This document shows, one piece after another, positions 1 to 64,000 of a DNA stretch of 64,000 nt. Origin of the DNA: Stenotrophomonas cyclobalanopsidis (GTDB taxonomy: Bacteria; Pseudomonadota; Gammaproteobacteria; Xanthomonadales; Xanthomonadaceae); NCBI RefSeq assembly GCF_008710035.1, contig NZ_VYKI01000007.1, positions 111,019 to 175,018 on the forward strand, given 5' to 3'. Made by a program: the position numbers and the translations under genes. A model generated the notes under the pieces. It ran no database searches. It was not told the origin of the DNA and saw nothing but the letters and a program-made list of their open reading frames with translations. How positions within the stretch are numbered: position 1 is the stretch's first letter; every line of letters starts with the position of its first letter.

Positions 1-423
1 CGGCACGATGTTGGCGTGGTGCTCCATGCGCGAGACCAGGATGACATCACCGGCCTTCAGTCGCGGCAGCGCCCACGAGTACGCCACCAGGTTGATGGCG
101 AAGGTGGTGCCGCTGCACAGCACCAGCTCGTTGCTGCGCACGTTGAGGAAGCGGGCCAGCTTGTTGCGCGCGCCCTCGTAGGCGTCGGTAGCCTCGGTGC
201 CCAGCGCATGCACGGCTCGGCTGACGTTGGCGTTGTAGCGGCGGTAGTACTCGTCCACCGCGCCGATCACCTGCACCGGCTTCTGGCCGGTGTTGGCGTT
301 GTCGAAATACACCAGCGGCTTGCCGTGCACTTCGCGCATCAGCAGCGGGAAGTCGAGGCGGACGCGGTCCCAGTCCGGCGTGCCGGCAGCGGGTTCGATC
401 GGGCGCGGCGTGGACAGGTTCAT
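1..423 (-). CDS. sufS: SufS cysteine desulfurase, N-terminal part (cut by window edge)
   Basis: This is the first 141 residues of a PLP-dependent group II cysteine desulfurase, which removes sulfur from cysteine to feed SufBCD Fe-S cluster assembly. The translation begins MNLSTPRPIEP and contains the family segments YFDNANTGQKP and the Arg-Met-Glu-His-His-Ala-Asn stretch of the cofactor pocket. The PLP lysine and the active-site cysteine lie outside the window. The ATG overlaps the sufD stop codon by four bases, so translational coupling is likely. It is the last visible gene of the leftward suf operon. The family assignment is firm; completeness cannot be judged. Confidence 0.93.
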   Translation of the reverse strand, partial: MNLSTPRPIEPAAGTPDWDRVRLDFPLLMREVHGKPLVYFDNANTGQKPVQVIGAVDEYYRRYNANVSRAVHALGTEATDAYEGARNKLARFLNVRSNELVLCSGTTFAINLVAYSWALPRLKAGDVILVSRMEHHANIVP

Positions 424-1682
424 GCCACACCTGCCTCGGCCAGGGCCTTGTCCAGGCGGCGTGCCAGCTGCTCGCGCAGGGCCTCGGGCAGCACCTTCAG
501 CGGCTCGTGACAGAACGCGGCGCTCAGCAGTGCCTGTGCCTGCGGCTGCGGCAGGCCGCGCGAACGCAGGTAGAACAGCGCGTTGGCATCGAGCTGGCCG
601 ACGGTGGCACCGTGGGCGGCCTTCACTTCGTCGGCGTCGATCACCAGCACCGGCTGGGTGTCGATCTCGGCGTCGGCCGACAGCAGCAGGTTCTTGTTGG
701 ACAGGTTCGCGTCGGTGCCGTCGGCGCCTTCGCGGATCTGGATGCCACCATGAAATACCACGCGGCTGCGGTTGGCGGCCACGCCACGCCACAGCAGCTC
801 GCTGCTGGTATCGCGGGCGATGTGGTCGATGCCCAGGCGGGTATCGACGTGGCGGCGGCCATTGCCGAGCAGCACGCCGTTGGCGGTCAGCTGGGCGTTG
901 TCACCTTCCAGGCGCACGTTCAGTTCGTGGCGGCTGAGTGCGGCGCCCAGTTCCAGGTCGACGCGGTGGTACTGGGCATCACGCGCCAGCACCGCATCGG
1001 TACGCAGGAAGCTGGTCTGGCGCGCGCTGCCGGCCTGCACGCGGGCATGCTTGAGCACGGCATCGCGGGCGACATGGGCATGCAGCACGGTGTTGTCCAG
1101 GTGCGCCGGGTCGCCCACGCTGAAGCGGTGCTCGACCACGCCCAGGCTGGCGCCGACACGCAGTTCGATCAGGTGGCGGTGGTGCCAGGCCAGGTCGGTG
1201 TCGCCGGCCACGCTGGCGAACACCAGCTGCAGCGGCACCTCGACCTGCACGCCTTCGTCCACGCGCAGCACCACGCCTTCATCGGCCAGCGCGGCATTCA
1301 GGCGGGCGAACACCTCGTCGCTGCGCTCGTAGCGGCGGCCGAGGAAACGCGCGGCATCCTCGCCGGCGGCCAGTGCCGAGGACAGTGGTTCCAGCTGCAC
1401 GCCGGCCGGCAGGCCGTGGGTGTCGCTCAGCGCGTCGCTGAGGCGGCCGTTGACGAATACCAGGCGCGGCGCCGGGATGTCTTCCAGCACGGCTGCGTCC
1501 AGCACCGGCGGCGACAGCGGCGCGGCGGCGAAGGCGCGCCGCTCCAGCTGGCGCAGCGAGGTGTACTTCCAGGCTTCGCTGCGGCCGGCCGGCAGGCCAT
1601 CGCGCAGCACCGTATCGAGCACTTCGCGGCGCGCATCGCTGCCGCAGAAGGCCTGGGCCATCGAGTCGAGCAGGGCGCTCAT
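420..1682 (-). CDS. sufD: SufD, Fe-S cluster assembly scaffold subunit
   Basis: A 420-residue SufD, partner of SufB and SufC in the SufBC2D scaffold that builds Fe-S clusters in the cytoplasm. The C-terminal half holds the family beta-helix, with the HGATVGQLD segment followed by ALFYLRSRGLP, typical of SufB/SufD. The length is close to the usual 420-430. The start overlaps the sufC stop (ATGA) and the end overlaps sufS (ATGA), so C, D and S form a tightly coupled block. Confidence 0.95.
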   Translation of the reverse strand: MSALLDSMAQAFCGSDARREVLDTVLRDGLPAGRSEAWKYTSLRQLERRAFAAAPLSPPVLDAAVLEDIPAPRLVFVNGRLSDALSDTHGLPAGVQLEPLSSALAAGEDAARFLGRRYERSDEVFARLNAALADEGVVLRVDEGVQVEVPLQLVFASVAGDTDLAWHHRHLIELRVGASLGVVEHRFSVGDPAHLDNTVLHAHVARDAVLKHARVQAGSARQTSFLRTDAVLARDAQYHRVDLELGAALSRHELNVRLEGDNAQLTANGVLLGNGRRHVDTRLGIDHIARDTSSELLWRGVAANRSRVVFHGGIQIREGADGTDANLSNKNLLLSADAEIDTQPVLVIDADEVKAAHGATVGQLDANALFYLRSRGLPQPQAQALLSAAFCHEPLKVLPEALREQLARRLDKALAEAGVA

Positions 1683-2446
1683 CAGACCGCCGCCTCGCGC
1701 ACCACGCGATCCTTGAGGAAATCGTAGCCGTGCGCTTCCAGTTCCAGGGCCAGTTCCGGGCCGCCGGTCTTGACGATGCGGCCATCGGCCAGCACGTGCA
1801 CCACGTCCGGCTTGATGTAGTCCAGCAGGCGCTGGTAATGGGTGATGACCAGGAACGAACGGTCGGCCGCGCGCAGCGCGTTGACGCCGTCGGCAACGCT
1901 CTTCAGTGCGTCGATGTCCAGGCCCGAATCGGTTTCGTCGAGGATAGCCAGCTTCGGCTCGAGCACGGCCAGCTGGAAGATCTCGTTGCGCTTCTTCTCA
2001 CCACCGGAGAAACCTTCGTTGACGCCACGGTGCAGCAGCTCGTCCTTCAGGTGCAGCACGGCCAGCTTCTGGCGGACCAGCTTCAGGAACTGCATGGAAT
2101 CGAGTTCTTCCTCGCCACGCGCCTTGCGCTGGGCGTTCAACGCCGCGCGCAGGAAATAGGTGTTGTTCACGCCCGGGATTTCCACCGGGTACTGGAAGGC
2201 CAGGAACAGGCCGGCGGCGGCGCGCGCTTCCGGGTCCTGGTCGAGCAGGTCGCTGCCTTCGAACTGCACGCTGCCTTCGGTCACTTCATAGCCGTCACGG
2301 CCGGCCAGGACATTGCCCAGGGTGGACTTGCCGGCGCCGTTGGGGCCCATGATGGCGTGCACCTGGCCGGGCTTCACTTCCAGCGACAGGCCCTTGAGGA
2401 TTTCCTTGTCGCCGATGCGGGCGTGGAGGTTTTCGATCTTCAGCAT
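1682..2446 (-). CDS. sufC: SufC, Fe-S assembly ATPase
   Basis: A 254-residue ABC-type ATPase that drives conformational change in SufBD. The Walker A motif GPNGAGKST is at about residues 34-42. The signature region reads GFSGGEKKR, and Walker B reads LAILDETDSGLD, the SufC form with extra Asp/Ser. I start the gene at MLKIENLHARIG because family similarity begins there; the frame continues upstream without other similarity. A 74-bp gap with a GC-rich palindrome (GGCGGGC/GCCCGCC) separates it from sufB. Confidence 0.96.
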   Translation of the reverse strand: MLKIENLHARIGDKEILKGLSLEVKPGQVHAIMGPNGAGKSTLGNVLAGRDGYEVTEGSVQFEGSDLLDQDPEARAAAGLFLAFQYPVEIPGVNNTYFLRAALNAQRKARGEEELDSMQFLKLVRQKLAVLHLKDELLHRGVNEGFSGGEKKRNEIFQLAVLEPKLAILDETDSGLDIDALKSVADGVNALRAADRSFLVITHYQRLLDYIKPDVVHVLADGRIVKTGGPELALELEAHGYDFLKDRVVREAAV

Positions 2447-2520
2447 GGTGGGGATTTCCGTGGGGCGGGCTGCGGCCCGCCGATAAAGAGAATGCGTTTG
2501 CGAGGGGCAGGGGCTGGCGG

Positions 2521-3996
<1,476 letters not shown>

Positions 3997-4014
3997 GGGG
4001 GGGCTGCCTACGGA

Positions 4015-4470
4015 TCAGGAGACGACGTCGACAGCGATGGTGCGGCGCTGTTCGTCATCGACAAGGGGAAGGGGGGGCAGGATCTGGGCGAGGGTGACAT
4101 CGCGCAGGGCCTCGGAAACCACGTCGTTGATCAGCCGCCAGCTGCTGCGTGCGCCGCATTTGGGCGCCATGTTGCACTGGTGGTGGTCGTGGCTGCATTC
4201 GGTCAGCGCCAGCGGCCCTTCCATCGCCTCGACCACCTCGAACAGCGAGATCTCGATGGACGGGCGGGTCAGCCGGTAGCCGCCGCGGACACCGCGCAGG
4301 CCTTCGACCAGGCCGGCCTGGGCCAGCGGCTTGAGCACTTTGCTGACGGTGGGCGGTTCCAGGCCGGTGAATTCGGCCAGCTCGGTCGCACTCAGCACTT
4401 CACCCGGGCGGGCGGCGAGTACGGTCAGCACGACCGTCGCGTAATCGGTGAGTTTGGTGACGCGCAGCAT
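4015..4470 (-). CDS. Rrf2-family (IscR/SufR-like) Fe-S sensing regulator
   Basis: A 151-residue winged-helix Rrf2 regulator starting MLRVTKLTDYATVVL. Three cysteines, C92, C99 and C105 (spacing CX6CX5C), stand where IscR carries its [2Fe-2S] ligands, so cluster sensing is likely. As the first gene of the suf operon it probably adjusts suf transcription to Fe-S demand, as known for related regulators; autoregulation is an inference. A good sigma70 promoter lies upstream. Whether it is called iscR or sufR cannot be settled from the sequence. Confidence 0.9.
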   Translation of the reverse strand: MLRVTKLTDYATVVLTVLAARPGEVLSATELAEFTGLEPPTVSKVLKPLAQAGLVEGLRGVRGGYRLTRPSIEISLFEVVEAMEGPLALTECSHDHHQCNMAPKCGARSSWRLINDVVSEALRDVTLAQILPPLPLVDDEQRRTIAVDVVS

Positions 4471-4503
4471 GGGGGATGCGAGTGGTTCTTAAAGCGGACT
4501 GAA

Positions 4504-4532
4504 ATTGTACGCTTTTCTTCGCCAGCATCCAA
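4504..4532 (-). promoter_or_regulatory. Predicted sigma70 promoter of the suf operon
   Basis: Reading leftward, TTGGAT (4532-4527) and TACAAT (4509-4504) are separated by exactly 17 bp, close to the sigma70 consensus. Transcription would begin about 25-30 bp before the Rrf2 start codon. This is a motif match only. Confidence 0.6.
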
Positions 4533-4688
4533 CCCGGCCATTCAGCCGGCGCTTGGGGCGGTCGTCGGCCCGGCGGGAACAACACACCGGGGCGACCGGG
4601 GCGCAATGCTGCGGCATGCGGGTTGTTTTCGCAATCACCCGGAATGAGTGAGAATCGGGTTCCTTTCGCTGCAGACCCACCCTTGCCG

Positions 4689-5156
4689 ATGCCCAAGAAG
4701 ATCCAAGCCCGCAAGTCCGCCATCCATGGCAACGGCGTGTTCGCCGTGGCCCCGATCAAGCAGGGCGAGCGCGTGATCCAGTACAAGGGCCTGTTGCGCA
4801 GCCACGGCGACGTCGATGCCGACGACAGCGGCGACGTGGAAAGTGGCCATACCTTCCTGTTCACCCTCAACGATGACTGGGTGATCGACGCCAACTACAA
4901 GGGCAACGACGCACGCTGGATCAACCACAGCTGCGACCCGAACTGCGAGGCGGTGATCGAGGAAGACGAGGACGGCGACAGCCGTGGTGACAAGGTCTTC
5001 ATCGAAGCGCTGCGCGACATCACCGCCGGCGAGGAGCTGACCTACAACTACGGCATTACCTTGGCCGAGCGCCACACGGCAAAGCTGAAGAAGATCTGGG
5101 AGTGCCGCTGCGGTTCGCCCAAGTGCACCGGCACGATGCTGCAGCCCAAGCGCTGA
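4689..5156 (+). CDS. SET-domain protein lysine methyltransferase-like protein
   Basis: A 155-residue protein that is almost entirely a SET domain with a post-SET tail. The S-adenosylmethionine/knot motif NHSCDPNC is at residues 79-86 and GEELTYNY at 114-121. The zinc-binding post-SET cysteines are C139, C141 and C146 (CRCGSPKCTG). SET enzymes methylate lysines on proteins; the bacterial substrate is unknown. I start at MPKKIQARKS because SET similarity begins there; an in-frame ATG at 4644 would add 15 residues. The gene diverges from suf. Confidence 0.88.
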   Translation: MPKKIQARKSAIHGNGVFAVAPIKQGERVIQYKGLLRSHGDVDADDSGDVESGHTFLFTLNDDWVIDANYKGNDARWINHSCDPNCEAVIEEDEDGDSRGDKVFIEALRDITAGEELTYNYGITLAERHTAKLKKIWECRCGSPKCTGTMLQPKR

Positions 5157-5166
5157 CGGGTAATTG

Positions 5167-5237
5167 GTAGCGCCGGGCCGTGCCCGGCGAGCGCGAAGCG
5201 TGGGCGGAACCAGACGCCGGGCACGGCCCGGCGCTAC
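5167..5237. repeat. SMAG-type REP palindrome pair
   Basis: Two inverted GTAG-headed palindromes (GTAGCGCCGGGC... and ...GCCCGGCGCTAC) are joined by a short GC-rich spacer just after the SET gene. They match the SMAG repeats described from Stenotrophomonas maltophilia. Confidence 0.8.
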
Positions 5238-5329
5238 CAGTGGTCTCTCCACCTGCCGTGCACGATCGGGTCACCGCCGTGCAATGGCGGTTCGCCGATT
5301 CTGTGTGCCCCCTCACTGGAGCACACGAC

Positions 5330-5872
5330 ATGACACAGCGTATCGCCGGCAAGCAGGTCGCCATCCTCGCGACCCACGGCTTTGAACAGTCCGAACTGAT
5401 CGAACCCAAGCGCCTGCTGGAAGCGCAGGGCGCGATCGTCACCGTGGTCTCTCCTGCGCAGGAGGCCAGCATCAAGGGCTGGAAGGACAAGGACTGGGGC
5501 GGCGTGGTGACGGTGGACCTGCCGCTGGCCGAGGCCGACGCCGGGCGTTTCGATGCGCTGGTGTTGCCCGGCGGGGTGATCAACCCCGACACCCTGCGTA
5601 CCGACGAGGCGGCGCTGGGCTTCATCCGCAGCGTGGCCGATGCCGGCAAGCCGGTGGCCGCGATCTGTCATGGCCCTTGGCTGCTGATCAACAGCGGGCT
5701 GGCCAAGGGGCGCGAGGTGACCTCGTGGCCGTCGCTGCAGCAGGACCTGACCAATGCCGGCGCGCGTTGGCGCGATGCCGAGGTGGTAGTGGACGGCAAG
5801 CTGATCACCAGCCGCAAGCCGGATGACATTCCGGCCTTCAGCGAGGCCGTGGTCAACGCACTGGCTGCGTGA
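5330..5872 (+). CDS. DJ-1/PfpI family protein (type 1 glutamine amidotransferase-like)
   Basis: A 180-residue PfpI/YhbO-like protein. The nucleophile elbow AICHGPW puts the catalytic cysteine at C113 with its following histidine, and the N-terminal GFEQSEL supplies the usual acidic residue near E22. Members have been described as stress proteins with protease, deglycase or glyoxalase-like activities; which applies here is not known. I chose the ATG at 5330, preceded by GGAG, rather than an upstream frame that reads through the REP repeat. It converges with the DUF1439 gene across a duplicated REP. Confidence 0.88.
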   Translation: MTQRIAGKQVAILATHGFEQSELIEPKRLLEAQGAIVTVVSPAQEASIKGWKDKDWGGVVTVDLPLAEADAGRFDALVLPGGVINPDTLRTDEAALGFIRSVADAGKPVAAICHGPWLLINSGLAKGREVTSWPSLQQDLTNAGARWRDAEVVVDGKLITSRKPDDIPAFSEAVVNALAA

Positions 5873-5876
5873 TGGT

Positions 5877-6044
5877 GTGCCGCCGGGCCATGCCCGGCGA
5901 GCGCGAAGCGCGGGATCATCAAAAGCCGCCGGGCGCGGCCCGGCGCTACCTCCACCCGGGTCGATGTTGCGGTAGCGCCGGGCCATGCCCGGCGAGCGCG
6001 AAGCGCGGGATCATCAGAAGCCGCCGGGCACGGCCCGGCGCTAC
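5877..6044. repeat. Tandem duplication of a 73-bp SMAG pair
   Basis: Two nearly identical 73-bp units, 5877-5949 and 5972-6044, each consist of a GTAG-type palindrome, a shared spacer (GCGCGAAGCGCGGGATCATC) and the inverted palindrome. They fill the gap between two convergent genes. Confidence 0.85.
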
Positions 6045-6045
6045 C

Positions 6046-6642
6046 TTATTTGCCCAGAAGGCCGGCAGGCATCAGGTTGCCCAGGTTCTGGTTGAAGGTG
6101 ACCACCAGCTTGCCGTTCTTCACCTGCGCCGACTGCACCTGCAGCGCGCCCAGCACGCCGGCCATGGCCGGGTCCAGCTTGTAGATCGGTTCGCGACGGG
6201 CGTAATCGCTCAGCGCAGCGTTGAGCAGGCCGCGCGTACGCGAGTCGAGGCGACCGCCCTGGCTGGCCGGGGTGAAGTCGTCCACGGTCGGGTCCTGCAG
6301 GTGGAAGCCCTGGGTCTGCGCGTCGTAGCGCAGGCCGCTGCTGAGCTTCACCTTGCCCAGGTTGGTCGGGGTGCCGCCGGCGGTGGCCAGTGCCAGGTCC
6401 ATGCCGAGGTCGAGGCGTTCGCCAGCGGGCAGGCTCAGCTGGGGGTGGCTCATGGTCAGTGCGATCAGGCCGCCCAACGCATTCTGGGTGCGCGGGAAGC
6501 TGCCATCCAGATACTGCTGCACGTCGCTGGCGCCAACCGCCAGTTCGCGCCCGGAAATAGAGGGGGCCGCCTGCGCACCGATCGCGGCGGCGATCAGCAC
6601 GGTGGACGCGGCAAGGCGGGTCATCAGGGAACGCAGGCGCAT
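6046..6642 (-). CDS. Exported DUF1439 (YceB-like) protein
   Basis: A 198-residue protein with a Sec signal peptide (MRLRSLMTRLAASTVLIAAAIGAQA, cleavage after AQA) and a mature part resembling the DUF1439/YceB family. E. coli YceB is a lipoprotein, but no lipobox cysteine is visible here, so this one is probably a soluble periplasmic protein. The function of the family is unknown. The stop codon abuts the duplicated REP element. Confidence 0.72.
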   Translation of the reverse strand: MRLRSLMTRLAASTVLIAAAIGAQAAPSISGRELAVGASDVQQYLDGSFPRTQNALGGLIALTMSHPQLSLPAGERLDLGMDLALATAGGTPTNLGKVKLSSGLRYDAQTQGFHLQDPTVDDFTPASQGGRLDSRTRGLLNAALSDYARREPIYKLDPAMAGVLGALQVQSAQVKNGKLVVTFNQNLGNLMPAGLLGK

Positions 6643-6720
6643 GGCGGTGACCGGGGCGATGAATGAGGGCTACAGAGTAGCTTTGCACGCTGAATCCTAC
6701 GTGCATGCCGCTGCAACGGT

Positions 6721-7263
6721 TCAGTCCAGCGTCGGTTGCAGCTGCGCCGACTGGATCTGCCAGCCCTGTCCATCTGCGCGGGGCTGCACGCGGTACCAGC
6801 CGTGGTAGCGGAACGCGCCCTCGCCAGTGGAGGCGCGGATGCGCACTGGCACTTCCAGCAGGCGCGGCGGCTGCTGCTGATCGCGCGGCACGGCGGGGTC
6901 GCTGTCCAGGCGCAGGTTGCGCACGTCCGGCAGCAGGCGCAGTGCGGCATCGTCGGCACGCCGTGCATCCGGCGGGGCGATGGCCCAGGCGGCATCGATG
7001 CCGGCCTTGTTGCGGTTGAGCAGGTCCAGCACATAGCGGTTGAGCAGCCGGGACGGCGTTTCACCATCCGCGGCGACCGCGCCATACAGCGGGTCGATGG
7101 CCTGCGACGCAAGGCCGTGTTCATCGTGCGAGGCAGCGGGACGGCCTGCGTCGATCGCTGGTGCGTCGGCGGGCGGCGGCACGGCGGCTGCGTCATCGGA
7201 CGGTGTCTGCCTGGAACAGCCCAGCAGGGTCACCGTCATCATCAACAACATGGCACTGCGCAT
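6721..7263 (-). CDS. Hypothetical lipoprotein
   Basis: A 180-residue protein whose start MRSAMLLMMTVTLLGCSRQ is a typical type II signal peptide, with lipobox LLGC placing the lipid anchor at C16. A low-complexity Ala/Pro/Asp linker follows. The remainder (around IDPLYGAVAADGETPSRLLNRYVLDLLNRN) is soluble and of no family I recognise. It lies in the same direction as the DUF1439 gene, 78 bp upstream of it. Confidence 0.7.
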   Translation of the reverse strand: MRSAMLLMMTVTLLGCSRQTPSDDAAAVPPPADAPAIDAGRPAASHDEHGLASQAIDPLYGAVAADGETPSRLLNRYVLDLLNRNKAGIDAAWAIAPPDARRADDAALRLLPDVRNLRLDSDPAVPRDQQQPPRLLEVPVRIRASTGEGAFRYHGWYRVQPRADGQGWQIQSAQLQPTLD

Positions 7264-7319
7264 GTCTGCCTCCTCCCCGAGGCGACCTGGAGGAGGGCAG
7301 TGTATCGGCAGCGTCCGGA

Positions 7320-7628
7320 TCAGCGCGACGTAGGCAGCTGTTCCAGTGCGGCCAGGGCCGGCAGCACCTGCGCCGCCACGGCTGCCAGTGCATGGCCGTC
7401 GGTATCGGCGTGGCGCTGCACGATATCGCGCAGCAGCTGGGTGGCGACCACCAGGGTGGCGCGCTCGTCACCGCTGAGGCCGGCCGTGCGCGGGGCGCTT
7501 TCCAGCAGACGCATCAGGTCGCGGCTGGCGCGATGTTCCAGTTCGATGGTGCAGCGCCCGGTGCACTGATGCCCGTCCTTTTCGATCGGGGTCACCGAGA
7601 TCCGGTAGCGGGTGGAGGGGCTGGCCAT
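7320..7628 (-). CDS. DUF3861-like small protein
   Basis: A 102-residue protein beginning MASPSTRYRISVTPIEKDG. An N-terminal YRI-V strand, a central helix and a C-terminal helix rich in Leu/Ala resemble DUF3861, a cytoplasmic family of unknown role. A longer in-frame start exists upstream, but the extra residues look like non-coding GC-rich sequence. Confidence 0.6.
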   Translation of the reverse strand: MASPSTRYRISVTPIEKDGHQCTGRCTIELEHRASRDLMRLLESAPRTAGLSGDERATLVVATQLLRDIVQRHADTDGHALAAVAAQVLPALAALEQLPTSR

Positions 7629-7844
7629 GAGGGTGTGCTCGCCTGGGTCTGGAGGGATGTGCCCACCATAGGCAAGGCCGCGACCGGCGGCGACGGCCGG
7701 GACTGCACGCAGTGTTCCACCCGGTCCGTTTCCGACGCGTAAAAACCGGGCCACAGCCAATGCTGGTGCGGCTGTCGGCGGGGACGGTGCTTGCGCGGAA
7801 ACGCTGTGTTGCGATTTGCGCGGGGTCGTGGCGCCGGCGCAGAC

Positions 7845-7870
7845 AAAAACGGGACGGCCTGCGCCGTCCC
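7845..7870 (-). terminator. Rho-independent terminator of the HU-like gene
   Basis: An 8-bp perfect stem (GGGACGGC/GCCGTCCC, loop of four) is followed on the minus strand by GTTTTTG. It lies 27 bp after the stop of the HU-like gene. Confidence 0.85.
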
Positions 7871-7896
7871 GTCGGAAGATGCCGTTGGGCGCGCGC

Positions 7897-8295
7897 TTAG
7901 AGCGCGGCGTCCTTCAGCTTCTTCAGCGGGCGCACCTTCAGCTTGGTGGTGGCCGGCTTGGCAGCGAACCACTGCTCTTCCTTGGTGAACGGGTTGATGC
8001 CCTTGCGCTTCGGCTTGGCCGGCACGCTGACGGTCGAGATCTTCAGCAGGCCCGGCAGGGTGAAGGAGCCAGCGCCCTTCTTGTGCACCGAGGAAGCAAC
8101 GGCGGTTTCAAGCGAGGCCAGCACCGCGCGCACGTCCTTGGCGACAACGCCGGACGCTTCCGCGATGTGTGCAACCAGGCCGGACTTGGTCAGCACTTCC
8201 TTGATCGGCTTCGGAGCGGCCGGCTTGGCGGCAGCCTTCGTCGCGACTTTCTTCACTGCCTTTTTCGGGGCAGCCTTCTTAGCGGTCTTTGCCAT
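7897..8295 (-). CDS. Histone-like HU-family DNA-binding protein with Lys/Ala-rich N-terminal tail
   Basis: A 132-residue nucleoid protein. Residues 1-30 are a Lys/Ala/Pro-rich tail (AKTAKKAAPKKAVKK...) resembling eukaryotic H1 tails. The rest is an HU/IHF fold, including the region around INPFTKEEQWFAAKPATTKLKVRP that forms the DNA-binding arm. Tailed HU proteins are known in Xanthomonadaceae. A sigma70-like promoter lies upstream and a strong terminator downstream, so it is probably a monocistronic, highly expressed gene. Confidence 0.9.
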   Translation of the reverse strand: MAKTAKKAAPKKAVKKVATKAAAKPAAPKPIKEVLTKSGLVAHIAEASGVVAKDVRAVLASLETAVASSVHKKGAGSFTLPGLLKISTVSVPAKPKRKGINPFTKEEQWFAAKPATTKLKVRPLKKLKDAAL

Positions 8296-8355
8296 GGTTT
8301 CCTGTTCCGTGAACGGTTGGTTGTGTGGTCGGCGCCGAACCCCGTCGGCAAGCGC

Positions 8356-8384
8356 AATGTAGGGCAACTCTCGAGCGCCGCCAA
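8356..8384 (-). promoter_or_regulatory. Predicted promoter of the HU-like gene
   Basis: Leftward TTGGCG (8384-8379), a 17-bp spacer and TACATT (8361-8356) form a plausible sigma70 promoter, with a leader of about 55 bases before the ATG at 8295. Confidence 0.55.
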
Positions 8385-8665
8385 TAGCCCGGAGCGCGGA
8401 AAGTGCATGTTTTTTCATATCCAGGCCGATTGAGTACATGTCCGGAAGCGGGCAAACAGGCGGTGCGCTGCAGTGCGCAATAGGGGGCGCCGTTGCTGCG
8501 GAATGCGCGAAACCGCTGAAAACAAGGGAAAAATTCAATTCGCGCTGGTGAGGAAGTGTCCACCGGGCTGGCCAGGAACCGCGACGTGCCCTGCGGCGGG
8601 GCGACGCAGGGCTAACGCGTGCCGTGCGAGGGTAGCCGTTCATCACCGCCACGCAGGAGCAGCAC
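8385..8665. other. Intergenic region between HU-like gene and OsmC
   Basis: Apart from the HU promoter and a locally AT-richer patch at about 8510-8545 (AACAAGGGAAAAATTCAATT), which may carry further promoter elements, I see no gene or repeat here. Confidence 0.4.
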
Positions 8666-9097
8666 ATGGGAATCTCGCGACACGCCACCGCGCACTGGGA
8701 AGGGGACCTCAAGTCGGGCAAGGGCCAGTTGAGCACGCCGCAGAGCGGGCTGCTGGACAAGACCCGCTACGGCTTCAACAGCCGCTTCGGCGATGAGAAA
8801 GGCACCAACCCGGAGGAGCTGATCGCCGCCGCGCACGCCGGCTGCTTCACGATGGCGCTGTCGGCCAAGCTGGGCGATGCCGGGTTTACACCGACCTCGC
8901 TGGATACCGAAGCCAAGGTCGACCTGTCGATGGAAGGTGGCCCGCAGCTGTCGCAGATCCGGCTGAAGGTGAAAGCCGTGGTGCCGGGCATCGACGCCGC
9001 GCAGTTCCGCGCGATCGCCGATGACGCCAAGCAGAACTGCCCGGTGTCCAAGGCACTGAGCGCCGTGCCGATCAGCCTGGAAGCCGAGCTGGGCTGA
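8666..9097 (+). CDS. OsmC-type peroxiredoxin
   Basis: A 143-residue OsmC-family protein that reduces organic hydroperoxides with a cysteine pair. The two redox cysteines are C60 (in HAGCFTM) and C125 (in QNCPVSKAL), and the NPEELIAAAHAGC segment is typical of the OsmC rather than the Ohr branch. It starts at an ATG with a good GGAG ribosome site (CAGGAGCAGCAC). It stands alone, with a REP palindrome after its stop. Confidence 0.93.
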   Translation: MGISRHATAHWEGDLKSGKGQLSTPQSGLLDKTRYGFNSRFGDEKGTNPEELIAAAHAGCFTMALSAKLGDAGFTPTSLDTEAKVDLSMEGGPQLSQIRLKVKAVVPGIDAAQFRAIADDAKQNCPVSKALSAVPISLEAELG

Positions 9098-9102
9098 GGC
9101 CG

Positions 9103-9160
9103 GTAGCGCCGGGCCATGCCCGGCGAGTGAAGCGGAACGGAGCCGGGCACCGCCCGGCGC
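9103..9160. repeat. SMAG-type REP pair
   Basis: GTAGCGCCGGGCCATGCCCGGCG is followed by a degenerate inverted partner (GCCGGGCACCGCCCGGCGC). It fills the gap between the convergent osmC-like and phzF-like genes. Confidence 0.75.
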
Positions 9161-9170
9161 CCCATCGCAA

Positions 9171-10049
9171 TCACCAATCAATGGTCCCGCTGATCACCGT
9201 CTGCACCTGTCCGCCGGACCACACCTCGCCGTCCTCATCCACGCGCAGGGTCAGCCGCGCATCGTGGCCGACCTCGCGGCCCTGGCTGACTTCATACGGT
9301 TCGCGGCCGCGCGGCAGCACGCCACGCAGGTCCAGCCACGCGGCCAGCACGGCATTCGCCGCACCCGAGGCGGCATCCTCGAAGCGACGCCCGTTGCCGA
9401 CGAAGGCGCGCACGGCCAGGTCGAAGCCTTCGCTGCCATCGCTGAACGCATACGCGAACACGCCCATGCTGTCGGTGGATTCGGCCAGCGCGGCGACCGC
9501 GTCCCATTCCGGCTGCAGCGCACGCAGCGTGGCCTCGTCGGCCACCTGGACCACCCACCAGCTGCGGCCGCCCTGCATGCGCGCTGGCGGCAAATCACCC
9601 AGCGGCCAGCCCTGCAACGCGGCCTGCAGGCGCGGATCATTGGCGTGCGCAATTTCAGCCAGCTGCGCGCGCGGGGTGCGGATGGCGATGCGCTGTGCGG
9701 CGCCCTCGCCCATCACCTGCAGCGGCAGCAGGCCGGCAATGCCGTCCTGCACCAGCACGCCCTCCACCGGCGCGGCCAGGCCAGCCTGCAGCACGGCGTG
9801 GGCGGTGCCGACGCTGGGGTGGCCGGCGAAGGGGACCTCCTTCTGCGGGCTGAACATGCGCAGCCGGTAGCTGCTGCCAGCGGTCTGCGGCGCGAACACG
9901 AAGGTGGTTTCCGGCAGCCGGGTCCAGCGCGCGATGGCCTGCATGGCGGTGTCGTCCAGGCCCTCGGCATCGAGCACCACGGCCAGCGGATTGCCGGCGC
10001 CGGCGCGCGGCGAGAACACATCCAGCTGCAGGAAACGGCGTGCGGACAT
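9171..10049 (-). CDS. PhzF-family isomerase/epimerase-like protein (copy 1)
   Basis: A 292-residue PhzF/diaminopimelate-epimerase-fold protein. The N-terminal LQLDVFSPRAGAGNPLAVVLD and PFAGHPSVGTAHAVL segments and the C-terminal EDAASGAANAVLAAWL segment are the paired half-domain signatures; the glutamate at about residue 44-46 (LPETTF) is the probable general acid/base. The substrate is unknown for this branch. I start at MSARRFLQLDVF. A second PhzF gene lies immediately upstream in the same direction, separated by a REP. Confidence 0.88.
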   Translation of the reverse strand: MSARRFLQLDVFSPRAGAGNPLAVVLDAEGLDDTAMQAIARWTRLPETTFVFAPQTAGSSYRLRMFSPQKEVPFAGHPSVGTAHAVLQAGLAAPVEGVLVQDGIAGLLPLQVMGEGAAQRIAIRTPRAQLAEIAHANDPRLQAALQGWPLGDLPPARMQGGRSWWVVQVADEATLRALQPEWDAVAALAESTDSMGVFAYAFSDGSEGFDLAVRAFVGNGRRFEDAASGAANAVLAAWLDLRGVLPRGREPYEVSQGREVGHDARLTLRVDEDGEVWSGGQVQTVISGTIDW

Positions 10050-10078
10050 CAGGGGAAACTCCAGGAAATGGAGAGATG

Positions 10079-10149
10079 GTAGCGCGGGGCCATGCCCCGC
10101 GAGCGCGCAGCGCGGTGCGGTGATGCCGCCGGGCATGGCCCGGCGCTAC
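10079..10149. repeat. SMAG-type REP pair overlapping a stop codon
   Basis: An inverted GTAG palindrome pair between the two phzF-like genes. Its right-hand GTAG, read on the minus strand, provides the TAG stop (10148-10146) of the upstream phzF-like gene. Confidence 0.8.
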
Positions 10150-11021
10150 CAGCTTATGTGGCCGTCAATCACCGGTTGCACCCGGCCGCCGATCCACACC
10201 GTGCCTTCGGCATCGACACGCACATGGACATGGCCGTTGCGGCCGACTTCGCGGCCCTGGCTGGCCACGTAAGCACCCGCGCCGTTGGGCAGGGCGCCGC
10301 GCTGGCGCAGCCAGGCGCCGATCAGCGCGTTGGCGCTGCCGGTCACCGGATCTTCGGGTACGTTCACCGCATCGCCCGGGCAGAACGCGCGCACCACGCG
10401 GCTGTGCCCTGCGGCGGGTTCATCGGCGAACACCGCCACGCCGGTCGCGCCGGTGGCATTGGTCCAGTCGCGCAGGGCGGCCATGTCCGGGGCCAGGCCG
10501 CGCACGGCGGCGGCATCGCGCAGGGGCAGCAGCCACCAGCGCGGGCCGTTGTCCCACAGCTCGGGGGCATGGCCGTCGGCGGCCAGGGCCAGCAGCGGTT
10601 CCGGTGCCTGGCCGGGCGCGGTGGGCAGGTGCCGGGCCGGTGGACTGGCCAGTTCGATGGTCGGCCCGTCGGCCGGGCCACTCACCCGCACCGGCAGCAG
10701 GCCGGCGGCGCATTGCTGGACCAGGGCGCCGCCGTCTCCCGGCGTGGCCAGGCCACAGGTGACCGCTGCCCAGGCCGCGCCGACGCTGGGGTGGCCGGCG
10801 AACGGCAGCTCGCTGCCCGGGGTGAAGATGCGGATGTGGTAATCGGCACCGGCGGCGCGGGGCTGCAGGAAGAACACTGTCTCGGACAGGTTCAGCCACG
10901 CCGCCAGCGCCTGCATGCGCCCGGCGGACAGCCCGTCGGCGCCCAGCACCACGCCCAGCGGGTTGCCGCTGCCGGGCTGGTGGGCGAAGACATCAAGCTG
11001 CAGGTAGCGGAAGGCGGCCAT
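10146..11021 (-). CDS. PhzF-family isomerase/epimerase-like protein (copy 2)
   Basis: A 291-residue paralogue of the adjacent gene, with FRYLQLDVFAHQPGSGNPLGVVL at the N-terminus, LPFAGHPSVGAAWA in the middle and EDPVTGSANALIGAWL near the C-terminus. The acid/base glutamate follows LNLSETVF. An in-frame ATG at 11033 would add four residues. The stop codon TAG lies inside a REP palindrome. The pair looks like an old tandem duplication with divergent substrate loops. Confidence 0.88.
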   Translation of the reverse strand: MAAFRYLQLDVFAHQPGSGNPLGVVLGADGLSAGRMQALAAWLNLSETVFFLQPRAAGADYHIRIFTPGSELPFAGHPSVGAAWAAVTCGLATPGDGGALVQQCAAGLLPVRVSGPADGPTIELASPPARHLPTAPGQAPEPLLALAADGHAPELWDNGPRWWLLPLRDAAAVRGLAPDMAALRDWTNATGATGVAVFADEPAAGHSRVVRAFCPGDAVNVPEDPVTGSANALIGAWLRQRGALPNGAGAYVASQGREVGRNGHVHVRVDAEGTVWIGGRVQPVIDGHISW

Positions 11022-11096
11022 CGGTGGGTCCATTGGGCTTAGAATCGAAGGTTCCGCCCCCTCGGGCGGCTTCCCCACATTACACATAGCCTATCC

Positions 11097-13691
11097 ATGT
11101 CAGCTTCCCCCCTTGTCGATCGTTGGATCGTACTGAAGTTCGGCGGCACCTCGGTGTCGCGTCGCCACCGCTGGGACACGATCGGGAAGCTGGCGAAAAA
11201 ACGCGCGGAAGAGACCGGCTCGCGCGTGCTGGTGGTGGTCTCGGCGCTGTCCGGGGTCACCAATGAACTGACCGCGATCGCCGATGGCGCGCCGGACAGC
11301 CGCGACCGCGTGGCCGCCCTGGTCGAACGCCATGAGGGCTTCCTGGTCGAGCTCGGCCTGGGCCGCGAGGTGCTGGGCGAACGCCTGGCCGCCCTGCAGG
11401 GCCTGCTGGATGACCCGCGCGCCGCCACCCGCCCGCTGGAATGGCAGGCCGAAGTGCTGGGCCAGGGCGAGCTGCTCTCCTCGACCCTGGGCGCGGCTTA
11501 CCTGCACGCCTCGGGCCTGGACATGGGCTGGATGGACGCCCGCCAATGGCTGGACGCGATGCCGCCGCAGCCGAACCAGAGTGAGTGGTCGCAGCGCCTG
11601 TCGGTGAACTGCCAATGGCGCGCCGACGCGGACTGGATGCAGCGCTTCCGCGCGCAGCCGACCCGCCTGCTGATCACCCAGGGCTTCATTTCCCGCCACG
11701 CCGACGGCGGCACCGCCATCCTCGGCCGCGGTGGTTCGGATACTTCGGCGGCGTACTTCGGTGCGCTGCTCGGTGCCAGCCGCGTGGAAATCTGGACCGA
11801 CGTGCCGGGCATGTTCAGCGCCAACCCCAAGGACGTGCCGGACGCGCGCCTGCTGACCCGCCTGGACTATTACGAAGCGCAGGAAATCGCCACCACCGGC
11901 GCCAAGGTGCTGCACCCGCGCTCGATCAAGCCGTGCCGCGACGCCGGCGTGCCGATGGCCATCCTCGATACCGAGCGCCCGGAACTGCCGGGCACCAGCA
12001 TCGACGGCAGTGCTGCACCGGTGCCGGGCGTGAAGGCGATCAGCCGCCGCAACGGCATCGTGCTGGTGTCGATGGAAGGCATCGGCATGTGGCAGCAGGT
12101 CGGATTCCTGGCCGATGTGTTCGGCCTGTTCAAGAAGCACGGCTTGTCGGTGGACCTGATCGGTTCGGCCGAAACCAACGTCACCGTGTCGCTGGATCCG
12201 TCCGAGAACCTGGTCAACACCGATGTGCTGGCCGCGCTGTCGGCTGACCTGTCGCAGATCTGCAAGGTGAAGGTGATCGTGCCGTGCGCGGCCATCACCC
12301 TGGTCGGCCGTGGCATGCGTTCGCTGCTGCACAAGCTGTCGGACGTGTGGGCCACCTTCGGCCGCGAGCGCGTGCACATGATCTCGCAGTCGTCCAACGA
12401 CCTGAACCTGACCTTCGTCATCGACGAGGCCGATGCCGATGGCCTGCTGCCGATCCTGCATGCCGAGCTGATCGACAGCGGTGCGATGCCGGTGGAAGAG
12501 ACCGAAGTGTTCGGCCCGCGCTGGCGCGAGATCGCAGGCACCGTGCGCCCGCGTGGCACGCCGTGGTGGCGTGGCCAGCGTGCGCACCTGCTGCAGCTGG
12601 CCGACGCCGGCACGCCGCGCTACGTCTACCACCTGCCGACCGTGCGTGCCCGCGCCCGCGCGCTGGCCGCGATCAAGCCGATCGACCAGCGTTACTACGC
12701 GATCAAGGCCAACAGCCACCCGGCCATCCTGCAGCTGCTGGAAGCCGAAGGGTTCGGCCTGGAATGCGTTTCGCACGGCGAGCTGAAGCATGTGTTCCAG
12801 CACCTGCCGGAACTGTCGCCCAAGCGCGTGCTGTTCACCCCCAGCTTCTGCCCGCGCGAAGAGTACGAAGCCGGCTTCGCGCTCGGCGTCACCGTCACCG
12901 TGGACAACCTGGAAGCGCTGCAGCGCTGGCCGGATCTGTTCCGCAACCGCGAAATCTGGCTGCGCGTGGACCTGGGCCGTGGCGAAGGCCACCACGCCAA
13001 GGTCCGCACCGGCGGCAAGGATTCCAAGTTCGGCCTGCCGATGGCGCGCGTGGACGAGTTCGTGCGCACCGCCACCGATCTGGGCACCCGCGTGGTCGGC
13101 CTGCATGCTCACCTGGGCAGCGGCGTGGAAACCGCGCAGCACTGGCGCCTGATGTGCGATGAGCTGGCCGGTTTCGCCCGTCGCATCGGCAGCGTGCAGA
13201 CCATCGACATCGGTGGTGGCCTGCCGATTCCGTACAGCGAGGAAGACGAGCCGTTCGACCTGGACGCCTGGGCCGAGGGCCTGACCGAGGTCAAGGCGCT
13301 GCACCCGGCGTTCCGCCTGGCGATCGAGCCGGGCCGCTACCTGGTGGCCGAATCGGGCGTGCTGCTGACCCATGCCACCCAGGTGGTGGAAAAGGACGGC
13401 GTGCGCCGCGTCGGCTTGGATGCCGGCATGAACACGCTGATGCGCCCGGCCCTGTACGACGCCTGGCACGACATCGAGAACCTCAGCCGCCAAGGCGGTT
13501 ATGCCGAAGCGGCGTTCGATGTGGTCGGCCCGATCTGCGAATCCAGCGATGTGTTCGGCAAGCGCCGGAAGCTGCCGGTGTCCACTGCGCCGGACGATGT
13601 GATGCTGATCGCCGACGCCGGTGCCTACGGCTATGTGATGGCCAACACCTACAACCAGCGGGCGATGCCGCGCGAAGACGTGATCGAGTGA
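11097..13691 (+). CDS. lysAC: Bifunctional aspartate kinase / diaminopimelate decarboxylase
   Basis: An 864-residue fusion of the first and last enzymes of lysine synthesis. Residues 1 to about 460 are aspartokinase: KFGGTSV at 14-20, GRGGSDTSAA in the middle, then two ACT domains that normally bind lysine for feedback control. Residues from about 490 are diaminopimelate decarboxylase, with the PLP lysine at K537 (YYAIKANSH), the HLGSG motif, GGGLPIPY and EPGRYLVAESG. Such fusions are known from Xanthomonas and Xylella. The ATG follows a GC-rich palindrome at 11053-11068. Confidence 0.96.
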   Translation: MSASPLVDRWIVLKFGGTSVSRRHRWDTIGKLAKKRAEETGSRVLVVVSALSGVTNELTAIADGAPDSRDRVAALVERHEGFLVELGLGREVLGERLAALQGLLDDPRAATRPLEWQAEVLGQGELLSSTLGAAYLHASGLDMGWMDARQWLDAMPPQPNQSEWSQRLSVNCQWRADADWMQRFRAQPTRLLITQGFISRHADGGTAILGRGGSDTSAAYFGALLGASRVEIWTDVPGMFSANPKDVPDARLLTRLDYYEAQEIATTGAKVLHPRSIKPCRDAGVPMAILDTERPELPGTSIDGSAAPVPGVKAISRRNGIVLVSMEGIGMWQQVGFLADVFGLFKKHGLSVDLIGSAETNVTVSLDPSENLVNTDVLAALSADLSQICKVKVIVPCAAITLVGRGMRSLLHKLSDVWATFGRERVHMISQSSNDLNLTFVIDEADADGLLPILHAELIDSGAMPVEETEVFGPRWREIAGTVRPRGTPWWRGQRAHLLQLADAGTPRYVYHLPTVRARARALAAIKPIDQRYYAIKANSHPAILQLLEAEGFGLECVSHGELKHVFQHLPELSPKRVLFTPSFCPREEYEAGFALGVTVTVDNLEALQRWPDLFRNREIWLRVDLGRGEGHHAKVRTGGKDSKFGLPMARVDEFVRTATDLGTRVVGLHAHLGSGVETAQHWRLMCDELAGFARRIGSVQTIDIGGGLPIPYSEEDEPFDLDAWAEGLTEVKALHPAFRLAIEPGRYLVAESGVLLTHATQVVEKDGVRRVGLDAGMNTLMRPALYDAWHDIENLSRQGGYAEAAFDVVGPICESSDVFGKRRKLPVSTAPDDVMLIADAGAYGYVMANTYNQRAMPREDVIE

Positions 13692-13779
13692 TCGCCGCCC
13701 TTCGCGCCCTGCACCCGCCCACCGACACGTCCTGCGCTTCGCGCGGGGCGTGCCTGACCGCGCTTGAACTGGATCCGCC

Positions 13780-15132
13780 ATGACTGCTTTCGATAAACAC
13801 CAGGTTTCCCGCTTCCGCTTCGTCCGCTGCGAGTTCGCTGCGGATACCGGCGTGGCCAAGCTGGTCTACGCCTTCGACGATGGCCCGGAGATGGTGGAAA
13901 CCATCACCGTGCCGGGCGCTCCGTTCGTGCTGGACGAGGCGCGCGCGGCCGCGGTGCAGCGCACCCTGCAGCTGCTGCACCTGATTGCCGGGGTCAGCTA
14001 CTACAAGGCGGGCGTGCCGGAGACGGTCAGCATCGACAGCTATGCCATCGATGCCGATACCGCAGCGCTGGTGGAAACGGTCTACCTCAACGGCCTGGGC
14101 GAATTCGCCTACCGCAACGGCCTGAACCTGCGCGGGCGTTTTCGCCTGCCGGTACAGGGCGAAGCGGTGCAGGCGCCGGTGCTGGGCCTGCAGCCGCATG
14201 CGCTGGTGGCCATCGGCGGCGGCAAGGATTCGCTGGTCAGCATCGAAGCGCTGCGCCGTGCCGGCGTGGAGGAGACGGTGACCTGGATCGGCGGTTCGCA
14301 GCTGATCCGTGCCTGTGCCGAGCGCACCGGCCTGCCGACCCTGAACCTGGGCCGCGCGCTGGCGCCGGAACTGTTCGAACTGAACCGTCAGGGCGCGTGG
14401 AACGGGCACATTCCGGTCACGGCGGTGAACTCGGCGATCATGGTGCTGGCCGCGCTGCTGCAGGGCGTGGACCAGGTGGTGTTCTCCAACGAGCGCTCGG
14501 CCAGCTATGGCAGCCAGATTCCGGGCACCGGCGAAGTGAACCACCAGTGGTCCAAGGGCTGGGCGTTCGAGCAGGCCTTCGGCAACCACGTGCAGAAGCA
14601 GGTGGCCGCCGATCTGCAGTACTACTCGCTGCTGCGCCCGATGTCCGAACTGGCGGTGGGCCGCCAGTTCGCCAAGAGCGACTTCTACGACGCGCATTTC
14701 TCCAGCTGCAACCGCAACTTCCACATCCTCGGCGAGCGCCCGGTGAACCGCTGGTGCGGCGTCTGCCCGAAGTGCCACTTCGTGTTCCTGGCGCTGGCCC
14801 CGTTCATGCCCAAGACCCGCCTGGTGCGAATCTTCGGTCGCAATCTGCTGGACGACGCCGGCCAGGCCGGTGGCTTCGACGCGCTGCTGGAGTTCCAGGA
14901 CCACAAGCCGTTTGAATGCGTGGGCGAAGGCCGCGAATCGCGCGCGGCGATGGCGACCCTGGCGCAGCGCCCGGAATGGAAGGAAGACGTGCTGGTGAAG
15001 CGCTTCTGCAACGAGATCCAGCCGCAGCTGGATGCCGCTGAGCTGGAACTGGCACCGCTGCTGCAGCTGCAGGGCGAGCACCGCATTCCGGCCGCGCTGT
15101 GGGAACGTGTGCGTGAAGATTTCACAGCTTGA
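13780..15132 (+). CDS. murL: UDP-N-acetyl-alpha-D-muramoyl-L-alanyl-L-glutamate epimerase MurL
   Basis: A 450-residue protein matching the Xanthomonas MurL family, which converts the terminal L-Glu of UDP-MurNAc-L-Ala-L-Glu to D-Glu. Visible family features are the ATP-pyrophosphatase-like glycine loop [14 protein letters not shown] near residue 145, [12 protein letters not shown], and the cysteine pair in [12 protein letters not shown]. It overlaps murD2 by about 20 bp. Together they form the alternative route that replaces MurD plus glutamate racemase, as described in Xanthomonas oryzae. Confidence 0.92.
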
Positions 15133-16522
15133 AGGAAAGCGCGTTGCGCTGTGGGGCTGGGGGCGTGAGGGCCGCGCGGCGTTTGCCGTGCTGCGCGCGC
15201 GCCTGCCTGCGCTGGCCCTGAGCCTGTTCTGCCCGGCCGCCGAGGCCGAGGCCGCGCGTGCGGAAACGCAGGGGCTGCTGGACGTGCGCGGCGAGCCCAC
15301 TGCCGAGGCGCTGGCCGCGTTCGAGGTGGTGATCAAGTCGCCCGGCATCAGCCCTTACCAGCCGATCGCGCTGGCGGCAGCGGGGCAGGGCACGGCCTTC
15401 ATCGGCGGCACCGCGCTGTGGTTTGCCGAACATGCGGGCGACGATGGCATCGTGCACGACACCGTGTGCGTGACCGGCACCAAGGGCAAGAGCACCACCA
15501 CCGCACTGGTGGCGCACCTGCTGCGCGCGGCCGGCCACCGCACCGGCCTGGTCGGCAATATCGGGCTGCCGCTGCTGGAGGTGCTGGACCCGCAGCCGGC
15601 GCCCGCGTTCTGGGCGGTGGAACTGTCCAGCTACCAGACCGGTGAAGTGGCGCGCAGCGGCGCCCGCCCGCAGGTGGCGGTGGTGCTCAACCTGTTCCCG
15701 GAACACCTGGACTGGCACGGCAGCGAACAGCGCTACATCGAAGACAAGCTGCGGCTGGTGACCGAGGCCGCGCCGCGGATTGCCGTGCTCAATGCCGCCG
15801 ATCCGCATCTGGCCGCGCTCTCGTTGCCGGACAGTGACGTGGTCTGGTTCAACCAGCCGCAGGGCTGGCACATGCGCGGTGACATCGTGCATCGCGGCGA
15901 ACAGGCCGTGTTCGATACCCGCAACACGCCGCTGCCGGGCCGCCACAACCGCGGCAACCTGTGCGCGGTGCTGGCCGCGCTGGAAGCGCTGGGCCTGGAT
16001 GCGATAGCGCTGGCACCGGCGGTGCAGGACTTCCGACCGCTGCCCAACCGCCTGCAGCGCATCGGCGCGGCCGATGGCCTGACCTACGTCAACGATTCGA
16101 TCAGCACCACGCCGCACGCCAGCCTGGCCGCGCTGGAATGTTTCGCCGGCCAGCGCATCGCGCTGCTGGTGGGCGGGCACGACCGTGGCCTGGACTGGAC
16201 CGATTTCATGCAGCACATGGCGCACGATGTGCCGCCGGTGGAGATCGTGACGATGGGCAGCAACGGCCCGCGCATCCACGCGATACTGCAGCCGCTGGCC
16301 GATGCCGGCCGCTTCGGCCTGCACGCGGCCGGCGACCTGCCCGAGGCGATGGCGCTGGCACGCACGGCGCTGGGTGCGCAGGGCGGGGTGGTGCTGTTGT
16401 CGCCGGGCGCGCCGAGCTTTGGTGCCTACCGCGATTACGTGGCCCGCGGCCGCCATTTCGCCGAGCTGGCCGGGTTCGAGCCGGACAGCATCAGCGCGAT
16501 TCCGGGCCTGGGCATCGGGTAA
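15113..16522 (+). CDS. murD2: UDP-N-acetylmuramoyl-L-alanine--L-glutamate ligase MurD2
   Basis: A 469-residue Mur ligase of the MurD2 type, which adds L-Glu rather than D-Glu to UDP-MurNAc-L-Ala. The ATP loop reads [16 protein letters not shown] and the central domain includes the [13 protein letters not shown] stretch typical of Mur ligases. I chose the GTG at 15113 (protein [17 protein letters not shown]) inside the end of murL; a GTG two codons earlier is also possible. The product supplies the substrate of MurL. Confidence 0.92.
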
Positions 16523-16542
16523 AGGGTCAGCCTCGATCTACG

Positions 16543-16602
16543 GTAGTGCCGGCCGCTGGCCGGCAACCCGGGGCACGGCATCCACGCATGGCGTGGCTCT
16601 AC
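16543..16602. repeat. Two different short palindromes (SMAG and CCACGCATGGCGTGG type)
   Basis: 16543-16564 is a GTAGTGCCGGCCGCTGGCCGGC hairpin. 16580-16602 is a second palindrome built on CCACGCATGGCGTGG and ending CTCTAC. Both recur elsewhere in the window (17194 and 21804 for the second type). Confidence 0.7.
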
Positions 16603-16652
16603 TGTAGGGCGAGGTACCATCGGCGCATTCCCGGACGGATTCGAGAAGCCCG

Positions 16653-17186
16653 ATGTGCACCTTCATCACCGTATTCCTGCCCACCACGCTGGCCCACGAA
16701 ACAGCCGCCGCGATCTTCACCCGCAGCGGCCGTCGGCTGTTCGCGCAGGATTCGCCCAGCCTGCAGGCCGCGGTCGGGCCCGGCTGGCAGCCGTGGCTGA
16801 GCGCCGCGCACTGCGATTGCGGCACCGCGCTGGCGTCGGTGCGGGCCGAGCCGGAATGGAAGGGCGATGCCGAGCGCTGGCGGAAGAAGGGCTGGAGCGA
16901 AGCGAAGATCGCCCGCGCGCTGGCCGAGCAGCTGGCGCGGCATGCGCAGGATCAGCAGCTGCGTCGCGATGAAGCCCTGGGCGATGCCGGCCAGTGGTTG
17001 CAGCGCATCGATGCCCTGCTGCAGTCCAGGGCCGCGCGCATTGGCCTGCTGGTACGCGACTACGATGGCGCGGTGGATGCCCGGCAGCCGCCGCCGCCGG
17101 AACGTCATTGGTCACGGAATCAGCTGGCCGCAGCGGATCTGCTGGCGCTCGCGCCGGGCACGTTGCATTGGATCGAGCGCGGGTGA
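16653..17186 (+). CDS. Conserved hypothetical protein
   Basis: A 177-residue soluble protein I do not recognise. It starts MCTFITVFLPTTLAHE and has a CDCGTALAS cysteine pair near residue 54, a charged helix around residues 75-110 (WRKKGWSEAKIARALAEQLARHAQDQQLRRDE) and a C-terminal LLALAPGTLHWIERG. No signal peptide or membrane segment is visible. It stands alone between palindromic repeats; base and codon use look like those of its neighbours, so it is probably a real gene. Confidence 0.65.
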   Translation: MCTFITVFLPTTLAHETAAAIFTRSGRRLFAQDSPSLQAAVGPGWQPWLSAAHCDCGTALASVRAEPEWKGDAERWRKKGWSEAKIARALAEQLARHAQDQQLRRDEALGDAGQWLQRIDALLQSRAARIGLLVRDYDGAVDARQPPPPERHWSRNQLAAADLLALAPGTLHWIERG

Positions 17187-17193
17187 GAACGTT

Positions 17194-17215
17194 ATCCACG
17201 CATGGCGTGGATCCA
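17194..17215. repeat. Short palindrome, CCACGCATGGCGTGG type
   Basis: A perfect palindromic core, ATCCACGCATGGCGTGGAT, lies between two convergent genes. It has the same core as 16580-16602 and 21808-21826. Confidence 0.6.
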
Positions 17216-17219
17216 CTAT

Positions 17220-17816
17220 TCAGTCGGCGTCCTGATCGATGAACGCGTAATCCCGATCCATCAGCTGCTGCAGATACGCATCGAAGTTCGGCGCGATGAC
17301 TGCATAGCTGTCCGGATCGTGCAGGTAGCGCACCACCTGGCCGACGGTGCCGCCCGGTGCCGGGTCGAAATCCAGGTAGAGCATCGAGGTGCCGCCATTG
17401 TTCATGCAGTGCGAGAAGCACAGGCGGCGGTCCATCGGCAGATCGGCATCGATGCCGTCGCCAAGGATCTCCGGCTCCTCGTCCAGCCATTCCTCGTAGA
17501 TGGACCGGATGCTGTCGTCCCACTGCTGCTGGTCTTCGAAGATCTGCGCGACCGAGCGCAGGTAGTACGGAGAGCCGCCGTCCTCGACATCCGAGCCCAG
17601 CATGTAGACCACGACTTCGCCGCCGGGGTACTCGCGGAAGTGCGTGCCATCTACCCGCGACAGCAACGCCAGCAGGCTGTCAGGTACCAGCGGCCACTGC
17701 GTGCGCAGGCGCTGCAGGTCTTCGGCGCTGGCGCCTTGGACATGTGCCCACTGCGCAGCGTCCTCGGCAGGCAGGCGCGGAACAAGGCCGGAAAGAAAGC
17801 GATCAACAAGGTTCAT
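17220..17816 (-). CDS. SMI1/KNR4-family protein
   Basis: A 198-residue protein with the SMI1/KNR4 fold: LPAEDAAQWAHVQGAS, then the helix ending LPDSLLALLSRVDGTHF and the GGTSMLYLDFDPAP strand near residue 145. Family members include immunity proteins of contact-dependent toxins and unrelated regulators; no toxin gene is adjacent, so the role is open. The ATG lies within a few bases of a terminal inverted repeat (17819-17930), and no ribosome-binding site is visible before it. Confidence 0.75.
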   Translation of the reverse strand: MNLVDRFLSGLVPRLPAEDAAQWAHVQGASAEDLQRLRTQWPLVPDSLLALLSRVDGTHFREYPGGEVVVYMLGSDVEDGGSPYYLRSVAQIFEDQQQWDDSIRSIYEEWLDEEPEILGDGIDADLPMDRRLCFSHCMNNGGTSMLYLDFDPAPGGTVGQVVRYLHDPDSYAVIAPNFDAYLQQLMDRDYAFIDQDAD

Positions 17817-17818
17817 GT

Positions 17819-17930
17819 AAAAAGGGGACGGAGGGGAGCAGGTCGTATCCAACCACACCTGCGTCACGTCGCCAATGCAGAATGCGACCCGTGAGGGTGT
17901 TCTGCAACGTGATTCCCTCCGTCCCCTTTT
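17819..17930. repeat. Element with 16-bp terminal inverted repeats (AAAAGGGGACGGAGGG)
   Basis: AAAAGGGGACGGAGGG at 17819-17834 is repeated in inverse orientation at 17915-17930, bounding about 112 bp with no coding capacity. I recall the same GGGGACGGAGGG terminal motif as a recurring intergenic repeat in Stenotrophomonas and Xanthomonas, but cannot check that here. It sits between the divergent SMI1 and dienelactone hydrolase genes. Confidence 0.75.
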
Positions 17931-17945
17931 CATTGGAGCAGGCGC

Positions 17946-18731
17946 ATGAACCGATGGCGTTGTGGTGTGGCGATGGTGCTCGGCCTGGCGGCGATGCCGG
18001 CGTGGGCGGCGATGAAGACCCAGCCGGTGGAGTGGAAGCACGAGGGCACGACCTTCAGTGGCGTGCTGGTCTACGACGACGGCGACAACGACAAGCGCCC
18101 GGGCCTGGTGATGGTGCCCAACTGGAAGGGCGTCAACGAGTCCGCCATCGAGAAGGCCACGCAGCTGGCCGGCGATGACTACGTGGTGCTGGTGGCCGAC
18201 GTGTACGGCAAGGGCGTGCGGCCAAAGACCGATGCCGAGGCCGGCCCGGTGGCGACCAAGCTGCGCAACGACCGGCCGCTGCTGCGTGCACGCGCGCTGG
18301 AAGCGGTGAACGTGCTCAAGGCGCAGGCCGGCAAGGCGCCGCTGGATGCCAGCCGGATCGGTGCGGTGGGCTTCTGCTTCGGCGGCACCACGGTGCTGGA
18401 ACTGGCCCGCGCCGGTGCGCCGCTGGCCGGCGTGGTCAGCCTGCACGGCGGGCTCGGTTCGCCGCTGCCGGCACAGGCCGGTGGCAGCCATCCCTCGGTG
18501 CTTGTGCTCAACGGCGCCGACGACAAGAGCGTGACCGCCGAGGACATCGGCAGCTTCCAGAAGGAAATGGACGCGGCCAAGGTCGACTGGGAATTCACCA
18601 ACTACAGCGGCGCGGTGCACTGCTTCGCCGAGCGTGATGCCAACAGCCCGCCGGGCTGCCAGTACAACGAACGGGCAGCCAAGCGCGCGTGGAAGGCGTT
18701 GGATGAGTTCTTCGAGGAGCGGTTCCGGTAA
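17946..18731 (+). CDS. Exported dienelactone hydrolase family protein
   Basis: A 261-residue alpha/beta hydrolase with a Sec signal peptide (to about residue 22, MPAWAA). The catalytic set is visible: nucleophile C144 in GFCFGG, D192 in LNGADDKS and H225 in GAVHCFAE. The cysteine nucleophile is that of true dienelactone hydrolases. The signal peptide places it in the periplasm; the substrate is unknown. A GGAG ribosome site (CATTGGAGCAGGCGC) lies directly after the inverted-repeat element. Confidence 0.85.
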   Translation: MNRWRCGVAMVLGLAAMPAWAAMKTQPVEWKHEGTTFSGVLVYDDGDNDKRPGLVMVPNWKGVNESAIEKATQLAGDDYVVLVADVYGKGVRPKTDAEAGPVATKLRNDRPLLRARALEAVNVLKAQAGKAPLDASRIGAVGFCFGGTTVLELARAGAPLAGVVSLHGGLGSPLPAQAGGSHPSVLVLNGADDKSVTAEDIGSFQKEMDAAKVDWEFTNYSGAVHCFAERDANSPPGCQYNERAAKRAWKALDEFFEERFR

Positions 18732-18734
18732 CCG

Positions 18735-18759
18735 GTAGGTGCCGACCGTTGGTCGGCAC
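18735..18759. repeat. SMAG-like palindrome
   Basis: GTAGGTGCCGACCGTTGGTCGGCAC is a single hairpin just after the hydrolase stop, between convergent genes. Confidence 0.65.
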
Positions 18760-18770
18760 ACCTTCACCGG

Positions 18771-19769
18771 TCAATGCGAGCGCTGCACCGCGTAACGGGC
18801 CAGACCGCGCAGTGCGGCCACGGCATCGTTGTCGCCCAGGCCGTCGAGCGCGCGCTCGGCGGCTTCGGCGTATTCCTCGGCACGGCGGCGGCTGTAGTCC
18901 AGGCCGCCGGTGGCGCGGATGGCGGCCAGCACTTCCGGCATGGCCGAAGCGTCGCCGTCCTGCACGATGCTGCGCAGGCGCTCGCGGGTCGCGTCGTCCG
19001 AATGGGCCATCGCGTGGATCAGCGGCAGGGTCGCCTTGCCTTCGGCCAGGTCGTCACCCAGGTTCTTGCCCAGTTCCTCGGCGTTGGCCGAGTAGTCCAG
19101 GACGTCGTCGGCGATCTGGAAGGCGTAGCCCAGGTGCATGCCGTAGTCGTACAGGGCCTGCTGTGTGGTTTCGTCCACGCCGCTGGCCAGCGCGCCCAGG
19201 CGGGTGCCGGCAGCGAACAGCACCGCGGTCTTGCGCTCGATCACGCGCAGGTAGGCCGCTTCGTCGGTGTCCGGGTTGTGCACGTGCAGCAGCTGCAGCA
19301 CTTCGCCCTCGGCGATGCGGTTGGTGGTGTCGGCCAGGATCTGCATGACCGGCATGCGGTCCAGTTCCACCATCAGCTGGAAGCTGCGCGAATACAGGAA
19401 GTCACCCACCAGCACGCTCGGCGCGTTGCCCCACAGGGCATTGGCGGTGCTGCGGCCGCGCCGCAGGCTCGATTCGTCCACCACGTCGTCGTGCAGCAGG
19501 GTGGAGGTGTGGATGAACTCGATGATCGCTGCCAGCTGGTGGTGCTCGGGGCCGGCCGTGCCGACAGCATGCCCGGCCAGCATCACCAGCATCGGCCGCA
19601 GGCGCTTGCCGCCGGCGGAAATGATGTGGTCGGCGATCTGGTTGATCAGTACGACGTCCGAGGACAGCCGGTGCCGGATCAGGGCATCGACGGCGGCCAT
19701 GTCGGCCGCAGCAAGCGACTGGATCTGGGGCAGGCCCAGGGCGGGACGGGTGTCTTCGGTGATGGTCAT
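18771..19769 (-). CDS. ispB: Octaprenyl (polyprenyl) diphosphate synthase
   Basis: A 332-residue trans-polyprenyl diphosphate synthase that makes the isoprenoid side chain of ubiquinone. The first Asp-rich motif DDVVD is at 94-98 and the second DDVLD at 221-225, with GGKRLRP at 53-59. The length and the ADMAAVDALIRHRLSSDVVLINQIADHIISAGGKR start resemble E. coli IspB. The chain length of the product cannot be read from the sequence. It diverges from the alpha-glucosidase gene, with a putative LacI-type operator between them. Confidence 0.93.
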   Translation of the reverse strand: MTITEDTRPALGLPQIQSLAAADMAAVDALIRHRLSSDVVLINQIADHIISAGGKRLRPMLVMLAGHAVGTAGPEHHQLAAIIEFIHTSTLLHDDVVDESSLRRGRSTANALWGNAPSVLVGDFLYSRSFQLMVELDRMPVMQILADTTNRIAEGEVLQLLHVHNPDTDEAAYLRVIERKTAVLFAAGTRLGALASGVDETTQQALYDYGMHLGYAFQIADDVLDYSANAEELGKNLGDDLAEGKATLPLIHAMAHSDDATRERLRSIVQDGDASAMPEVLAAIRATGGLDYSRRRAEEYAEAAERALDGLGDNDAVAALRGLARYAVQRSH

Positions 19770-19875
19770 GCGATCAGGCTTTCAGGCTCACCGCCAATTA
19801 TAGGGGCTGGCCGTGAAATCGGGCGGAAACCGGCCCATCCGGCCTTTTCGCAGGGCGTTGGCCGGCCCGGCGGCG

Positions 19876-19889
19876 TGAATACGTATGCA
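19876..19889. promoter_or_regulatory. Putative LacI-type operator upstream of the alpha-glucosidase
   Basis: TGAATACGTATGCA is a near-palindromic 14-mer centred on CG, 95 bp before the alpha-glucosidase ATG. The same 14-mer occurs before the TonB receptor and in the GH97/six-hairpin promoter region, so it is probably the site of the nearby LacI-family regulator. Confidence 0.7.
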
Positions 19890-19984
19890 GGCAGCGCCAT
19901 GCCCGGGAAGCCGCCGCTAAGCTTGCCGGAGTTGGTTTTCGGCCCGCTTCCGGTGGGTCCCGCATGCCCGGAGGGGGGCTGTCG

Positions 19985-21598
19985 ATGTCGCACAATCCAT
20001 GGTGGCGCGGAGCCGTCATCTACCAGATTTACCCGCGCAGCTACCTCGACGCCAGCGGCGACGGGGTGGGCGACCTGCCGGGCATCATCCAGCGCCTGGA
20101 CCACATCGCGGCGCTGGGCGCCGATGCGATCTGGATCTCGCCGTTCTTCAAGTCGCCGATGGCCGATTTCGGCTATGACATCGCCGATTACCGCGATGTC
20201 GACCCGCTGTTCGGCAGCCTGGAGGACTTCGACCGCCTGCTGGCCAAGGCGCATGGCCTGGGCCTGAAGGTGATGATCGACCAGGTGCTCAGCCACACCT
20301 CGCTCGAGCATGCCTGGTTCCGCGAGAGCCGCCAGGATCGCACCAATCCCAAGGCCGACTGGTACGTGTGGGCCGACCCGCGCGAGGACGGCACGCCGCC
20401 CAACAACTGGCTGTCGCTGTTCGGTGGCGGCGCCTGGCAGTGGGAGCCGCGCCGCGAGCAGTACTACCTGCACAACTTCCTGGTCGACCAGCCGGACCTG
20501 AACTTCCACCACCCGGACGTGCAGCAGGCGACCCTGGACAACGTGCGGTTCTGGCTGGACCGCGGCGTGGACGGCTTCCGCCTGGACGCCATCAACTTCT
20601 GCTTCCACGACGCGCAGCTGCGCGACAACCCGCCCAAGCCGGCGGACAAGCGCGTGGGCCGCGGCTTCAGCCCGGACAACCCATACGCCTACCAGTACCA
20701 CTACTACAACAACACGCAGCCGGAAAACCTACCGTTCCTGCAGCAACTGCGCGCGCTGCTGGACGAGTACCCGGGCGCGGTGAGCCTGGGCGAGATTTCC
20801 TCGGAGGACTCGCTGGCCACCACCGCCGAGTACACCCAGGACGGCCGCCTGCACATGGGCTACAGCTTCGAGCTGCTGGTGGACGACTACAGCGCGGCCT
20901 ACATCCGTGAAACGGTCGCGCGCCTGGAAGCGGTGATGACCGAAGGCTGGCCGTGCTGGGCGGTGTCCAACCATGACGTGGAGCGGGCCGTGAGCCGCTG
21001 GGGCGGCCGTCCGTCCGACCCGCGCCTAGCCCGCATGCTGGTGGCGATGCTGTGCTCGCTGCGCGGTTCGGTCTGCCTGTACCAGGGGGAAGAGCTGGGC
21101 CTGGCCGAGGCGGAAGTCGCCTTCGAGGACCTGCAGGACCCCTACGGCATCACCTTCTGGCCGAACTTCAAGGGCCGTGATGGCTGCCGCACGCCGATGC
21201 CGTGGACCGACGCCCCGCTGGCCGGCTTCACCACCGGCAAGCCCTGGCTGCCGATCCCGGCCGAGCACCGGGCGGCGGCGGTGGCGGTGCAGGAAGCCGA
21301 CCCGGGTTCGGTCCTGGCGGCCTTCCGCGGCTTCCTCGCCTGGCGGCGGACTCAGCCGGCCCTGCAGCACGGCGACATCCGTTTCCTGGACAGTGCCGAG
21401 CCAGTGCTGCTGTTCGAGCGTATGCTTGCAGATGAAACCCTCCTGCTGGCCTTCAACCTGTCGGCCGAGTCGGTGAGCCATCCGCTGCCGCCGGGCAACT
21501 GGCAGCAGGTGGCGGTGCCGGGCCCGGATGCGGGCACGGTGCAGGGCAATGAACTCCAGCTGCCGCCGCGTGCGGTGTATTGCGCACGACGCAGCTGA
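19985..21598 (+). CDS. GH13 alpha-glucosidase, XgtA/AglA type (GH13_23)
   Basis: A 537-residue alpha-glucosidase/glucosyl transferase acting on maltose and short maltodextrins. The GH13 residues fall at nucleophile D201 (GFRLDAINF), acid/base E270 (SLGEISSED) and D331 (SNHDVER). These are the same numbers I recall for Xanthomonas campestris XgtA, which is also about 538 residues long. There is no signal peptide, so it is cytoplasmic. I start at MSHNPWWRGAV. The upstream LacI-type site suggests maltose induction, and the gene ends at a strong terminator. Confidence 0.93.
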   Translation: MSHNPWWRGAVIYQIYPRSYLDASGDGVGDLPGIIQRLDHIAALGADAIWISPFFKSPMADFGYDIADYRDVDPLFGSLEDFDRLLAKAHGLGLKVMIDQVLSHTSLEHAWFRESRQDRTNPKADWYVWADPREDGTPPNNWLSLFGGGAWQWEPRREQYYLHNFLVDQPDLNFHHPDVQQATLDNVRFWLDRGVDGFRLDAINFCFHDAQLRDNPPKPADKRVGRGFSPDNPYAYQYHYYNNTQPENLPFLQQLRALLDEYPGAVSLGEISSEDSLATTAEYTQDGRLHMGYSFELLVDDYSAAYIRETVARLEAVMTEGWPCWAVSNHDVERAVSRWGGRPSDPRLARMLVAMLCSLRGSVCLYQGEELGLAEAEVAFEDLQDPYGITFWPNFKGRDGCRTPMPWTDAPLAGFTTGKPWLPIPAEHRAAAVAVQEADPGSVLAAFRGFLAWRRTQPALQHGDIRFLDSAEPVLLFERMLADETLLLAFNLSAESVSHPLPPGNWQQVAVPGPDAGTVQGNELQLPPRAVYCARRS

Positions 21599-21625
21599 CC
21601 GATTTCTCCGGTGGCGGTACTTGCG

Positions 21626-21657
21626 GGGACGGGGCCGAAGCGCCCCGTCCCTTTTTT
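21626..21657 (+). terminator. Rho-independent terminator of the alpha-glucosidase gene
   Basis: A 10-bp stem, GGGACGGGGC/GCCCCGTCCC, is followed by TTTTTT, starting 27 bp after the stop codon. Confidence 0.88.
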
Positions 21658-21803
21658 GTGGGTGGCTGTTCGCAGGTGCTTTGCAAGTTCTGGAATGGCG
21701 TTGACCGGGGCAGGGAGGCGATATTGATTGAGGCGATCAGCTGTGCGCTGATGTTCTCTTGACCTCCTGCTAAGCGAATCCTCGCCGTGCGTGGATGCAC
21801 TTG

Positions 21804-21826
21804 GTAGATCCACGCCATGCGTGGAT
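21804..21826. repeat. Short palindrome, CCACGCATGGCGTGG type
   Basis: GTAG followed by the ATCCACGCCATGCGTGGAT palindrome. It resembles the elements at 16580 and 17194 and has the same GTAG head as SMAG repeats. Confidence 0.6.
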
Positions 21827-21852
21827 GTGGTGGCTGTAGCGGTGTCGACGCG

Positions 21853-21884
21853 CAAAAGAAAACCCGCTGCCTGCGCAGCGGGTT
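21853..21884 (-). terminator. Terminator downstream of the TonB receptor gene
   Basis: The perfect 10-bp stem AACCCGCTGC/GCAGCGGGTT (loop CTGC) is followed on the minus strand by TTCTTTTG. It lies about 160 bp past the receptor stop, beyond the REP cluster. Confidence 0.75.
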
Positions 21885-21909
21885 TCCGGTCCTGCTCCCC
21901 GTGTTGCGT

Positions 21910-22031
21910 CGCCGGGCATGGCCCGGCGCTACCGATTCAGGACCGCCGGGCATGGCCCGGCGCTACCGATTCAGCACCGCCGGGCATGGCCCGGCGCTAC
22001 CGGTGGGTTGCCGGCCAGCGGCCGGCACTAC
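21910..22031. repeat. Four REP units, three in a 34-bp tandem array
   Basis: Three CGCCGGGCATGGCCCGGCGCTAC palindromes begin at 21910, 21944 and 21978, an exact 34-bp period. A fourth, diverged GCCGGCCAGCGGCCGGCACTAC follows at 22010-22031. Confidence 0.85.
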
Positions 22032-22040
22032 CGATCGTGG

Positions 22041-24797
22041 TCAGAACTTGTAGTTCACGCCCAGCACGTAGGTGCGGCCCCACTCGATGTATTCCAGCGG
22101 GCGGTCCGTGGTGCCGGCATAGGTGCGGTACGGCTCGTTGGTCAGGTTGCTTCCCTGCAGCAGCAGGGTCAGGCCACGCAGGGCACTGCTGTCGCTGAAG
22201 GTGTAGCTGATCTGCGCATCGGTCACGTTCTCGCCCACCACGTAACGCAGCGTGCGGTTGCCGTTGAAGTTGCCGATCTCACCGATGAAGTCCGAACGAC
22301 GGCGCTGGCTCACGCGCGCTTCGAAGCCGTTGCGCTCGAAGTAGGCGGTGAAGTTGTACACGCGCTCGGACAGGCCGGGCAGGCTGATCGGATCCGAACC
22401 CACGCTGGAGGCGCTTTCCGGGTCGAGGATCTTGATGTCGCTCTTGTTGAAGGTGGCACTGGCCTGCACGCCGAAGCCACGCAGGCTGTCGGTCAGCATG
22501 TCCAGCGGGAACGATGCCGTCAGTTCCAGGCCCTTCAGCGTGCCGCCCTTGCCGTTTTCCGGGGTGGAGAACGTGCCGGTGGTCAGCACCGGTGCGGTCA
22601 TGCCCGGCGGCGGCACGTAGCTGCCCAGCAGGTCGGTGAAGTCGTAGTCGTCCACCGACTGGGTGTAGACGTAGCTCTTCAGGTCCTTGTAGAAGATCGC
22701 GGCGGCCACGTAGGCCTTTTCACCGAAGTACTTCTCGTAGGACAGGTCCAGCGCGGTGGCACGCCACGGATCCAGCAGCGGGTTGCCGCCGCTGCCGCCG
22801 GGCTTGCCGGTGGCGGTATCCACGCCGAACTCCAGGCCGGCACGCATCTGGTCCACGCGCGGGCGCGCGACCTGCTTGGCCGCGGCGAAGCGCAGCGTCT
22901 GCTGGTGCGGGAACATGAAGGCCAGGTTCAAGCTCGGCAGCCAGTCGTTGTAGGTCTTGCCGTTGGAGTACGGCTGGATGTTGCTGCCGGCCGGCTGCGA
23001 GCTGTCCCAGTAGCGCGAATCCGAACTCTGGTCGGTGTGCTGCATCTGCACGCCGATGTTGCCGCGCACACCCACCTCACCGATGTCGGTGTTGATGTTC
23101 AGGCGCGCCCAGGCGGTGGTGATCTTTTCCTGCACCACCCACGACTTCGGGATCAGGTAGTCGAGGTTGTCGACCGGGTTGAAGGTCATGTAGCGGCCCA
23201 CGGCCGCCGGCACGTTCCAGGCCGGGATGTAGCCGATGCCGGCAAAGCCCAGGTTGACCGGCGCGTACTGCAGGTCCGAGGCGATGTTGGCATCGCCCTG
23301 CGCACCCAGCAGGATGTTGCCTTCGGACTGGGTCTTGGTCTTGCGGCGGTCGGCGTAGTTCACGCCGATGTCCACGTCCGGTGCCCACGAGGCGATGGCC
23401 TCCGGCAGGGCGATGGTCGCGGCCAGCTTGGCGCCCTTCAGGCGGTCTTCCACCTGCGGCACCTTGCCGTAGCCGGAGCCGTAGATGGTGTTGGTCAGGA
23501 ACAGCGCATTGGGATCGGAGTAATCCAGGCCCGGGCTGATCTGCGAGAAGCCGTTCGGGCGGATCTGCAGGCCGATGGTGTCCAGCTGCGGCATCGGGGT
23601 CAGCTGCAGGTTGTTTTCCAGGTTCAGCTCATCGCGCGTGGCCTTGGAGTAGTTCACATCGGCGACGAGCTTGACGCTGCCGAAGGTGAACTCGTTGTTC
23701 CAGCCGAACGCATCGATCTTGTCCTTGCGCTTGTTGTACATGCCGCGCACCAGCGGGTACACGCCGCTGGCGGTGCCACCGGTGAAGGTGCCATCGGCAT
23801 TGACCTGCGGGTTGCTGATCAGCAGGCCCGGGGTATAGCCACCATTGAAGTTGCTCAGGTTGAGCTCGAACTGGTTGGCGGTGTCGATCTGCTCGGCTTC
23901 GGTGTGGAACGCATCGAAGGTGCTGGTCCAGGCGTTGTTCGGCCGGAACTGGATGGTGGCCATCACGCCGTCGCGCTTGTTGTTGCCGGTACGGCGCAGC
24001 GCCTTGATGCCATCGGAGAAGTACGTGCCTGCGGCCACGCCCGGGCGGTTGCCGTTGGTGGTCTGCTCGGTGGTCCACGGCTCGTACAGGCCGACCTGGT
24101 TTTCCTGGATCGGGTTGTCGCTGTGCGCGTAGCCGATCGAGATGCCCAGGGTCTTGTCGAAGAACTGGTCGATGTAGCTGGCGCTGAAACGGTTGCCGAA
24201 TTCATCGACATTGGCGGCTTCGCCGAGCGAACTCTTCTGCAGGCGGCCGCTGACGGCGATCACGCGGTCGGGGAAGCTGAGCGGGCGCACGGTCTGCATG
24301 TCGATGGTGCCCGACAGGCCCTGGCCGACCAGGGCGGCGTCCGGGGTCTTGTAGACGGTCACGCCGTTCACCAGTTCCGAGGGGTACTGGTCGAACTCGA
24401 CGCTGCGGTTGTCGCCGGTGCTGACCACTTCACGCCCGTTGAGCAGGGTGGTGGCGAAGTCGGGCGACAGGCCGCGCACGCTGATGACCTGGGCACGGCC
24501 GGCCACGCGCTGTGCGGCCAGGCCGGGCAGGCGGCCCAGCGATTCGGCGATGCTGACGTCGGGCAGCTTGCCGATGTCTTCGGCCGAGATCGCTTCGACC
24601 ACCGAGGTGGCGTCCTGCTTGATCGCAATGGCGTTTTCGATGCCGCGGCGGATGCCGGTGACCTGCACGGTGTCCAGGTTGGTGGCGGACGTACCGGTGG
24701 TGGCTTCGGTGGACTGCGTGGATTGCGCCGATGCCAGCGACGGCACCAGTGCAACGGCCAGCGCCAGACTCAGCGCGGTGCGCGTGTGGTTCAACAT
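22041..24797 (-). CDS. TonB-dependent outer-membrane receptor (probably maltodextrin)
   Basis: A 918-residue receptor that imports substrate through the outer membrane using TonB energy. It has a signal peptide (MLNHTRTALSLALAVALVPSLASA), a TonB-box-like DTVQVTG stretch after residue 40, a plug domain (ISAEDIGKLPDVSIAESLGRLPG) and a beta-barrel ending with the aromatic YVLGVNYKF. The size and the GIRRGIENAIAIKQ segment are those of the large Xanthomonas carbohydrate receptors. Flanking amylolytic genes and the shared operator suggest maltose/maltodextrins. A GGGAGGGG ribosome site precedes the ATG. Confidence 0.9.
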   Translation of the reverse strand: MLNHTRTALSLALAVALVPSLASAQSTQSTEATTGTSATNLDTVQVTGIRRGIENAIAIKQDATSVVEAISAEDIGKLPDVSIAESLGRLPGLAAQRVAGRAQVISVRGLSPDFATTLLNGREVVSTGDNRSVEFDQYPSELVNGVTVYKTPDAALVGQGLSGTIDMQTVRPLSFPDRVIAVSGRLQKSSLGEAANVDEFGNRFSASYIDQFFDKTLGISIGYAHSDNPIQENQVGLYEPWTTEQTTNGNRPGVAAGTYFSDGIKALRRTGNNKRDGVMATIQFRPNNAWTSTFDAFHTEAEQIDTANQFELNLSNFNGGYTPGLLISNPQVNADGTFTGGTASGVYPLVRGMYNKRKDKIDAFGWNNEFTFGSVKLVADVNYSKATRDELNLENNLQLTPMPQLDTIGLQIRPNGFSQISPGLDYSDPNALFLTNTIYGSGYGKVPQVEDRLKGAKLAATIALPEAIASWAPDVDIGVNYADRRKTKTQSEGNILLGAQGDANIASDLQYAPVNLGFAGIGYIPAWNVPAAVGRYMTFNPVDNLDYLIPKSWVVQEKITTAWARLNINTDIGEVGVRGNIGVQMQHTDQSSDSRYWDSSQPAGSNIQPYSNGKTYNDWLPSLNLAFMFPHQQTLRFAAAKQVARPRVDQMRAGLEFGVDTATGKPGGSGGNPLLDPWRATALDLSYEKYFGEKAYVAAAIFYKDLKSYVYTQSVDDYDFTDLLGSYVPPPGMTAPVLTTGTFSTPENGKGGTLKGLELTASFPLDMLTDSLRGFGVQASATFNKSDIKILDPESASSVGSDPISLPGLSERVYNFTAYFERNGFEARVSQRRRSDFIGEIGNFNGNRTLRYVVGENVTDAQISYTFSDSSALRGLTLLLQGSNLTNEPYRTYAGTTDRPLEYIEWGRTYVLGVNYKF

Positions 24798-24921
24798 TTT
24801 CCCCTCCCAGGCAATGTTGTAGAGCATCTTGTGGTCGTCCCGGCGGTGCCGTGGACGTGCGACGCGGTGGCCGCTGTCGTCGCCGCTATGGTAGGCAGCG
24901 GCTTCTCCGCGGGAATCACCC

Positions 24922-24935
24922 TGCATACGTATTCA
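24922..24935. promoter_or_regulatory. Putative LacI-type operator upstream of the TonB receptor
   Basis: TGCATACGTATTCA is the exact reverse complement of the 14-mer at 19876 and 27193. It lies 125 bp before the receptor ATG. Confidence 0.7.
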
Positions 24936-24989
24936 ATGGCTTTCACAGCGTTGTAATCGATTCCAGTGCCCGTATCCCGGCGCTGTGCG

Positions 24990-25048
24990 CCGCCGCCCGA
25001 GCGTGGGCTCGGGCGCTACCGTGGAGGGCCGAGCCCATGCTCGGCTGC
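24990..25048. repeat. Two REP-like palindromes
   Basis: One palindrome (GCCCGAGCGTGGGCTCGGGCGCTAC) and one GCCGAGCCCATGCTCGGCTGC unit lie between the GH97 stop and the receptor promoter. Confidence 0.6.
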
Positions 25049-25067
25049 GGTTCCATCGGCCCGCGAT

Positions 25068-27119
25068 TCAGAGCGGGGTGAACCGGATCGCCTGGCCACC
25101 GCCCGGTGCCAGCACCAGGGTCAGTGCATCGGCGCTGGTCACCTCGCGCGTCTCGCGCTTGAACGCGAACGGATTGCTGCGGAAATCCGCGCCTTCGCCA
25201 TCGCGGTAGATCTCCGCGCGGTAGCGCACGCCCGGTTCCAGGAAGCCCAGCGATACCGGCAGCACGCGTCCGTGTTCATCGGTGATGCTGCCCAGGAACC
25301 AGTCACGGCTGTTGCGGTCGCGGCGCACGATCGTCACGTAGTCGCCCACTTCGCCATCCAGCACGCGGCTCTGTTCCCAGTCCACCGCCACGTCCTCGAT
25401 GAAGCGGAACGCCTCGCGGTGCTGCAGGTAGTGCTCGGGCAGGTCGGCGGCCATCTGGATCGGGCTGTACAGCACCACGTACAGCGCCAGCTGGCGGGCC
25501 AGCGTGCTGGGAATGGCCTGGCCGTGGCGGCCCTTCAGGCTGAGGATGCCGGGCGTGTAGTCGAACGGGCCGGCCAGCATGCGGGTGAACACCAGGTTGA
25601 CCTCGTGCTCGGGCGGGTTCGGCGGCTGGCCCCAGGCGTTGTACTCCATGCCGCGCGCGCCTTCGCGCGAGATCCAGTTGGGGTAGGTGCGGCGCAGGCC
25701 GGTGTCCTTGATCGGCTCGTGCGGATTCACCGACAGGTGCCGGCGCGCGGCTTCCTGCACCACCTTCAGGTGGTGGCGGGCCATGAACTGGCCGTCATGC
25801 CACTCGCGCCAGAGCGGGCCTCCGGCCGGATTGCGGCGGTCGACCTGGCCGTCATCGCAGACGTAGCCGGTCTTGAACTGGTCCACGCCCAGCCGCGCAT
25901 ACAGGTCCAGCGCGGCGCCCAGCTGGTCTTCGTAGTGCTCGATGGCGCAGCCGGTTTCGTGGTGGCCGATCAGGTGCACGCCCTTCTTCAGGCCGTGCGC
26001 GGACAGCGCCTCGATATCGAAGTCCGGCGTGGCACGGGTGAAATCGAAGTCGTAACCGTTGCCGACCCACATGCCGTCCCAGCCGGGATTCCAGCCTTCC
26101 ACCAGCACGCCGCGGAAGCCATGCGCGGCGGCGAAGTCGATGACCTTCTTCGTCTTCGCGGTGGTGGCGGCGTGCTTCGGGCCGGTCGCCCAGCTCTCGT
26201 TGTCCAGGTGCATCGACCACCAGACGCCCAGGTACTTGGCCGGTTTCACCCAGCTCACATCGCCCAGTGCATTGGGTTCGTTGAGGTTGAGGATCAGGTC
26301 CGATTCGACCAGGCCACCGGCGCGGTCGGCGATCTGCAGCGTGCGCCACGGCGTGGCGAACGGCAGGGCACGGCGCACCTTCCAGCCTTCGGCCGAGGGC
26401 GAAAGCTGCGCGCGCAGGCGCTGGCCCTCGGTGCGGCGCAGCCACATGCCGGCGTAGTCCACCAGCGCGGCCTCGTGGATGGCCACGTGCAGGCCGTCGT
26501 GGCTGCGCAGGGTCATCGGCGTGTGCACCAGCGGCACTTCGCGCAGCGGCGTGCGCTGGTAGAGGTATTCGTAGTGGATCGGCTCGCCGGCCGGAATCCA
26601 CCAGGCGGTCGAGTCGGGCGCAATGGCGAACTCGGTCAGCTCGTCATCGACGATCGCCTCGCGCAGGTTGGGCTGCTCGGGGAACACATAGCGGAAGCCG
26701 AGGCCGTCGTCGTAGACGCGGAACACCACGTCCAGGCGGCGCTTGCTGCCGGTGGTCTCGGCCAGCTGCACGGTCAGCTCGTTGAAGTGGTTGCGGGTGA
26801 CCCGGCGCTCGCCCCAGGGCTGTTCCCAAGTGTCATCGACGCTGCGCTGCTGCTGGCCGAGCAGGGCGAAATCGCGGTCCAGGCGGCCATCGCGCAGTTC
26901 AAAGCCCAGCTTCGAATCGGCCACCACGGGCTCGCCGAAGCGCTCGACGCGGTAGCGCGCGGTGCCACCGTCCAGCACCAGGCTGACCTTGAGCACCTTG
27001 CCCGGCGATTCCACGCTGGCCACCTGTGGCGCGGCCTGGGCCAGGGCAGCCAGGCCCAGCAGGGCCAGGCCGAACACGTGCGCGAACATCGCGCGGATTG
27101 CAGCAGATGAAGCCGGCAT
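25068..27119 (-). CDS. GH97 glycoside hydrolase (probable alpha-glucosidase)
   Basis: A 683-residue exported glycosidase with signal peptide MPASSAAIRAMFAHVFGLALLGLAALAQA. The family GH97 layout is visible: an N-terminal beta-sandwich, then the barrel with YLGVWWSMHL, GVLVEGWNPGWDG, VNPHEPIKDTG and MEYNAWGQPPNPPEHEV, where the conserved glutamates lie. The segment GVDQFKTGYV lacks the aspartate expected of retaining (galactosidase-like) members, which favours the inverting SusB-type alpha-glucosidase; that is an inference. It diverges from the six-hairpin gene across a putative operator. Confidence 0.88.
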   Translation of the reverse strand: MPASSAAIRAMFAHVFGLALLGLAALAQAAPQVASVESPGKVLKVSLVLDGGTARYRVERFGEPVVADSKLGFELRDGRLDRDFALLGQQQRSVDDTWEQPWGERRVTRNHFNELTVQLAETTGSKRRLDVVFRVYDDGLGFRYVFPEQPNLREAIVDDELTEFAIAPDSTAWWIPAGEPIHYEYLYQRTPLREVPLVHTPMTLRSHDGLHVAIHEAALVDYAGMWLRRTEGQRLRAQLSPSAEGWKVRRALPFATPWRTLQIADRAGGLVESDLILNLNEPNALGDVSWVKPAKYLGVWWSMHLDNESWATGPKHAATTAKTKKVIDFAAAHGFRGVLVEGWNPGWDGMWVGNGYDFDFTRATPDFDIEALSAHGLKKGVHLIGHHETGCAIEHYEDQLGAALDLYARLGVDQFKTGYVCDDGQVDRRNPAGGPLWREWHDGQFMARHHLKVVQEAARRHLSVNPHEPIKDTGLRRTYPNWISREGARGMEYNAWGQPPNPPEHEVNLVFTRMLAGPFDYTPGILSLKGRHGQAIPSTLARQLALYVVLYSPIQMAADLPEHYLQHREAFRFIEDVAVDWEQSRVLDGEVGDYVTIVRRDRNSRDWFLGSITDEHGRVLPVSLGFLEPGVRYRAEIYRDGEGADFRSNPFAFKRETREVTSADALTLVLAPGGGQAIRFTPL

Positions 27120-27192
27120 TTCCCCTCCCAAGGCGCCGTTGGCAGACCCGGACCATAAGCCAGCGTGGGCGCCGCTCTTCACGCAACTGCGA

Positions 27193-27206
27193 TGAATACG
27201 TATGCA
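27193..27206. promoter_or_regulatory. Putative LacI-type operator between GH97 and six-hairpin genes
   Basis: TGAATACGTATGCA, identical to the 19876 site, lies 74 bp from the GH97 start and 150 bp from the start of the rightward operon, so one site could control both directions. Confidence 0.7.
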
Positions 27207-27355
27207 ACTGGCCTCAGGTTGCGGCGCCGCGTCTACCATGGGGCCAAGGCACCTTGAGGGAGGCGCCGCGCCCGCGCACCGTCCAAGGTGGCGCGGACCC
27301 ATAACGGTGCAGAGAGGGAGGGAGGTCGACGGGCGCAAGCCGGTCTGCCGCTTCG

Positions 27356-29551
27356 ATGCTGAAGATCATTTGCCTGACGGCTGCCCTCGGGGCAGCGCTG
27401 GGAACGACCGCGCACGCGGCCGACCTGGAATTCAACGGCCGCCATGCGCGTGCTGAAGCCGCTGCCAAGGGCAGCTTTGTCCTGCATGCGCGCAATCCGG
27501 AGGGGCGCGGCGACGTGCAGATCGCCGCCGCGCCCATGCGCAGCCAGACCGGCAGCGTGATGTTCGATGCGCTGTTCGCGCTGGCGCAGCAGGAAATGGA
27601 CCAGGACCGCGTGGACGCGATCCGCGATCCGTCCTTCGACGAAGGCCGACCGGTGCCCTGCGACTGCTTCCAGACCGGTGCGCGCTGGCCTTATGTGTGG
27701 ACCCGCGATCTGAGCTTCGCCGCCGATCTGGCACTGGCCAAGCTGGACCCGCAGCGCACCCGGCAGTCGCTGCAGTTCAAGCTGTCGGCCGCGCGTGATG
27801 GCCACACTCCCGGTCTGTTCGTTGCCCAGGACACCGGTTCCGGTGGCAGCTGGCCGATCAGCAGCGACCGCGTGGTGTGGTTCCTCGCCGCGCGCCACCT
27901 GCTGGATGATCCGGCGTTCGCCGACCAGGTGTGGCAGGCACTGCAGGGCACCCTGGCGCAGGACCGGGCGATGGTGTTCGACGCGCAGATGGGCCTGTAC
28001 CGCGGCGAGACTTCTTTCCTGGACTGGCGCGAGCAGACCTACCCGGACTGGACGCGCGAGAACGTGCGCTTCATCGGTGATTCCTACGCGCTGTCCACCA
28101 ACGTGCTGCACTATCAGGCGCTGCGCCTGGGCCAGCAGATGGCCGCGCAGCTTGGCGACGAGCGCAGCGAACAGTACAAGGCCTGGGCCGACGCGCTGGC
28201 GTTGCAGATCGATGCACGCTTCTGGCGCGAGGACATGGGCCAGTACATGAGCTACATCGGCGAAGCCGCGCACCCGGTGCCGTACGCCAAGGTCGATCTG
28301 CTGGGCCTGTCGCTGGGCATCCTCGCCGACGTGCTGCCCGCCGGGCGCGCGCAGCGTGCGCTGGCCGCCTACCCGATGGGGCCGGCCGGCAGCCCGGTGG
28401 TGTGGCCGCAGGAAGCGCAGCAGCCGATCTACCACAACCGCGCCATCTGGCCGTTCGTCAGCGCCTACTCGCTGCGTGCCGCGCGCAAGCTCGATGATGC
28501 CCCGCGCATCGCCGCCGAAATCCGTTCGCTGATGCAGGGCGCGGCACTGGCCGGTTCCAACATGGAGAACTACGAGCTGGTCACCCAGGCCGTGCACGTG
28601 GACGAGGGCGCGCTCAGTGGCCCGGTGGTCAACTCCGAGCGCCAGCTGTGGTCGGTGGCCGGTTACCTGGCCATGGTCAGCGAAGGCGTGTTCGGCCTGC
28701 AGGACGATGGCAGTGTGCAGCCCAAGTTGCCGGCCAGCCTGGTGCCGGACCTGTTCGGAAAGCAGCGCCGCATCAGCCTGGAGGCGAACGGCAAGCGCTA
28801 TGTGCTGGAGCGGCCGAAACAGCTGGGCGACGGCCTGCTGGTGGCCGGCAAGGTGAAGACGCGGGGTGCGACCACCACCGTACAGCTGGTGCCGGCCGCT
28901 GCCGCGCCGCGTGCTGCCGTGGCCAGCGCCGACGCCAATGCGCGTGCACCGGCCACGCCGGCCGCACCGCAGGCCAGGCGCAGTGGCAAGGGCTGGACCG
29001 TGGCCGTGGCCGCCGACCAGGTGCTGTGGCAGGACGGCCAGGCACTGCAGCCGGCCAAGGGCGTGGGCGACGATGGGCTGCAGCATTGCCTGAGCCTGAC
29101 CCGCCGCGACGGCGCACTGGAATCGCTGCACAGCCCGATGCTGTGCGTGGGCCCGCAGCAGGTGCTGCGCGGTGACCGGCAGTGGCGCTTCAGCAATGCC
29201 AAGGCCGGCCATGTGCGCCTGCGCCTGCAGTACAACAACCCGAACGGGCCGATCAACACCGGCGTGACCGCAGCGGTGAAGCAGTTGAACCTGCAGTGCG
29301 CGGGCCAGCCGGCGCAGCGGCAGACCGTCACCCTGCCGCACAGCGTTGCCGCGCAGGAATCGACCGCGGCCAGCTTCGGCGTGCCGAAGGGCCGCTGCAC
29401 GGTCACCCTGGAAGAAGGCTTCAACATGAGCGCGCTGGAGCACTTCGCGCACTACACCGGCGGCAAGGGCGGGCGCGAGGGCGTGCTCAACCAGGCCCAG
29501 GTGCAGGCGCTGAAGGTGGCGCCGGTCGCTGCGGTCGAGGGTGCACGATGA
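27356..29551 (+). CDS. Exported six-hairpin (alpha/alpha-barrel) glycosidase-like protein
   Basis: A 731-residue exported protein (signal peptide MLKIICLTAALGAALGTTAHA). The region from about 100 to 450 resembles (alpha/alpha)6 glycosidases: WPYVWTRDLSFAADLALAKL, GGSWPISSDRVVWFLAARHLL, FLDWREQTYPDW, then PVVWPQEAQQPIYHNRAIWPFVSAYSL. The rest has no family I can name with certainty and includes an Ala/Pro-rich linker near residue 525. Related genes are often labelled glycogen-debranching-like; the true linkage cleaved is unknown. It is the first gene of a coupled operon with the permease and GH13 genes. Confidence 0.8.
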   Translation: MLKIICLTAALGAALGTTAHAADLEFNGRHARAEAAAKGSFVLHARNPEGRGDVQIAAAPMRSQTGSVMFDALFALAQQEMDQDRVDAIRDPSFDEGRPVPCDCFQTGARWPYVWTRDLSFAADLALAKLDPQRTRQSLQFKLSAARDGHTPGLFVAQDTGSGGSWPISSDRVVWFLAARHLLDDPAFADQVWQALQGTLAQDRAMVFDAQMGLYRGETSFLDWREQTYPDWTRENVRFIGDSYALSTNVLHYQALRLGQQMAAQLGDERSEQYKAWADALALQIDARFWREDMGQYMSYIGEAAHPVPYAKVDLLGLSLGILADVLPAGRAQRALAAYPMGPAGSPVVWPQEAQQPIYHNRAIWPFVSAYSLRAARKLDDAPRIAAEIRSLMQGAALAGSNMENYELVTQAVHVDEGALSGPVVNSERQLWSVAGYLAMVSEGVFGLQDDGSVQPKLPASLVPDLFGKQRRISLEANGKRYVLERPKQLGDGLLVAGKVKTRGATTTVQLVPAAAAPRAAVASADANARAPATPAAPQARRSGKGWTVAVAADQVLWQDGQALQPAKGVGDDGLQHCLSLTRRDGALESLHSPMLCVGPQQVLRGDRQWRFSNAKAGHVRLRLQYNNPNGPINTGVTAAVKQLNLQCAGQPAQRQTVTLPHSVAAQESTAASFGVPKGRCTVTLEEGFNMSALEHFAHYTGGKGGREGVLNQAQVQALKVAPVAAVEGAR

Positions 29552-31035
29552 GTCGTCCCGCCAAGCCGCAGCTGTCGTTCTGGCAGATCTGGAACATGTG
29601 TTTCGGCTTCCTCGGCATCCAGTTCGGGTTTGCACTGCAGAACGCCAACGCCAGCCGCATCTTCGAAACGCTGGGGGCATCGCAGGACGCGGTGCCGGGG
29701 CTGTGGATCGCCGCACCGCTGACCGGCCTGCTGGTGCAGCCGGTAGTGGGCTATCTGTCCGACCGTACCTGGACGCGCTGGGGGCGACGCCGCCCGTTCT
29801 TCATGATTGGCGCGGTGCTGACCACGCTGGCCCTGCTGGTGATGCCGAACTCGCCCACGCTGTGGATCGCGGCCGGCACGCTGTGGGTGCTGGATGCCTC
29901 CATCAACGTGTCGATGGAACCGTTCCGCGCGTTCGTCGGCGACCAGCTGGCGCCGCGCCAGCGGCCGACCGGCTATGCGATGCAGAGCTTCTTCATCGGC
30001 GTCGGCGCCATCGTCGCCAGCTTCCTGCCCTTCATCCTCACTCACTTCGGCGTCAGCAACACGGCCGTGCCGGGTGAAGTGCCCGACTCGGTGCGCTACT
30101 CGTTCTACTTCGGCGCGGTGGTGCTGCTGGCGGCAATCAGCTGGACGGTGTTCAGCACGCGCGAGTATTCGCCCACCGAGCTTGCGTCCTTCGACGATGC
30201 CGAGCCGCCCGCGCACCACGCCGGTGCCGCCGTCAGCGGGCCCGCACCGTGGGGCCAGGTGGCGCTGTGGCTGGGCCTGGGCGTGCTGCTGGCAGCGCTG
30301 ATCGCCTGGCGCCAGGGCGACAAGATGCTGTACGTGCTGGCCGGCCTGTGCGCGGGTTACGGCCTGCTGCTGGCCGTAACCCACCTGTTGCCCGGCCCGC
30401 ACATGCTGGCGGCCATCGTCGGCGACCTGCGGGCAATGCCGGTGACGATGCGGCGCCTGGCCTGGGTGCAGTTCTTCTCGTGGTTCGCACTGTTTGCGAT
30501 GTGGATCTTCACCACCGCCGCCGTGGCCGGCACCCACTTCGGTTCCACCGATCCGCAGTCGGCGGCCTACAACGAAGGCGCCAACTGGGTGGGTGTGCTG
30601 TTTGGTGCCTACAACGGCTTCGCTGCACTGGCCGCGCTGCTGATCCCGCCGATGGTGCGCGCGCTCGGCCTGCGCTGGAGCCACCTGGTCAACCTGTGGC
30701 TGGGCGGGGCAGGGCTGATCTCGATGATGTTCATCGATGATCCGCGCTGGCTGCTGCTGTCGATGGTCGGCGTGGGCTTTGCCTGGGCCTCGATCCTGTC
30801 CCTGCCGTATGCCCTGCTGTCGGACAGCGTTCCGGCGGCAAAGATGGGCGTGTACATGGGCATCTTCAATTTCTTCATCGTGATCCCGCAGCTGGTCGCG
30901 GCCAGTGCGCTCGGCTTTGCCCTGCGCGCGTGGCTGGGTGAGCAGCCGATCCACGTGCTGGTGCTGGGCGGCTGCAGCCTGCTCGTGGCCGGTGTGTGCG
31001 TACTGCGGGTTCCGTCCCGTCCGGAGGTGGTGTGA
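29548..31035 (+). CDS. MFS sugar (maltose/glucoside-type) permease
   Basis: A 495-residue twelve-helix major facilitator resembling the SLC45/glycoside-pentoside-like sugar:H+ symporters. The start MSRPAKPQLSFWQIWNMCFGFLGIQFGFALQNAN and the loop YLSDRTWTRWGRRRPF between helices 2 and 3 are characteristic. The ATG overlaps the upstream stop by four bases (ATGA) and the stop overlaps the next start (TGATG), so the three genes are translationally coupled. It probably moves maltose or short maltodextrins across the inner membrane. Confidence 0.9.
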   Translation: MSRPAKPQLSFWQIWNMCFGFLGIQFGFALQNANASRIFETLGASQDAVPGLWIAAPLTGLLVQPVVGYLSDRTWTRWGRRRPFFMIGAVLTTLALLVMPNSPTLWIAAGTLWVLDASINVSMEPFRAFVGDQLAPRQRPTGYAMQSFFIGVGAIVASFLPFILTHFGVSNTAVPGEVPDSVRYSFYFGAVVLLAAISWTVFSTREYSPTELASFDDAEPPAHHAGAAVSGPAPWGQVALWLGLGVLLAALIAWRQGDKMLYVLAGLCAGYGLLLAVTHLLPGPHMLAAIVGDLRAMPVTMRRLAWVQFFSWFALFAMWIFTTAAVAGTHFGSTDPQSAAYNEGANWVGVLFGAYNGFAALAALLIPPMVRALGLRWSHLVNLWLGGAGLISMMFIDDPRWLLLSMVGVGFAWASILSLPYALLSDSVPAAKMGVYMGIFNFFIVIPQLVAASALGFALRAWLGEQPIHVLVLGGCSLLVAGVCVLRVPSRPEVV

Positions 31036-32750
31036 TGCGTGCTGTGCTGGCTGTTGCTGTTTCCCTTGCCCTGTTCGCCGGCCCGGCTGTGGCTGCGCCG
31101 CGCCCGGACTATGTGGGCACCACCGAGCCGTTCGCCAGCGATGCGGTGTACTTCGTGGTCACCGACCGTTTCGTCAACGGCGATCCGTCCAACGACCACC
31201 GCGACCAGGGCGGTAAGCACCGCACGTTCGACATCCCGGTGCCGTGCCCGGACAAGGTCGACGGCAACATCGGCTACCTCGGCGGTGATTTCCGCGGTGT
31301 GCTGGACAATGCGCAGTACATCCGCAATCTCGGTTTCGGTGCGGTGTGGATCACGCCCATCGTCGACAACCCGGACGAGGCCTTCACCGGCAGCAAGCCG
31401 ATCAGCTGCACCAGTACGCTGACCGACCGCGGCAAGACCGGTTACCACGGCTACTGGGGCATCAATTTCTACACGCTCGACGAACACCTGCCCAGCAGGG
31501 ACCTGGATTTCGCCGGCCTCAACAAGGGCCTGCACGATGCCGGCCTGAAAGTGGTGCTGGACATCGTCGGCAACCACGGTTCGCCTGCCTGGACCATGCC
31601 CAAGCGGCAGCCGCAGTTCGGCCAGATCTTCGACAAGGACGGCAAGCTGATTGCCGACCACCAGAACCTGCCGCCGCAGAAGCTGGACCCGAAGCACAAC
31701 CCGCTGCACGCGTTCTACAACACCATCGGTCCGGTCGACGGCAAGGACGGTTCCATCTTCGACGGCAACCTGGCCGAGCTGTCCGACTTCAACCAGGACA
31801 ACCCGGCGGTGATGGATTACCTGGTGGGCGCTTACCTGCAGTGGACCGCACAGGGCGTGGATGCGCTGCGCATCGACACCATCGGCTGGCTGCCGCACCG
31901 GTGGTGGCATGAGTTCGTCAAGCGCATCCGTGCCGCGCATCCGGGCATGTTCATGTTTGGCGAAGCGTTCGACTACAACGCGGCCAGCATCGCCGAACAC
32001 ACCTGGCCGGCCAACGCCAATGTCAGCGTGCTGGACTTCCCGCTGCGTGGCGCGCTGGAGCAGACCTTCGGCACCACCGGCAAGGGGTTTGAAACGCTGG
32101 CCGAGCCGTTGCACCTGACCGGTGGCCCGTACGCCAACCCGTACGAGCTGATGAGCTTCTACGACAACCACGACATGCCGCGCCTGCAGGCCAGCGACAC
32201 CGGCTTCATCGACGCGCACAACTGGCTGTTCACCGCGCGCGGCATCCCCGTGGTCTATTACGGATCGGAGACCGGCTTCATGCGCGGCCGCGCCGAACAC
32301 GCCGGCAACCGCGCGTACTTCGGTCAGCAGCGCGTGGATGACGCGCCGCAGAGCCCGATCTTCGCGCCGCTGCAGCGCATCGCCAAGCTGCGCGAGGCGA
32401 CCCCGGCCCTGCAGCGCGGCCTGCAGGTGAACGAGCGCCTGCAGGGCGACGAAGCGGTGTTCTTCCGCGTGCTGCAGCACGGCGGCGTGGGGCAGACCGC
32501 GCTGGTGCTGCTGAACAAGGGCGATGGCGCGCGCAGCATCGAAGTGGATCGCTATCTGCAGCCCGGCACGTGGCGCGACGCGCTGGGCGGCGGCGAGCTG
32601 AAGGTGAAGCGCTCGCTGAAGGTGGAAGTGCCGGCGCACGGCGTGAAGGTCTTCGTACTGGATGCACCGGTGCAGAAGCCGGCGCTTCAGGCCGAGCTGG
32701 ACAAGGCCGTGGCCGACCAGCAGGCACGCGACCAGCGCTTGAAGCGGTAG
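31035..32750 (+). CDS. Periplasmic GH13 alpha-amylase-family enzyme
   Basis: A 571-residue exported GH13 enzyme (signal peptide MRAVLAVAVSLALFAGPAVA). The GH13 residues are nucleophile D281 (DALRIDTIGW), acid/base E310 (FMFGEAF) and D380 (FYDNHDMPR). An N-terminal VYFVVTDRFVNGDPSNDHRDQGG segment supplies the calcium-binding start of the barrel. It is likely to cut maltodextrins or cyclodextrins to a size the permease accepts; the exact subfamily is uncertain. Its TAG stop is formed by the GTAG head of a REP palindrome. Confidence 0.9.
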   Translation: MRAVLAVAVSLALFAGPAVAAPRPDYVGTTEPFASDAVYFVVTDRFVNGDPSNDHRDQGGKHRTFDIPVPCPDKVDGNIGYLGGDFRGVLDNAQYIRNLGFGAVWITPIVDNPDEAFTGSKPISCTSTLTDRGKTGYHGYWGINFYTLDEHLPSRDLDFAGLNKGLHDAGLKVVLDIVGNHGSPAWTMPKRQPQFGQIFDKDGKLIADHQNLPPQKLDPKHNPLHAFYNTIGPVDGKDGSIFDGNLAELSDFNQDNPAVMDYLVGAYLQWTAQGVDALRIDTIGWLPHRWWHEFVKRIRAAHPGMFMFGEAFDYNAASIAEHTWPANANVSVLDFPLRGALEQTFGTTGKGFETLAEPLHLTGGPYANPYELMSFYDNHDMPRLQASDTGFIDAHNWLFTARGIPVVYYGSETGFMRGRAEHAGNRAYFGQQRVDDAPQSPIFAPLQRIAKLREATPALQRGLQVNERLQGDEAVFFRVLQHGGVGQTALVLLNKGDGARSIEVDRYLQPGTWRDALGGGELKVKRSLKVEVPAHGVKVFVLDAPVQKPALQAELDKAVADQQARDQRLKR

Positions 32751-32817
32751 TGCCGGCCGCTGGCCGGCAGCTGCAGATGGATGGCATATTCAACTGCCGG
32801 CCAGCGGCCGGCACTAC
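32747..32817. repeat. SMAG pair overlapping the GH13 stop codon
   Basis: GTAGTGCCGGCCGCTGGCCGGCA, a 26-bp AT-richer spacer and the inverted partner ending GGCACTAC. The first GTAG supplies the TAG stop of the GH13 gene (32748-32750). Confidence 0.85.
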
Positions 32818-32833
32818 GACAAGGATGGGTTGA

Positions 32834-33238
32834 ATGATGCGACGTCTGCTGGTTTCGCTGGGCGGTGGTGTGGTCACCGGGGCCCTGATCGCTGCCGTGA
32901 CTTTCCCGTGGCTGGCGCGGACCGCCGCCATTGCCATGCCGCGCACGTTCAACGTGTATCTCTGGGACGCGCTGGTGGTGTTCGGCCTCGGCGCCAGCCT
33001 GGTGGCGTTCCCGCTGATGCTGCTGGCCCTGCGCCTGATCCGCGCGCGTGGCGCTGAAGTGGCCGCGATGCTGGTGGCAGCCATGCTCGCTGTAGTGGCT
33101 GCCCTGAAAGTGGTGGACGCGCTGGACGGCGGCGGCAGCGTGCTGCTGGCGTGGGCGGTGGGCATGCTGCTGGCCGCGCTGGTGCACGGCTTCTGGCGGC
33201 CGTCCCCCGTGCCGCAGAGCCAGGCCATGCCTGGCTGA
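32834..33238 (+). CDS. Small integral membrane protein, unknown function
   Basis: A 134-residue protein with about four hydrophobic helices: residues 5-25 (LVSLGGGVVTGALIAAVTFPW), 43-67, 75-92 and 100-118. I recognise no family. A second ATG one codon later is possible. It follows the REP pair after the GH13 gene and is probably independent of the maltose operon. Confidence 0.65.
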   Translation: MMRRLLVSLGGGVVTGALIAAVTFPWLARTAAIAMPRTFNVYLWDALVVFGLGASLVAFPLMLLALRLIRARGAEVAAMLVAAMLAVVAALKVVDALDGGGSVLLAWAVGMLLAALVHGFWRPSPVPQSQAMPG

Positions 33239-33243
33239 ATTCC

Positions 33244-33346
33244 GGTAGCGCCGGGCCATGCCCGGCGGAAGCCCCGCCCAAGCTGTAGAGCCGAGCCTGC
33301 GCTCGGCTGCGCTTGGGAGGGCAGCCGAGCGTGGGCTCGGCTCTAC
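33244..33346. repeat. SMAG hairpin plus an inverted GTAGAGCCGAGC pair
   Basis: 33244-33266 is a GTAGCGCCGGGC hairpin. 33285-33346 is an inverted pair of GTAGAGCCGAGC-type palindromes around a GC-rich spacer. Confidence 0.75.
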
Positions 33347-33378
33347 AATAGGTGCCCCTACCTGCCCGCCGTACCGCC

Positions 33379-33765
33379 ATGACCGACCTTGCCCCGCAGA
33401 CCCCGATCGAAACCCTGCTGAAGGCCGCCATGGACGGAGCCGTACCGATCCGCGCCTTCATGGAAGCCTTCGTGGCTTCCGAGGTGGTGCTGCTGTCCGG
33501 CAGCCTGGTCACCCCCGATGGCAGCGGCTTCGACCCGCTGCTGTTCGACAAGCAAGGCACCCTGCACGTGGCCGTTTTCACCGATCCGGCGCGGGTCGGC
33601 ATCCATTCCCAGCAGGCCCCGCACCAGATCCGCTGGCTGATGCTGGACGTGCTGTACCGCGTGCCGGGTGGCTACGGCGTGGTGGTCAACCCCGGCACCA
33701 CGCTGGGCTTCGAGATATCCGCCAGCGGCGTGGGCGAGATCCTGAAGGATTTCGCGCAGGGGTGA
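33379..33765 (+). CDS. SseB-family protein
   Basis: A 128-residue protein with the SseB N-terminal domain layout (TPIETLLKAAMDGAVPIRAFMEAFVASEVVLLSG, then PLLFDKQGTLHVAVFTDPARV and GGYGVVVNPGTTLGFEIS). The family was named from E. coli SseB, where the biochemical role is unclear; related domains occur next to secretion genes, but none is adjacent here. I start at MTDLAPQTP, where the similarity begins. Confidence 0.7.
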   Translation: MTDLAPQTPIETLLKAAMDGAVPIRAFMEAFVASEVVLLSGSLVTPDGSGFDPLLFDKQGTLHVAVFTDPARVGIHSQQAPHQIRWLMLDVLYRVPGGYGVVVNPGTTLGFEISASGVGEILKDFAQG

Positions 33766-33785
33766 TATGCCGGTTTTTGTCACCT

Positions 33786-33846
33786 GTAGAGTCGAGCCAT
33801 GCTCGACTGCTTTCTGCTGGATCAGCCGAGCATGGCTCGACGCTAC
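33786..33846. repeat. Inverted GTAGAGTCGAGC palindrome pair
   Basis: GTAGAGTCGAGCCATGCTCGACTGC and its inverted partner (GCCGAGCATGGCTCGACGCTAC) are separated by a short loop after the SseB-like gene. Confidence 0.7.
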
Positions 33847-33931
33847 AGAATCGCAGTCCAGCGCTACAGCGTGCTTCCCTTCGGGCGCCGTCCGTGATTC
33901 CCTTGGGCGACATCGGAATGCAGGTTCTGTC

Positions 33932-34396
33932 ATGGAATTCAGGGAACTACCCGGCGGCGCGCCGGAAAATCTGCAGCTGGCCCAGTGGTACCACACGCAA
34001 TGGGGCAAGGAAGCCGGCCTGTCGCTGGAACAGGAACTGCAGCGCATCAACCAGCCGCAGGATGCCGAGGGTTTCCCGCACCTGATTGCTGCAATTCATG
34101 AAGATCAGATAGTCGGTGCGGTACAACTCAAGCGTCGGGAAATGCAGGCGTTCCCGCAGTATGAGCATTGGCTGGGCAGTGTATTCGTGGTTGACAGCCA
34201 TCGCGGGCGTGGGCTTGCGAGCAACCTTGTCGATGAGGCGGTGGCGCTGGCGCGGCGGAAGGGCGTGCGCGAGCTCTACCTGCAGACCGAGGCGCTGGAT
34301 GGTGGCCTGTACGCGCGGCTGGGCTGGCGGCCGATCTGTGAAGCCGACAGCCACGGCTATCGCGTGCTGGTGATGGTACGGAGGCTGCACGAATAA
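33932..34396 (+). CDS. GNAT-family N-acetyltransferase
   Basis: A 154-residue acetyltransferase. The acetyl-CoA loop is HRGRGLASNLVDEAV at about residues 90-104, preceded by the beta strand WLGSVFVVDS, and ends with the usual LYLQTEALDGGLYARLGW segment. The substrate is unknown. The ATG is preceded by a weak ribosome site. It is followed without a gap by what looks like the remains of a membrane-protein gene. Confidence 0.83.
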   Translation: MEFRELPGGAPENLQLAQWYHTQWGKEAGLSLEQELQRINQPQDAEGFPHLIAAIHEDQIVGAVQLKRREMQAFPQYEHWLGSVFVVDSHRGRGLASNLVDEAVALARRKGVRELYLQTEALDGGLYARLGWRPICEADSHGYRVLVMVRRLHE

Positions 34397-34400
34397 ACAC

Positions 34401-34685
34401 ACCTGCATCCCGTATTCCCGTAACGCGCTGATCTTCCTGATCGCAGCGATCATCGCCGCATTGCTGGCCCTGCCGCTGCTGCGTGCCATCCGCATGGTGC
34501 GGTGGCCGGTGTTCGCTCTTGCCTGGCTGATCAACCTGGGGGCCGCCTGGCACCTCGGCCAATAGGCGCGGCAACAGGGGCGTCCGGCCTGGACCTTTGG
34601 CGGGCCTGCGCTGCTGGGCACGGTCGCTTCGATCGCCGTGTATGTGTTGCTGGGGCTCAAGCGCAGGGCATTGCCACGGGGGTGA
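34401..34685 (+). pseudogene. Broken small membrane protein gene (in-frame TAG, no start codon)
   Basis: One frame reads SRNALIFLIAAIIAALLALP, RAIRMVRWPVFALAWLINL and GAAWHLGQ, then a TAG at 34563-34565. It continues in the same frame as ARQQGRPAWTFGGPALLGTV, ASIAVYVLLGLKRRALPRG and a stop at 34683. The two parts make one plausible protein with three hydrophobic helices, but there is no start codon before SRNALIF (TAT stands where an ATG might be) and the TAG splits it. I read it as an inactivated gene; a sequencing error is the alternative. Confidence 0.6.
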
Positions 34686-34699
34686 TGCGAGGAAAGCTC

Positions 34700-34859
34700 T
34701 GCCAGGCATGGCCTGGCACTACTCATTGATACCGACACGTGCGCATTCGGCCTGGGTCAGGTCAAGCCCGGCTGCCGTCGCTGTTCTGTAGAGTCGAGCC
34801 CACGCTCGGCGGCTGTTGCTTTGAGCAGCAAATGCAGTCGAGCGTGGGCTCGACTCTAC
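34700..34859. repeat. REP cluster
   Basis: 34700-34722 is a GCCAGGCATGGCCTGGCACTAC hairpin. 34788-34859 is an inverted pair of GTAGAGTCGAGCCCACGCTCG-type palindromes. Confidence 0.7.
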
Positions 34860-34872
34860 AAAAGAGCCAAAG

Positions 34873-34898
34873 GCAGCCGAGCATGGGCTCAGCCCTAC
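34873..34898. repeat. REP palindrome supplying a stop codon
   Basis: GCAGCCGAGCATGGGCTC followed by AGCCCTAC. On the minus strand its GTAG head forms the TAG stop codon of the LacI-family gene (34897-34895). Confidence 0.7.
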
Positions 34899-35926
34899 AT
34901 CCGCTGCGACGACTCGCGCACCACCAGCTTCACCGGAATGCTCTGGCTCTCCACCGGCTGCCGCCCGATCAGCGCCAGCAGCTTCTCCACCAGCAGCTGG
35001 CCGGCCTGTTTGGTGTCCTGCTGCACCGTGGTCAGCGCCGGCGACACCGAGGCCGCCAGCGGAATATCGTCAAAACCAGTGACAGCCACATCCTGGGGCA
35101 CCCGCAGGCCGGCCTCGCGCAATGCGCGCATCGCACCGATGGCGATCAGGTCGCTGGCCGCGCAGATCGCATCGATGCGTTCGCCGCGCGCCAGCAGCGC
35201 CATGCACGCTTCCTGCCCGGAGGCCTCGGTGGTGATCGCATCGTGCTGCAGTGCCGGGTCGGCGGCCAGGCCGTGCGTGCGCAGCGCTTCGACATGGCCG
35301 CGGTAGCGTTCCTCGAACTCCGGGTAATGGCTGGACGCGTGGCCGAGGAAGGCGATGCGGCGGCAGCCCTGCTGCAGCAGGTGGGCGGTGATGTCATGCC
35401 CGCCCTGGAAGTTGTCGCTGCCGATCGACACGCCCGGCTGGCCGGGCAGGGCCGCGCCCCAGCGCACGAAGTGCGTGCCCTGTTCGACCAGCCGCTGCAG
35501 GCGGTCGCGCGACTGGTGGTAGTCGCCGTAGCCGAGCAGGATGATGCCGTCGGCCTTGTTGCTGTCCTCGTAGTCGGCCTGCCAGTCGGTGGACAGCTGC
35601 TGGAAAGACACCAGCAGGTCCTGCCCGTGCAGCGCGCAGGCGCGGGTGATCGAGCCCAGCATCGAGTGGAAGAACGGGTTGATCAGCGAATCGTCGTTGG
35701 TCGGGTCTTCGAAGAACAGCAGGGCCAGGGTGCCGGCATTGCGCAGGCGCAGGCTGGAGGCGTTCTTGTCGACCTTGTAGTTCAGCTCGCGGGCGATACG
35801 CAGGATGCGCTCGCGGGTTTCGGCATTGACCATCGGGCTGCCGCGCAGGGCACGCGACACCGTGGGCTGGGAAACCCCGGCCAGGTGGGCGATGTCCAGG
35901 GACGTGGCTTTGCCTTTGATGGTCAT
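34895..35926 (-). CDS. LacI-family transcriptional regulator (candidate maltose regulator)
   Basis: A 343-residue repressor. The N-terminal helix-turn-helix and hinge are clear (SLDIAHLAGVSQPTVSRALRGSPMVNAETRERI, residues 9-41), followed by a periplasmic-binding-protein-like sugar domain (YEDSNKADGIILLGYGD, AVTGFDDIPLAASVSP). It is the only LacI regulator close to the maltodextrin genes, and palindromic 14-mers with a central CG, typical of LacI sites, occur three times in that locus. The effector is probably maltose or a derivative (inference). Confidence 0.88.
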   Translation of the reverse strand: MTIKGKATSLDIAHLAGVSQPTVSRALRGSPMVNAETRERILRIARELNYKVDKNASSLRLRNAGTLALLFFEDPTNDDSLINPFFHSMLGSITRACALHGQDLLVSFQQLSTDWQADYEDSNKADGIILLGYGDYHQSRDRLQRLVEQGTHFVRWGAALPGQPGVSIGSDNFQGGHDITAHLLQQGCRRIAFLGHASSHYPEFEERYRGHVEALRTHGLAADPALQHDAITTEASGQEACMALLARGERIDAICAASDLIAIGAMRALREAGLRVPQDVAVTGFDDIPLAASVSPALTTVQQDTKQAGQLLVEKLLALIGRQPVESQSIPVKLVVRESSQRM

Positions 35927-36302
35927 GGGCGGTGCAGGCGGGGGGATTCACGGATGATGCCACGGGTGGCTGCTGCTGGCCCTGCCGATGTCCCGCCGGG
36001 GAGACGGATCGGACAGCGTTTGGCTGTGACGCGACCGGACCCGCACGGTGCGGACCGGTCCAGGTCATCCCGGCTGCCGGCTGGATTGAAAGGCCTCCAG
36101 AGCCTGACGGGGCAAGGGCTCGGGGTGCATTCCGGCCGCCGCCGGGGGCTTCCCTGACCGGGCGCACGGCGGCGGCGATGATAAGATGGGACATTCTTGA
36201 ATTCCCCCCAAATGCATCGGGGGCGGCCCCGGGCCACTGCCTCCTGCCAGGAGGACGTGCTATCACTGGTGGTCTGCCCCTGTACAACGGACGAACACAC
36301 CT
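35927..36302. other. Divergent intergenic region between the LacI gene and ssb
   Basis: The promoters of both genes must lie here. I see a 26-bp imperfect palindrome at 36034-36059 (ACCGGACCCGCAC/GGTGCGGACCGGT) that could be a protein-binding site. I did not find the TGAATACGTATGCA operator, so autoregulation by that site is not supported. Confidence 0.45.
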
Positions 36303-36887
36303 ATGGCGCGTGGCATCAACAAAGTCATCCTGGTCGGCAACCTCGGCAACGACCCGGACGTGAAGTACACCCAGGGCGGCATGGCGATCACCCGCATCAG
36401 CCTGGCCACCACCAGCGTCCGCAAGGACAAGGACGGCAACCAGCAGGAGCGCACCGAGTGGCACCGCGTGGTGTTCTTCGGCAAGCTCGGCGAAATCGCC
36501 GGCGAATACCTGCGCAAGGGCAGCTCGGTCTACGTCGAAGGCAGCCTGCGCTACGACAAGTACACCGGCCAGGATGGCGTGGAGAAGTACTCCACCGACA
36601 TCATCGCCGACGAAATGCAGATGCTGGGCGGCCGCGGTGAAGGAGGCGGTGGCGGCGGTGGTGGCAACTTCGGCGGCGACCGTCCGCAGCGCCAGCAGGC
36701 CCCGCGCCAGGAATACGGCGGCGGTGGCGGCCAGCGTGGCGGCCAGGGTGGTGGTTACGGCAACCAGGGCGGTGGCCAGGGCGGCTACGGCAACCAGGGC
36801 GGCGGCAACCAGGGTGGCAACCAGCGCCCGCAGCCGCAGCAGGCACCGCCGATGGACGACTTCGCTGACGACGATATTCCGTTCTAG
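36303..36887 (+). CDS. ssb: Single-stranded DNA-binding protein
   Basis: A 194-residue SSB that coats single-stranded DNA in replication and repair. The OB-fold covers residues 1-110 ([22 protein letters not shown]... [18 protein letters not shown]). A long Gly/Gln-rich linker with YGNQGGG repeats follows, then the acidic tip DFADDDIPF that binds partner proteins. The gene ends at a strong terminator and is the last chromosomal gene before the accessory island. Confidence 0.97.
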
Positions 36888-36921
36888 GAAATACCTAAGT
36901 AATAAAGGTTGAAATAGACCG

Positions 36922-36959
36922 AGGAGGAGCCCTATCCATGGGGCTCCTCCTTTTTTTTT
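36922..36959 (+). terminator. Rho-independent terminator of ssb
   Basis: The stem AGGAGGAGCCC/GGGCTCCTCCT (seven- to eight-base loop) is followed by a run of nine T. Confidence 0.92.
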
Positions 36960-37002
36960 ACCTTCTCGACCCGGTAAGAAAAATGGGTATAGTCATGCAT
37001 AC

Positions 37003-37667
37003 GTGAAATCAGGCGAGCAAGGGACGATGCCCAAGCTGTCGGTCCATGTAATGCAAAGCGGTGAGCGCGTTCCAATGCTCCAAGACGAGCTGGGGCTGCC
37101 GCTGTTCTATCCCACGTTGTTCGCGACCTCCCAGCTACGAAATGCTGCGGTCGCAGTGAACACCATACGCAACAAGCTTGCCGATCTCATCGTGTTGCTC
37201 CGTTGGCAGGCTGCGAGTCGTCGGGATCTGGTTTCGGAGTTCCGGGCCGGGCGCTTTCTGACCATCGCGGATGTAGTTTCGCTGCGGGACTTCGCCAAGC
37301 TTGATATGCGGAACTGGAAGCTCGATGAACCGGGCATGGAAAGGCCAAGCGGTCGAGTCCTGGAATTTCTGGAGGCAAGGCTTGCTCCGAGCCGAGCGCA
37401 AGCCGCAATTGGCCCACAGCAGCATTTCAATCGTCTAACTACGTTTGCCGACTACCTGGAGTTCACGGCTAACGTTATTACGCAGTGCGAGGGATCCCCT
37501 CAATTCGGGCAAGAAATTGCACGGAAGGCCCCTTCCTGCATTGGACCGCGCATCGCGCCCGCGCGCAGTCGACAGACCAAAGTAGGAACTTGCCGATAGA
37601 CGACATATGGCACCCATCACGCGGTTGGAGAGACGGTCCAAACTTCGAATTTTCAACTCCTCAATGA
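37003..37667 (+). pseudogene. Remnant of a tyrosine-recombinase-type integrase (N-terminal part)
   Basis: The first 190 residues or so read like the SAM-like N-terminal domain of island integrases (LGLPLFYPTLFATSQLRNAAV, then VNTIRNKLADLIVLLRW and HFNRLTTFADYLEFTA). The frame ends early at 37599. A neighbouring frame continues with RARAQSTDQSRNLPIDDIW, so a frameshift at about 37500-37560 is likely, and similarity then stops. No catalytic domain (Arg...His-X-X-Arg...Tyr) is present. The GTG at 37003 or ATG at 37027 would be the start. It marks the left side of the island. Confidence 0.65.
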
Positions 37668-37724
37668 CATGGGGAGGGGCGCGTCTGCAATTTCCCGGAT
37701 GGGTTTCATCGCCGGGCTTGTCGC

Positions 37725-38170
37725 TTACCAGCACTCCTCGGCACTCCAAGGAGAAAAGTCTTGCCTGGCGGCTTCCAGTACGAGATCTGGATCCAAAGCG
37801 AGTACCGCTGATGGCGTTCCCCCAGACAGACGAGCATGTGGCGCGATCAGCCATTCGATTTCCTGCCAACCGGATGTGATTTTTCCATCTGAGATGCCAT
37901 ATGGACCTCGTAGAAGCGTCAGCAGCTCTGAGAGGCCTCTCAAGGCGTCCCGGTTGGGGCGAGCTGCCACTTGGGGAAGAGATAGAGCTTCCGTTCTGCG
38001 ATCCAGACCCCAAGCACGCTTCCAGATTGCAGGCACTGCATCAGCGTCCAGTTCCGGCGGGTGTCCGGGCTTAGCAGAGCTTCGAACGTTGCTGCATCGA
38101 GCCAGCCCGCCGCAGCATCTGCCCTGGCTTGAGCAGATGCGGTCGTTTCCACTGGTAAGTCCTTGCACAT
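37725..38170 (-). pseudogene. Frameshifted gene resembling MbcA/ParS-type antitoxin proteins
   Basis: Two overlapping frames make one protein. The first reads MCKDLPVETTASAQARADA, then GWLDAATFEALLSPDTRRNW and AERKLYLFPKWQLAP. After a single missing base in a run of C near 37955-37965, the second continues with NRDALRGLSELLTLLRGPYG, then LSGGTPSAVLALDPDLVLEA and AARQDFS to the stop. The C-terminal GGTPSAVLALDPDLVLEAAR resembles the toxin-binding segment of MbcA/ParS antitoxins; I do not see the toxin. Restoring one C would give about 148 residues. Confidence 0.5.
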
Positions 38171-38531
38171 AAGGTGCCTGCTAGCTGAGCTGCTCCCCCT
38201 AAGGATGCCACGGTGTGTCACTCAGGTAACCTGTGGGGGAAATGTCTCCTTCCCTTAGCTAACCCGTGGGGGAAACGTCTCAACTATCAAGCCGGCAGGT
38301 TACTTGGCCAGCCGTGTACGCTTGCGCCTCTAGTAGCGCGGTGCTGAACTGCCGATCGTCGCTACTGAAGGAGCCAGGAGCGCGCAGATGAATCGGAATC
38401 TCCGCGGCCCTTGGCGCGGCATCCTCCACCTTGGGCGGAAATGAAAATCGAAGTGCATGTTGACCGAGGGAATCAAGCATGCTCGCAAGGTCTCAAGCGT
38501 AGTCCTTGGTCGAATTGGCAGCCATGCTGTC
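38171..38531. other. Non-coding stretch with a 22-bp direct repeat
   Basis: No convincing gene. It holds the direct repeat 38227-38248 / 38260-38281. A 66-codon open frame on the minus strand (38280-38480) has no recognisable features. Confidence 0.5.
38227..38281. repeat. 22-bp direct repeat, 33-bp period
   Basis: TAACC(T/C)GTGGGGGAAA(T/C)GTCTC occurs at 38227-38248 and 38260-38281 with two differences. Spaced repeats of this kind are found at the ends of some insertion sequences as transposase-binding sites, so this may be an IS end left behind. Confidence 0.7.
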
Positions 38532-39320
38532 TCAGGTCTCCAGTAGTCGGTTGGTGTTGGTACGATCTTCCGCAGTAAACGAGGAGCCGTGATAGCGCTC
38601 CATCCAGTTCATCATGGCGGTAATCATGCTATGCGCAATCACGCGAGCTTCGAGCGTGTCGACCGATAGGATTACATTGAAGATCATGCCGGCTTGGAGT
38701 GCTAGCTTTGCGTGCTCTTCCAGTAGGGCGCGCAGCTGCTTGAGTTCCATGTAAGGACCGGCGGTCGCGTCCTTGCCGTTTGGACACAGTAGCTGTAGTC
38801 CTTCAATCGTAGGGTGTGTAGCCAGCTTAGAAAACTTGGAGTAAATAGCGCCGCGCTTACTTGGGCCCTTGCCCATAGCGTCGTCCAATGCTTTTCGTAC
38901 CTTCCATGGCTTGAAGGTATCCTTGCGGGCGCGCTCGTCGCCAATGCGCCACACCTCTACCAGCTCAGGCCTTAGTCGGAAGTACTCCACCAGGCTGACG
39001 GTTTCAATGACATCACGCTGCACCATAGCGGCCGCTTGGAAGTAGCCCGAGGCAATGAGCTTCCAAGCCGCGCCCATGTCACTGAAAACGCGAGCGCCCA
39101 ATTGGAGGACGGCACGCTCGTCGTCGGTGGTATTGGGGCCGTGATGCATCGTGTAGTGCAGCAAGTCCATGGCCCTCTCAGTGACCGCCACGTGGTCTTT
39201 CAGATCGGCATGCTCGGCGATCCAGCGCAGCGCAATCTGGCGGAGCTGCTCTTCTTGAGCATGAAGCCCTAGGAGGTTGACGGGTAAGCTCATGCTGGGC
39301 GTTTCCTTTGTCAATGCCAA
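38532..39320 (-). CDS. Hypothetical helical protein (possibly DUF5677-like)
   Basis: A 262-residue, mostly helical soluble protein. The segment GYFQAAAMVQRDVIETVSLVEYF and the later KFSKLATHPTIEGLQLL remind me of DUF5677-type proteins, but I cannot name the family with confidence. The start may be MALTKETPS (39320) or MSLPVNLLGL (39293). Lower GC and less biased third positions than the core genes mark it as imported. It is in the same direction as the HEPN-like gene, with a 24-bp gap, so the two may form one operon. Confidence 0.6.
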   Translation of the reverse strand: MALTKETPSMSLPVNLLGLHAQEEQLRQIALRWIAEHADLKDHVAVTERAMDLLHYTMHHGPNTTDDERAVLQLGARVFSDMGAAWKLIASGYFQAAAMVQRDVIETVSLVEYFRLRPELVEVWRIGDERARKDTFKPWKVRKALDDAMGKGPSKRGAIYSKFSKLATHPTIEGLQLLCPNGKDATAGPYMELKQLRALLEEHAKLALQAGMIFNVILSVDTLEARVIAHSMITAMMNWMERYHGSSFTAEDRTNTNRLLET

Positions 39321-39344
39321 TGGGGCGGGTGCGGCAACATCTTT

Positions 39345-39842
39345 CTATGGTCGGAGCCGCTGGAGTTCCAGCAGCTCCAGCAGCAGGGCAGCAACTTCCT
39401 CCGCGGCAATAACCCATTCCTCGTCGTCGCCCTGATGGGGCTCTTGCAACGGGTCCTCCTTGCCGCCGTGGAAAAGGTTGTTGCGCACCCGCCGCATAGC
39501 GACTACCAGGGCTTCGGCGTCGTTGTGCGGCAGGTTGCTGTCCTCGTAGTTAGCGGTCAACGAGCCATCGGCGGCCACCCGCACGAATTGAATCTGGGGC
39601 CGGTTTCGAGTACCACCTAGTAGCTTGGCCCGTGCTGGTTTGGATACTTGGTCGAGGAAGTCCGCTGGATGTAGCGCGGCCACCGCGCGATCAAAGTTCG
39701 GCCAATCCACCTTCGCCTTCGCCCGCTGGTTTCTCCGTGGATTGCGATCAGCAGCTAGGAAGCCCGGGATGCGCTTAAGGCTGAATTCCAGCATCCCGAA
39801 GGCGCGGAGCAAGGCGAAGGCACTGGCGTCAGAGGCAGGCAT
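39345..39842 (-). CDS. HEPN-like protein (RX4H motif)
   Basis: A 165-residue protein starting MPASDASAFALLRAFGMLEF; an in-frame ATG at 39926 would add 28 residues. Residues 117-127 read RRVRNNLFHGG, with R120 and H125 in the RX4-6H pattern that forms the RNase centre of HEPN domains, and the flanking helices fit the fold. HEPN proteins act as toxins, in abortive-infection systems, or as non-catalytic partners. No MNT or other cognate antitoxin is visible. Confidence 0.62.
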   Translation of the reverse strand: MPASDASAFALLRAFGMLEFSLKRIPGFLAADRNPRRNQRAKAKVDWPNFDRAVAALHPADFLDQVSKPARAKLLGGTRNRPQIQFVRVAADGSLTANYEDSNLPHNDAEALVVAMRRVRNNLFHGGKEDPLQEPHQGDDEEWVIAAEEVAALLLELLELQRLRP

Positions 39843-40091
39843 GACCGCATTGTAGCCGAGGGCTGGACCGCCAAACCTAGCCGGGAAAGGCTTTCCATTC
39901 AATTGGATACGGGGAGGGCTCGGCATCCGCGCCCTAATTGGCCATAATCGGCCGAGAGCTTAGTGGGCCGTAGTACGTAAGAGACCGGAAAAGGCGCGTA
40001 CGCGCAAGGGGGGGGTTAGGGATGGTTTGGCTTGCCCGCGAGCCCGCTGCTGCCGCGATTCTTCGTGTTTGTACTGATGGAGTAATTCGTC

Positions 40092-40820
40092 ATGTCTGAT
40101 CTTCTCGATGTCAAGGCGCTTCAGTTCTTCTTTGGTCCTCATTTTAACGTTGAAGTCGCAATGCATGCTTTTTCGAATTATGAAAAGGTTGCTTCCCTCG
40201 AGCGCGAATTGCTCGAGTCTGTAGAGCAGGGGGTAGCACATACAGGTATTCAGTTGGTGGGATATCAGGATGTTGATTCGGGACTGTCAACGGCGATGCT
40301 GATGCAGCATCCAGGTGAGATGAGTGGCGCAAGCTTCTTCGCGGAGAGTAGGCATCGATTGTTCGGTGGTAGCACATTGATTTGTGTGCCTTTGGCATTC
40401 TGCTCGTCTCTCTTCTCTCCGCAGGGAGACCATCTGGTTTACCGACACACGTACAAGCGAGCGTCCTTCACTTCGGAGGAGATTGATAGGCTGATGACCA
40501 GCGGCACGGACGAGCAGAGGTTGAAAGCTTTTGTATTCACAAAATGCAGGCTTGGCTACGAGACGATCCCTGGTATGACCTACGTGGGGATGACGCGCCG
40601 ATCTTGGCAGAAGAGGTACTTGGAGCACGTTGAGGATGCACTGAATAGTTCTTCTTCCAGATATCTACATGAGGCTATTCGAAACATGCAGGGCCAGAAG
40701 GTTATCTGTGTGCATGATGTGTCTGGGTATGGAATGACCCAAGATGCTGCAAAGGCTTACGAGTCGAAGCTGATACAGGCGTCTTCTCTGTGGCCGCGCG
40801 GCCTCAACATGAAGGTGTGA
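40092..40820 (+). CDS. Protein with C-terminal GIY-YIG-like nuclease domain
   Basis: A 242-residue protein of two parts. Residues 1-145 match nothing I recognise. Residues 148-242 read like a GIY-YIG nuclease: a TYVGMT strand with Y164, R170, a helix with H179 (RYLEHVEDAL), E224 (AYESKLIQA) and N239. The short GMTYVGMT replaces the canonical GIY...YIG spacing, as in reduced members. There is no ribosome site of note. It faces the two leftward genes and probably belongs with the downstream 451-residue protein gene, 274 bp away. Confidence 0.6.
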   Translation: MSDLLDVKALQFFFGPHFNVEVAMHAFSNYEKVASLERELLESVEQGVAHTGIQLVGYQDVDSGLSTAMLMQHPGEMSGASFFAESRHRLFGGSTLICVPLAFCSSLFSPQGDHLVYRHTYKRASFTSEEIDRLMTSGTDEQRLKAFVFTKCRLGYETIPGMTYVGMTRRSWQKRYLEHVEDALNSSSSRYLHEAIRNMQGQKVICVHDVSGYGMTQDAAKAYESKLIQASSLWPRGLNMKV

Positions 40821-41094
40821 CTGGTGCCACCCTTTCTTTAGGCTGCCGAACGCCTAGTCGGCAACGATATCCTGCTCCCCGATGGCGTTGGTTCTGTCTG
40901 GCTTCGCGTAGGGCGGTTCCAATCATGATGACCAGAGGGCTGCCAGTTGACGCCAGAGTGTTCGGTGATTGATATGGATGGGGGCTGACACAGCTAGCAT
41001 CAAGAAGGTCATTGTGCATGCAGAAGCCAAAGTGCGCCGTAGATTCATATGACATGAAAGAGTACTCCACCGCTGCTAAGCGTTGCCCACCGTA

Positions 41095-42450
41095 ATGACT
41101 CAATTCGTCTTCTCACGTCGTGATTTGCAGATAAGAATCAAACGCCTGCAGGGCGTTCTTTCTAACGAACAGCTTTGCGGAATAGTCAAGAAGCTCAATA
41201 CACCCAACGAGCAGCGCTTCCCCACGATGTGGGAGCTTGTTGTCCTGGATGCGTTTGCGCAGGTAGCCTCGGTTCGTCATGAGGCTCCTCTTCCCTCGGG
41301 GAAGTGCCCTGATCTTCTCGTTAATTACCAATCGGCGGCGGGAGAAGGGCTTGTGGTAGTCGGCGACATCCTTGCCGTTTCGGACAGGGGCTTGGACGAA
41401 AGGAACCCGGTCGACGTGCTTTTTGAGCAAACTCCCGTCTTGGCGAGAAAGCATGGTGTTGATCCTGTGAAGCTCGCTTACAGGATCAATGGCGGGCGAA
41501 CGGGTAAGCGAGGCCAGGTCAAAGTCCAGCTGGCCCTTCCGATCAGAGGCCAAATGATTTCGCTGTTGCATCGTGAGGTCGTCCCTTGGCTCAAAGCGAT
41601 CAACTTGAAGCCGCACGAGCACGACGTATTCAAGCCATCCGACAAGAATTTCGATTTTTCAATCACTTACGATCCCGCTCAAACGACCACCATGGGAAGC
41701 TACACCAGTTACGATGTGGCGCCTTCAAAGGAGGTCAATCCGCTCTACAAAGCGCTCAAAGCGAAGACTGGCCAGCTAGAAGGCGTTCAAGAGGGAGCAT
41801 TCAAACTCTTGGTGGCATGCGATGGTGATTGCGGTCTGTTTCGCAGTAATGTTTCGATGACATCGATCGGCGGTACCTTTACCGACCGACAGGTCGTCGA
41901 CCATTTCTTGACCAAGCATTCAAGCATTGACGGCGTGCTTCTCATTGGCGTTGAGGAAAAGCGCGACTTCGTCTCCGCCCAGACGGATAGAAAGCTACGC
42001 TTTGACCTCAGGGTACGTGGCTCTATCGATCCCGCACACCTCACATCTCCCCACGCGGAGCTCGATGAACTGATTAAGCGTGCCTTGATTCATTTTCCCA
42101 AGCCGCAGCTGGCACCTTACAACGCGTCTCGTCGCTGCCTAGATCAAGAGACCAGTGAAAGACCCCAAGTCCGATATCGATTTACAACCGGAGGAGTAGG
42201 TGGTATGAGCGTTAGCATTTCTTCTCGGGACCTGATGCAGCTGCTATCTGGAAACTTGTCACAGGAGGACTTCTGCAAGGCGTATCGGTTCGATGCCCAA
42301 CAGGTCAATCCCTTTGCGCTGGCCCTCTCTCAGGGTCGCTTGATCCAAGGTGCCTCATTGAGCAGGTTGGATGGCGATGACGATCTGGTGACCTTCGAAT
42401 TTGGCGAGATTGATCCGGCCATCGCGCCGTTCTTCATGCCTATGGATTAG
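41095..42450 (+). CDS. Unassigned 451-residue island protein
   Basis: I do not recognise this protein. The N-terminal part has FPTMWELVVLDAFAQVA (residues 43-59) followed by LPSGKCPDLLVNY and then LVVVGDILAVSDRGLDERNP. This E...PD...(D)XX layout resembles a PD-(D/E)XK nuclease core, although the expected lysine is not obvious. A Lys/Arg-rich middle, a mixed 230-330 region and a C-terminal domain after about residue 365 (RYRFTTGGVGGMSVSISSRD) follow. It starts at the ATG at 41095; a TTG four codons earlier is possible. There are no membrane segments. Confidence 0.6.
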   Translation: MTQFVFSRRDLQIRIKRLQGVLSNEQLCGIVKKLNTPNEQRFPTMWELVVLDAFAQVASVRHEAPLPSGKCPDLLVNYQSAAGEGLVVVGDILAVSDRGLDERNPVDVLFEQTPVLARKHGVDPVKLAYRINGGRTGKRGQVKVQLALPIRGQMISLLHREVVPWLKAINLKPHEHDVFKPSDKNFDFSITYDPAQTTTMGSYTSYDVAPSKEVNPLYKALKAKTGQLEGVQEGAFKLLVACDGDCGLFRSNVSMTSIGGTFTDRQVVDHFLTKHSSIDGVLLIGVEEKRDFVSAQTDRKLRFDLRVRGSIDPAHLTSPHAELDELIKRALIHFPKPQLAPYNASRRCLDQETSERPQVRYRFTTGGVGGMSVSISSRDLMQLLSGNLSQEDFCKAYRFDAQQVNPFALALSQGRLIQGASLSRLDGDDDLVTFEFGEIDPAIAPFFMPMD

Positions 42451-42752
42451 CCCCCCCTGTGCAATGTGCGCCGTGCACCACGGGTTGTGACTGGTTAGCG
42501 ATCTGGTGAGTGGCAGCTATAGACAGCGGACGTGTCACTGGGGTGATCCACTGATTTGGTCCAATTGGTTGAAAAAGATCAGTTGACTGTTCCTTCAGGT
42601 CATTGATTTAATTGGGTTTGCGGCCAAATGCAATTTTGATTTAAGTACCTCAGGTGTACACAACCGTTCTGACGCGCGCCTGGCATCAGCCAGCAGAAAA
42701 CCCCGGCAAGGCCCTGCGCCTGCCGGGGTTTTTTATGAGCATTGTGCTGGGA
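42451..42752. other. AT-rich right flank of the island
   Basis: No gene. The sequence is clearly AT-richer up to about 42650 and then returns to core composition, so the island boundary is probably near 42640-42670. A strong bidirectional terminator follows. I could not find a direct repeat matching the left flank after ssb. Confidence 0.5.
42697..42734. terminator. Bidirectional rho-independent terminator
   Basis: CCCCGGCA/TGCCGGGG forms an 8-bp stem, flanked by AAAA on the left and TTTTTT on the right, so it can stop transcription from the island and from the leftward SDR gene. Confidence 0.85.
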
Positions 42753-43502
42753 TCACCCAGCCGCGCTCATCCACTCCACCGCGTCATCGCCCCCGGGACT
42801 ACGCATCGGCGCGTTCTCGTCGGTCGCCGCGCGCCACACTGCTTCTGCCACGGCCTCCGGCGTGGTCACCGGGCCGCTGCTGTCGCGGAAGCCGGCCAGC
42901 ACGCCCTGCAGCAGCGGCCCATAGGCCGGGTGCTCCATGCCGCCCAGATGCGGGAACGCGTTCTCGCCGAACCGCGTGGTCGGCGAGCGCCCGGGCAGTA
43001 CCAGGCGCACGCGCACGCCCAGCGGTGCGACTTCGATGGCCAATGATTCGGTGAAAGCATTCACCGCCGCCTTGCTGGCGCTGTAGACGCCCACCAGCGG
43101 CAGCGCCTTCACTGTCACCGTGGAGGTCACGTTGACGATCACGCCGTCGCCGCGCTCGCGCATCTGCGGCAGCACGGCCTGGGTCATCGCCAGCGTGCCC
43201 AGCGTGTTGGTGTCGAACAGGGCGCGGGCGGTTTCCATCGGGGTCAGTTCCACCGGCACCGGTGCGCCGAACCCCGCATTGTTGACCAGCACGTCGATCG
43301 GGCCGGCCTCGGCGATGGCCCGCGCGATGCTGGCCGGGTCGGTGATGTCCAGGGCGAGCACGCGCAGGTGCGCGGACACGGGCAGCAGATCGGCGCGCGG
43401 TGTGCGCATGGTGGCGATGACCTTCCAGCCACGGTCGAGGAACAGGCGGGCGGTTTCCAGCCCGAAGCCGGAGGAACAGCCAGTGATCAGTACGGTTTGC
43501 AT
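42753..43502 (-). CDS. Short-chain dehydrogenase/reductase (SDR)
   Basis: A 249-residue classical SDR that oxidises or reduces an alcohol/ketone with NAD(P). The cofactor loop TGCSSGFG is at residues 7-14 and NNAG at 74-77. The catalytic residues are S127, Y140 and K144 (YSASK). The substrate is unknown. It diverges from an AraC-family regulator by a 61-bp gap, and such pairs are usually regulator-target. Confidence 0.92.
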   Translation of the reverse strand: MQTVLITGCSSGFGLETARLFLDRGWKVIATMRTPRADLLPVSAHLRVLALDITDPASIARAIAEAGPIDVLVNNAGFGAPVPVELTPMETARALFDTNTLGTLAMTQAVLPQMRERGDGVIVNVTSTVTVKALPLVGVYSASKAAVNAFTESLAIEVAPLGVRVRLVLPGRSPTTRFGENAFPHLGGMEHPAYGPLLQGVLAGFRDSSGPVTTPEAVAEAVWRAATDENAPMRSPGGDDAVEWMSAAG

Positions 43503-43563
43503 CGTGTACGCCTTCAGCAGGAACGAGTGACCATGGTCGGCCCCGCTGGATGGACGCGCTACA

Positions 43564-44496
43564 ATGAAACGTCCATATTTCCTCGTCGAGCGTCCAGTGT
43601 CATCCGATCCGCTGTCCGACGTCGTGGCCCTGCTGCAGCCCACGGCACGCTTCTCCAAGCGCGTCGAGGCCGCTGGCGAGTGGTGTGTGCGGCGCGAAGG
43701 CGAAGGCGAGCCGTTCTACATGGCGGTGCTGCACGGGCAATGCCGGCTGTCGGTGGAGGGGGGCGCGCCGATCACCCTGCAGGCCGGCGATTTCGTGCTG
43801 GTGCCAGCCCTGCACGAGCTGGTCAATACCAGCATGCAGGCGCCGGCGGACATCACGCCGAGCCTGCCGGTGCGTATCGCCGAAGGCCACTTCCGGGTAG
43901 GCAGCCTCGATGGACCCGTGGCGCTGTGCGCGCAGATCGGACACTGCGGATTCGCTTCGCCCGATGCGGCCCTGCTGGTGTCGTTGCTGCCGCGGCTGCT
44001 GCATGTACGCGGTGAGCCGCGCCTGGCCACGTTGGTGCAGATGGTGGGTGAGGAAGCGCGTGCGCAGCGACCGGCGCGTGATGTCGTGTTGGAACGCCTG
44101 CTGGAAGTGCTGCTGATCGAGGCGCTGCGCAGCGGCATGGACAGCGTGGGGGGCAGTGGGCTGGTCCGCGGGCTGGGCGATGAGCGGCTCGCTGGCGCAT
44201 TGCGTGCCCTGCATGCGCGCCCACAGCACGCGTGGACGGTGGAGGCGCTGGCAGGGCAGGCGACGATGTCGCGCTCGGGTTTCGCCGCGCGTTTCATGCA
44301 GGTGGTGGGTGTGGCTCCCATGGAATACCTGCTGCACTGGCGCATGGCACTGGCCAAGCGCCTGCTCAACGATCGCTCGCTGAGCCTGGAACAGGTCGCC
44401 GAGCGGGTCGGCTATGCCAGCGCGGTCACCTTCGGTGCGGCGTTCGCGCGGTTGGTGGGCATGCCACCGGCGCGTTTCGCGCGCATGCGTGGTTGA
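43564..44496 (+). CDS. AraC-family transcriptional regulator
   Basis: A 310-residue activator with an N-terminal cupin-like sensor domain (FYMAVLHGQCRLSVEGGAPITLQAGDFVLVP at about 50-80) and two C-terminal helix-turn-helix motifs (WTVEALAGQATMSRSGFAARF and LSLEQVAERVGYASAVTFGAAFARLVGMPPARF). The arrangement matches the AraC family with a Cupin_6-type sensor. It probably controls the divergent SDR gene (inference). A GTG at 43600 (VSSDPLSD) is an alternative start. Confidence 0.9.
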   Translation: MKRPYFLVERPVSSDPLSDVVALLQPTARFSKRVEAAGEWCVRREGEGEPFYMAVLHGQCRLSVEGGAPITLQAGDFVLVPALHELVNTSMQAPADITPSLPVRIAEGHFRVGSLDGPVALCAQIGHCGFASPDAALLVSLLPRLLHVRGEPRLATLVQMVGEEARAQRPARDVVLERLLEVLLIEALRSGMDSVGGSGLVRGLGDERLAGALRALHARPQHAWTVEALAGQATMSRSGFAARFMQVVGVAPMEYLLHWRMALAKRLLNDRSLSLEQVAERVGYASAVTFGAAFARLVGMPPARFARMRG

Positions 44497-44581
44497 TCAC
44501 CTGCGCCTCATTGCCGTTGTGCCCCGCAGCATCAATTTTCGTGCACCGCGTCTTGCAAAAAAAATAATTCCTCCCTTATGG

Positions 44582-44595
44582 TGCAATCGATTGCA
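44582..44595. promoter_or_regulatory. Putative LacI-type operator of the rightward sugar-oxidation operon
   Basis: TGCAATCGATTGCA is a perfect 14-bp palindrome with a central CG, 49 bp before the start of the isomerase gene. An identical copy lies at 53250-53263, next to the LacI-family gene. Confidence 0.8.
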
Positions 44596-44643
44596 TCGCG
44601 GTGAATCATCAATGTTTGCACCGGTTGGGAGGCCGGGAAGTGG

Positions 44644-45546
44644 ATGTCGATCCATTCCATCGAACCGGCACCGGCACCGGTGCCGGGGCTCACGCGGCGC
44701 GAGGCGCTGCGCATGGCGCTCACCGGCAGCCTGGGCCTGGCGGCCGCAGGCATCCTGCCCGCCTTTGCCGCTGCCGCGCCCCTGAAGGGCCGGCTGAAGC
44801 ATTCCGTCGCCCGCTGGACCTTCCCGCAGTTGTCGGTGGCCCAGCTCTGCCAGACCGTGAAGGGCCTCGGCTTTGCCGCCATCGACCTGGTCGGCCCGGA
44901 GGACTGGCCGACGCTGAAGGCCCATGGCGTAGACAGCTCGATGTGCAACGGCGCGGAACTGAGCCTGACCAAGGGCTTCGCCGGCAGCGAGTTCCACGAT
45001 GAACTGGTGGCGCGTTACACGCGGCACATCGACCTGGTGGCCGACGCCGGCTATCGCAATCTCATCTGCTTCTCCGGCAACCGCAACGGCATGGACCCGC
45101 AGCAGGGCATGGCCAATGCCGAAGCCGGGCTCAAGCGCATCCTCGGCCATGCCGAGAAGCGCGGCGTGGTGCTGGTGATGGAGCTGCTGAACTCCCGCGT
45201 CGATCACGCCGACTATCTGTGCGACCACTCGGCCTGGGGCGTGGAACTGTGCAAGCGGCTCGGCTCGGACAACTTCGGCCTGCTCTACGACATCTACCAC
45301 ATGCAGATCATGGAGGGCGACATCATCGCCACCATCGGTCGGCACCATGCGTACTTCAAGCATTACCACACCGCAGGCGTGCCTGGCCGGCACGAGATCG
45401 GGGACCAGCAGGAACTGAACTATCCGGCCATCTGTCGCGCGATCCGCGACACCGGTTTTGATGGGTATCTGGCGCAGGAATTCATGCCTGCAGCGCCCGA
45501 TCCCGTTGGCTCATTGCGCGAGGCGATCCGTCTCTGCGACGTCTGA
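44644..45546 (+). CDS. Exported sugar isomerase-like (hydroxypyruvate isomerase family) TIM-barrel protein
   Basis: A 300-residue TIM-barrel protein of the xylose-isomerase-like/hydroxypyruvate isomerase family. The N-terminal TRREALRMALTGSLGLAAAG is a Tat signal with the twin arginine, so it is exported folded. Metal-site stretches are VLVMELLNSRVDH, LLYDIYHMQIMEGD and GYLAQEFMPA. It is the first gene of the rightward operon, after a GGGAGG ribosome site. The real substrate is probably a sugar intermediate of the 3-keto pathway (inference). Confidence 0.85.
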   Translation: MSIHSIEPAPAPVPGLTRREALRMALTGSLGLAAAGILPAFAAAAPLKGRLKHSVARWTFPQLSVAQLCQTVKGLGFAAIDLVGPEDWPTLKAHGVDSSMCNGAELSLTKGFAGSEFHDELVARYTRHIDLVADAGYRNLICFSGNRNGMDPQQGMANAEAGLKRILGHAEKRGVVLVMELLNSRVDHADYLCDHSAWGVELCKRLGSDNFGLLYDIYHMQIMEGDIIATIGRHHAYFKHYHTAGVPGRHEIGDQQELNYPAICRAIRDTGFDGYLAQEFMPAAPDPVGSLREAIRLCDV

Positions 45547-45573
45547 AACGATATCCACCCAGGTGATAGACCC

Positions 45574-47259
45574 ATGGCAGATAATCATTACGACGCCATC
45601 GTTGTTGGCTCGGGAATCAGTGGCGGTTGGGCGGCGAAGGAACTGACCGAAAAAGGTCTCAAGGTCCTGATGCTGGAACGCGGGCGCAACATCGAACACG
45701 TGAAGGACTACGTCAATGCGATGAAGGAACCGTGGGATTTCCCCCATCGCAACCGGCCGACCCAGGCGATGAAGGCGGCGTTCCCGGTGCTGATGCGCGA
45801 CTACGCGCTGGCCGAGAATCTCGAGGGCATGTGGGCCGACGAACAGGACTCGCCCTATATCGAGACCAAACGCTTCGACTGGTTCCGCGGCTACCACGTC
45901 GGTGGGCGTTCGCTGATGTGGGGCCGGCAGAGCTACCGCTTCTCCGATCTGGATTTCGAAGCCAACCTCAAGGACGGCATCGCCACCGACTGGCCGATCC
46001 GCTATGCCGACATCGCGCCGTGGTACGACCACGTGGAGAAATTCGCCGGCATCGCCGGCACGCGCGAAGGGCTGGACGTGCTGCCTGATGGCGAGTTCCT
46101 GCCGCCGATCCCGCTGAACATCGTCGAGAAGGACGTCGCCGCGCGGATCCAGAAAGCCTTTGGTGGCACGCGCCACATGATCCACTCGCGCACCGCCAAC
46201 ATCACCAAGCCGATGCCGGAGCAGGGCCGGGTCAACTGCCAGTACCGCAACAAGTGCATCCTCGGCTGCCCCTTCGGCGCCTACTTCTCGACCCAGGCGG
46301 CAACCCTGCCGGCGGCGATGAAGACTGGCAACCTGACGCTGCGGCCGTTCTCGATCGTCAAGGAAGTGCTCTACGACAAGGACCGCAAGCGTGCGCGCGG
46401 CGTGGAGGTCATCGACGCCGAGACCGGCCAGACCTACGAGTACACGGCCAAGGTCATCTTCCTCAATGCGTCGTCGTTCAATTCGACCTGGCTGCTGATG
46501 AACTCGGCCACCGATGTCTGGGAAGGCGGGCTGGGCTCGTCGTCCGGCGAGCTCGGGCACAACGTGATGGACCATCACTTCGGCGCAGGCGCGTCCGGCC
46601 GGGTGGAAGGCTACGACGACAAGTACTACTTCGGCCGTCGTCCCTGCGGTTTCTATATCCCGCGCTTCCGCAACGTGGCGGCGGACAAGCGCGGCTATCT
46701 GCGCGGGTTCGGCTACCAGGGCGGTGCCAGCCGCAACGGCTGGTCACGCGAGATTGCCGAGCTGAACATCGGTGCCGACCTGAAGGAGGCGCTGAGCCTG
46801 CCCGGTGACTGGCGCATCGGCATGACCGGTTTCGGCGAAATGCTGCCCCACCACGACAACACCATCCGCCTGGACCACGAGCGCAAGGACAAGTGGGGGC
46901 TGCCGGTGCTGGCCATGGACGTCGCCATGCGCGAGAACGAGAAGGCGATGCGCAAGGACATGGCGGCCGATGCGGCGGAGATGCTGGAAGCCGCCGGCGT
47001 CAAGGACGTGGAGATGCACGACAACGACTATGCGCCGGGCAAGGGCATCCACGAAATGGGCACCGCGCGGATGGGACGTGATCGGAAGAGCTCGATCCTC
47101 AATGCCAACAACCAGGTCTGGGACGCGCCCAACGTCTATGTCACCGACGGTGCGTGCATGACCTCCAGTGCCTGCGTGAATCCGTCGCTGACCTACATGG
47201 CGCTGACCGCACGCGCCGCCGACCATGCCGTGCGCGAACTGAAAGCGGGGAACCTGTGA
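45574..47259 (+). CDS. GMC-family FAD oxidoreductase (probable glucoside 3-dehydrogenase large subunit)
   Basis: A 561-residue flavoprotein. The FAD dinucleotide fold is AIVVGSGISGGWAAKEL at residues 8-24 and the catalytic histidine region is GIHEMGTARMG. Three cysteines, C222, C228 and C232 (CX5CX3C), resemble the place where the FAD-dependent glucose/glucoside dehydrogenases bind an Fe-S cluster. It has no signal peptide and is probably exported together with the Tat-targeted small subunit encoded next, as known for gluconate 2-dehydrogenase-type enzymes. The stop overlaps the next start (TGATG). Confidence 0.9.
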   Translation: MADNHYDAIVVGSGISGGWAAKELTEKGLKVLMLERGRNIEHVKDYVNAMKEPWDFPHRNRPTQAMKAAFPVLMRDYALAENLEGMWADEQDSPYIETKRFDWFRGYHVGGRSLMWGRQSYRFSDLDFEANLKDGIATDWPIRYADIAPWYDHVEKFAGIAGTREGLDVLPDGEFLPPIPLNIVEKDVAARIQKAFGGTRHMIHSRTANITKPMPEQGRVNCQYRNKCILGCPFGAYFSTQAATLPAAMKTGNLTLRPFSIVKEVLYDKDRKRARGVEVIDAETGQTYEYTAKVIFLNASSFNSTWLLMNSATDVWEGGLGSSSGELGHNVMDHHFGAGASGRVEGYDDKYYFGRRPCGFYIPRFRNVAADKRGYLRGFGYQGGASRNGWSREIAELNIGADLKEALSLPGDWRIGMTGFGEMLPHHDNTIRLDHERKDKWGLPVLAMDVAMRENEKAMRKDMAADAAEMLEAAGVKDVEMHDNDYAPGKGIHEMGTARMGRDRKSSILNANNQVWDAPNVYVTDGACMTSSACVNPSLTYMALTARAADHAVRELKAGNL

Positions 47260-47840
47260 TGGATCGTCGTGAACTGCTGAAGATGATCTTCGCCGCCACC
47301 GGCGCGGCGATGATCGGCCTGCCGGCGCTGGCCAGTGCCAAGCCGCCGGCTGCGCCGCCAGGCGCTGGCTTCTCCGAGGCCGAGATCGCCACGCTTGATG
47401 AAATCGCCGAGACCATCCTGCCGCGCACCCGCACCCCCGGCGCGAAGGACGCGGCCACGGGCGCCTTCATGGCGCGGTTCGTGACCGACTGCTACACCGC
47501 CCGGCAGCAGGCGACGTTCCGTGCCGGCCTGGCCGACATCGACAAACGCGCCGGCGGAAGCTTCGTGGCCCTTGCGCCCGATGCGCGCAGCGAACTGCTG
47601 CGCAGGCTGGATGCCGAGGCCCGCAAGCGCGCGGTCGAGGTGAGCGAGACCGGCACTGGGACCGTGGAAGCGGCAAAGGCGATGCCGCATCCGTTCACCA
47701 TGATCAAGCAGTTGGCCATCTTCGGCTTCTTCACCTCGAAACAGGGCGCGACCGAAGTGCTGAAGTACGTCGCCGTGCCCGGACGCTACGATGGCGACAT
47801 GGCCTATGTGCCTGGCACGCCGGCCTGGGCCACCAGCTGA
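47259..47840 (+). CDS. Gluconate 2-dehydrogenase subunit 3-like protein with Tat signal
   Basis: A 193-residue small subunit, beginning MDRRELLKMIFAATGAAMIGLPALASA, a Tat signal. The rest (FSEAEIATLDEIAETILPRTRTPGAKDA... FGFFTSKQGATEVLKY) matches the gluconate 2-dehydrogenase subunit 3 family. It probably carries the GMC subunit across the membrane and helps fold it. Coupled by one-base overlap to the GMC gene, it ends at the start of the DUF1080 gene. Confidence 0.9.
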   Translation: MDRRELLKMIFAATGAAMIGLPALASAKPPAAPPGAGFSEAEIATLDEIAETILPRTRTPGAKDAATGAFMARFVTDCYTARQQATFRAGLADIDKRAGGSFVALAPDARSELLRRLDAEARKRAVEVSETGTGTVEAAKAMPHPFTMIKQLAIFGFFTSKQGATEVLKYVAVPGRYDGDMAYVPGTPAWATS

Positions 47841-47854
47841 TGGAGTGCGACAGG

Positions 47855-48589
47855 ATGATCAGACCTTTCTTGGTGGCCGCGGGCGTGCTGGCGGCGGGGC
47901 CGGTGTTTGCGCAGGCCGGTCCCGAGCGTGATCCGGCAAAGACCGAGGTATGGGCGCCGGTGGCGGACGTCGCCACGCCGGCCGGCACTGCGCCGTCGGA
48001 CGCCATCGTGCTGTTCGATGGCAAGGACGCGTCCGCCTGGGAGGCGGAGCAGGGCGGGCGCGTGCCGTGGACGGTGGCCGACGGCGCGATGACCGTGGTG
48101 CCGGGCAGCAAGGGCATCCGCACCCGGCAGCGTTTCTGCGACATGCAGCTGCACGTGGAGTGGCGCACGCCGACCGATACCAAGGGCTTCGACGGCCAGA
48201 ACCGCGGCAACAGCGGCATCTTCCTGCAGGAGCTGTATGAGCTGCAGGTGCTCGACAGCCACGGCAACCCGACCTACGCCAACGGCCAGGCCGGCTCGAT
48301 CTACAAGCAGGCCATGCCGCTGGTGAATGCCTCGCGTGCGCCCGGCCAGTGGCAGGCCTACGACATCATCTGGAAGGCGCCGCGGTTCTCCGCCGGTGGC
48401 GGGCTGACCTCGCCGGCGCGCATCACCGTGCTGCACAACGGCGTGCTGGTGCAGGACGACACCGTGCTGGCGGGCCGGACCGAGTACATCGGCGCGCCGT
48501 CGTACTCACCGCATGGCTGCGCGCCGCTGTACCTGCAGGAGCATGCCTCCAAGGTCAGCTACCGCAACATCTGGGTGCGCGAGCTGTAA
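47855..48589 (+). CDS. DUF1080 protein (3-keto-disaccharide hydrolase family), exported
   Basis: A 244-residue exported protein with signal peptide MIRPFLVAAGVLAAGPVFAQA and a lectin-like DUF1080 domain (IVLFDGKDASAWEAEQGG, then FDGQNRGNSGIFLQELYELQVLDSHG). The domain is named for 3-keto-glycoside hydrolysis. I start at 47855 because GGAG lies nine bases upstream; the ATG at 47840, overlapping the previous stop, would add MECDR. It is the last gene of the rightward operon and ends nine bases before the convergent cytochrome gene. Confidence 0.88.
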   Translation: MIRPFLVAAGVLAAGPVFAQAGPERDPAKTEVWAPVADVATPAGTAPSDAIVLFDGKDASAWEAEQGGRVPWTVADGAMTVVPGSKGIRTRQRFCDMQLHVEWRTPTDTKGFDGQNRGNSGIFLQELYELQVLDSHGNPTYANGQAGSIYKQAMPLVNASRAPGQWQAYDIIWKAPRFSAGGGLTSPARITVLHNGVLVQDDTVLAGRTEYIGAPSYSPHGCAPLYLQEHASKVSYRNIWVREL

Positions 48590-48598
48590 CGCTCGCGC

Positions 48599-48895
48599 CT
48601 ACTTCGCCAGGTAGCTGGCGAGGTCATCGATCTCCTGCGCCGACAGCTGGGAGAAGGGCGGCATCAGCCCGCCGCCCTTGCTGATCTTTTCCTTGATCTG
48701 TGCCGGCGGCAGGCGCTTGCCGATGTCGGTGAGCGCGGGGAATGCGCCGGGCACGCCGGCACGATCGGCGCCGTGGCAGGCCACGCAGTTCGTCGCGTAC
48801 AGCTTGGCCCCGGCAGCAGGATCTTCCTTGGACCACGCCGGCAGCGCATGGGTCGCCGCGCACAGGGTCAGGGCCAGGGTCAGGACAGTTTTCAA
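48599..48895 (-). CDS. Periplasmic class I c-type cytochrome
   Basis: A 98-residue cytochrome with signal peptide (MKTVLTLALTLCAATHALPAWS). Heme is held by C37-X-X-C40-H41 (CVACH), and the sixth ligand is probably M78 (GGLMPPF). It is likely to accept electrons from the GMC dehydrogenase encoded across the convergent junction, as the cytochrome partner does in glucoside 3-dehydrogenases (inference). It is the last gene of the leftward operon. Confidence 0.92.
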   Translation of the reverse strand: MKTVLTLALTLCAATHALPAWSKEDPAAGAKLYATNCVACHGADRAGVPGAFPALTDIGKRLPPAQIKEKISKGGGLMPPFSQLSAQEIDDLASYLAK

Positions 48896-48913
48896 ACGAA
48901 GCTCCTTGGCGGG

Positions 48914-49780
48914 CTAGCGCGAAGCGCGGGCGGGCAGGCTGACGGTCAGGTGTTCACGCAGGTAGTCGGCGCCGGTCTGGATCACCTTGGCCGGGTCACG
49001 CGGCTGGTCGTGCTCGACGATGTACCACGTCACGCCCGCACGGGCGGCAGCCGGCAGGATCGCGTTCCAGTCGAGCACGCCCTGGCCGACGGCGGCGAAT
49101 CCGCCTTCGTCTTCGGCCTGGCCCTTGGGCGCGTTGTCCTTGGCATGCACCGCGAACAGGCGGCCGCGGAACTTGCCCAGCATCACCACGGGGTCGTGGC
49201 CGGAGCGGGCCACCCAGGCCAGGTCCAGCTCGGTCTGCAGGTTCGGGCCGGCGGCTTCGAACAGCAGCTCCAAGCCGGTGCGCCCATCGACGTCGACCAG
49301 CTCGAAGTCATGGTTGTGGTAGGCCAGGCGCATGCCCTTGGCACGCACTCGTTCGGAGATGCCGCCCAGTTCCTTGCCCAGCGCGGCCCAGCCGGCGGCA
49401 TCTTTCGGCCGATCCTTGCTGTCCAGGTAGGGCACCACCAGCGTGGTGTTGCCGATGGCACGGTTGAAGGCCACGACCTTGTCGAGATCGTTGCGCAGGT
49501 CGGCCAGTGCCGTGTGCGAGGAAATCGCCTTGATGCCGTACTTGTCGAGCAGCTGCTTGAGTTCGGCCGCGCTGACGTCCTGCGTGCCGACGGTTTCCAC
49601 CGCGTGCACGCCTGCGTCGTGGACGATCTTCAGCTGCTGGTCGAGCGTGCCGGCGTTGCGCAGCGTGTACATCTGCACCGCGATGGGCTTCTGTGCGCCG
49701 TCGGTTTCCGCAGCGAAGGCGGGCAGAGCGGCGAACAGCAGCAGTGCGGCGGTGGCGATCCTGCGTGTTGGAGCCTTCAT
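48914..49780 (-). CDS. Exported TIM-barrel sugar phosphate isomerase/epimerase-like protein
   Basis: A 288-residue protein with signal peptide MKAPTRRIATAALLLFAALPAFA and a xylose-isomerase-like TIM barrel (AVQMYTLRNAG, then LAYHNHDFELVDVDGRTG and FAVHAKDNAPKG). The HNHDFE stretch supplies metal ligands. Its place beside Gfo/Idh/MocA and DUF1080 genes suggests action on a keto-sugar in the periplasm. I start at MKAPTRR; the longer frame is not coding-like. Confidence 0.85.
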   Translation of the reverse strand: MKAPTRRIATAALLLFAALPAFAAETDGAQKPIAVQMYTLRNAGTLDQQLKIVHDAGVHAVETVGTQDVSAAELKQLLDKYGIKAISSHTALADLRNDLDKVVAFNRAIGNTTLVVPYLDSKDRPKDAAGWAALGKELGGISERVRAKGMRLAYHNHDFELVDVDGRTGLELLFEAAGPNLQTELDLAWVARSGHDPVVMLGKFRGRLFAVHAKDNAPKGQAEDEGGFAAVGQGVLDWNAILPAAARAGVTWYIVEHDQPRDPAKVIQTGADYLREHLTVSLPARASR

Positions 49781-49799
49781 CCGTACATCCTCCAAGGAT

Positions 49800-50924
49800 T
49801 CATTCGAGGGTGGTCCAGGCGCGCGACCTGGCTGATGCGATGACGCGGTCGACGATCCGCGCCGAGCGCAGGCCGTCTTCGAAGGTGGGCAGGCCCTGCG
49901 GCGTCTCACCGTCGATGGCGCGATAGGTGTCGGCGACGAAGGCCTCGAAGCACTGCGCGTAGCCCTGCGCATGGCCTGGCGGCAATGTCGACAGACGACG
50001 CTGTTCGGCACTGCCGGCGCCGGGTCCGCGCACGAAGGTTTCTTCGCGCTGGTCGGGTCGGCCGATCCACAGCCGCTCGGGGTCTTCCTGGTTGAACGCT
50101 ACGCTGGCCTTGGCGCCATCGATCTCGAACCAGAGCCGGTTGTGCCGCCCCGCCGAGACCTGGCTGACGGTCAGTGACGCCAATGTGCCGGCACTGGTGC
50201 GGAACATCGCCATGGCCACGTCTTCGCTGGACACCGCCTGCGTGGCACCGCCCGCGGCGGGTGTGCTGAAACTCTGCGCGCCCTCGGCGCTGCGCTCGGC
50301 GATCACCGTGGCGAAGGCCGCGCTGACCTCGGTGAAGCGCTCGCCGCTGACCCATTCCACCAGGTCGCACCAGTGCGAGCCGATGTCCGCGAACACGCGC
50401 GAGGTGCCGCCCAGTACCGGGTCGACGCGCCAGTTGTTGCTGGCCGGGTCGAGCAGCCAATCCTGCAGGTAGCTGCCGTGGATGAGATGCAGGGGCCCGA
50501 GGTCTCCGGCCGCGATGCGTGCGCGGGCCTCGCGGACCACCGGGTGGTAGCGGTAGACGAAGGGCACCGTGGCGACCAGACCGCTGGATGCGGCCAGCGA
50601 TGCCAGCGCCTGAGCATCGTCGAGGGTCGTGGCCAGCGGCTTCTCGCAGATCACGTGCTTGCCCGCTTCCAGCGCGGCCTGCGCCATCGGCCGGTGCAGG
50701 TGGTTGGGCGTGCACACATGGACCACCTGGACCTGCGGATCGGCCACGACCTCGTCGATATCGCGGTAAGCGCGCGGCACATTCCACGCCTGCGCCACCG
50801 CCTGCGCGCGCTGCGGAGAAGACGCGGCCACGCCGCGCACCTCGGCCCCGGCGAGCAGGGCGGCGCGGCGGTGCACCGCGGCGATCATCCCGGTACCGAC
50901 AATGGCAATTTCCAGCTTTCGCAT
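49800..50924 (-). CDS. Gfo/Idh/MocA-family NAD(P)-dependent sugar dehydrogenase
   Basis: A 374-residue oxidoreductase. The Rossmann motif is IAIVGTGMIAAVHRRA at residues 6-21 and the family ICEKPLA lysine/proline motif lies at about residue 93-99. The C-terminal domain is the usual GFO_IDH_MocA beta-sheet. There is no signal peptide, so it is cytoplasmic. It probably oxidises or reduces a sugar intermediate of this locus. It lies 12 bp after the MFS gene and belongs to the same leftward operon. Confidence 0.9.
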   Translation of the reverse strand: MRKLEIAIVGTGMIAAVHRRAALLAGAEVRGVAASSPQRAQAVAQAWNVPRAYRDIDEVVADPQVQVVHVCTPNHLHRPMAQAALEAGKHVICEKPLATTLDDAQALASLAASSGLVATVPFVYRYHPVVREARARIAAGDLGPLHLIHGSYLQDWLLDPASNNWRVDPVLGGTSRVFADIGSHWCDLVEWVSGERFTEVSAAFATVIAERSAEGAQSFSTPAAGGATQAVSSEDVAMAMFRTSAGTLASLTVSQVSAGRHNRLWFEIDGAKASVAFNQEDPERLWIGRPDQREETFVRGPGAGSAEQRRLSTLPPGHAQGYAQCFEAFVADTYRAIDGETPQGLPTFEDGLRSARIVDRVIASARSRAWTTLE

Positions 50925-50935
50925 CGGCGTTGGTC

Positions 50936-52153
50936 TCAGCGGGTCGTGGCTGCGGTGGCGGCGGCGGGGCGGTCGCGGAACAGCAGCAGGAAGGCGATCA
51001 GCACGACCAGCGCAACGCCGGCCGGGAACAGCCAGATCTGCTGCCAGTCCGGCCCTGCGGCCGTGGTGTAGTGCTCCACCACTGCGCCGGACAGGAAGGT
51101 GCCGATCAGCATGCCCACGCCGTAGGTGGCCAGGGTGATGAAGCCCTGCGCGCTGCTGCGTGCATCAGGTCCCGCATGTGCATCGGTGTAGATCTGCCCG
51201 GTGACGAAGAAGAAGTCGTAGCAGATGCCATGCAGCACGATGCCGATCACCAGCAGCGAGAAGCCGCCGCCGGCATCACCGAAGGCGAACAGCGCATAGC
51301 GCACCACCCACGCGGCCATGCCGACCGCCAGCATGGTCTTCACCCCCAGCCGCACGAACAGGAACGGCATCGCCAGCATCAGCAGCACTTCGGACACCTG
51401 GCCCAGCGACTGCAGCCCGGCCGCGCCGCGCACGCCCAGGTCGTTGAGGTAGGGGTTGGTGAAGTTGTAGTAGAAGGACAGCGGGATGCAGATGGCGATG
51501 GAGGCCAGGAAGAACACCAGGTAGGCGCGCGACTTCAGCAGGCGCAGCGAATCCAGGCCGAGGATCTGCCCGAGCCCGGCGTCGCGCTGCTTCGCCAATG
51601 GCGGCGTGTGCGGCAGGGTGAAGGCATACAGGCCCAGCAGCAGCGAGGCCGCCGCCGCCATCCGGAAGGTGAGTTCAAGCCGGTGTGCCTGTTCCCAGCC
51701 CAGCCAGCCGATCAGCACGCCGGCGATGATCCAGCCGATGCTGCCGGCCACCCGCACCAGCGGGAACTGTTTTTCAGGCGACTGCATGTGCCGCATCGCC
51801 ACGCTGTTGGCCAGCGCCAGTGTCGGCATGAACAGCAGCATGTAGCCCATCACGCAGGCCGAGAACATGCTGAAGCTGGTCGCGGTGGAGGCCAGCCACA
51901 TCAGCACCGCGCCGGCCAGGTGCAGCACCGCCAGGATGCGCTGCGCGGCGAAGTAGCGGTCCGCGATCAGGCCGACCAGGAAGGGGGCGACGATCGCGCC
52001 GATGGACTGGCTGAGGAAGGCCGTGGCCACCTGGCTGGCGCTGGCCTGCAGCGGGCCCTGCACCAGGTAGGTGCCGAGGGTGACGAACCACGCCCCCCAG
52101 ATGAAGAACTGCAGAAACATCATCGCGCCCAAGCGCGACATGGCGTGCGTCAT
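50936..52153 (-). CDS. MFS permease, nucleoside:H+ symporter-like
   Basis: A 405-residue twelve-helix transporter resembling the NupG/XapB group (MTHAMSRLGAMMFLQFFIWGAWFVTLGTYL). In the MFS locus context it is more likely a sugar or 3-keto-sugar carrier than a nucleoside carrier, since several such genes sit in 3-keto-glycoside clusters (inference). It is flanked by the Gfo/Idh/MocA and isomerase genes. Confidence 0.85.
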   Translation of the reverse strand: MTHAMSRLGAMMFLQFFIWGAWFVTLGTYLVQGPLQASASQVATAFLSQSIGAIVAPFLVGLIADRYFAAQRILAVLHLAGAVLMWLASTATSFSMFSACVMGYMLLFMPTLALANSVAMRHMQSPEKQFPLVRVAGSIGWIIAGVLIGWLGWEQAHRLELTFRMAAAASLLLGLYAFTLPHTPPLAKQRDAGLGQILGLDSLRLLKSRAYLVFFLASIAICIPLSFYYNFTNPYLNDLGVRGAAGLQSLGQVSEVLLMLAMPFLFVRLGVKTMLAVGMAAWVVRYALFAFGDAGGGFSLLVIGIVLHGICYDFFFVTGQIYTDAHAGPDARSSAQGFITLATYGVGMLIGTFLSGAVVEHYTTAAGPDWQQIWLFPAGVALVVLIAFLLLFRDRPAAATAATTR

Positions 52154-52180
52154 GGCTTGCCCTCCCGGGGCGGTGTCAGC

Positions 52181-53233
52181 TCAGAGTCCCAGCATGCGGT
52201 GCAGTGATGTGGCGTCGGTGCCACTGTCAGCGAAATCGTCGAAGGCGCGCTCGGTCACCCGGATGATGTGGTCGCGGATGAAGGCGGCGCCCTCCCGTGC
52301 GCCGTCTTCGGGGTGCTTCAGGCAGCACTCCCATTCCAGGACCGCCCAGCCGGGAAAGTCGTACTGCGCGAACTTCGAGAAGATGCCCTTGAAGTCGACC
52401 TGTCCATCGCCGAGCGAACGGAACCGGCCCGGCCGATCGATCCAGTCCTGGTAGCCGCCATAGACACCGCTGCGGGCACTGGCGTGGTACTCCGCGTCCT
52501 TGACGTGGAAGATGCCGATGCGCGCGTGGTAGCGGTCGATGAATCCGAGGTAGTCCATCTGCTGCAGCAGCAGGTGGCTGGGGTCGTAGAGGATCTTCGC
52601 GCGCGGATGATGGCCGACCACCTCGAGGAAGCGCTCGAAGGTCGCGCCGTCGTGCAGGTCTTCGCCCGGGTGGATCTCGAAGCACAGGTCGACGCCGCAG
52701 TCGTCGAACGCATCGAGGATCGGGCGCCAGCGGCGGCCCAGTTCGGCGAAGGCTTCTTCGACCAGGCCTGGCGGGCGCTGCGGCCAGGGGTACATGTAGG
52801 GCCAGGCCAGTGCGCCGGAGAAGGTGGCGTGTGCAGCCAGCCCCAGGCGCTGGCTGGCCTTGGCGGCCAGCTTCAGCTGATCCACGGCCCAGGCTTGGCG
52901 GGCGGCAGGATCGCCGCGCTTGTCTGCCGGGGCGAAACCGTCAAACAGGCTGTCATAGGCCGGGTGCACCGCGACCAGTTGTCCCTGCAGGTGGGTCGAC
53001 AGTTCGGTGATCTGCACGCCGTGCCCGGCCAGCATCCCGGCCACGTCGTCGCAGTAGGTCTGGCTGCGCGCCGCCTCGGCCAGGTCGAACAGGTGAGGCG
53101 CAGTGGCGGGCACTTGTACGCCAGAATAGCCCAGCCCCGCGGCCCATACGGCCAGCGTGTCCAGCCGATCAAAAGGAGCCTTGTCGCCGATGAACTGCGC
53201 CAGGAAAAGCGCCGGACCCTTAAGCGTCCTCAC
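52181..53233 (-). CDS. Sugar phosphate isomerase/epimerase-family TIM-barrel protein
   Basis: A 350-residue cytoplasmic TIM-barrel protein. Metal ligand stretches are CFEIHPGEDLHDG, ILYDPSHLLLQQMDY, IGIFHVKDAEYH and AVLEWECCLKHPEDG. I choose the GTG at 53233 (VRTLKGPALF), which has GAGGG upstream; the ATG at 53254 would put the start codon inside the operator palindrome. It is the first gene of the leftward operon. Confidence 0.85.
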   Translation of the reverse strand: MRTLKGPALFLAQFIGDKAPFDRLDTLAVWAAGLGYSGVQVPATAPHLFDLAEAARSQTYCDDVAGMLAGHGVQITELSTHLQGQLVAVHPAYDSLFDGFAPADKRGDPAARQAWAVDQLKLAAKASQRLGLAAHATFSGALAWPYMYPWPQRPPGLVEEAFAELGRRWRPILDAFDDCGVDLCFEIHPGEDLHDGATFERFLEVVGHHPRAKILYDPSHLLLQQMDYLGFIDRYHARIGIFHVKDAEYHASARSGVYGGYQDWIDRPGRFRSLGDGQVDFKGIFSKFAQYDFPGWAVLEWECCLKHPEDGAREGAAFIRDHIIRVTERAFDDFADSGTDATSLHRMLGL

Positions 53234-53249
53234 GTTGATTCGCCCTCGA

Positions 53250-53263
53250 TGCAATCGATTGCA
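53250..53263. promoter_or_regulatory. Putative LacI-type operator between the leftward operon and the LacI gene
   Basis: TGCAATCGATTGCA, identical to the site at 44582. It lies 17 bp before the isomerase GTG and 65 bp before the LacI-family ATG, so it could control both and be autoregulatory. Confidence 0.8.
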
Positions 53264-53328
53264 TTACCCTAGCATGGGCTTTCCGCAGGTCCGTTGTGCA
53301 GTGCACAGCGGCAACAGGAGCTAGGACC

Positions 53329-54336
53329 ATGGCAACCATCTACGACATCGCAAAGCACGTAGGCGTCTCCGCAGGGACGGTGTCGCGGGCGTTGTCGCGG
53401 CCGGAAAAAGTGCTGCCGGCCACCCGCGCGCGCATCGAACAGGCGGCCGCCACGCTGGGCTATGTGCCCAATACGGTGGCCCGTACGCTGAAGACCCAGC
53501 GCAGCGGCAAGATCCTGGTGACCGTGCCGGACATCGCCAACCCGTTCTTCGCGCAGATCCTGCAGGGCGCTGAAGAGGCGGCGCAGGCGGTCGGCTACGC
53601 CGTGCTGCTGGGCGATACCCAGCACCAGCCCGACCGCGAGGAACGCTACGCGCAGATGCTCAGGCGCAACGAGGCCGACGGCCTGATCGTACTGGGGCAC
53701 CGGCTGCCGCCGACCGCGCGCGAGATCGTGCAGGCGCTGGGCGCCACCGCGCCGGTGGTCAACGGCTGCGAGTTCGATCCCGCGCTGGGCATTCCCAGCG
53801 TGCACATCGACAACGCCGCCGCCGCGCGTGCGGTGATGGAGCATCTGTATGCACTCGGCCATGAACGCATCGCCGTGGTCGGCGGGCCGCCCGACAACCC
53901 GCTGCACCAGCAGCGCCTGGAAGGCGTGCGCAGTGCCGGCAAGGCGCGTGGCCGGCTGCGCAGCCTGAGCGTCGTACCCGGTGATTTCTCGCTGGAATCT
54001 GGCCATGCGGCGGCGAAGGCGCTGCTCGCGCTTCCGCTCGCGCCGACCGCGGTGTTCTGCTTCAGCGACCAGATGGCGCTGGGTGCGCTGGCCGCCTGCC
54101 GCGACCTCGGCATCCGCGTGCCGGACCAGCTGTCCATCGTCGGCTTCGATGATCTGGCCTCGTCCAGCTTCCTGACGCCGCCGCTGACCACCATCCGCCA
54201 GCCGATGCGGGAAATCGGTGCGCGGGCGGTCAATCTGCTGCTGGCCATCATCGAACGTGTCGATGTACCGCTGCAGCAGACGCTGGAGTTCAGTCTGATG
54301 GTTCGGGGCTCGACGGCCGCGCCTGCCGCCGGCTGA
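53329..54336 (+). CDS. LacI-family transcriptional regulator of the sugar-oxidation locus
   Basis: A 335-residue repressor. The DNA-binding domain ATIYDIAKHVGVSAGTVSRALSRPEKVLPATR is at residues 2-34, followed by the hinge and a sugar-binding domain (AVFCFSDQMALGALAACRD, SIVGFDDLASSSFLTPPLTTI). It starts at MATIYDIAKH, preceded by GGAG. It lies next to one of the two identical palindromes and is almost certainly the protein that binds them. The inducer is unknown, probably a 3-keto-sugar or glycoside. Confidence 0.92.
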   Translation: MATIYDIAKHVGVSAGTVSRALSRPEKVLPATRARIEQAAATLGYVPNTVARTLKTQRSGKILVTVPDIANPFFAQILQGAEEAAQAVGYAVLLGDTQHQPDREERYAQMLRRNEADGLIVLGHRLPPTAREIVQALGATAPVVNGCEFDPALGIPSVHIDNAAAARAVMEHLYALGHERIAVVGGPPDNPLHQQRLEGVRSAGKARGRLRSLSVVPGDFSLESGHAAAKALLALPLAPTAVFCFSDQMALGALAACRDLGIRVPDQLSIVGFDDLASSSFLTPPLTTIRQPMREIGARAVNLLLAIIERVDVPLQQTLEFSLMVRGSTAAPAAG

Positions 54337-54361
54337 GCAGCAGGCGCCGGGCAGGGCGCGG

Positions 54362-54778
54362 TTACTTCAGGTGGGCCTTGGCGCAGGCCAGCACGTGGTT
54401 GTAGTCGCTGGACATGCACTGGTAGAAATCGCGCTTGGCGTCCGTCGCGCCTTCGCAGTTTGCATCGGTGATCTGCGGCAGCAGGCCGCGCATCGGCGTG
54501 GCCATGGCCTCGAACTTCGCGGCATCCATGTAGCCGCCGGCCACGTTCTTCGCGCCGACTTCCAGCATGGTTTCCAGCCCGTAGCGCGCGTTTTCGACGG
54601 CCTTGGGGCACGACAGCTCGACATCGGTGCGCTGCACTTCCAGCAGCGAGGCGGCGATGGCCTCGGCATCGGCCTTGACCTGCGGTGGCAGCGGCGTCGT
54701 GTCGGCAGCGCCGCCCGCGGCCAGCGTCGGCAGCGGGCACAGCATCAACAGCAGGGCGGCGGGCAGCAGGCGGGGCAT
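54362..54778 (-). CDS. Small exported protein, unknown function
   Basis: A 138-residue protein with signal peptide MPRLLPAALLLMLCPLPTLAAGG. The mature part has four cysteines (in VELSCPKAV, TDANCEGAT, FYQCMSS and VLACAKAH), which suggest two disulfide bonds. I recognise no family. It is convergent with the LacI gene and divergent from the AI-2E-type gene. Confidence 0.65.
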   Translation of the reverse strand: MPRLLPAALLLMLCPLPTLAAGGAADTTPLPPQVKADAEAIAASLLEVQRTDVELSCPKAVENARYGLETMLEVGAKNVAGGYMDAAKFEAMATPMRGLLPQITDANCEGATDAKRDFYQCMSSDYNHVLACAKAHLK

Positions 54779-54919
54779 CGGGCATCCATGCGGGCAGGCG
54801 GGGCGCCAGTGTGCGCTGGCGTGGGCGCGGCCGCCAGAGGGCTGAACGGAACGCCGCGCACTGCCCCGGAACCGCCATGGCAATCCACTACCATGGGCCA
54901 CCCCAGTGGATGTCCTGCC

Positions 54920-55945
54920 ATGACCGACGTGATCCTTGCCCCGCCCAGGCCACCTGCCGCGCGTATCGCCGCCTGGCTGTTGATGCTGCTGGGCATGTGG
55001 CTGGCCCTGAAGCTGGGCCTGGTGGTCACCCTGCTGTCGGGCCTGCTGGTGTTCCAGCTGACCCACGTGCTGGCCAACACCGTGGAAGGCAAGCTGCCGC
55101 CGGGACGGGCGCGTGCCTTCGCGGTCATTCTGCTGTCGGCGGTGATCATCGGCGTGCTGGTGCTGGCCGGTATCGGCGTGGCCTCGTTCTTCCGCAACGA
55201 GACCGGTGGCCCCGACGTGCTGCTGGCGCGGCTGATGGACATCCTCAATACCTCGCGGCACCAGGTACCCGCACTGCTGCAGCCGTACATTCCCGAAGAC
55301 CTGACGCGGCTGCGCGAGGCGGTGAACGAATGGGCCGCCGAGCACCAGCGGCAGCTGGGTGTGGCCGGCACGTCGGTGGTGCAGGTGGGCGTGCGCGTGC
55401 TGATCGGCATGGTGCTGGGCGCGATGATCGCCCTGTACGACGAGTTGCCGCTGCCGAAGATGGGCCCGCTGGCGCAGGAGCTGATCGGGCGCACCACGCG
55501 CCTGGCCGTGGCCTTCCGCCAGGTGGTGTTCGCCCAGGTGAAGATCTCGCTGCTCAATACGGTGTTCACCGCGGTGTTCCTGCTGGGCGTGCTGCCGCTG
55601 TTCGGCGTGCACCTGCCGCTGTCGAAGACGCTGGTGCTGATCACCTTCCTCGCCGGCCTGCTGCCGGTGGTGGGCAACATCATCTCCAACACCATCATCA
55701 CCATCGTGGCGCTGTCGGTGTCGTTCTACGTGGCGGTGGCGGCCCTGCTGTATCTGGTCGTCATCCACAAGCTGGAGTACTTCCTCAACGCACGCATCGT
55801 CGGCGGCGAGATCCAGGCGCGGGCCTGGGAACTGCTGCTGGCCATGCTGGTGATGGAAGCGGCCTTCGGCCTGGCCGGGCTGGTGGCCGCGCCGGTCTTC
55901 TACGCCTACCTGAAGCGCGAACTGGTCGACCAGGGCTGGATCTGA
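54920..55945 (+). CDS. AI-2E transporter family (PerM/UPF0118) membrane protein
   Basis: A 341-residue membrane protein with about eight hydrophobic helices, two near the N-terminus (IAAWLLMLLGMWLALKLGLVVTLLSGLL) and the C-terminal block from residue 195 with FLAGLLPVVGNIISNTIITIV and YFLNARIVGGEIQARAWELLLAMLV, typical of the AI-2E/PerM family. Members are permeases of unclear substrates, some acting as Na+/H+ antiporters. It starts at the ATG at 54920. Confidence 0.85.
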   Translation: MTDVILAPPRPPAARIAAWLLMLLGMWLALKLGLVVTLLSGLLVFQLTHVLANTVEGKLPPGRARAFAVILLSAVIIGVLVLAGIGVASFFRNETGGPDVLLARLMDILNTSRHQVPALLQPYIPEDLTRLREAVNEWAAEHQRQLGVAGTSVVQVGVRVLIGMVLGAMIALYDELPLPKMGPLAQELIGRTTRLAVAFRQVVFAQVKISLLNTVFTAVFLLGVLPLFGVHLPLSKTLVLITFLAGLLPVVGNIISNTIITIVALSVSFYVAVAALLYLVVIHKLEYFLNARIVGGEIQARAWELLLAMLVMEAAFGLAGLVAAPVFYAYLKRELVDQGWI

Positions 55946-56000
55946 GCCCGGCCCGGTCGCCCTGCATTGGCGCCGGGCCATACCTGGTGTCCAAGAGCCG

Positions 56001-56024
56001 GTAGCGCCGGGCCATGCCCGGCGG
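56001..56024. repeat. SMAG hairpin
   Basis: GTAGCGCCGGGCCATGCCCGGCGG, a single hairpin after the AI-2E-type gene, with a decayed partner at 55969-55988. Confidence 0.7.
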
Positions 56025-56114
56025 AAGGACGTGAAGGCGGCGCCACCACCACTGCACGCGCCAGTCACCGCACGCGGGGGACGCTGGGCTCCCCCTCCCA
56101 TCCGGACTACGCGC

Positions 56115-56546
56115 ATGACCACACTGACCCTCCCCGAACTGGCGAAGAAGATGGCCGGCATCGATTTTGCGATGCTGCAGACCCACGCGGCCGGCGAGAT
56201 CGAAGGCCGGCCGATGAGCAACAACGGCGACGTGGACTACGACGGCGACAGCTGGTTCTTCGCGCTGGAAAGCGCCGACATGGTGAAGCAGATCGAGGCC
56301 GATCCGAAGGTTGCGCTGGGCTTCACCGGCAGCAAGTCGCTGCTGGGCAAGCCGCCGCTGTTCGTCCACGTCCGGGGCCGGGCCGAGATCATCCGCGAAC
56401 GCGCGGTGCTGGCTGAGCATTGGGTCGACGAGCTGGAACGCTGGTTCGAGCAGGGCGTGGATACGCCGGGACTGGTGCTGATCCACGTGCACGCACAGCG
56501 CATCCAGTACTGGGATGGCGAGGACCACGGTGAATTGAACGTCTGA
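56115..56546 (+). CDS. Pyridoxamine 5'-phosphate oxidase-like (general stress protein 26) protein
   Basis: A 143-residue split-barrel flavin/PLP-binding protein. Residues 24-60 (THAAGEIEGRPMSNNGDVDYDGDSWFFALESADMVKQI) and LGFTGSKSLLGKPPLFVHVRGRAEII match the general stress protein 26 branch. Members bind FMN or F420; the role is unclear. I start at MTTLTLPEL. Confidence 0.82.
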   Translation: MTTLTLPELAKKMAGIDFAMLQTHAAGEIEGRPMSNNGDVDYDGDSWFFALESADMVKQIEADPKVALGFTGSKSLLGKPPLFVHVRGRAEIIRERAVLAEHWVDELERWFEQGVDTPGLVLIHVHAQRIQYWDGEDHGELNV

Positions 56547-56555
56547 ATGCCTGCG

Positions 56556-56577
56556 GTAGCGCCGGGCCATGCCCGGT
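56556..56577. repeat. SMAG hairpin
   Basis: GTAGCGCCGGGCCATGCCCGGT, a single hairpin ten bases after the PNPOx-like stop codon. Confidence 0.7.
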
Positions 56578-56749
56578 GGTTCAGTCCACTTCGAACACAC
56601 CCTCATCCACCCAGCCGGCAAGCTCCGGCGCCAGTGCACGTTCCACTGCAAGCCGCAGCAATGCTGAGCAAAACGTAATGGCGGGGCTGTTGCGCAGCAG
56701 CCCCTGCCTTTGCCATCCTCCCCGCTGATTTCGATCCGTTGGAGCTGTG

Positions 56750-57352
56750 ATGCGTGCTGCGCCCTGGTTGATGGCTGGACTGCTGCTGCCCGTGCTGGCG
56801 GTGGCGCAGCCGTCGCGCGCGCCGAAGCCGGCCGTCGCGCAGGATTCCTTCAGCGAACTGTTCGACACCGCGTGCATGCAGCACATCGGCGCTCCGGCAC
56901 GGCTGCAGGCCCTGATGGAGGCCAATGGCCTGACCCCGCTGCAACCAGCCGAGGCGGCCACCCTGCTGCAGGGACAGCCGGGCGTGGCGTGGCTGGTGCC
57001 CTTGGCCAGTGGCCGTTATGCGGTGAGCTGGGCCGACGACGGCACCTGCAGCGTGTATGCGGAGAAGGCCGAACCTGCGGTAGTGCAGAAGGGCTTCGCG
57101 CGGTTGATGCAGCCGGCGCCGAAACCGCTGCAGGTGCGTTCGCTGCCCGGCCGCGGGCCGCTGCCGGCCGACCAGGTGGCCATCCAGTACGGCTGGGCCA
57201 CGCCGGGCGAAACGAAGCTGCGCGTCCGTTTCCGCCTGGTCACCCGGCAGGCCGCCGAAGCTGGCGTGCAGGCGATGGCGTCGGCCAGCCCGGGTGAAGC
57301 CATGCTCGAACAGGCCTCCACGCCGCCGGGCGACACGGCGCCTCCGCGCTAG
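56750..57352 (+). CDS. Exported hypothetical protein
   Basis: A 200-residue protein with signal peptide MRAAPWLMAGLLLPVLAVAQP. The mature part starts FSELFDTACMQHIGAPARLQALM and has a cysteine near residue 40 and another at about 101 (DGTCSVYAEKAEP), suggesting one disulfide. I know no family. A GTG one codon upstream is also possible; the GGAG at 56741 fits either. Confidence 0.65.
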   Translation: MRAAPWLMAGLLLPVLAVAQPSRAPKPAVAQDSFSELFDTACMQHIGAPARLQALMEANGLTPLQPAEAATLLQGQPGVAWLVPLASGRYAVSWADDGTCSVYAEKAEPAVVQKGFARLMQPAPKPLQVRSLPGRGPLPADQVAIQYGWATPGETKLRVRFRLVTRQAAEAGVQAMASASPGEAMLEQASTPPGDTAPPR

Positions 57353-57397
57353 CGCAAGGCCTTGGGCCTACGATTCGTCCAACGCATCCGGATGTGG

Positions 57398-57418
57398 TAT
57401 ATCGTTTATCGATAAATC
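57398..57418. promoter_or_regulatory. Putative operator/promoter of the DUF2975-XRE pair
   Basis: The AT-rich run TATATCGTTTATCGATAAAT contains the palindrome TTATCGATAA, unlike the surrounding GC-rich DNA. This kind of site often lies before DUF2975/XRE pairs, and the XRE protein would be the likely binder. Confidence 0.5.
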
Positions 57419-57456
57419 CATCCCGGGCGGCGAGGCTGCCCCACGTCGGAGGCTGC

Positions 57457-58005
57457 TTGACCGCTCGTCCCGCCCGCGCCGAACCCGCGCGAGGCTTGTT
57501 CACCCTGGCCCAGACCGCCGTGCAGGCCGTGCGGGCGATGTGCTGGCTGGGAATCCTGGCCGCGCTGCTGGCCGTTCCCCTGGTGGCCTGCGACCGGCGC
57601 TGGCTGCTGGACAGGGTGCACGACGCGCACGCCGCGGCCGTCCACGGCAGCGATCTGTTCCTGCATTTCTGCATCGGCCTGGGTAGCATCGTCGCCCTGC
57701 TGGCGCTGTGCCTGGTGTTCCTGCGGCACCTGGCGCGCCTGCTGCGCTCGGCCGCCGGCGCGCGCCCGTTCACCCATGCCAACGCGCAGCGCCTGCGGCG
57801 CATGGCCTGGCTGATGCTGGCGATGGAAGTGCTGTCGATCATCATCGGCGTATACGCGTCCTGGATGGGCCCGGACTTCGCCTGGATGGAAGTCGGCGGC
57901 GGCATGTCCATCACCGGCCTGATCGCGGTGTTGATGCTGTTCGTGCTTGCGCGCGTGTTCGCCGCCGGTGCAGCCATGCGTGATGACCTCGATGGTGTCA
58001 TCTGA
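57457..58005 (+). CDS. DUF2975 membrane protein
   Basis: A 182-residue protein with four hydrophobic helices (AMCWLGILAALLAVPLVA, LFLHFCIGLGSIVALLALCLVFL, AWLMLAMEVLSIIIGVYA, ITGLIAVLMLFVLARVF), the DUF2975 layout. I use the TTG at 57457 (LTARPARAEPARGLF), preceded by GGAGG, because the longer frame from the GTG at 57394 would include the putative operator. The stop overlaps the XRE gene start by one base. Role unknown, probably a membrane partner of the XRE regulator. Confidence 0.8.
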   Translation: MTARPARAEPARGLFTLAQTAVQAVRAMCWLGILAALLAVPLVACDRRWLLDRVHDAHAAAVHGSDLFLHFCIGLGSIVALLALCLVFLRHLARLLRSAAGARPFTHANAQRLRRMAWLMLAMEVLSIIIGVYASWMGPDFAWMEVGGGMSITGLIAVLMLFVLARVFAAGAAMRDDLDGVI

Positions 58006-58229
58006 TGGCGATCGTCATCACGCTCGACCGCATGCTGCAGGAACGGGGCATGACCCTGTCCGAGCTGGCCGGGCGCATCGACATCACCCTGGCCAACCTG
58101 TCCATCCTCAAGACCGGCAAGGCACGCGCCATCCGCTTCTCGACGCTGGATGCGATCTGCCGCGAGCTGCAGTGCACGCCGGGCGACCTGCTCGGGCACG
58201 ACCCGCTGCAGACGCAGGACGACGACTGA
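58005..58229 (+). CDS. XRE-family transcriptional regulator (YozG-like)
   Basis: A 74-residue protein that is one helix-turn-helix domain (MLQERGMTLSELAGRIDITLANLSILKTGKARAIRFSTLDAICRELQCTPGDLLGH). It matches the small Cro/C1-type regulators paired with DUF2975 proteins in many bacteria. The TGATG overlap with the DUF2975 gene implies translational coupling and a joint function. Confidence 0.87.
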   Translation: MAIVITLDRMLQERGMTLSELAGRIDITLANLSILKTGKARAIRFSTLDAICRELQCTPGDLLGHDPLQTQDDD

Positions 58230-58271
58230 AACACCCCTCTCTCCCTTACCTCATGAAGACACGGAACCGAA

Positions 58272-59810
58272 ATGGAATGGTTGGCTGACCCCTCGATCTG
58301 GATGGGCCTTGCGACCCTGATCGTGCTTGAGATCGTGCTCGGCATCGACAACCTGGTGTTCATCGCGATCCTGGCCGACAAGCTGCCGCCGCACCAGCGT
58401 GACCGCGCGCGGGTGATCGGCCTGAGCCTGGCCCTGCTGATGCGCCTGGTGCTGCTGGCCGCGCTGGCGTGGATCATGAAACTGACCGAGCCGCTGCTGA
58501 CGCTGTTTGATCACAGCTTTTCCGGCCGCGACCTGATCCTGCTCGGCGGCGGCCTGTTCCTGCTGTTCAAGGGCACCATGGAACTGCACGAGCGGCTGGA
58601 AGGCCGCCAGCCCGAGGACAACGGCAAGAAGGTCTATGCCAGCTTCGCGATGGTGGTGGCGCAGATCGTGGTGCTCGACGCGGTGTTCTCGCTGGATTCG
58701 GTGATCACCGCTGTCGGCATGGTCGACAATCTGGGCGTGATGTACGCCGCGGTGACCATCGCCATGGTGCTGATGCTGCTGGCCAGCAAGCCGCTGACCC
58801 GCTTCGTCAACAAGCATCCGACCGTGGTCGTGCTTTGCCTGGGCTTCCTGCTGATGATCGGCTTCAGTCTGGTGGCCGAAGGCCTGGGCTACAAGATTCC
58901 GAAGGGTTATCTGTACGCGGCCATCGCGTTCTCGATCCTGGTGGAAGCCTTCAACCAGTGGGTGCGCTTCAACCGTGAGCGCAACGAGCGCCGCCAGCCG
59001 TTCCGCCAGCGCACCGCCGATGCAGTGCTGCGCATGCTGGGTGCACGTCCGGCCAATGGCCACGATGACGACGGCGAATTGGAGCATGGTGACGCGGAGG
59101 AGCGCCTGCAGCCGGCCGAGCACGAGATGATCCGCAGCGTGCTGGGCCTGGCCGACCGGCCGGTGTCGAGCGTGATGACGGTGCGCGCCGACGTGCAGTG
59201 GATCGATCTGGCGCGTGGCCAGGACGATGTGGTGGCGCGCCTGGTGGCCTCGCCGCATACGCGGCTGCTGGTGGGCGAGGGCGACCTGGACAGGCTGCGC
59301 GGCGTGGTGCAGAGCCGCGACCTGCTGGCCGACCTGCTGCAGGGCCGGCCGCTGCAGCTGGAGGGCAACCTGCGCGCGCCGCAGTACGTGCTGTCCAGCG
59401 CCAGTGCGCTGCAGGCGCTGGAACTGATCCGCCAGCACCCGGTGCCGCTGGCGGTGGCCGTGGACGAGTACGGCAGCGTGGAAGGCCTGGTGACCGCCAA
59501 CGACCTGCTGGCGGCGATCGCCGGTGACCTGGCCGATACCCAGGACGAGCGCTACGGCGTGGTGGCGCAGGGCGAGGGCCAGTGGGAAGCCGACGGCGCG
59601 CTGACCCTGGACGATCTGCAGCGCTTGGCGGGTGTGTCGCTGCCGCGCAGCAGCGATTACATGACCATTTCCGGCCTGGTGCTGGAGCAGCTGGGGCGCC
59701 TGCCGGATGAAGGCGATGAAGTGGACGTGGCCGACGTGCGCATCACCGTGCTGGCGATGGAGAAGCGCCGCATCGCCCGCCTGCGGCTGCAGCGGCTGCG
59801 CGGCACCTGA
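58272..59810 (+). CDS. TerC-family membrane protein with CBS and CorC/HlyC domains
   Basis: A 512-residue protein. Residues 1-240 form the TerC membrane domain with the GIDN motif at 24-27 and DAVFSLDSV in the fourth helix. Residues about 280-410 are a CBS pair ([14 protein letters not shown]..., [21 protein letters not shown]), and 430-512 form a CorC/HlyC domain. The layout equals E. coli YoaE/YegH, thought to move divalent metal (Mn2+-type) ions. It is followed by a dense REP array. Confidence 0.88.
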
Positions 59811-59811
59811 C

Positions 59812-60008
59812 GTAGAGTCGAGCTTGCTCGGCTGCCTTTACTTTTTGTAGAGCCGAGCCCACGCTCGGCTGCTTTTGCCTTCTGTAGAGCCGAGCCCATG
59901 CTCGGCTGTTTTTCCCGCAGCCGAGCATAGGCTCGGCTCTACAGTTGGTGTAGCCGAGCATAGGCTCGGCTCTACAGTTGGTGTAGCCGAGCATGGGCTC
60001 GGCTCTAC
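59812..60008. repeat. Six-unit REP array of GTAG(AG)CCGAGC type
   Basis: Three direct units (GTAGAGTCGAGC at 59812, GTAGAGCCGAGCCCACGCTCGGC at 59847, GTAGAGCCGAGCCCATGCTCGGC at 59884) are followed by three units in a 33-bp tandem array at 59917, 59950 and 59983, ending CTCGGCTCTAC. The array separates the TerC-type and metallophosphoesterase genes. Confidence 0.88.
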
Positions 60009-60032
60009 CCATTGCAACCTGCGCCCGTCACC

Positions 60033-61190
60033 ATGGCGGGCCCCACGTTCTGGAATGCCGCAGTGCTGAGTACGATTGGTTTGTTGATGGGCCTGTACGT
60101 GGCGTGGCGCCTGTTCTGGCCGCTGCGCCTGCCGGTCTGGGCCAAGGCCCTGTTGTCGCTGCTGCTGGTGGGCCTGGCCGTGCAGCTGCGCATCGTCGCC
60201 ACTTTCTGGGGCACGATGGCCTCGCCGGAAATCCCGAAGATGGCCATCGCCGTGCTGGCCACCGGCTCCACCGCTGTGCTGCTGCTGGCGCTGGCGATGC
60301 TGTTGTTCGATGCCGGCCTGCTGGCGGCGCGCGTGCTGCGCCTGCCGCGTGCAGTCTCGGCCCTGCGTACGCCGTTGCTGCGTCCGCTGGCCGCAGGTGC
60401 CGCATTCCTGCTCAGTGCGTACGGCGTCAGCCAGGGCATGGCAGTGCCGAAGCCGCGTCAGGTCGAGGTGTCCATCAAGGACCTGCCAGCCGCCTTCGAC
60501 GGCTATCGCATGCTGCAGCTCACCGACATCCACGCCAGCCGCCTGCTGACCGGCGACTGGGTGCGCCAGGTGGTGGCCGAAAGCAATGCGTTGAAGCCGG
60601 ACCTGATCGTGATCACCGGTGACCTGATCGATGGCACGGTGGATGCACGCCGCGATGACTTCCGCCCGCTGGGTGACCTCCAGGCGCCGGACGGGGTGAT
60701 CGCCATCACCGGCAACCACGAATACTACGCACAGTACAGCGACTGGATGCGGGCCTTCCGCGCGCTGCGCATGCAGGTGCTGGAAAACAGCCACACCCAG
60801 GTGCGGCGGGGCGATGCGGCGCTGACCATTGCCGGCGTCACTGACCCGGTGGCGGCGCGCTACGGCCTGCCGCTGCCCGACCTGCAGGCGGCGCTGGCCG
60901 GTGCCGATCCGGCCGCACCGGTGATTCTGCTCGACCATCGCCCGCGCAATGCTGCCGATGCGGCCGCGCGCGGGGTGAAGCTGCAGCTGTCCGGCCATAC
61001 CCACGGCGGGCAGATCATCGGCATGGACCAGCTGGTGAAGCGTGCCAACGGTGGTTTTGTCTCCGGCCGCTACGAGGTGGATGGGATGATCCTGTACGTC
61101 AGCAACGGCGCTGGCCTGTGGGCCGGCTTCCCGGCGCGCATCGGCGTGCCCTCGGAAATCACCCTGTTCACCCTGCGTCGCGCACCCTGA
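60033..61190 (+). CDS. Membrane-anchored metallophosphoesterase
   Basis: A 385-residue phosphoesterase. Four hydrophobic segments lie in residues 8-27, 38-58, 70-92 and 118-132. The catalytic domain follows, with LTDIH at 163-167, ITGDLIDG, GNHEY and GHTHGG holding two metals. The family acts on nucleotide, lipid or phosphate esters; the substrate is unknown. I start at the ATG at 60033, where the first helix begins; a TTG at 60012 lies inside the array flank. Confidence 0.85.
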   Translation: MAGPTFWNAAVLSTIGLLMGLYVAWRLFWPLRLPVWAKALLSLLLVGLAVQLRIVATFWGTMASPEIPKMAIAVLATGSTAVLLLALAMLLFDAGLLAARVLRLPRAVSALRTPLLRPLAAGAAFLLSAYGVSQGMAVPKPRQVEVSIKDLPAAFDGYRMLQLTDIHASRLLTGDWVRQVVAESNALKPDLIVITGDLIDGTVDARRDDFRPLGDLQAPDGVIAITGNHEYYAQYSDWMRAFRALRMQVLENSHTQVRRGDAALTIAGVTDPVAARYGLPLPDLQAALAGADPAAPVILLDHRPRNAADAAARGVKLQLSGHTHGGQIIGMDQLVKRANGGFVSGRYEVDGMILYVSNGAGLWAGFPARIGVPSEITLFTLRRAP

Positions 61191-61198
61191 ACTCTGAC

Positions 61199-61239
61199 GG
61201 GGTCGGATCCCTTTGCCACCGGCAAAGGGCTCTGGCCCC
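61199..61239. repeat. Inverted repeat GGGGTC...GGCCCC
   Basis: GGGGTCGGATCCCTTTGCC and GGCAAAGGGCTCTGGCCCC are arranged around a 3-bp loop. I recall similar GGGGTC...CTTT elements from other Stenotrophomonas gene ends. It could form a transcription-ending hairpin, but no T run follows. Confidence 0.65.
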
Positions 61240-61294
61240 GCGCTCCGCCTGCAGATGCACCGCGCCGTCACCCGGCGCGTGACACCCTCCGCCC

Positions 61295-62563
61295 ATGAAC
61301 GAAATGACGGCGGCGCGGCAGCGCTCGATGTGGGTCGCGGGCCTGTCCACCGTGGTGGAGTGGTACGACTTCACCCTGTACCTGTATTTCGCCACCGTGC
61401 TGTCGCGGGTGTTCTTCGGTGGCGGCGAGCAGGCGATGCTCGTCACGCTGGCGGGCTTCGCCGTCTCCTACCTGATGCGCCCGCTCGGCGCGCTGTGCTT
61501 CGGCCACCTCGGTGATCGCCTCGGCCGGCGCTGGATGCTGCTGGCCTCGATGGCGCTGATGGCAGCGGCGATGCTGGCCACCGCCCTGCTGCCGACCGCA
61601 GCGACCGCGGGCACCACGGCCGGCGTGCTGCTGCTGGTGCTGCGCTGCGTGATGGCCTTTTCGGTGGGCGGCGAATACACCGGCGTGGTTGCCTACCTGC
61701 TGGAAAGCGCACCGGCCCGCCGTCGCGGCCTGGTCACCTCGCTGGCCTCGGCGGCCAGTGAAGTGGGCGCGCTGCTGGCGGTGGCGATTTCCGCGGTGAC
61801 GGTGGCAACGCTCACGCCCGCGCAGCTGGATGGCTGGGGCTGGCGCATTCCGTTTTTCGTCGGTGCCGCGCTGGCACTGGTGATCCTCATTGCGCGTTCG
61901 GGCATGCATGAATCGCCCGAGTTCGAGCGCCAGCGGCGCGAGGGCAGCATTCCGGCGACGCCGCTGCGCCACGTGCTGCGCAACCATCCCGGCGCGGTGG
62001 CGCGCACTTTCGCGATTTCCGCACTCGGTTCGATCACTTACTACGTCGGCATCACCTACGTGCCGGCGTTCCTGCATGCGCAGGGGCACGATGAAGGCGA
62101 TGCGCTGTGGCTGTCGACAGTCGCGGCGGTGGCGGTCATCGCCATCACGCCGCTGTGCGGACTGCTGTCCGATCGCTTCGGGCGGCGACCGCTGCTGCTG
62201 GGGCTGACGGTGCTGGCGGCGTTGCTGCCGTTGTCGATGTTCGGCTGGATGGCCGAAGCCGCGCCGCTGGGCATCGCGCTGGCGGCGGTGGTGCTGGCCT
62301 GCGTGGCCGGTGGCATCAGCGCGGTGGCGGCACCGGCCACGGCCGAGCAGTTCCCGGGTGAGGGCCGGGTGAGCGGGCTGGCACTGGGGGTGACCATGGC
62401 CACGGCGGTGTTCGGCGGTGCGACACCGTGGCTGGCGCAGTGGTGGGTGGAACGCAGCGGCTGGGCGGCGGCGCCGGGCGCGATGATCGCGCTGGTGGCG
62501 GTGCTGGTGCTGCCGGTGCTGTGGACCCTGCCCGAGACGACCCCGGGCAGGGGCAAGCGCTAG
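61295..62563 (+). CDS. MFS transporter, metabolite:H+ symporter (alpha-ketoglutarate/proline permease-like)
   Basis: A 422-residue twelve-helix carrier of the MHS group. The opening MTAARQRSMWVAGLSTVVEWYDFTLYLYFATVLSRVFF and the loop RPLGALCFGHLGDRLGRRWML (residues 67-87) are characteristic of KgtP/ProP-like carriers. The substrate is probably a carboxylate or amino acid derivative. It has no RBS of note and no clear partner; the convergent nucleoside hydrolase follows after four bases. Confidence 0.86.
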   Translation: MNEMTAARQRSMWVAGLSTVVEWYDFTLYLYFATVLSRVFFGGGEQAMLVTLAGFAVSYLMRPLGALCFGHLGDRLGRRWMLLASMALMAAAMLATALLPTAATAGTTAGVLLLVLRCVMAFSVGGEYTGVVAYLLESAPARRRGLVTSLASAASEVGALLAVAISAVTVATLTPAQLDGWGWRIPFFVGAALALVILIARSGMHESPEFERQRREGSIPATPLRHVLRNHPGAVARTFAISALGSITYYVGITYVPAFLHAQGHDEGDALWLSTVAAVAVIAITPLCGLLSDRFGRRPLLLGLTVLAALLPLSMFGWMAEAAPLGIALAAVVLACVAGGISAVAAPATAEQFPGEGRVSGLALGVTMATAVFGGATPWLAQWWVERSGWAAAPGAMIALVAVLVLPVLWTLPETTPGRGKR

Positions 62564-62567
62564 GCGA

Positions 62568-63515
62568 TCAGACCGCCAGGGTCTGCACGATGTCGGCCAG
62601 CACGGCCGGTGCATCCACGCCGATGGCGATCGACTGCAGCACGTGGCCATCCCACACGCTGGGGCCGAAGGCGAGGCCTTCCGGCTTGGGGATGGTCATG
62701 CCGCGGGCAACGCCGTCGGTGGCCACGCGCACGCTGGCGCGCTCGAACTGGAACAGCTCCGGGCGGGTCAGGGCGATGCAGGCGCAGCAGTCATGCACGA
62801 CCATGCCCTTGTGGCCGGCCTGCAGGTAGAAGTCCACGTAGTCCTGCGACAGCGCACGCACCAGCCCGGCATCGGCACCGCCGATGGCGGCCAGCTTGTC
62901 CAGGCCGTCACGGTCCATTTCCACGCGGGTGGTGACGTCCAGGCCGATGGCGGTGACCGGCCACTGCGCGGTGAACACGATGTCGGCCGCTTCGGCGTCG
63001 CCCCAGATGTTGGCCTCGGCGGCCGGGGTGATGTTGCCGTTGACGTGGAAGGCGCCGCCCATCAGGACCACGCCGCGCACCAGACCGGCGATGTCCGGGG
63101 CCTGCTGCAGGGCCAGGGCCAGGTTGGTCATGCGGCCGACCGCGACCAGGGTCACTTCGCCCGGGTGGGCGCGGACCAGGTCGATGATCAGCTGGTGGGC
63201 CGGGCGCGCATCGGCGGCCACGTCCAGCGCGGCCGGCACCGGGTGGTTGCCCAGGCCGTTGTGGCCATGGATGTGCACCGGCCAGGCTTCCGGGGTGGCT
63301 TCGGGCTGCAGCGGGCCGGCGGCGCCGCGCGCGACCGGGGCGGCAAAGCCCCAGGCCTGCTTCAGGTACAGCGCGTTGTGGGTGGTCGATTCCACCGAGG
63401 CGTTGCCGAAGGTGGTGGTGACGCCGACCAGGTCGATCTGGGCGTGCTTGTGCAGGTACAGCAGGGCCAGCGCGTCGTCGACGCCCGGATCCGTATCGAA
63501 AATGACTTTCAGCAT
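62568..63515 (-). CDS. Nucleoside hydrolase
   Basis: A 315-residue inosine-uridine-preferring-type nucleoside hydrolase that splits ribonucleosides to base and ribose. The calcium-binding N-terminal motif is DTDPGVDDA at residues 7-15, and further family segments are GVTTTFGNASVESTTHNAL, LVAVGRMTNLALALQQAPDIA and VNGNITPAAEANIWGDAEAADIVF. I start at MLKVIFDTDPG. Confidence 0.92.
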   Translation of the reverse strand: MLKVIFDTDPGVDDALALLYLHKHAQIDLVGVTTTFGNASVESTTHNALYLKQAWGFAAPVARGAAGPLQPEATPEAWPVHIHGHNGLGNHPVPAALDVAADARPAHQLIIDLVRAHPGEVTLVAVGRMTNLALALQQAPDIAGLVRGVVLMGGAFHVNGNITPAAEANIWGDAEAADIVFTAQWPVTAIGLDVTTRVEMDRDGLDKLAAIGGADAGLVRALSQDYVDFYLQAGHKGMVVHDCCACIALTRPELFQFERASVRVATDGVARGMTIPKPEGLAFGPSVWDGHVLQSIAIGVDAPAVLADIVQTLAV

Positions 63516-63673
63516 GTTGTTGTTCTTCTTCTTCCGTGTGGTGCAGGGGGGCCGGCGGGACCCTGGGGGCCGGGCCGGCGCGCCCTGCATTGTCCCATCT
63601 TCATGACAGGCAGGGCGAACCGGGGGCACGGCGGGGGCATAATGCCGCCACCCCCTGCGCAAGGAGCTGCGCC

Positions 63674-63985
63674 ATGCTGGTTGTCACCCTGGTCCTGATC
63701 GCCCTGGTGCTGGGTCTGAACCTTGTCGCCACTTATGTGGTGGTCCGGCGCGACGACGTGTCGGTGGGAGGGCGGATGGTGCAGCTGCTGCTTGTCTGGC
63801 TGCTGCCGCTGGTTGGGGCGATCCTGTGCATGGCGATCGCCACCGCCGATGGCCCGGTCAGCCGCGGTGATGGCAGCTTCGCGGGCAGTCCCGATTCCTC
63901 GGGCGGGTATGCCGGTGACAGCCACGGCAGCCACAGCCATGGCGGATCGGACTGCAGCAGCGACAGCGGCGGCGGCGACGATTGA
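63674..63985 (+). CDS. Small membrane protein with Ser/Gly/His/Asp-rich tail
   Basis: A 103-residue protein. Two hydrophobic helices (residues 1-23 and 36-57) are followed by a disordered tail rich in Ser, Gly, Asp and His (from SGGYAGDSHGSHSHGG to the end). I do not recognise a family; the His/Asp-rich tail could bind metal. A clear AAGGAG ribosome site lies eight bases before the ATG. A REP palindrome starts at 63993 and is cut by the window edge. Confidence 0.7.
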   Translation: MLVVTLVLIALVLGLNLVATYVVVRRDDVSVGGRMVQLLLVWLLPLVGAILCMAIATADGPVSRGDGSFAGSPDSSGGYAGDSHGSHSHGGSDCSSDSGGGDD

Positions 63986-63992
63986 GGCGATG

Positions 63993-64000
63993 TAGAGTCG
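63993..64000. repeat. Start of a REP palindrome cut by the window edge
   Basis: The last eight bases, GTAGAGTC, open another GTAGAGTCGAGC-type element. Confidence 0.45.

Follow-up and report, generated by a model that had tools for sequence, protein, structure and literature searches.

A decayed GInt-type island at the 3′ end of ssb in Stenotrophomonas cyclobalanopsidis with probable anti-phage cargo

In the 64,000-nucleotide stretch of Stenotrophomonas cyclobalanopsidis DNA analyzed here (the window), ssb is followed by a short run of genes that an earlier sequence-only reading regarded as an accessory island with nuclease-like genes, possibly an undescribed defence or toxin module. What is this island, how did it come to lie beside ssb, and do its genes act in defence? 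We consider it probable that a GInt-type genomic island entered at the 3′ end of ssb and that the present island is its remnant. The cargo is likely to be anti-phage; foremost in it is a predicted GIY-YIG nuclease, which would act by cleaving the DNA of invaders. The earlier view of an accessory island adjoining ssb is thus supported, and the island can be given a name, a decayed GInt. Features are listed in Table 1.

Table 1. Features of the inserted element and its target gene (positions in the window).
Feature	Position	Strand	Remarks
ssb, target gene	36303..36887	+	ORF; last codons are the left attachment site
Inserted element	36886..42670	none	5,785 bp, 55% G+C; from the empty site in G065/L078 and composition
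attL core, left CCGTTCT copy, at ssb end	36879..36885	+	
Terminator-like hairpin and T run, supplied by the element, 3′ of ssb	36933..36958	+	read from sequence
ginA remnant, N-terminal part only	37003..37599	+	by protein and DNA comparison with the L086 recombinase
Antitoxin-like gene remnant	37755..37943	-	ORFs in L095 and L079 are 45-47% identical
Helical 253/262-aa protein, second gene of putative pair	38532..39293	-	
HEPN-like protein, invariant RNNLxH	39345..39839	-	longest ORF reaches 39926
242-aa protein: N-terminal domain (1-108) and predicted GIY-YIG nuclease domain (about 109-242)	40092..40820	+	
451-aa protein of an unassigned family, phrog_33687	41095..42450	+	weakly PD-(D/E)XK-like
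AT-rich right end of element	42512..42661	none	44% G+C
attR core, right CCGTTCT copy	42664..42670	+	

That the element joins ssb precisely at its 3′ end is demonstrated by the repeats at both ends together with the empty site of a relative (G065/L078), in which 138 of 140 bases are identical over the joint; four further elements joined to empty-site relatives gave 89–96% identity (best two matches each). The right end, CACAACCGTTCT, is common to the window element and those of L019, L051, L054 and L059, and the repeat search pattern occurred once in 527,444 control bases. Among the 27 stretches without an isomerase gene, L069, L086 and L126 also match the pattern, without the terminator context of the five used. 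The right-end repeat is absent from 24 of the 28 filled loci with an isomerase gene, and therefore the ssb site also changes by other routes. Other terminators are found at the same place 3′ of ssb in relatives. The limits given earlier, 36990–42670, were near the true ones, the ORFs listed then are present, and the reported drop in base composition is evident: 36886–42668 has 55.5% G+C, whereas 95 stretches of the element's length from the remaining window average 67.9% (s.d. 0.9, minimum 66.4%). Within the element G+C falls further, to 44% over the final 150 bp ahead of the right repeat. None of the window's 18 REP palindromes, counted with one simple motif, lies inside the element, as had been noticed; however, only about 1.6 would be expected there by length, so that this absence has little weight. 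An ssb match is present in 88 of 91 genomes of the genus. The island gene set is not syntenic across it, so that this outcome, named earlier as one that would speak against an accessory island, did not arise.

What kind of element is it? The gene described earlier as a dead integrase is indeed dead: it retains just residues 1–189 of the 465 of the L086 recombinase (79% identity, window 36958–37524), and the Pfam domain at 195–337 of an X. citri recombinase homologue falls beyond this part. At the DNA level, identity to L086 is 82% over 36888–37523, where similarity stops, with no further gin match between the two beyond the ginA part. Complete gin modules lie 3′ of ssb in 9 of 81 loci, from which 6 of the 87 other ssb-match genomes (G012, G013, G020, G039, G054 and G057) were omitted. 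A gin module also lies behind ssb in the X. citri plasmid pCuR; in seven other listed plasmids the match to this region, at 98–100%, stops where ssb ends, at base 557.

GInts, also named Tn6571-family transposons (PMC10121019), have a complete ginABCD operon, all four genes of which are needed for movement; they insert site-specifically, preferably at the ssb end, are flanked by direct imperfect repeats of at least 10–11 nt, have a short AT-rich far end, excise as a circle and often carry post-segregational killing systems (PMC5385486). The window element resembles them in its position at the ssb end, the gin gene on the ssb side, the cargo, the AT-rich far end and the short direct repeats. 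It differs in keeping only the first part of ginA, without ginBCD, and in an exact repeat of 7 nt. Its mobile platform is thus of a kind already described (PMC5385486), and the truncation of GinA is the reason why we speak of a remnant. The intact GInt, encoding three recombinases along with a small helper, would have entered at the ssb end, bringing the new ssb stop codon and the terminator seen in the sequence, and would later have lost most of ginA and all of ginBCD. As most of the genes needed for movement are missing, the element is probably immobile by itself. A gamma-mobile-trio island was also considered for the three-recombinase arrangement, but the GInt accounts for the evidence.

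Does the cargo serve in defence? PADLOC models matched none of the window's own cargo, and the profile searches of the island proteins matched no housekeeping family. Cargo was scanned at 27 loci, 19 of them filled with at least 1 kb and having the isomerase gene and the others being 8 of the 9 gin loci; L108, a near copy of L106, was left out. After removal of gin genes, of ORFs shorter than 130 aa and of those resembling window genes, 72 of 111 cargo ORFs remained. With PADLOC models, known defence genes were found at the same ssb site, among the 25 listed of 246 matching models, and none in control ORFs, which come from nine related loci and are thus not independent. MADS was not counted, because its models also match GajA and methylase proteins. 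Non-defence genes also occur at the site, and 3 of 10 large cargo proteins tested singly had no PADLOC match. In G033, a GmrSD_N and HEPN_MAE_28990 pair occupies the ssb site. The presence of known defence genes at the relatives' site and their absence from control ORFs make a defence role plausible for single genes of the window. The proposal of an undescribed module holds only to this extent, since the genes are found apart in other genomes and the platform is a described one.

The strongest candidate is the 242-aa protein. The earlier GIY-YIG-like assignment is backed by its predicted structure, which shows the GIY-YIG fold, and by Y117, Y164, R175, E224 and N239, present in 30 of 30 aligned family sequences. 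These two tyrosines, arginine, glutamate and asparagine we take to be the GIY-YIG active site, from the residue roles in I-TevI, placed by the fold-match ranges. Foldseek alone did not find a GIY-YIG match for the model, nor did sequence searches of solved structures; the best match of the alignment to a solved structure was Crov588 (E 1.4e-5, residues 3–53), with no single stretch passing alone. The first 108 residues, predicted to form a mixed α/β domain with four long strands, matched no known fold. The enzyme may join a putative sensing domain to a C-terminal nuclease. By analogy with the PD-T4-3/CMoRE and wH-GIY-YIG enzymes, it would probably cleave phage DNA after recognizing some feature of it, perhaps a modified base. 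Type IV restriction enzymes are modification-dependent and cleave modified DNA only. Pfam, NCBIfam and PADLOC (the last searched at E up to 1) include no model for the 242-aa family.

That the 242-aa protein is instead an enzyme of DNA repair, recombination or homing seems unlikely. GIY-YIG domains do serve in I-TevI and Slx1, both of which are in the fold list; but the family is patchy (2 of 398 genomes of the order), a Geothrix relative (L010) sits in an integron array whose 26 attC-type repeat ends all lie on one strand, and no phage or plasmid record contains it, so that a housekeeping or phage homing enzyme fits poorly. Two further relatives, L011 and L012, have a GTTRRRY core some 20 bp ahead of the GIY-YIG gene, which is suggestive only. 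In the window itself an integron cassette is rejected, the region 37,440–41,201 being free of GTTRRRY and RYYYAAC cores. The protein represents a new family of predicted DNA-cutting enzymes and likely has an anti-phage role. We put forward more tentatively, as a possibility that may well fail, that it founds an unrecognized family of stand-alone restriction nucleases, with a new modified-DNA-sensing N-terminal domain ahead of the GIY-YIG domain, which spreads among distant bacteria both as integron cassettes and as GInt cargo and has been missed by defence-finding libraries.

HEPN-type proteins are often toxins. In the HEPN-like protein the RX4H motif noticed earlier is real, R148 and H153 (RX4-6H) being invariant in 34 aligned sequences (the window's and 33 of 111 listed homologues), but comparison with a Pfam-recognized HEPN protein by BLASTP and hhalign was not significant. 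The hhalign probability against a RiboL-PSP-HEPN protein was 0.8%, and neither a Pfam match nor a HEPN match in sequence searches of solved structures was obtained. Homologues of the neighbouring 262-aa protein lie behind HEPN-type genes in Mesorhizobium (34%) and G381 (42%); of the 17 other genomes of the order that have a HEPN-like match, just one has the 262-aa gene within 1.5 kb of it. Scans of viral contigs found neither protein. Motif and gene order suggest that the two genes make up an operon, whose products would cleave RNA or halt growth upon infection. The antitoxin-like gene is a remnant matching 64–65 residues of its L095 and L079 homologues, of which the L095 ORF matches Xre_MbcA_ParS_C below Pfam's cut-off; the homologues match one frame over 37755–37943, and the comparison did not show the frameshift proposed earlier. 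This remnant, the HEPN-like gene and the killing systems common in GInts could mean that the cargo consists of maintenance or toxin-antitoxin genes that retain the element without direct effect on phages. We judge this quite improbable, as neither the GIY-YIG gene nor the 451-aa gene, both on the opposite strand, has a partner, and the relatives' site holds known defence genes.

For the 451-aa protein we suggest, weakly, that it too may be a nuclease, one that has diverged. In 27 aligned family sequences D73 is invariant and D91 is kept in at least 90%, but there is no lysine at 93, and the D...(D/E)-x-K triad is accordingly not found. Sequence searches of solved structures gave no nuclease match, and Foldseek found no match at E 0.001 in the PDB, with this or the 242-aa model, or among viral models with the 451-aa model. 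Over 41063–42670, which takes in this gene and the right end, the window has 81% DNA identity to G033. One viral contig (L016) encodes a 451-aa relative beside an integrase. Prophage origin was rejected, no phage record matching the 451-aa or 242-aa protein and scans of viral contigs with the 242-aa alignment giving no match. A single undescribed defence system made up of all four cargo genes is very improbable: they do lie within 4 kb, and G274 has HEPN-like and 451-aa homologues 5.4 kb apart, but in G033 the 451-aa gene instead follows the GmrSD_N/HEPN pair, the loci of the GIY-YIG relatives L007–L015 hold none of the other three, and in G345 a distance of 266 kb separates the HEPN-like gene from the 451-aa one.

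A vague island has thus become a defined element with exact ends, and in the genus Stenotrophomonas the end of ssb emerges as a place where defence genes integrate often. This gives a simple rule for spotting candidate defence genes: inspect the gap that separates ssb from the conserved gene following it. Should the 242-aa family prove to restrict phage DNA, it would provide a new candidate for a sensor domain, and a system of one gene, carried by integrons and by GInts, that current models do not see.

How does this compare with known systems? The word ssb is absent from the main text of an E. coli study (PMC10121019) and from papers on S. maltophilia defence islands (PMC11680222) and on Pseudomonas (PMC12629846). 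In E. coli, GInts and other islands carry defence systems at integration hotspots (PMC10121019), and the window element resembles these carriers. CMoRE/PD-T4-3 has an N-terminal nuclease, a C-terminal sensor and a GIYxY-YIG motif (PMC12923530). In the 242-aa protein this order is reversed, GIYxY is lacking (H119, two residues past Y117, is present in 30 of 30 sequences), and no PADLOC match appears at E up to 1. In the wH-GIY-YIG type IV enzymes, such as Ahi29725I and Apa233I, the sensor is named ahead of the GIY-YIG nuclease (PMC11037411); the order proposed for the 242-aa protein is the same, whereas its N-terminal domain differs in its predicted mixed α/β, four-stranded form.

The island behind ssb has ends that can be read from the sequence. 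The motif CCGTTCT at the end of ssb recurs at the right end of the island, and when the interval between the two copies is removed, the window is identical to L078, a stretch from the genome G065, at 138 of 140 bases over the joint, which defines an element of 5,785 bp. A new stop codon and a terminator-like hairpin for ssb come from the element. Its right end, CACAACCGTTCT, also precedes the displaced ssb end in L019, L051, L054 and L059, stretches from other records whose rejoined flanks match empty-site relatives at 89–96% (best two hits each), and the search pattern for this end has a single hit in 527,444 control bases. Among named organisms, this genome is closest to Stenotrophomonas and Xanthomonas. 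The sequence-only reading had noticed a drop in base composition and had named the island ORFs: the ORFs are found in the sequence, and the ssb-to-SDR interval has 55% G+C, outside the range of 95 equally long stretches elsewhere in the window (mean 67.9%).

Coordinates of the element, its neighbours and related features in other stretches
Feature	Stretch	Position	Strand
ssb	window	36303..36887	+
CCGTTCT, left copy	window	36879-36885	
Element	window	36886-42670	
ginA remnant (dead integrase)	window	37003..37599	+
262-aa helical protein	window	38532..39293	-
HEPN-like protein	window	39345..39839	-
242-aa GIY-YIG protein	window	40092..40820	+
451-aa protein	window	41095..42450	+
CCGTTCT, right copy	window	42664-42670	
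SDR and AraC	window	42753-44496	
Isomerase	window	44644-45546	
DUF262 and HEPN_MAE_28990 genes	L019	6692-8478	
Large ORF	L106	2301-5016	
Large ORF	L067	2734-5346	
Antitoxin-like relative	L079	7236-8196	
1009-aa protein	L014	11063-14092	
451-aa and HEPN-like homologues	L158	6980-14210	

The gene called a dead integrase is indeed a fragment, aligning to residues 1-189 of 465 of the recombinase at the same post-ssb place in G019 (L086; 79% identity). Since just part of ginA remains, the element is a GInt remnant. Its left end is nearest L086 (82% across 36888-37523) but its right 1.6 kb is nearest the genome G033 (81%), which makes it a mosaic. A four-gene gin set begins about 212 bases past ssb in 9 of 81 loci, and the Xanthomonas citri plasmid pCuR carries such a set 3' of its own ssb, with products of 418, 526, 616 and 150 residues, all but the last matching integrase families; the match of this ssb region to seven other listed plasmids, 98–100%, stops at base 557, the end of ssb.

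These loci are from 81 of 87 other genus genomes having an ssb match, DNA 3' of ssb being taken from 80 (mostly 12 kb) and from G033 (18 kb). The next conserved gene is a homologue of what we take, from its sequence, to be an isomerase. It lies 203-239 bp from ssb in 26 loci and 0.39-9.1 kb away (filled) in 28, and is absent from the fetched stretch in 27, two of those stretches being short. The right-end pattern is missing in 24 of the 28 filled loci, and therefore the ssb site changes by other routes too. SDR and AraC, which flank the island on the right, are also uncommon at this site, with homologues in only 3 and 2 of the 81 stretches, respectively.

For seven ORFs searched (E up to 1), there was no hit in Pfam, PADLOC or NCBIfam. 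PHROGs gave just two hits below E 0.1: phrog_33687 for the 451-aa protein (E 5e-53) and a weak one, phrog_19013, for the HEPN-like protein (E 3e-5). The assignment of the latter stands in part: an R-N-N-L-x-H core is invariant across 34 aligned sequences (111 homologues listed), but no profile backs the HEPN fold, though one source annotates the homologue P0131 as a DUF4145 protein. Counting its own, 18 of the 398 genomes examined in the order have the HEPN-like gene. The 262-aa gene, immediately behind it in the window, lies within 1.5 kb in only 1 of the 17 others; relatives follow a HEPN-type gene, with space for one gene between, on a Mesorhizobium plasmid (34%) and in the genome G381 (42%).

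What is new here is the GIY-YIG family, which has an N-terminal domain of no recognised kind and is missed by the searched libraries; we infer a role in defence. It is present in 2 of the 398 genomes, own genome included. Residues 3-53 of its profile (alignment A2, P0030-like rows) weakly match Crov588 (PDB 6nyr; E 1.4e-5 overall, no stretch passing alone). In L014, a relative of the 242-aa protein has in its vicinity a 1009-aa protein that combines a caspase and a DEAD helicase domain.

The 451-aa protein (31 listed homologues and five on plasmids) occurs in 7 of the 398 genomes, again counting its own, and, within the genus, in 2 of 91. SIR2, DUF4238 and DUF262 proteins are among the neighbours of four inspected plasmid homologues. 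Its predicted model is middling (pLDDT 80), and several restriction endonucleases appear in the fold list, but because acetyl-CoA carboxylase ties on Z and the usual triad lacks its lysine, "nuclease" is just a weak guess. In the genome G274 (L158), 5.4 kb separates 451-aa and HEPN-like homologues, with ORFs between that are presumably von Willebrand-, phosphatase- and kinase-type. On two alphaproteobacterial plasmids (L003, L018), 451-aa and 262-aa relatives, respectively, adjoin a gene cluster for error-prone DNA polymerase, which may be a further insertion site.

Cargo at the ssb site elsewhere includes defence genes. Across 27 loci there are 72 cargo ORFs of at least 130 aa, among which 246 PADLOC models found matches at E 1e-10; the matches listed include Gabija, Lamassu (LmuB), type I restriction and the candidate family PDC-M05A; 76 control ORFs past the isomerase had none, although these are not independent because the nine empty loci are related. 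Among the 72, Pfam also finds ordinary genes, such as usher, transporter and LysR regulators. When large cargo proteins were run one by one, 7 of 10 were matched: GajA and GajB across almost full length (L069), a type I methylase and specificity subunit (L082), a type I restriction subunit (L059), and LmuB in full (L122) or its second half only (L086). The other three, two from L106 and one from L067, had no match at 1e-10; the large ORFs past ssb there are possible new defence genes. The L069 and L082 genes sit behind a gin module, and the fetched DNA ends before the far end of the elements. At the G033 site (L019), the 451-aa gene is preceded by genes for GmrSD_N (DUF262) and HEPN_MAE_28990 proteins. 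The antitoxin-like remnant of the window has relatives in other ssb-site islands (L079, L120), adjoining a NIF-like phosphatase ORF in L079; L120 contains a weaker NIF-like ORF.

The element and the gin sets behind ssb fit the GInt described by Bardaji and colleagues (PMC5385486), and GInts carrying defence systems in E. coli are already published (PMC10121019). The mobile platform is already known; the window island exemplifies it well and now has its ends placed to the single base.
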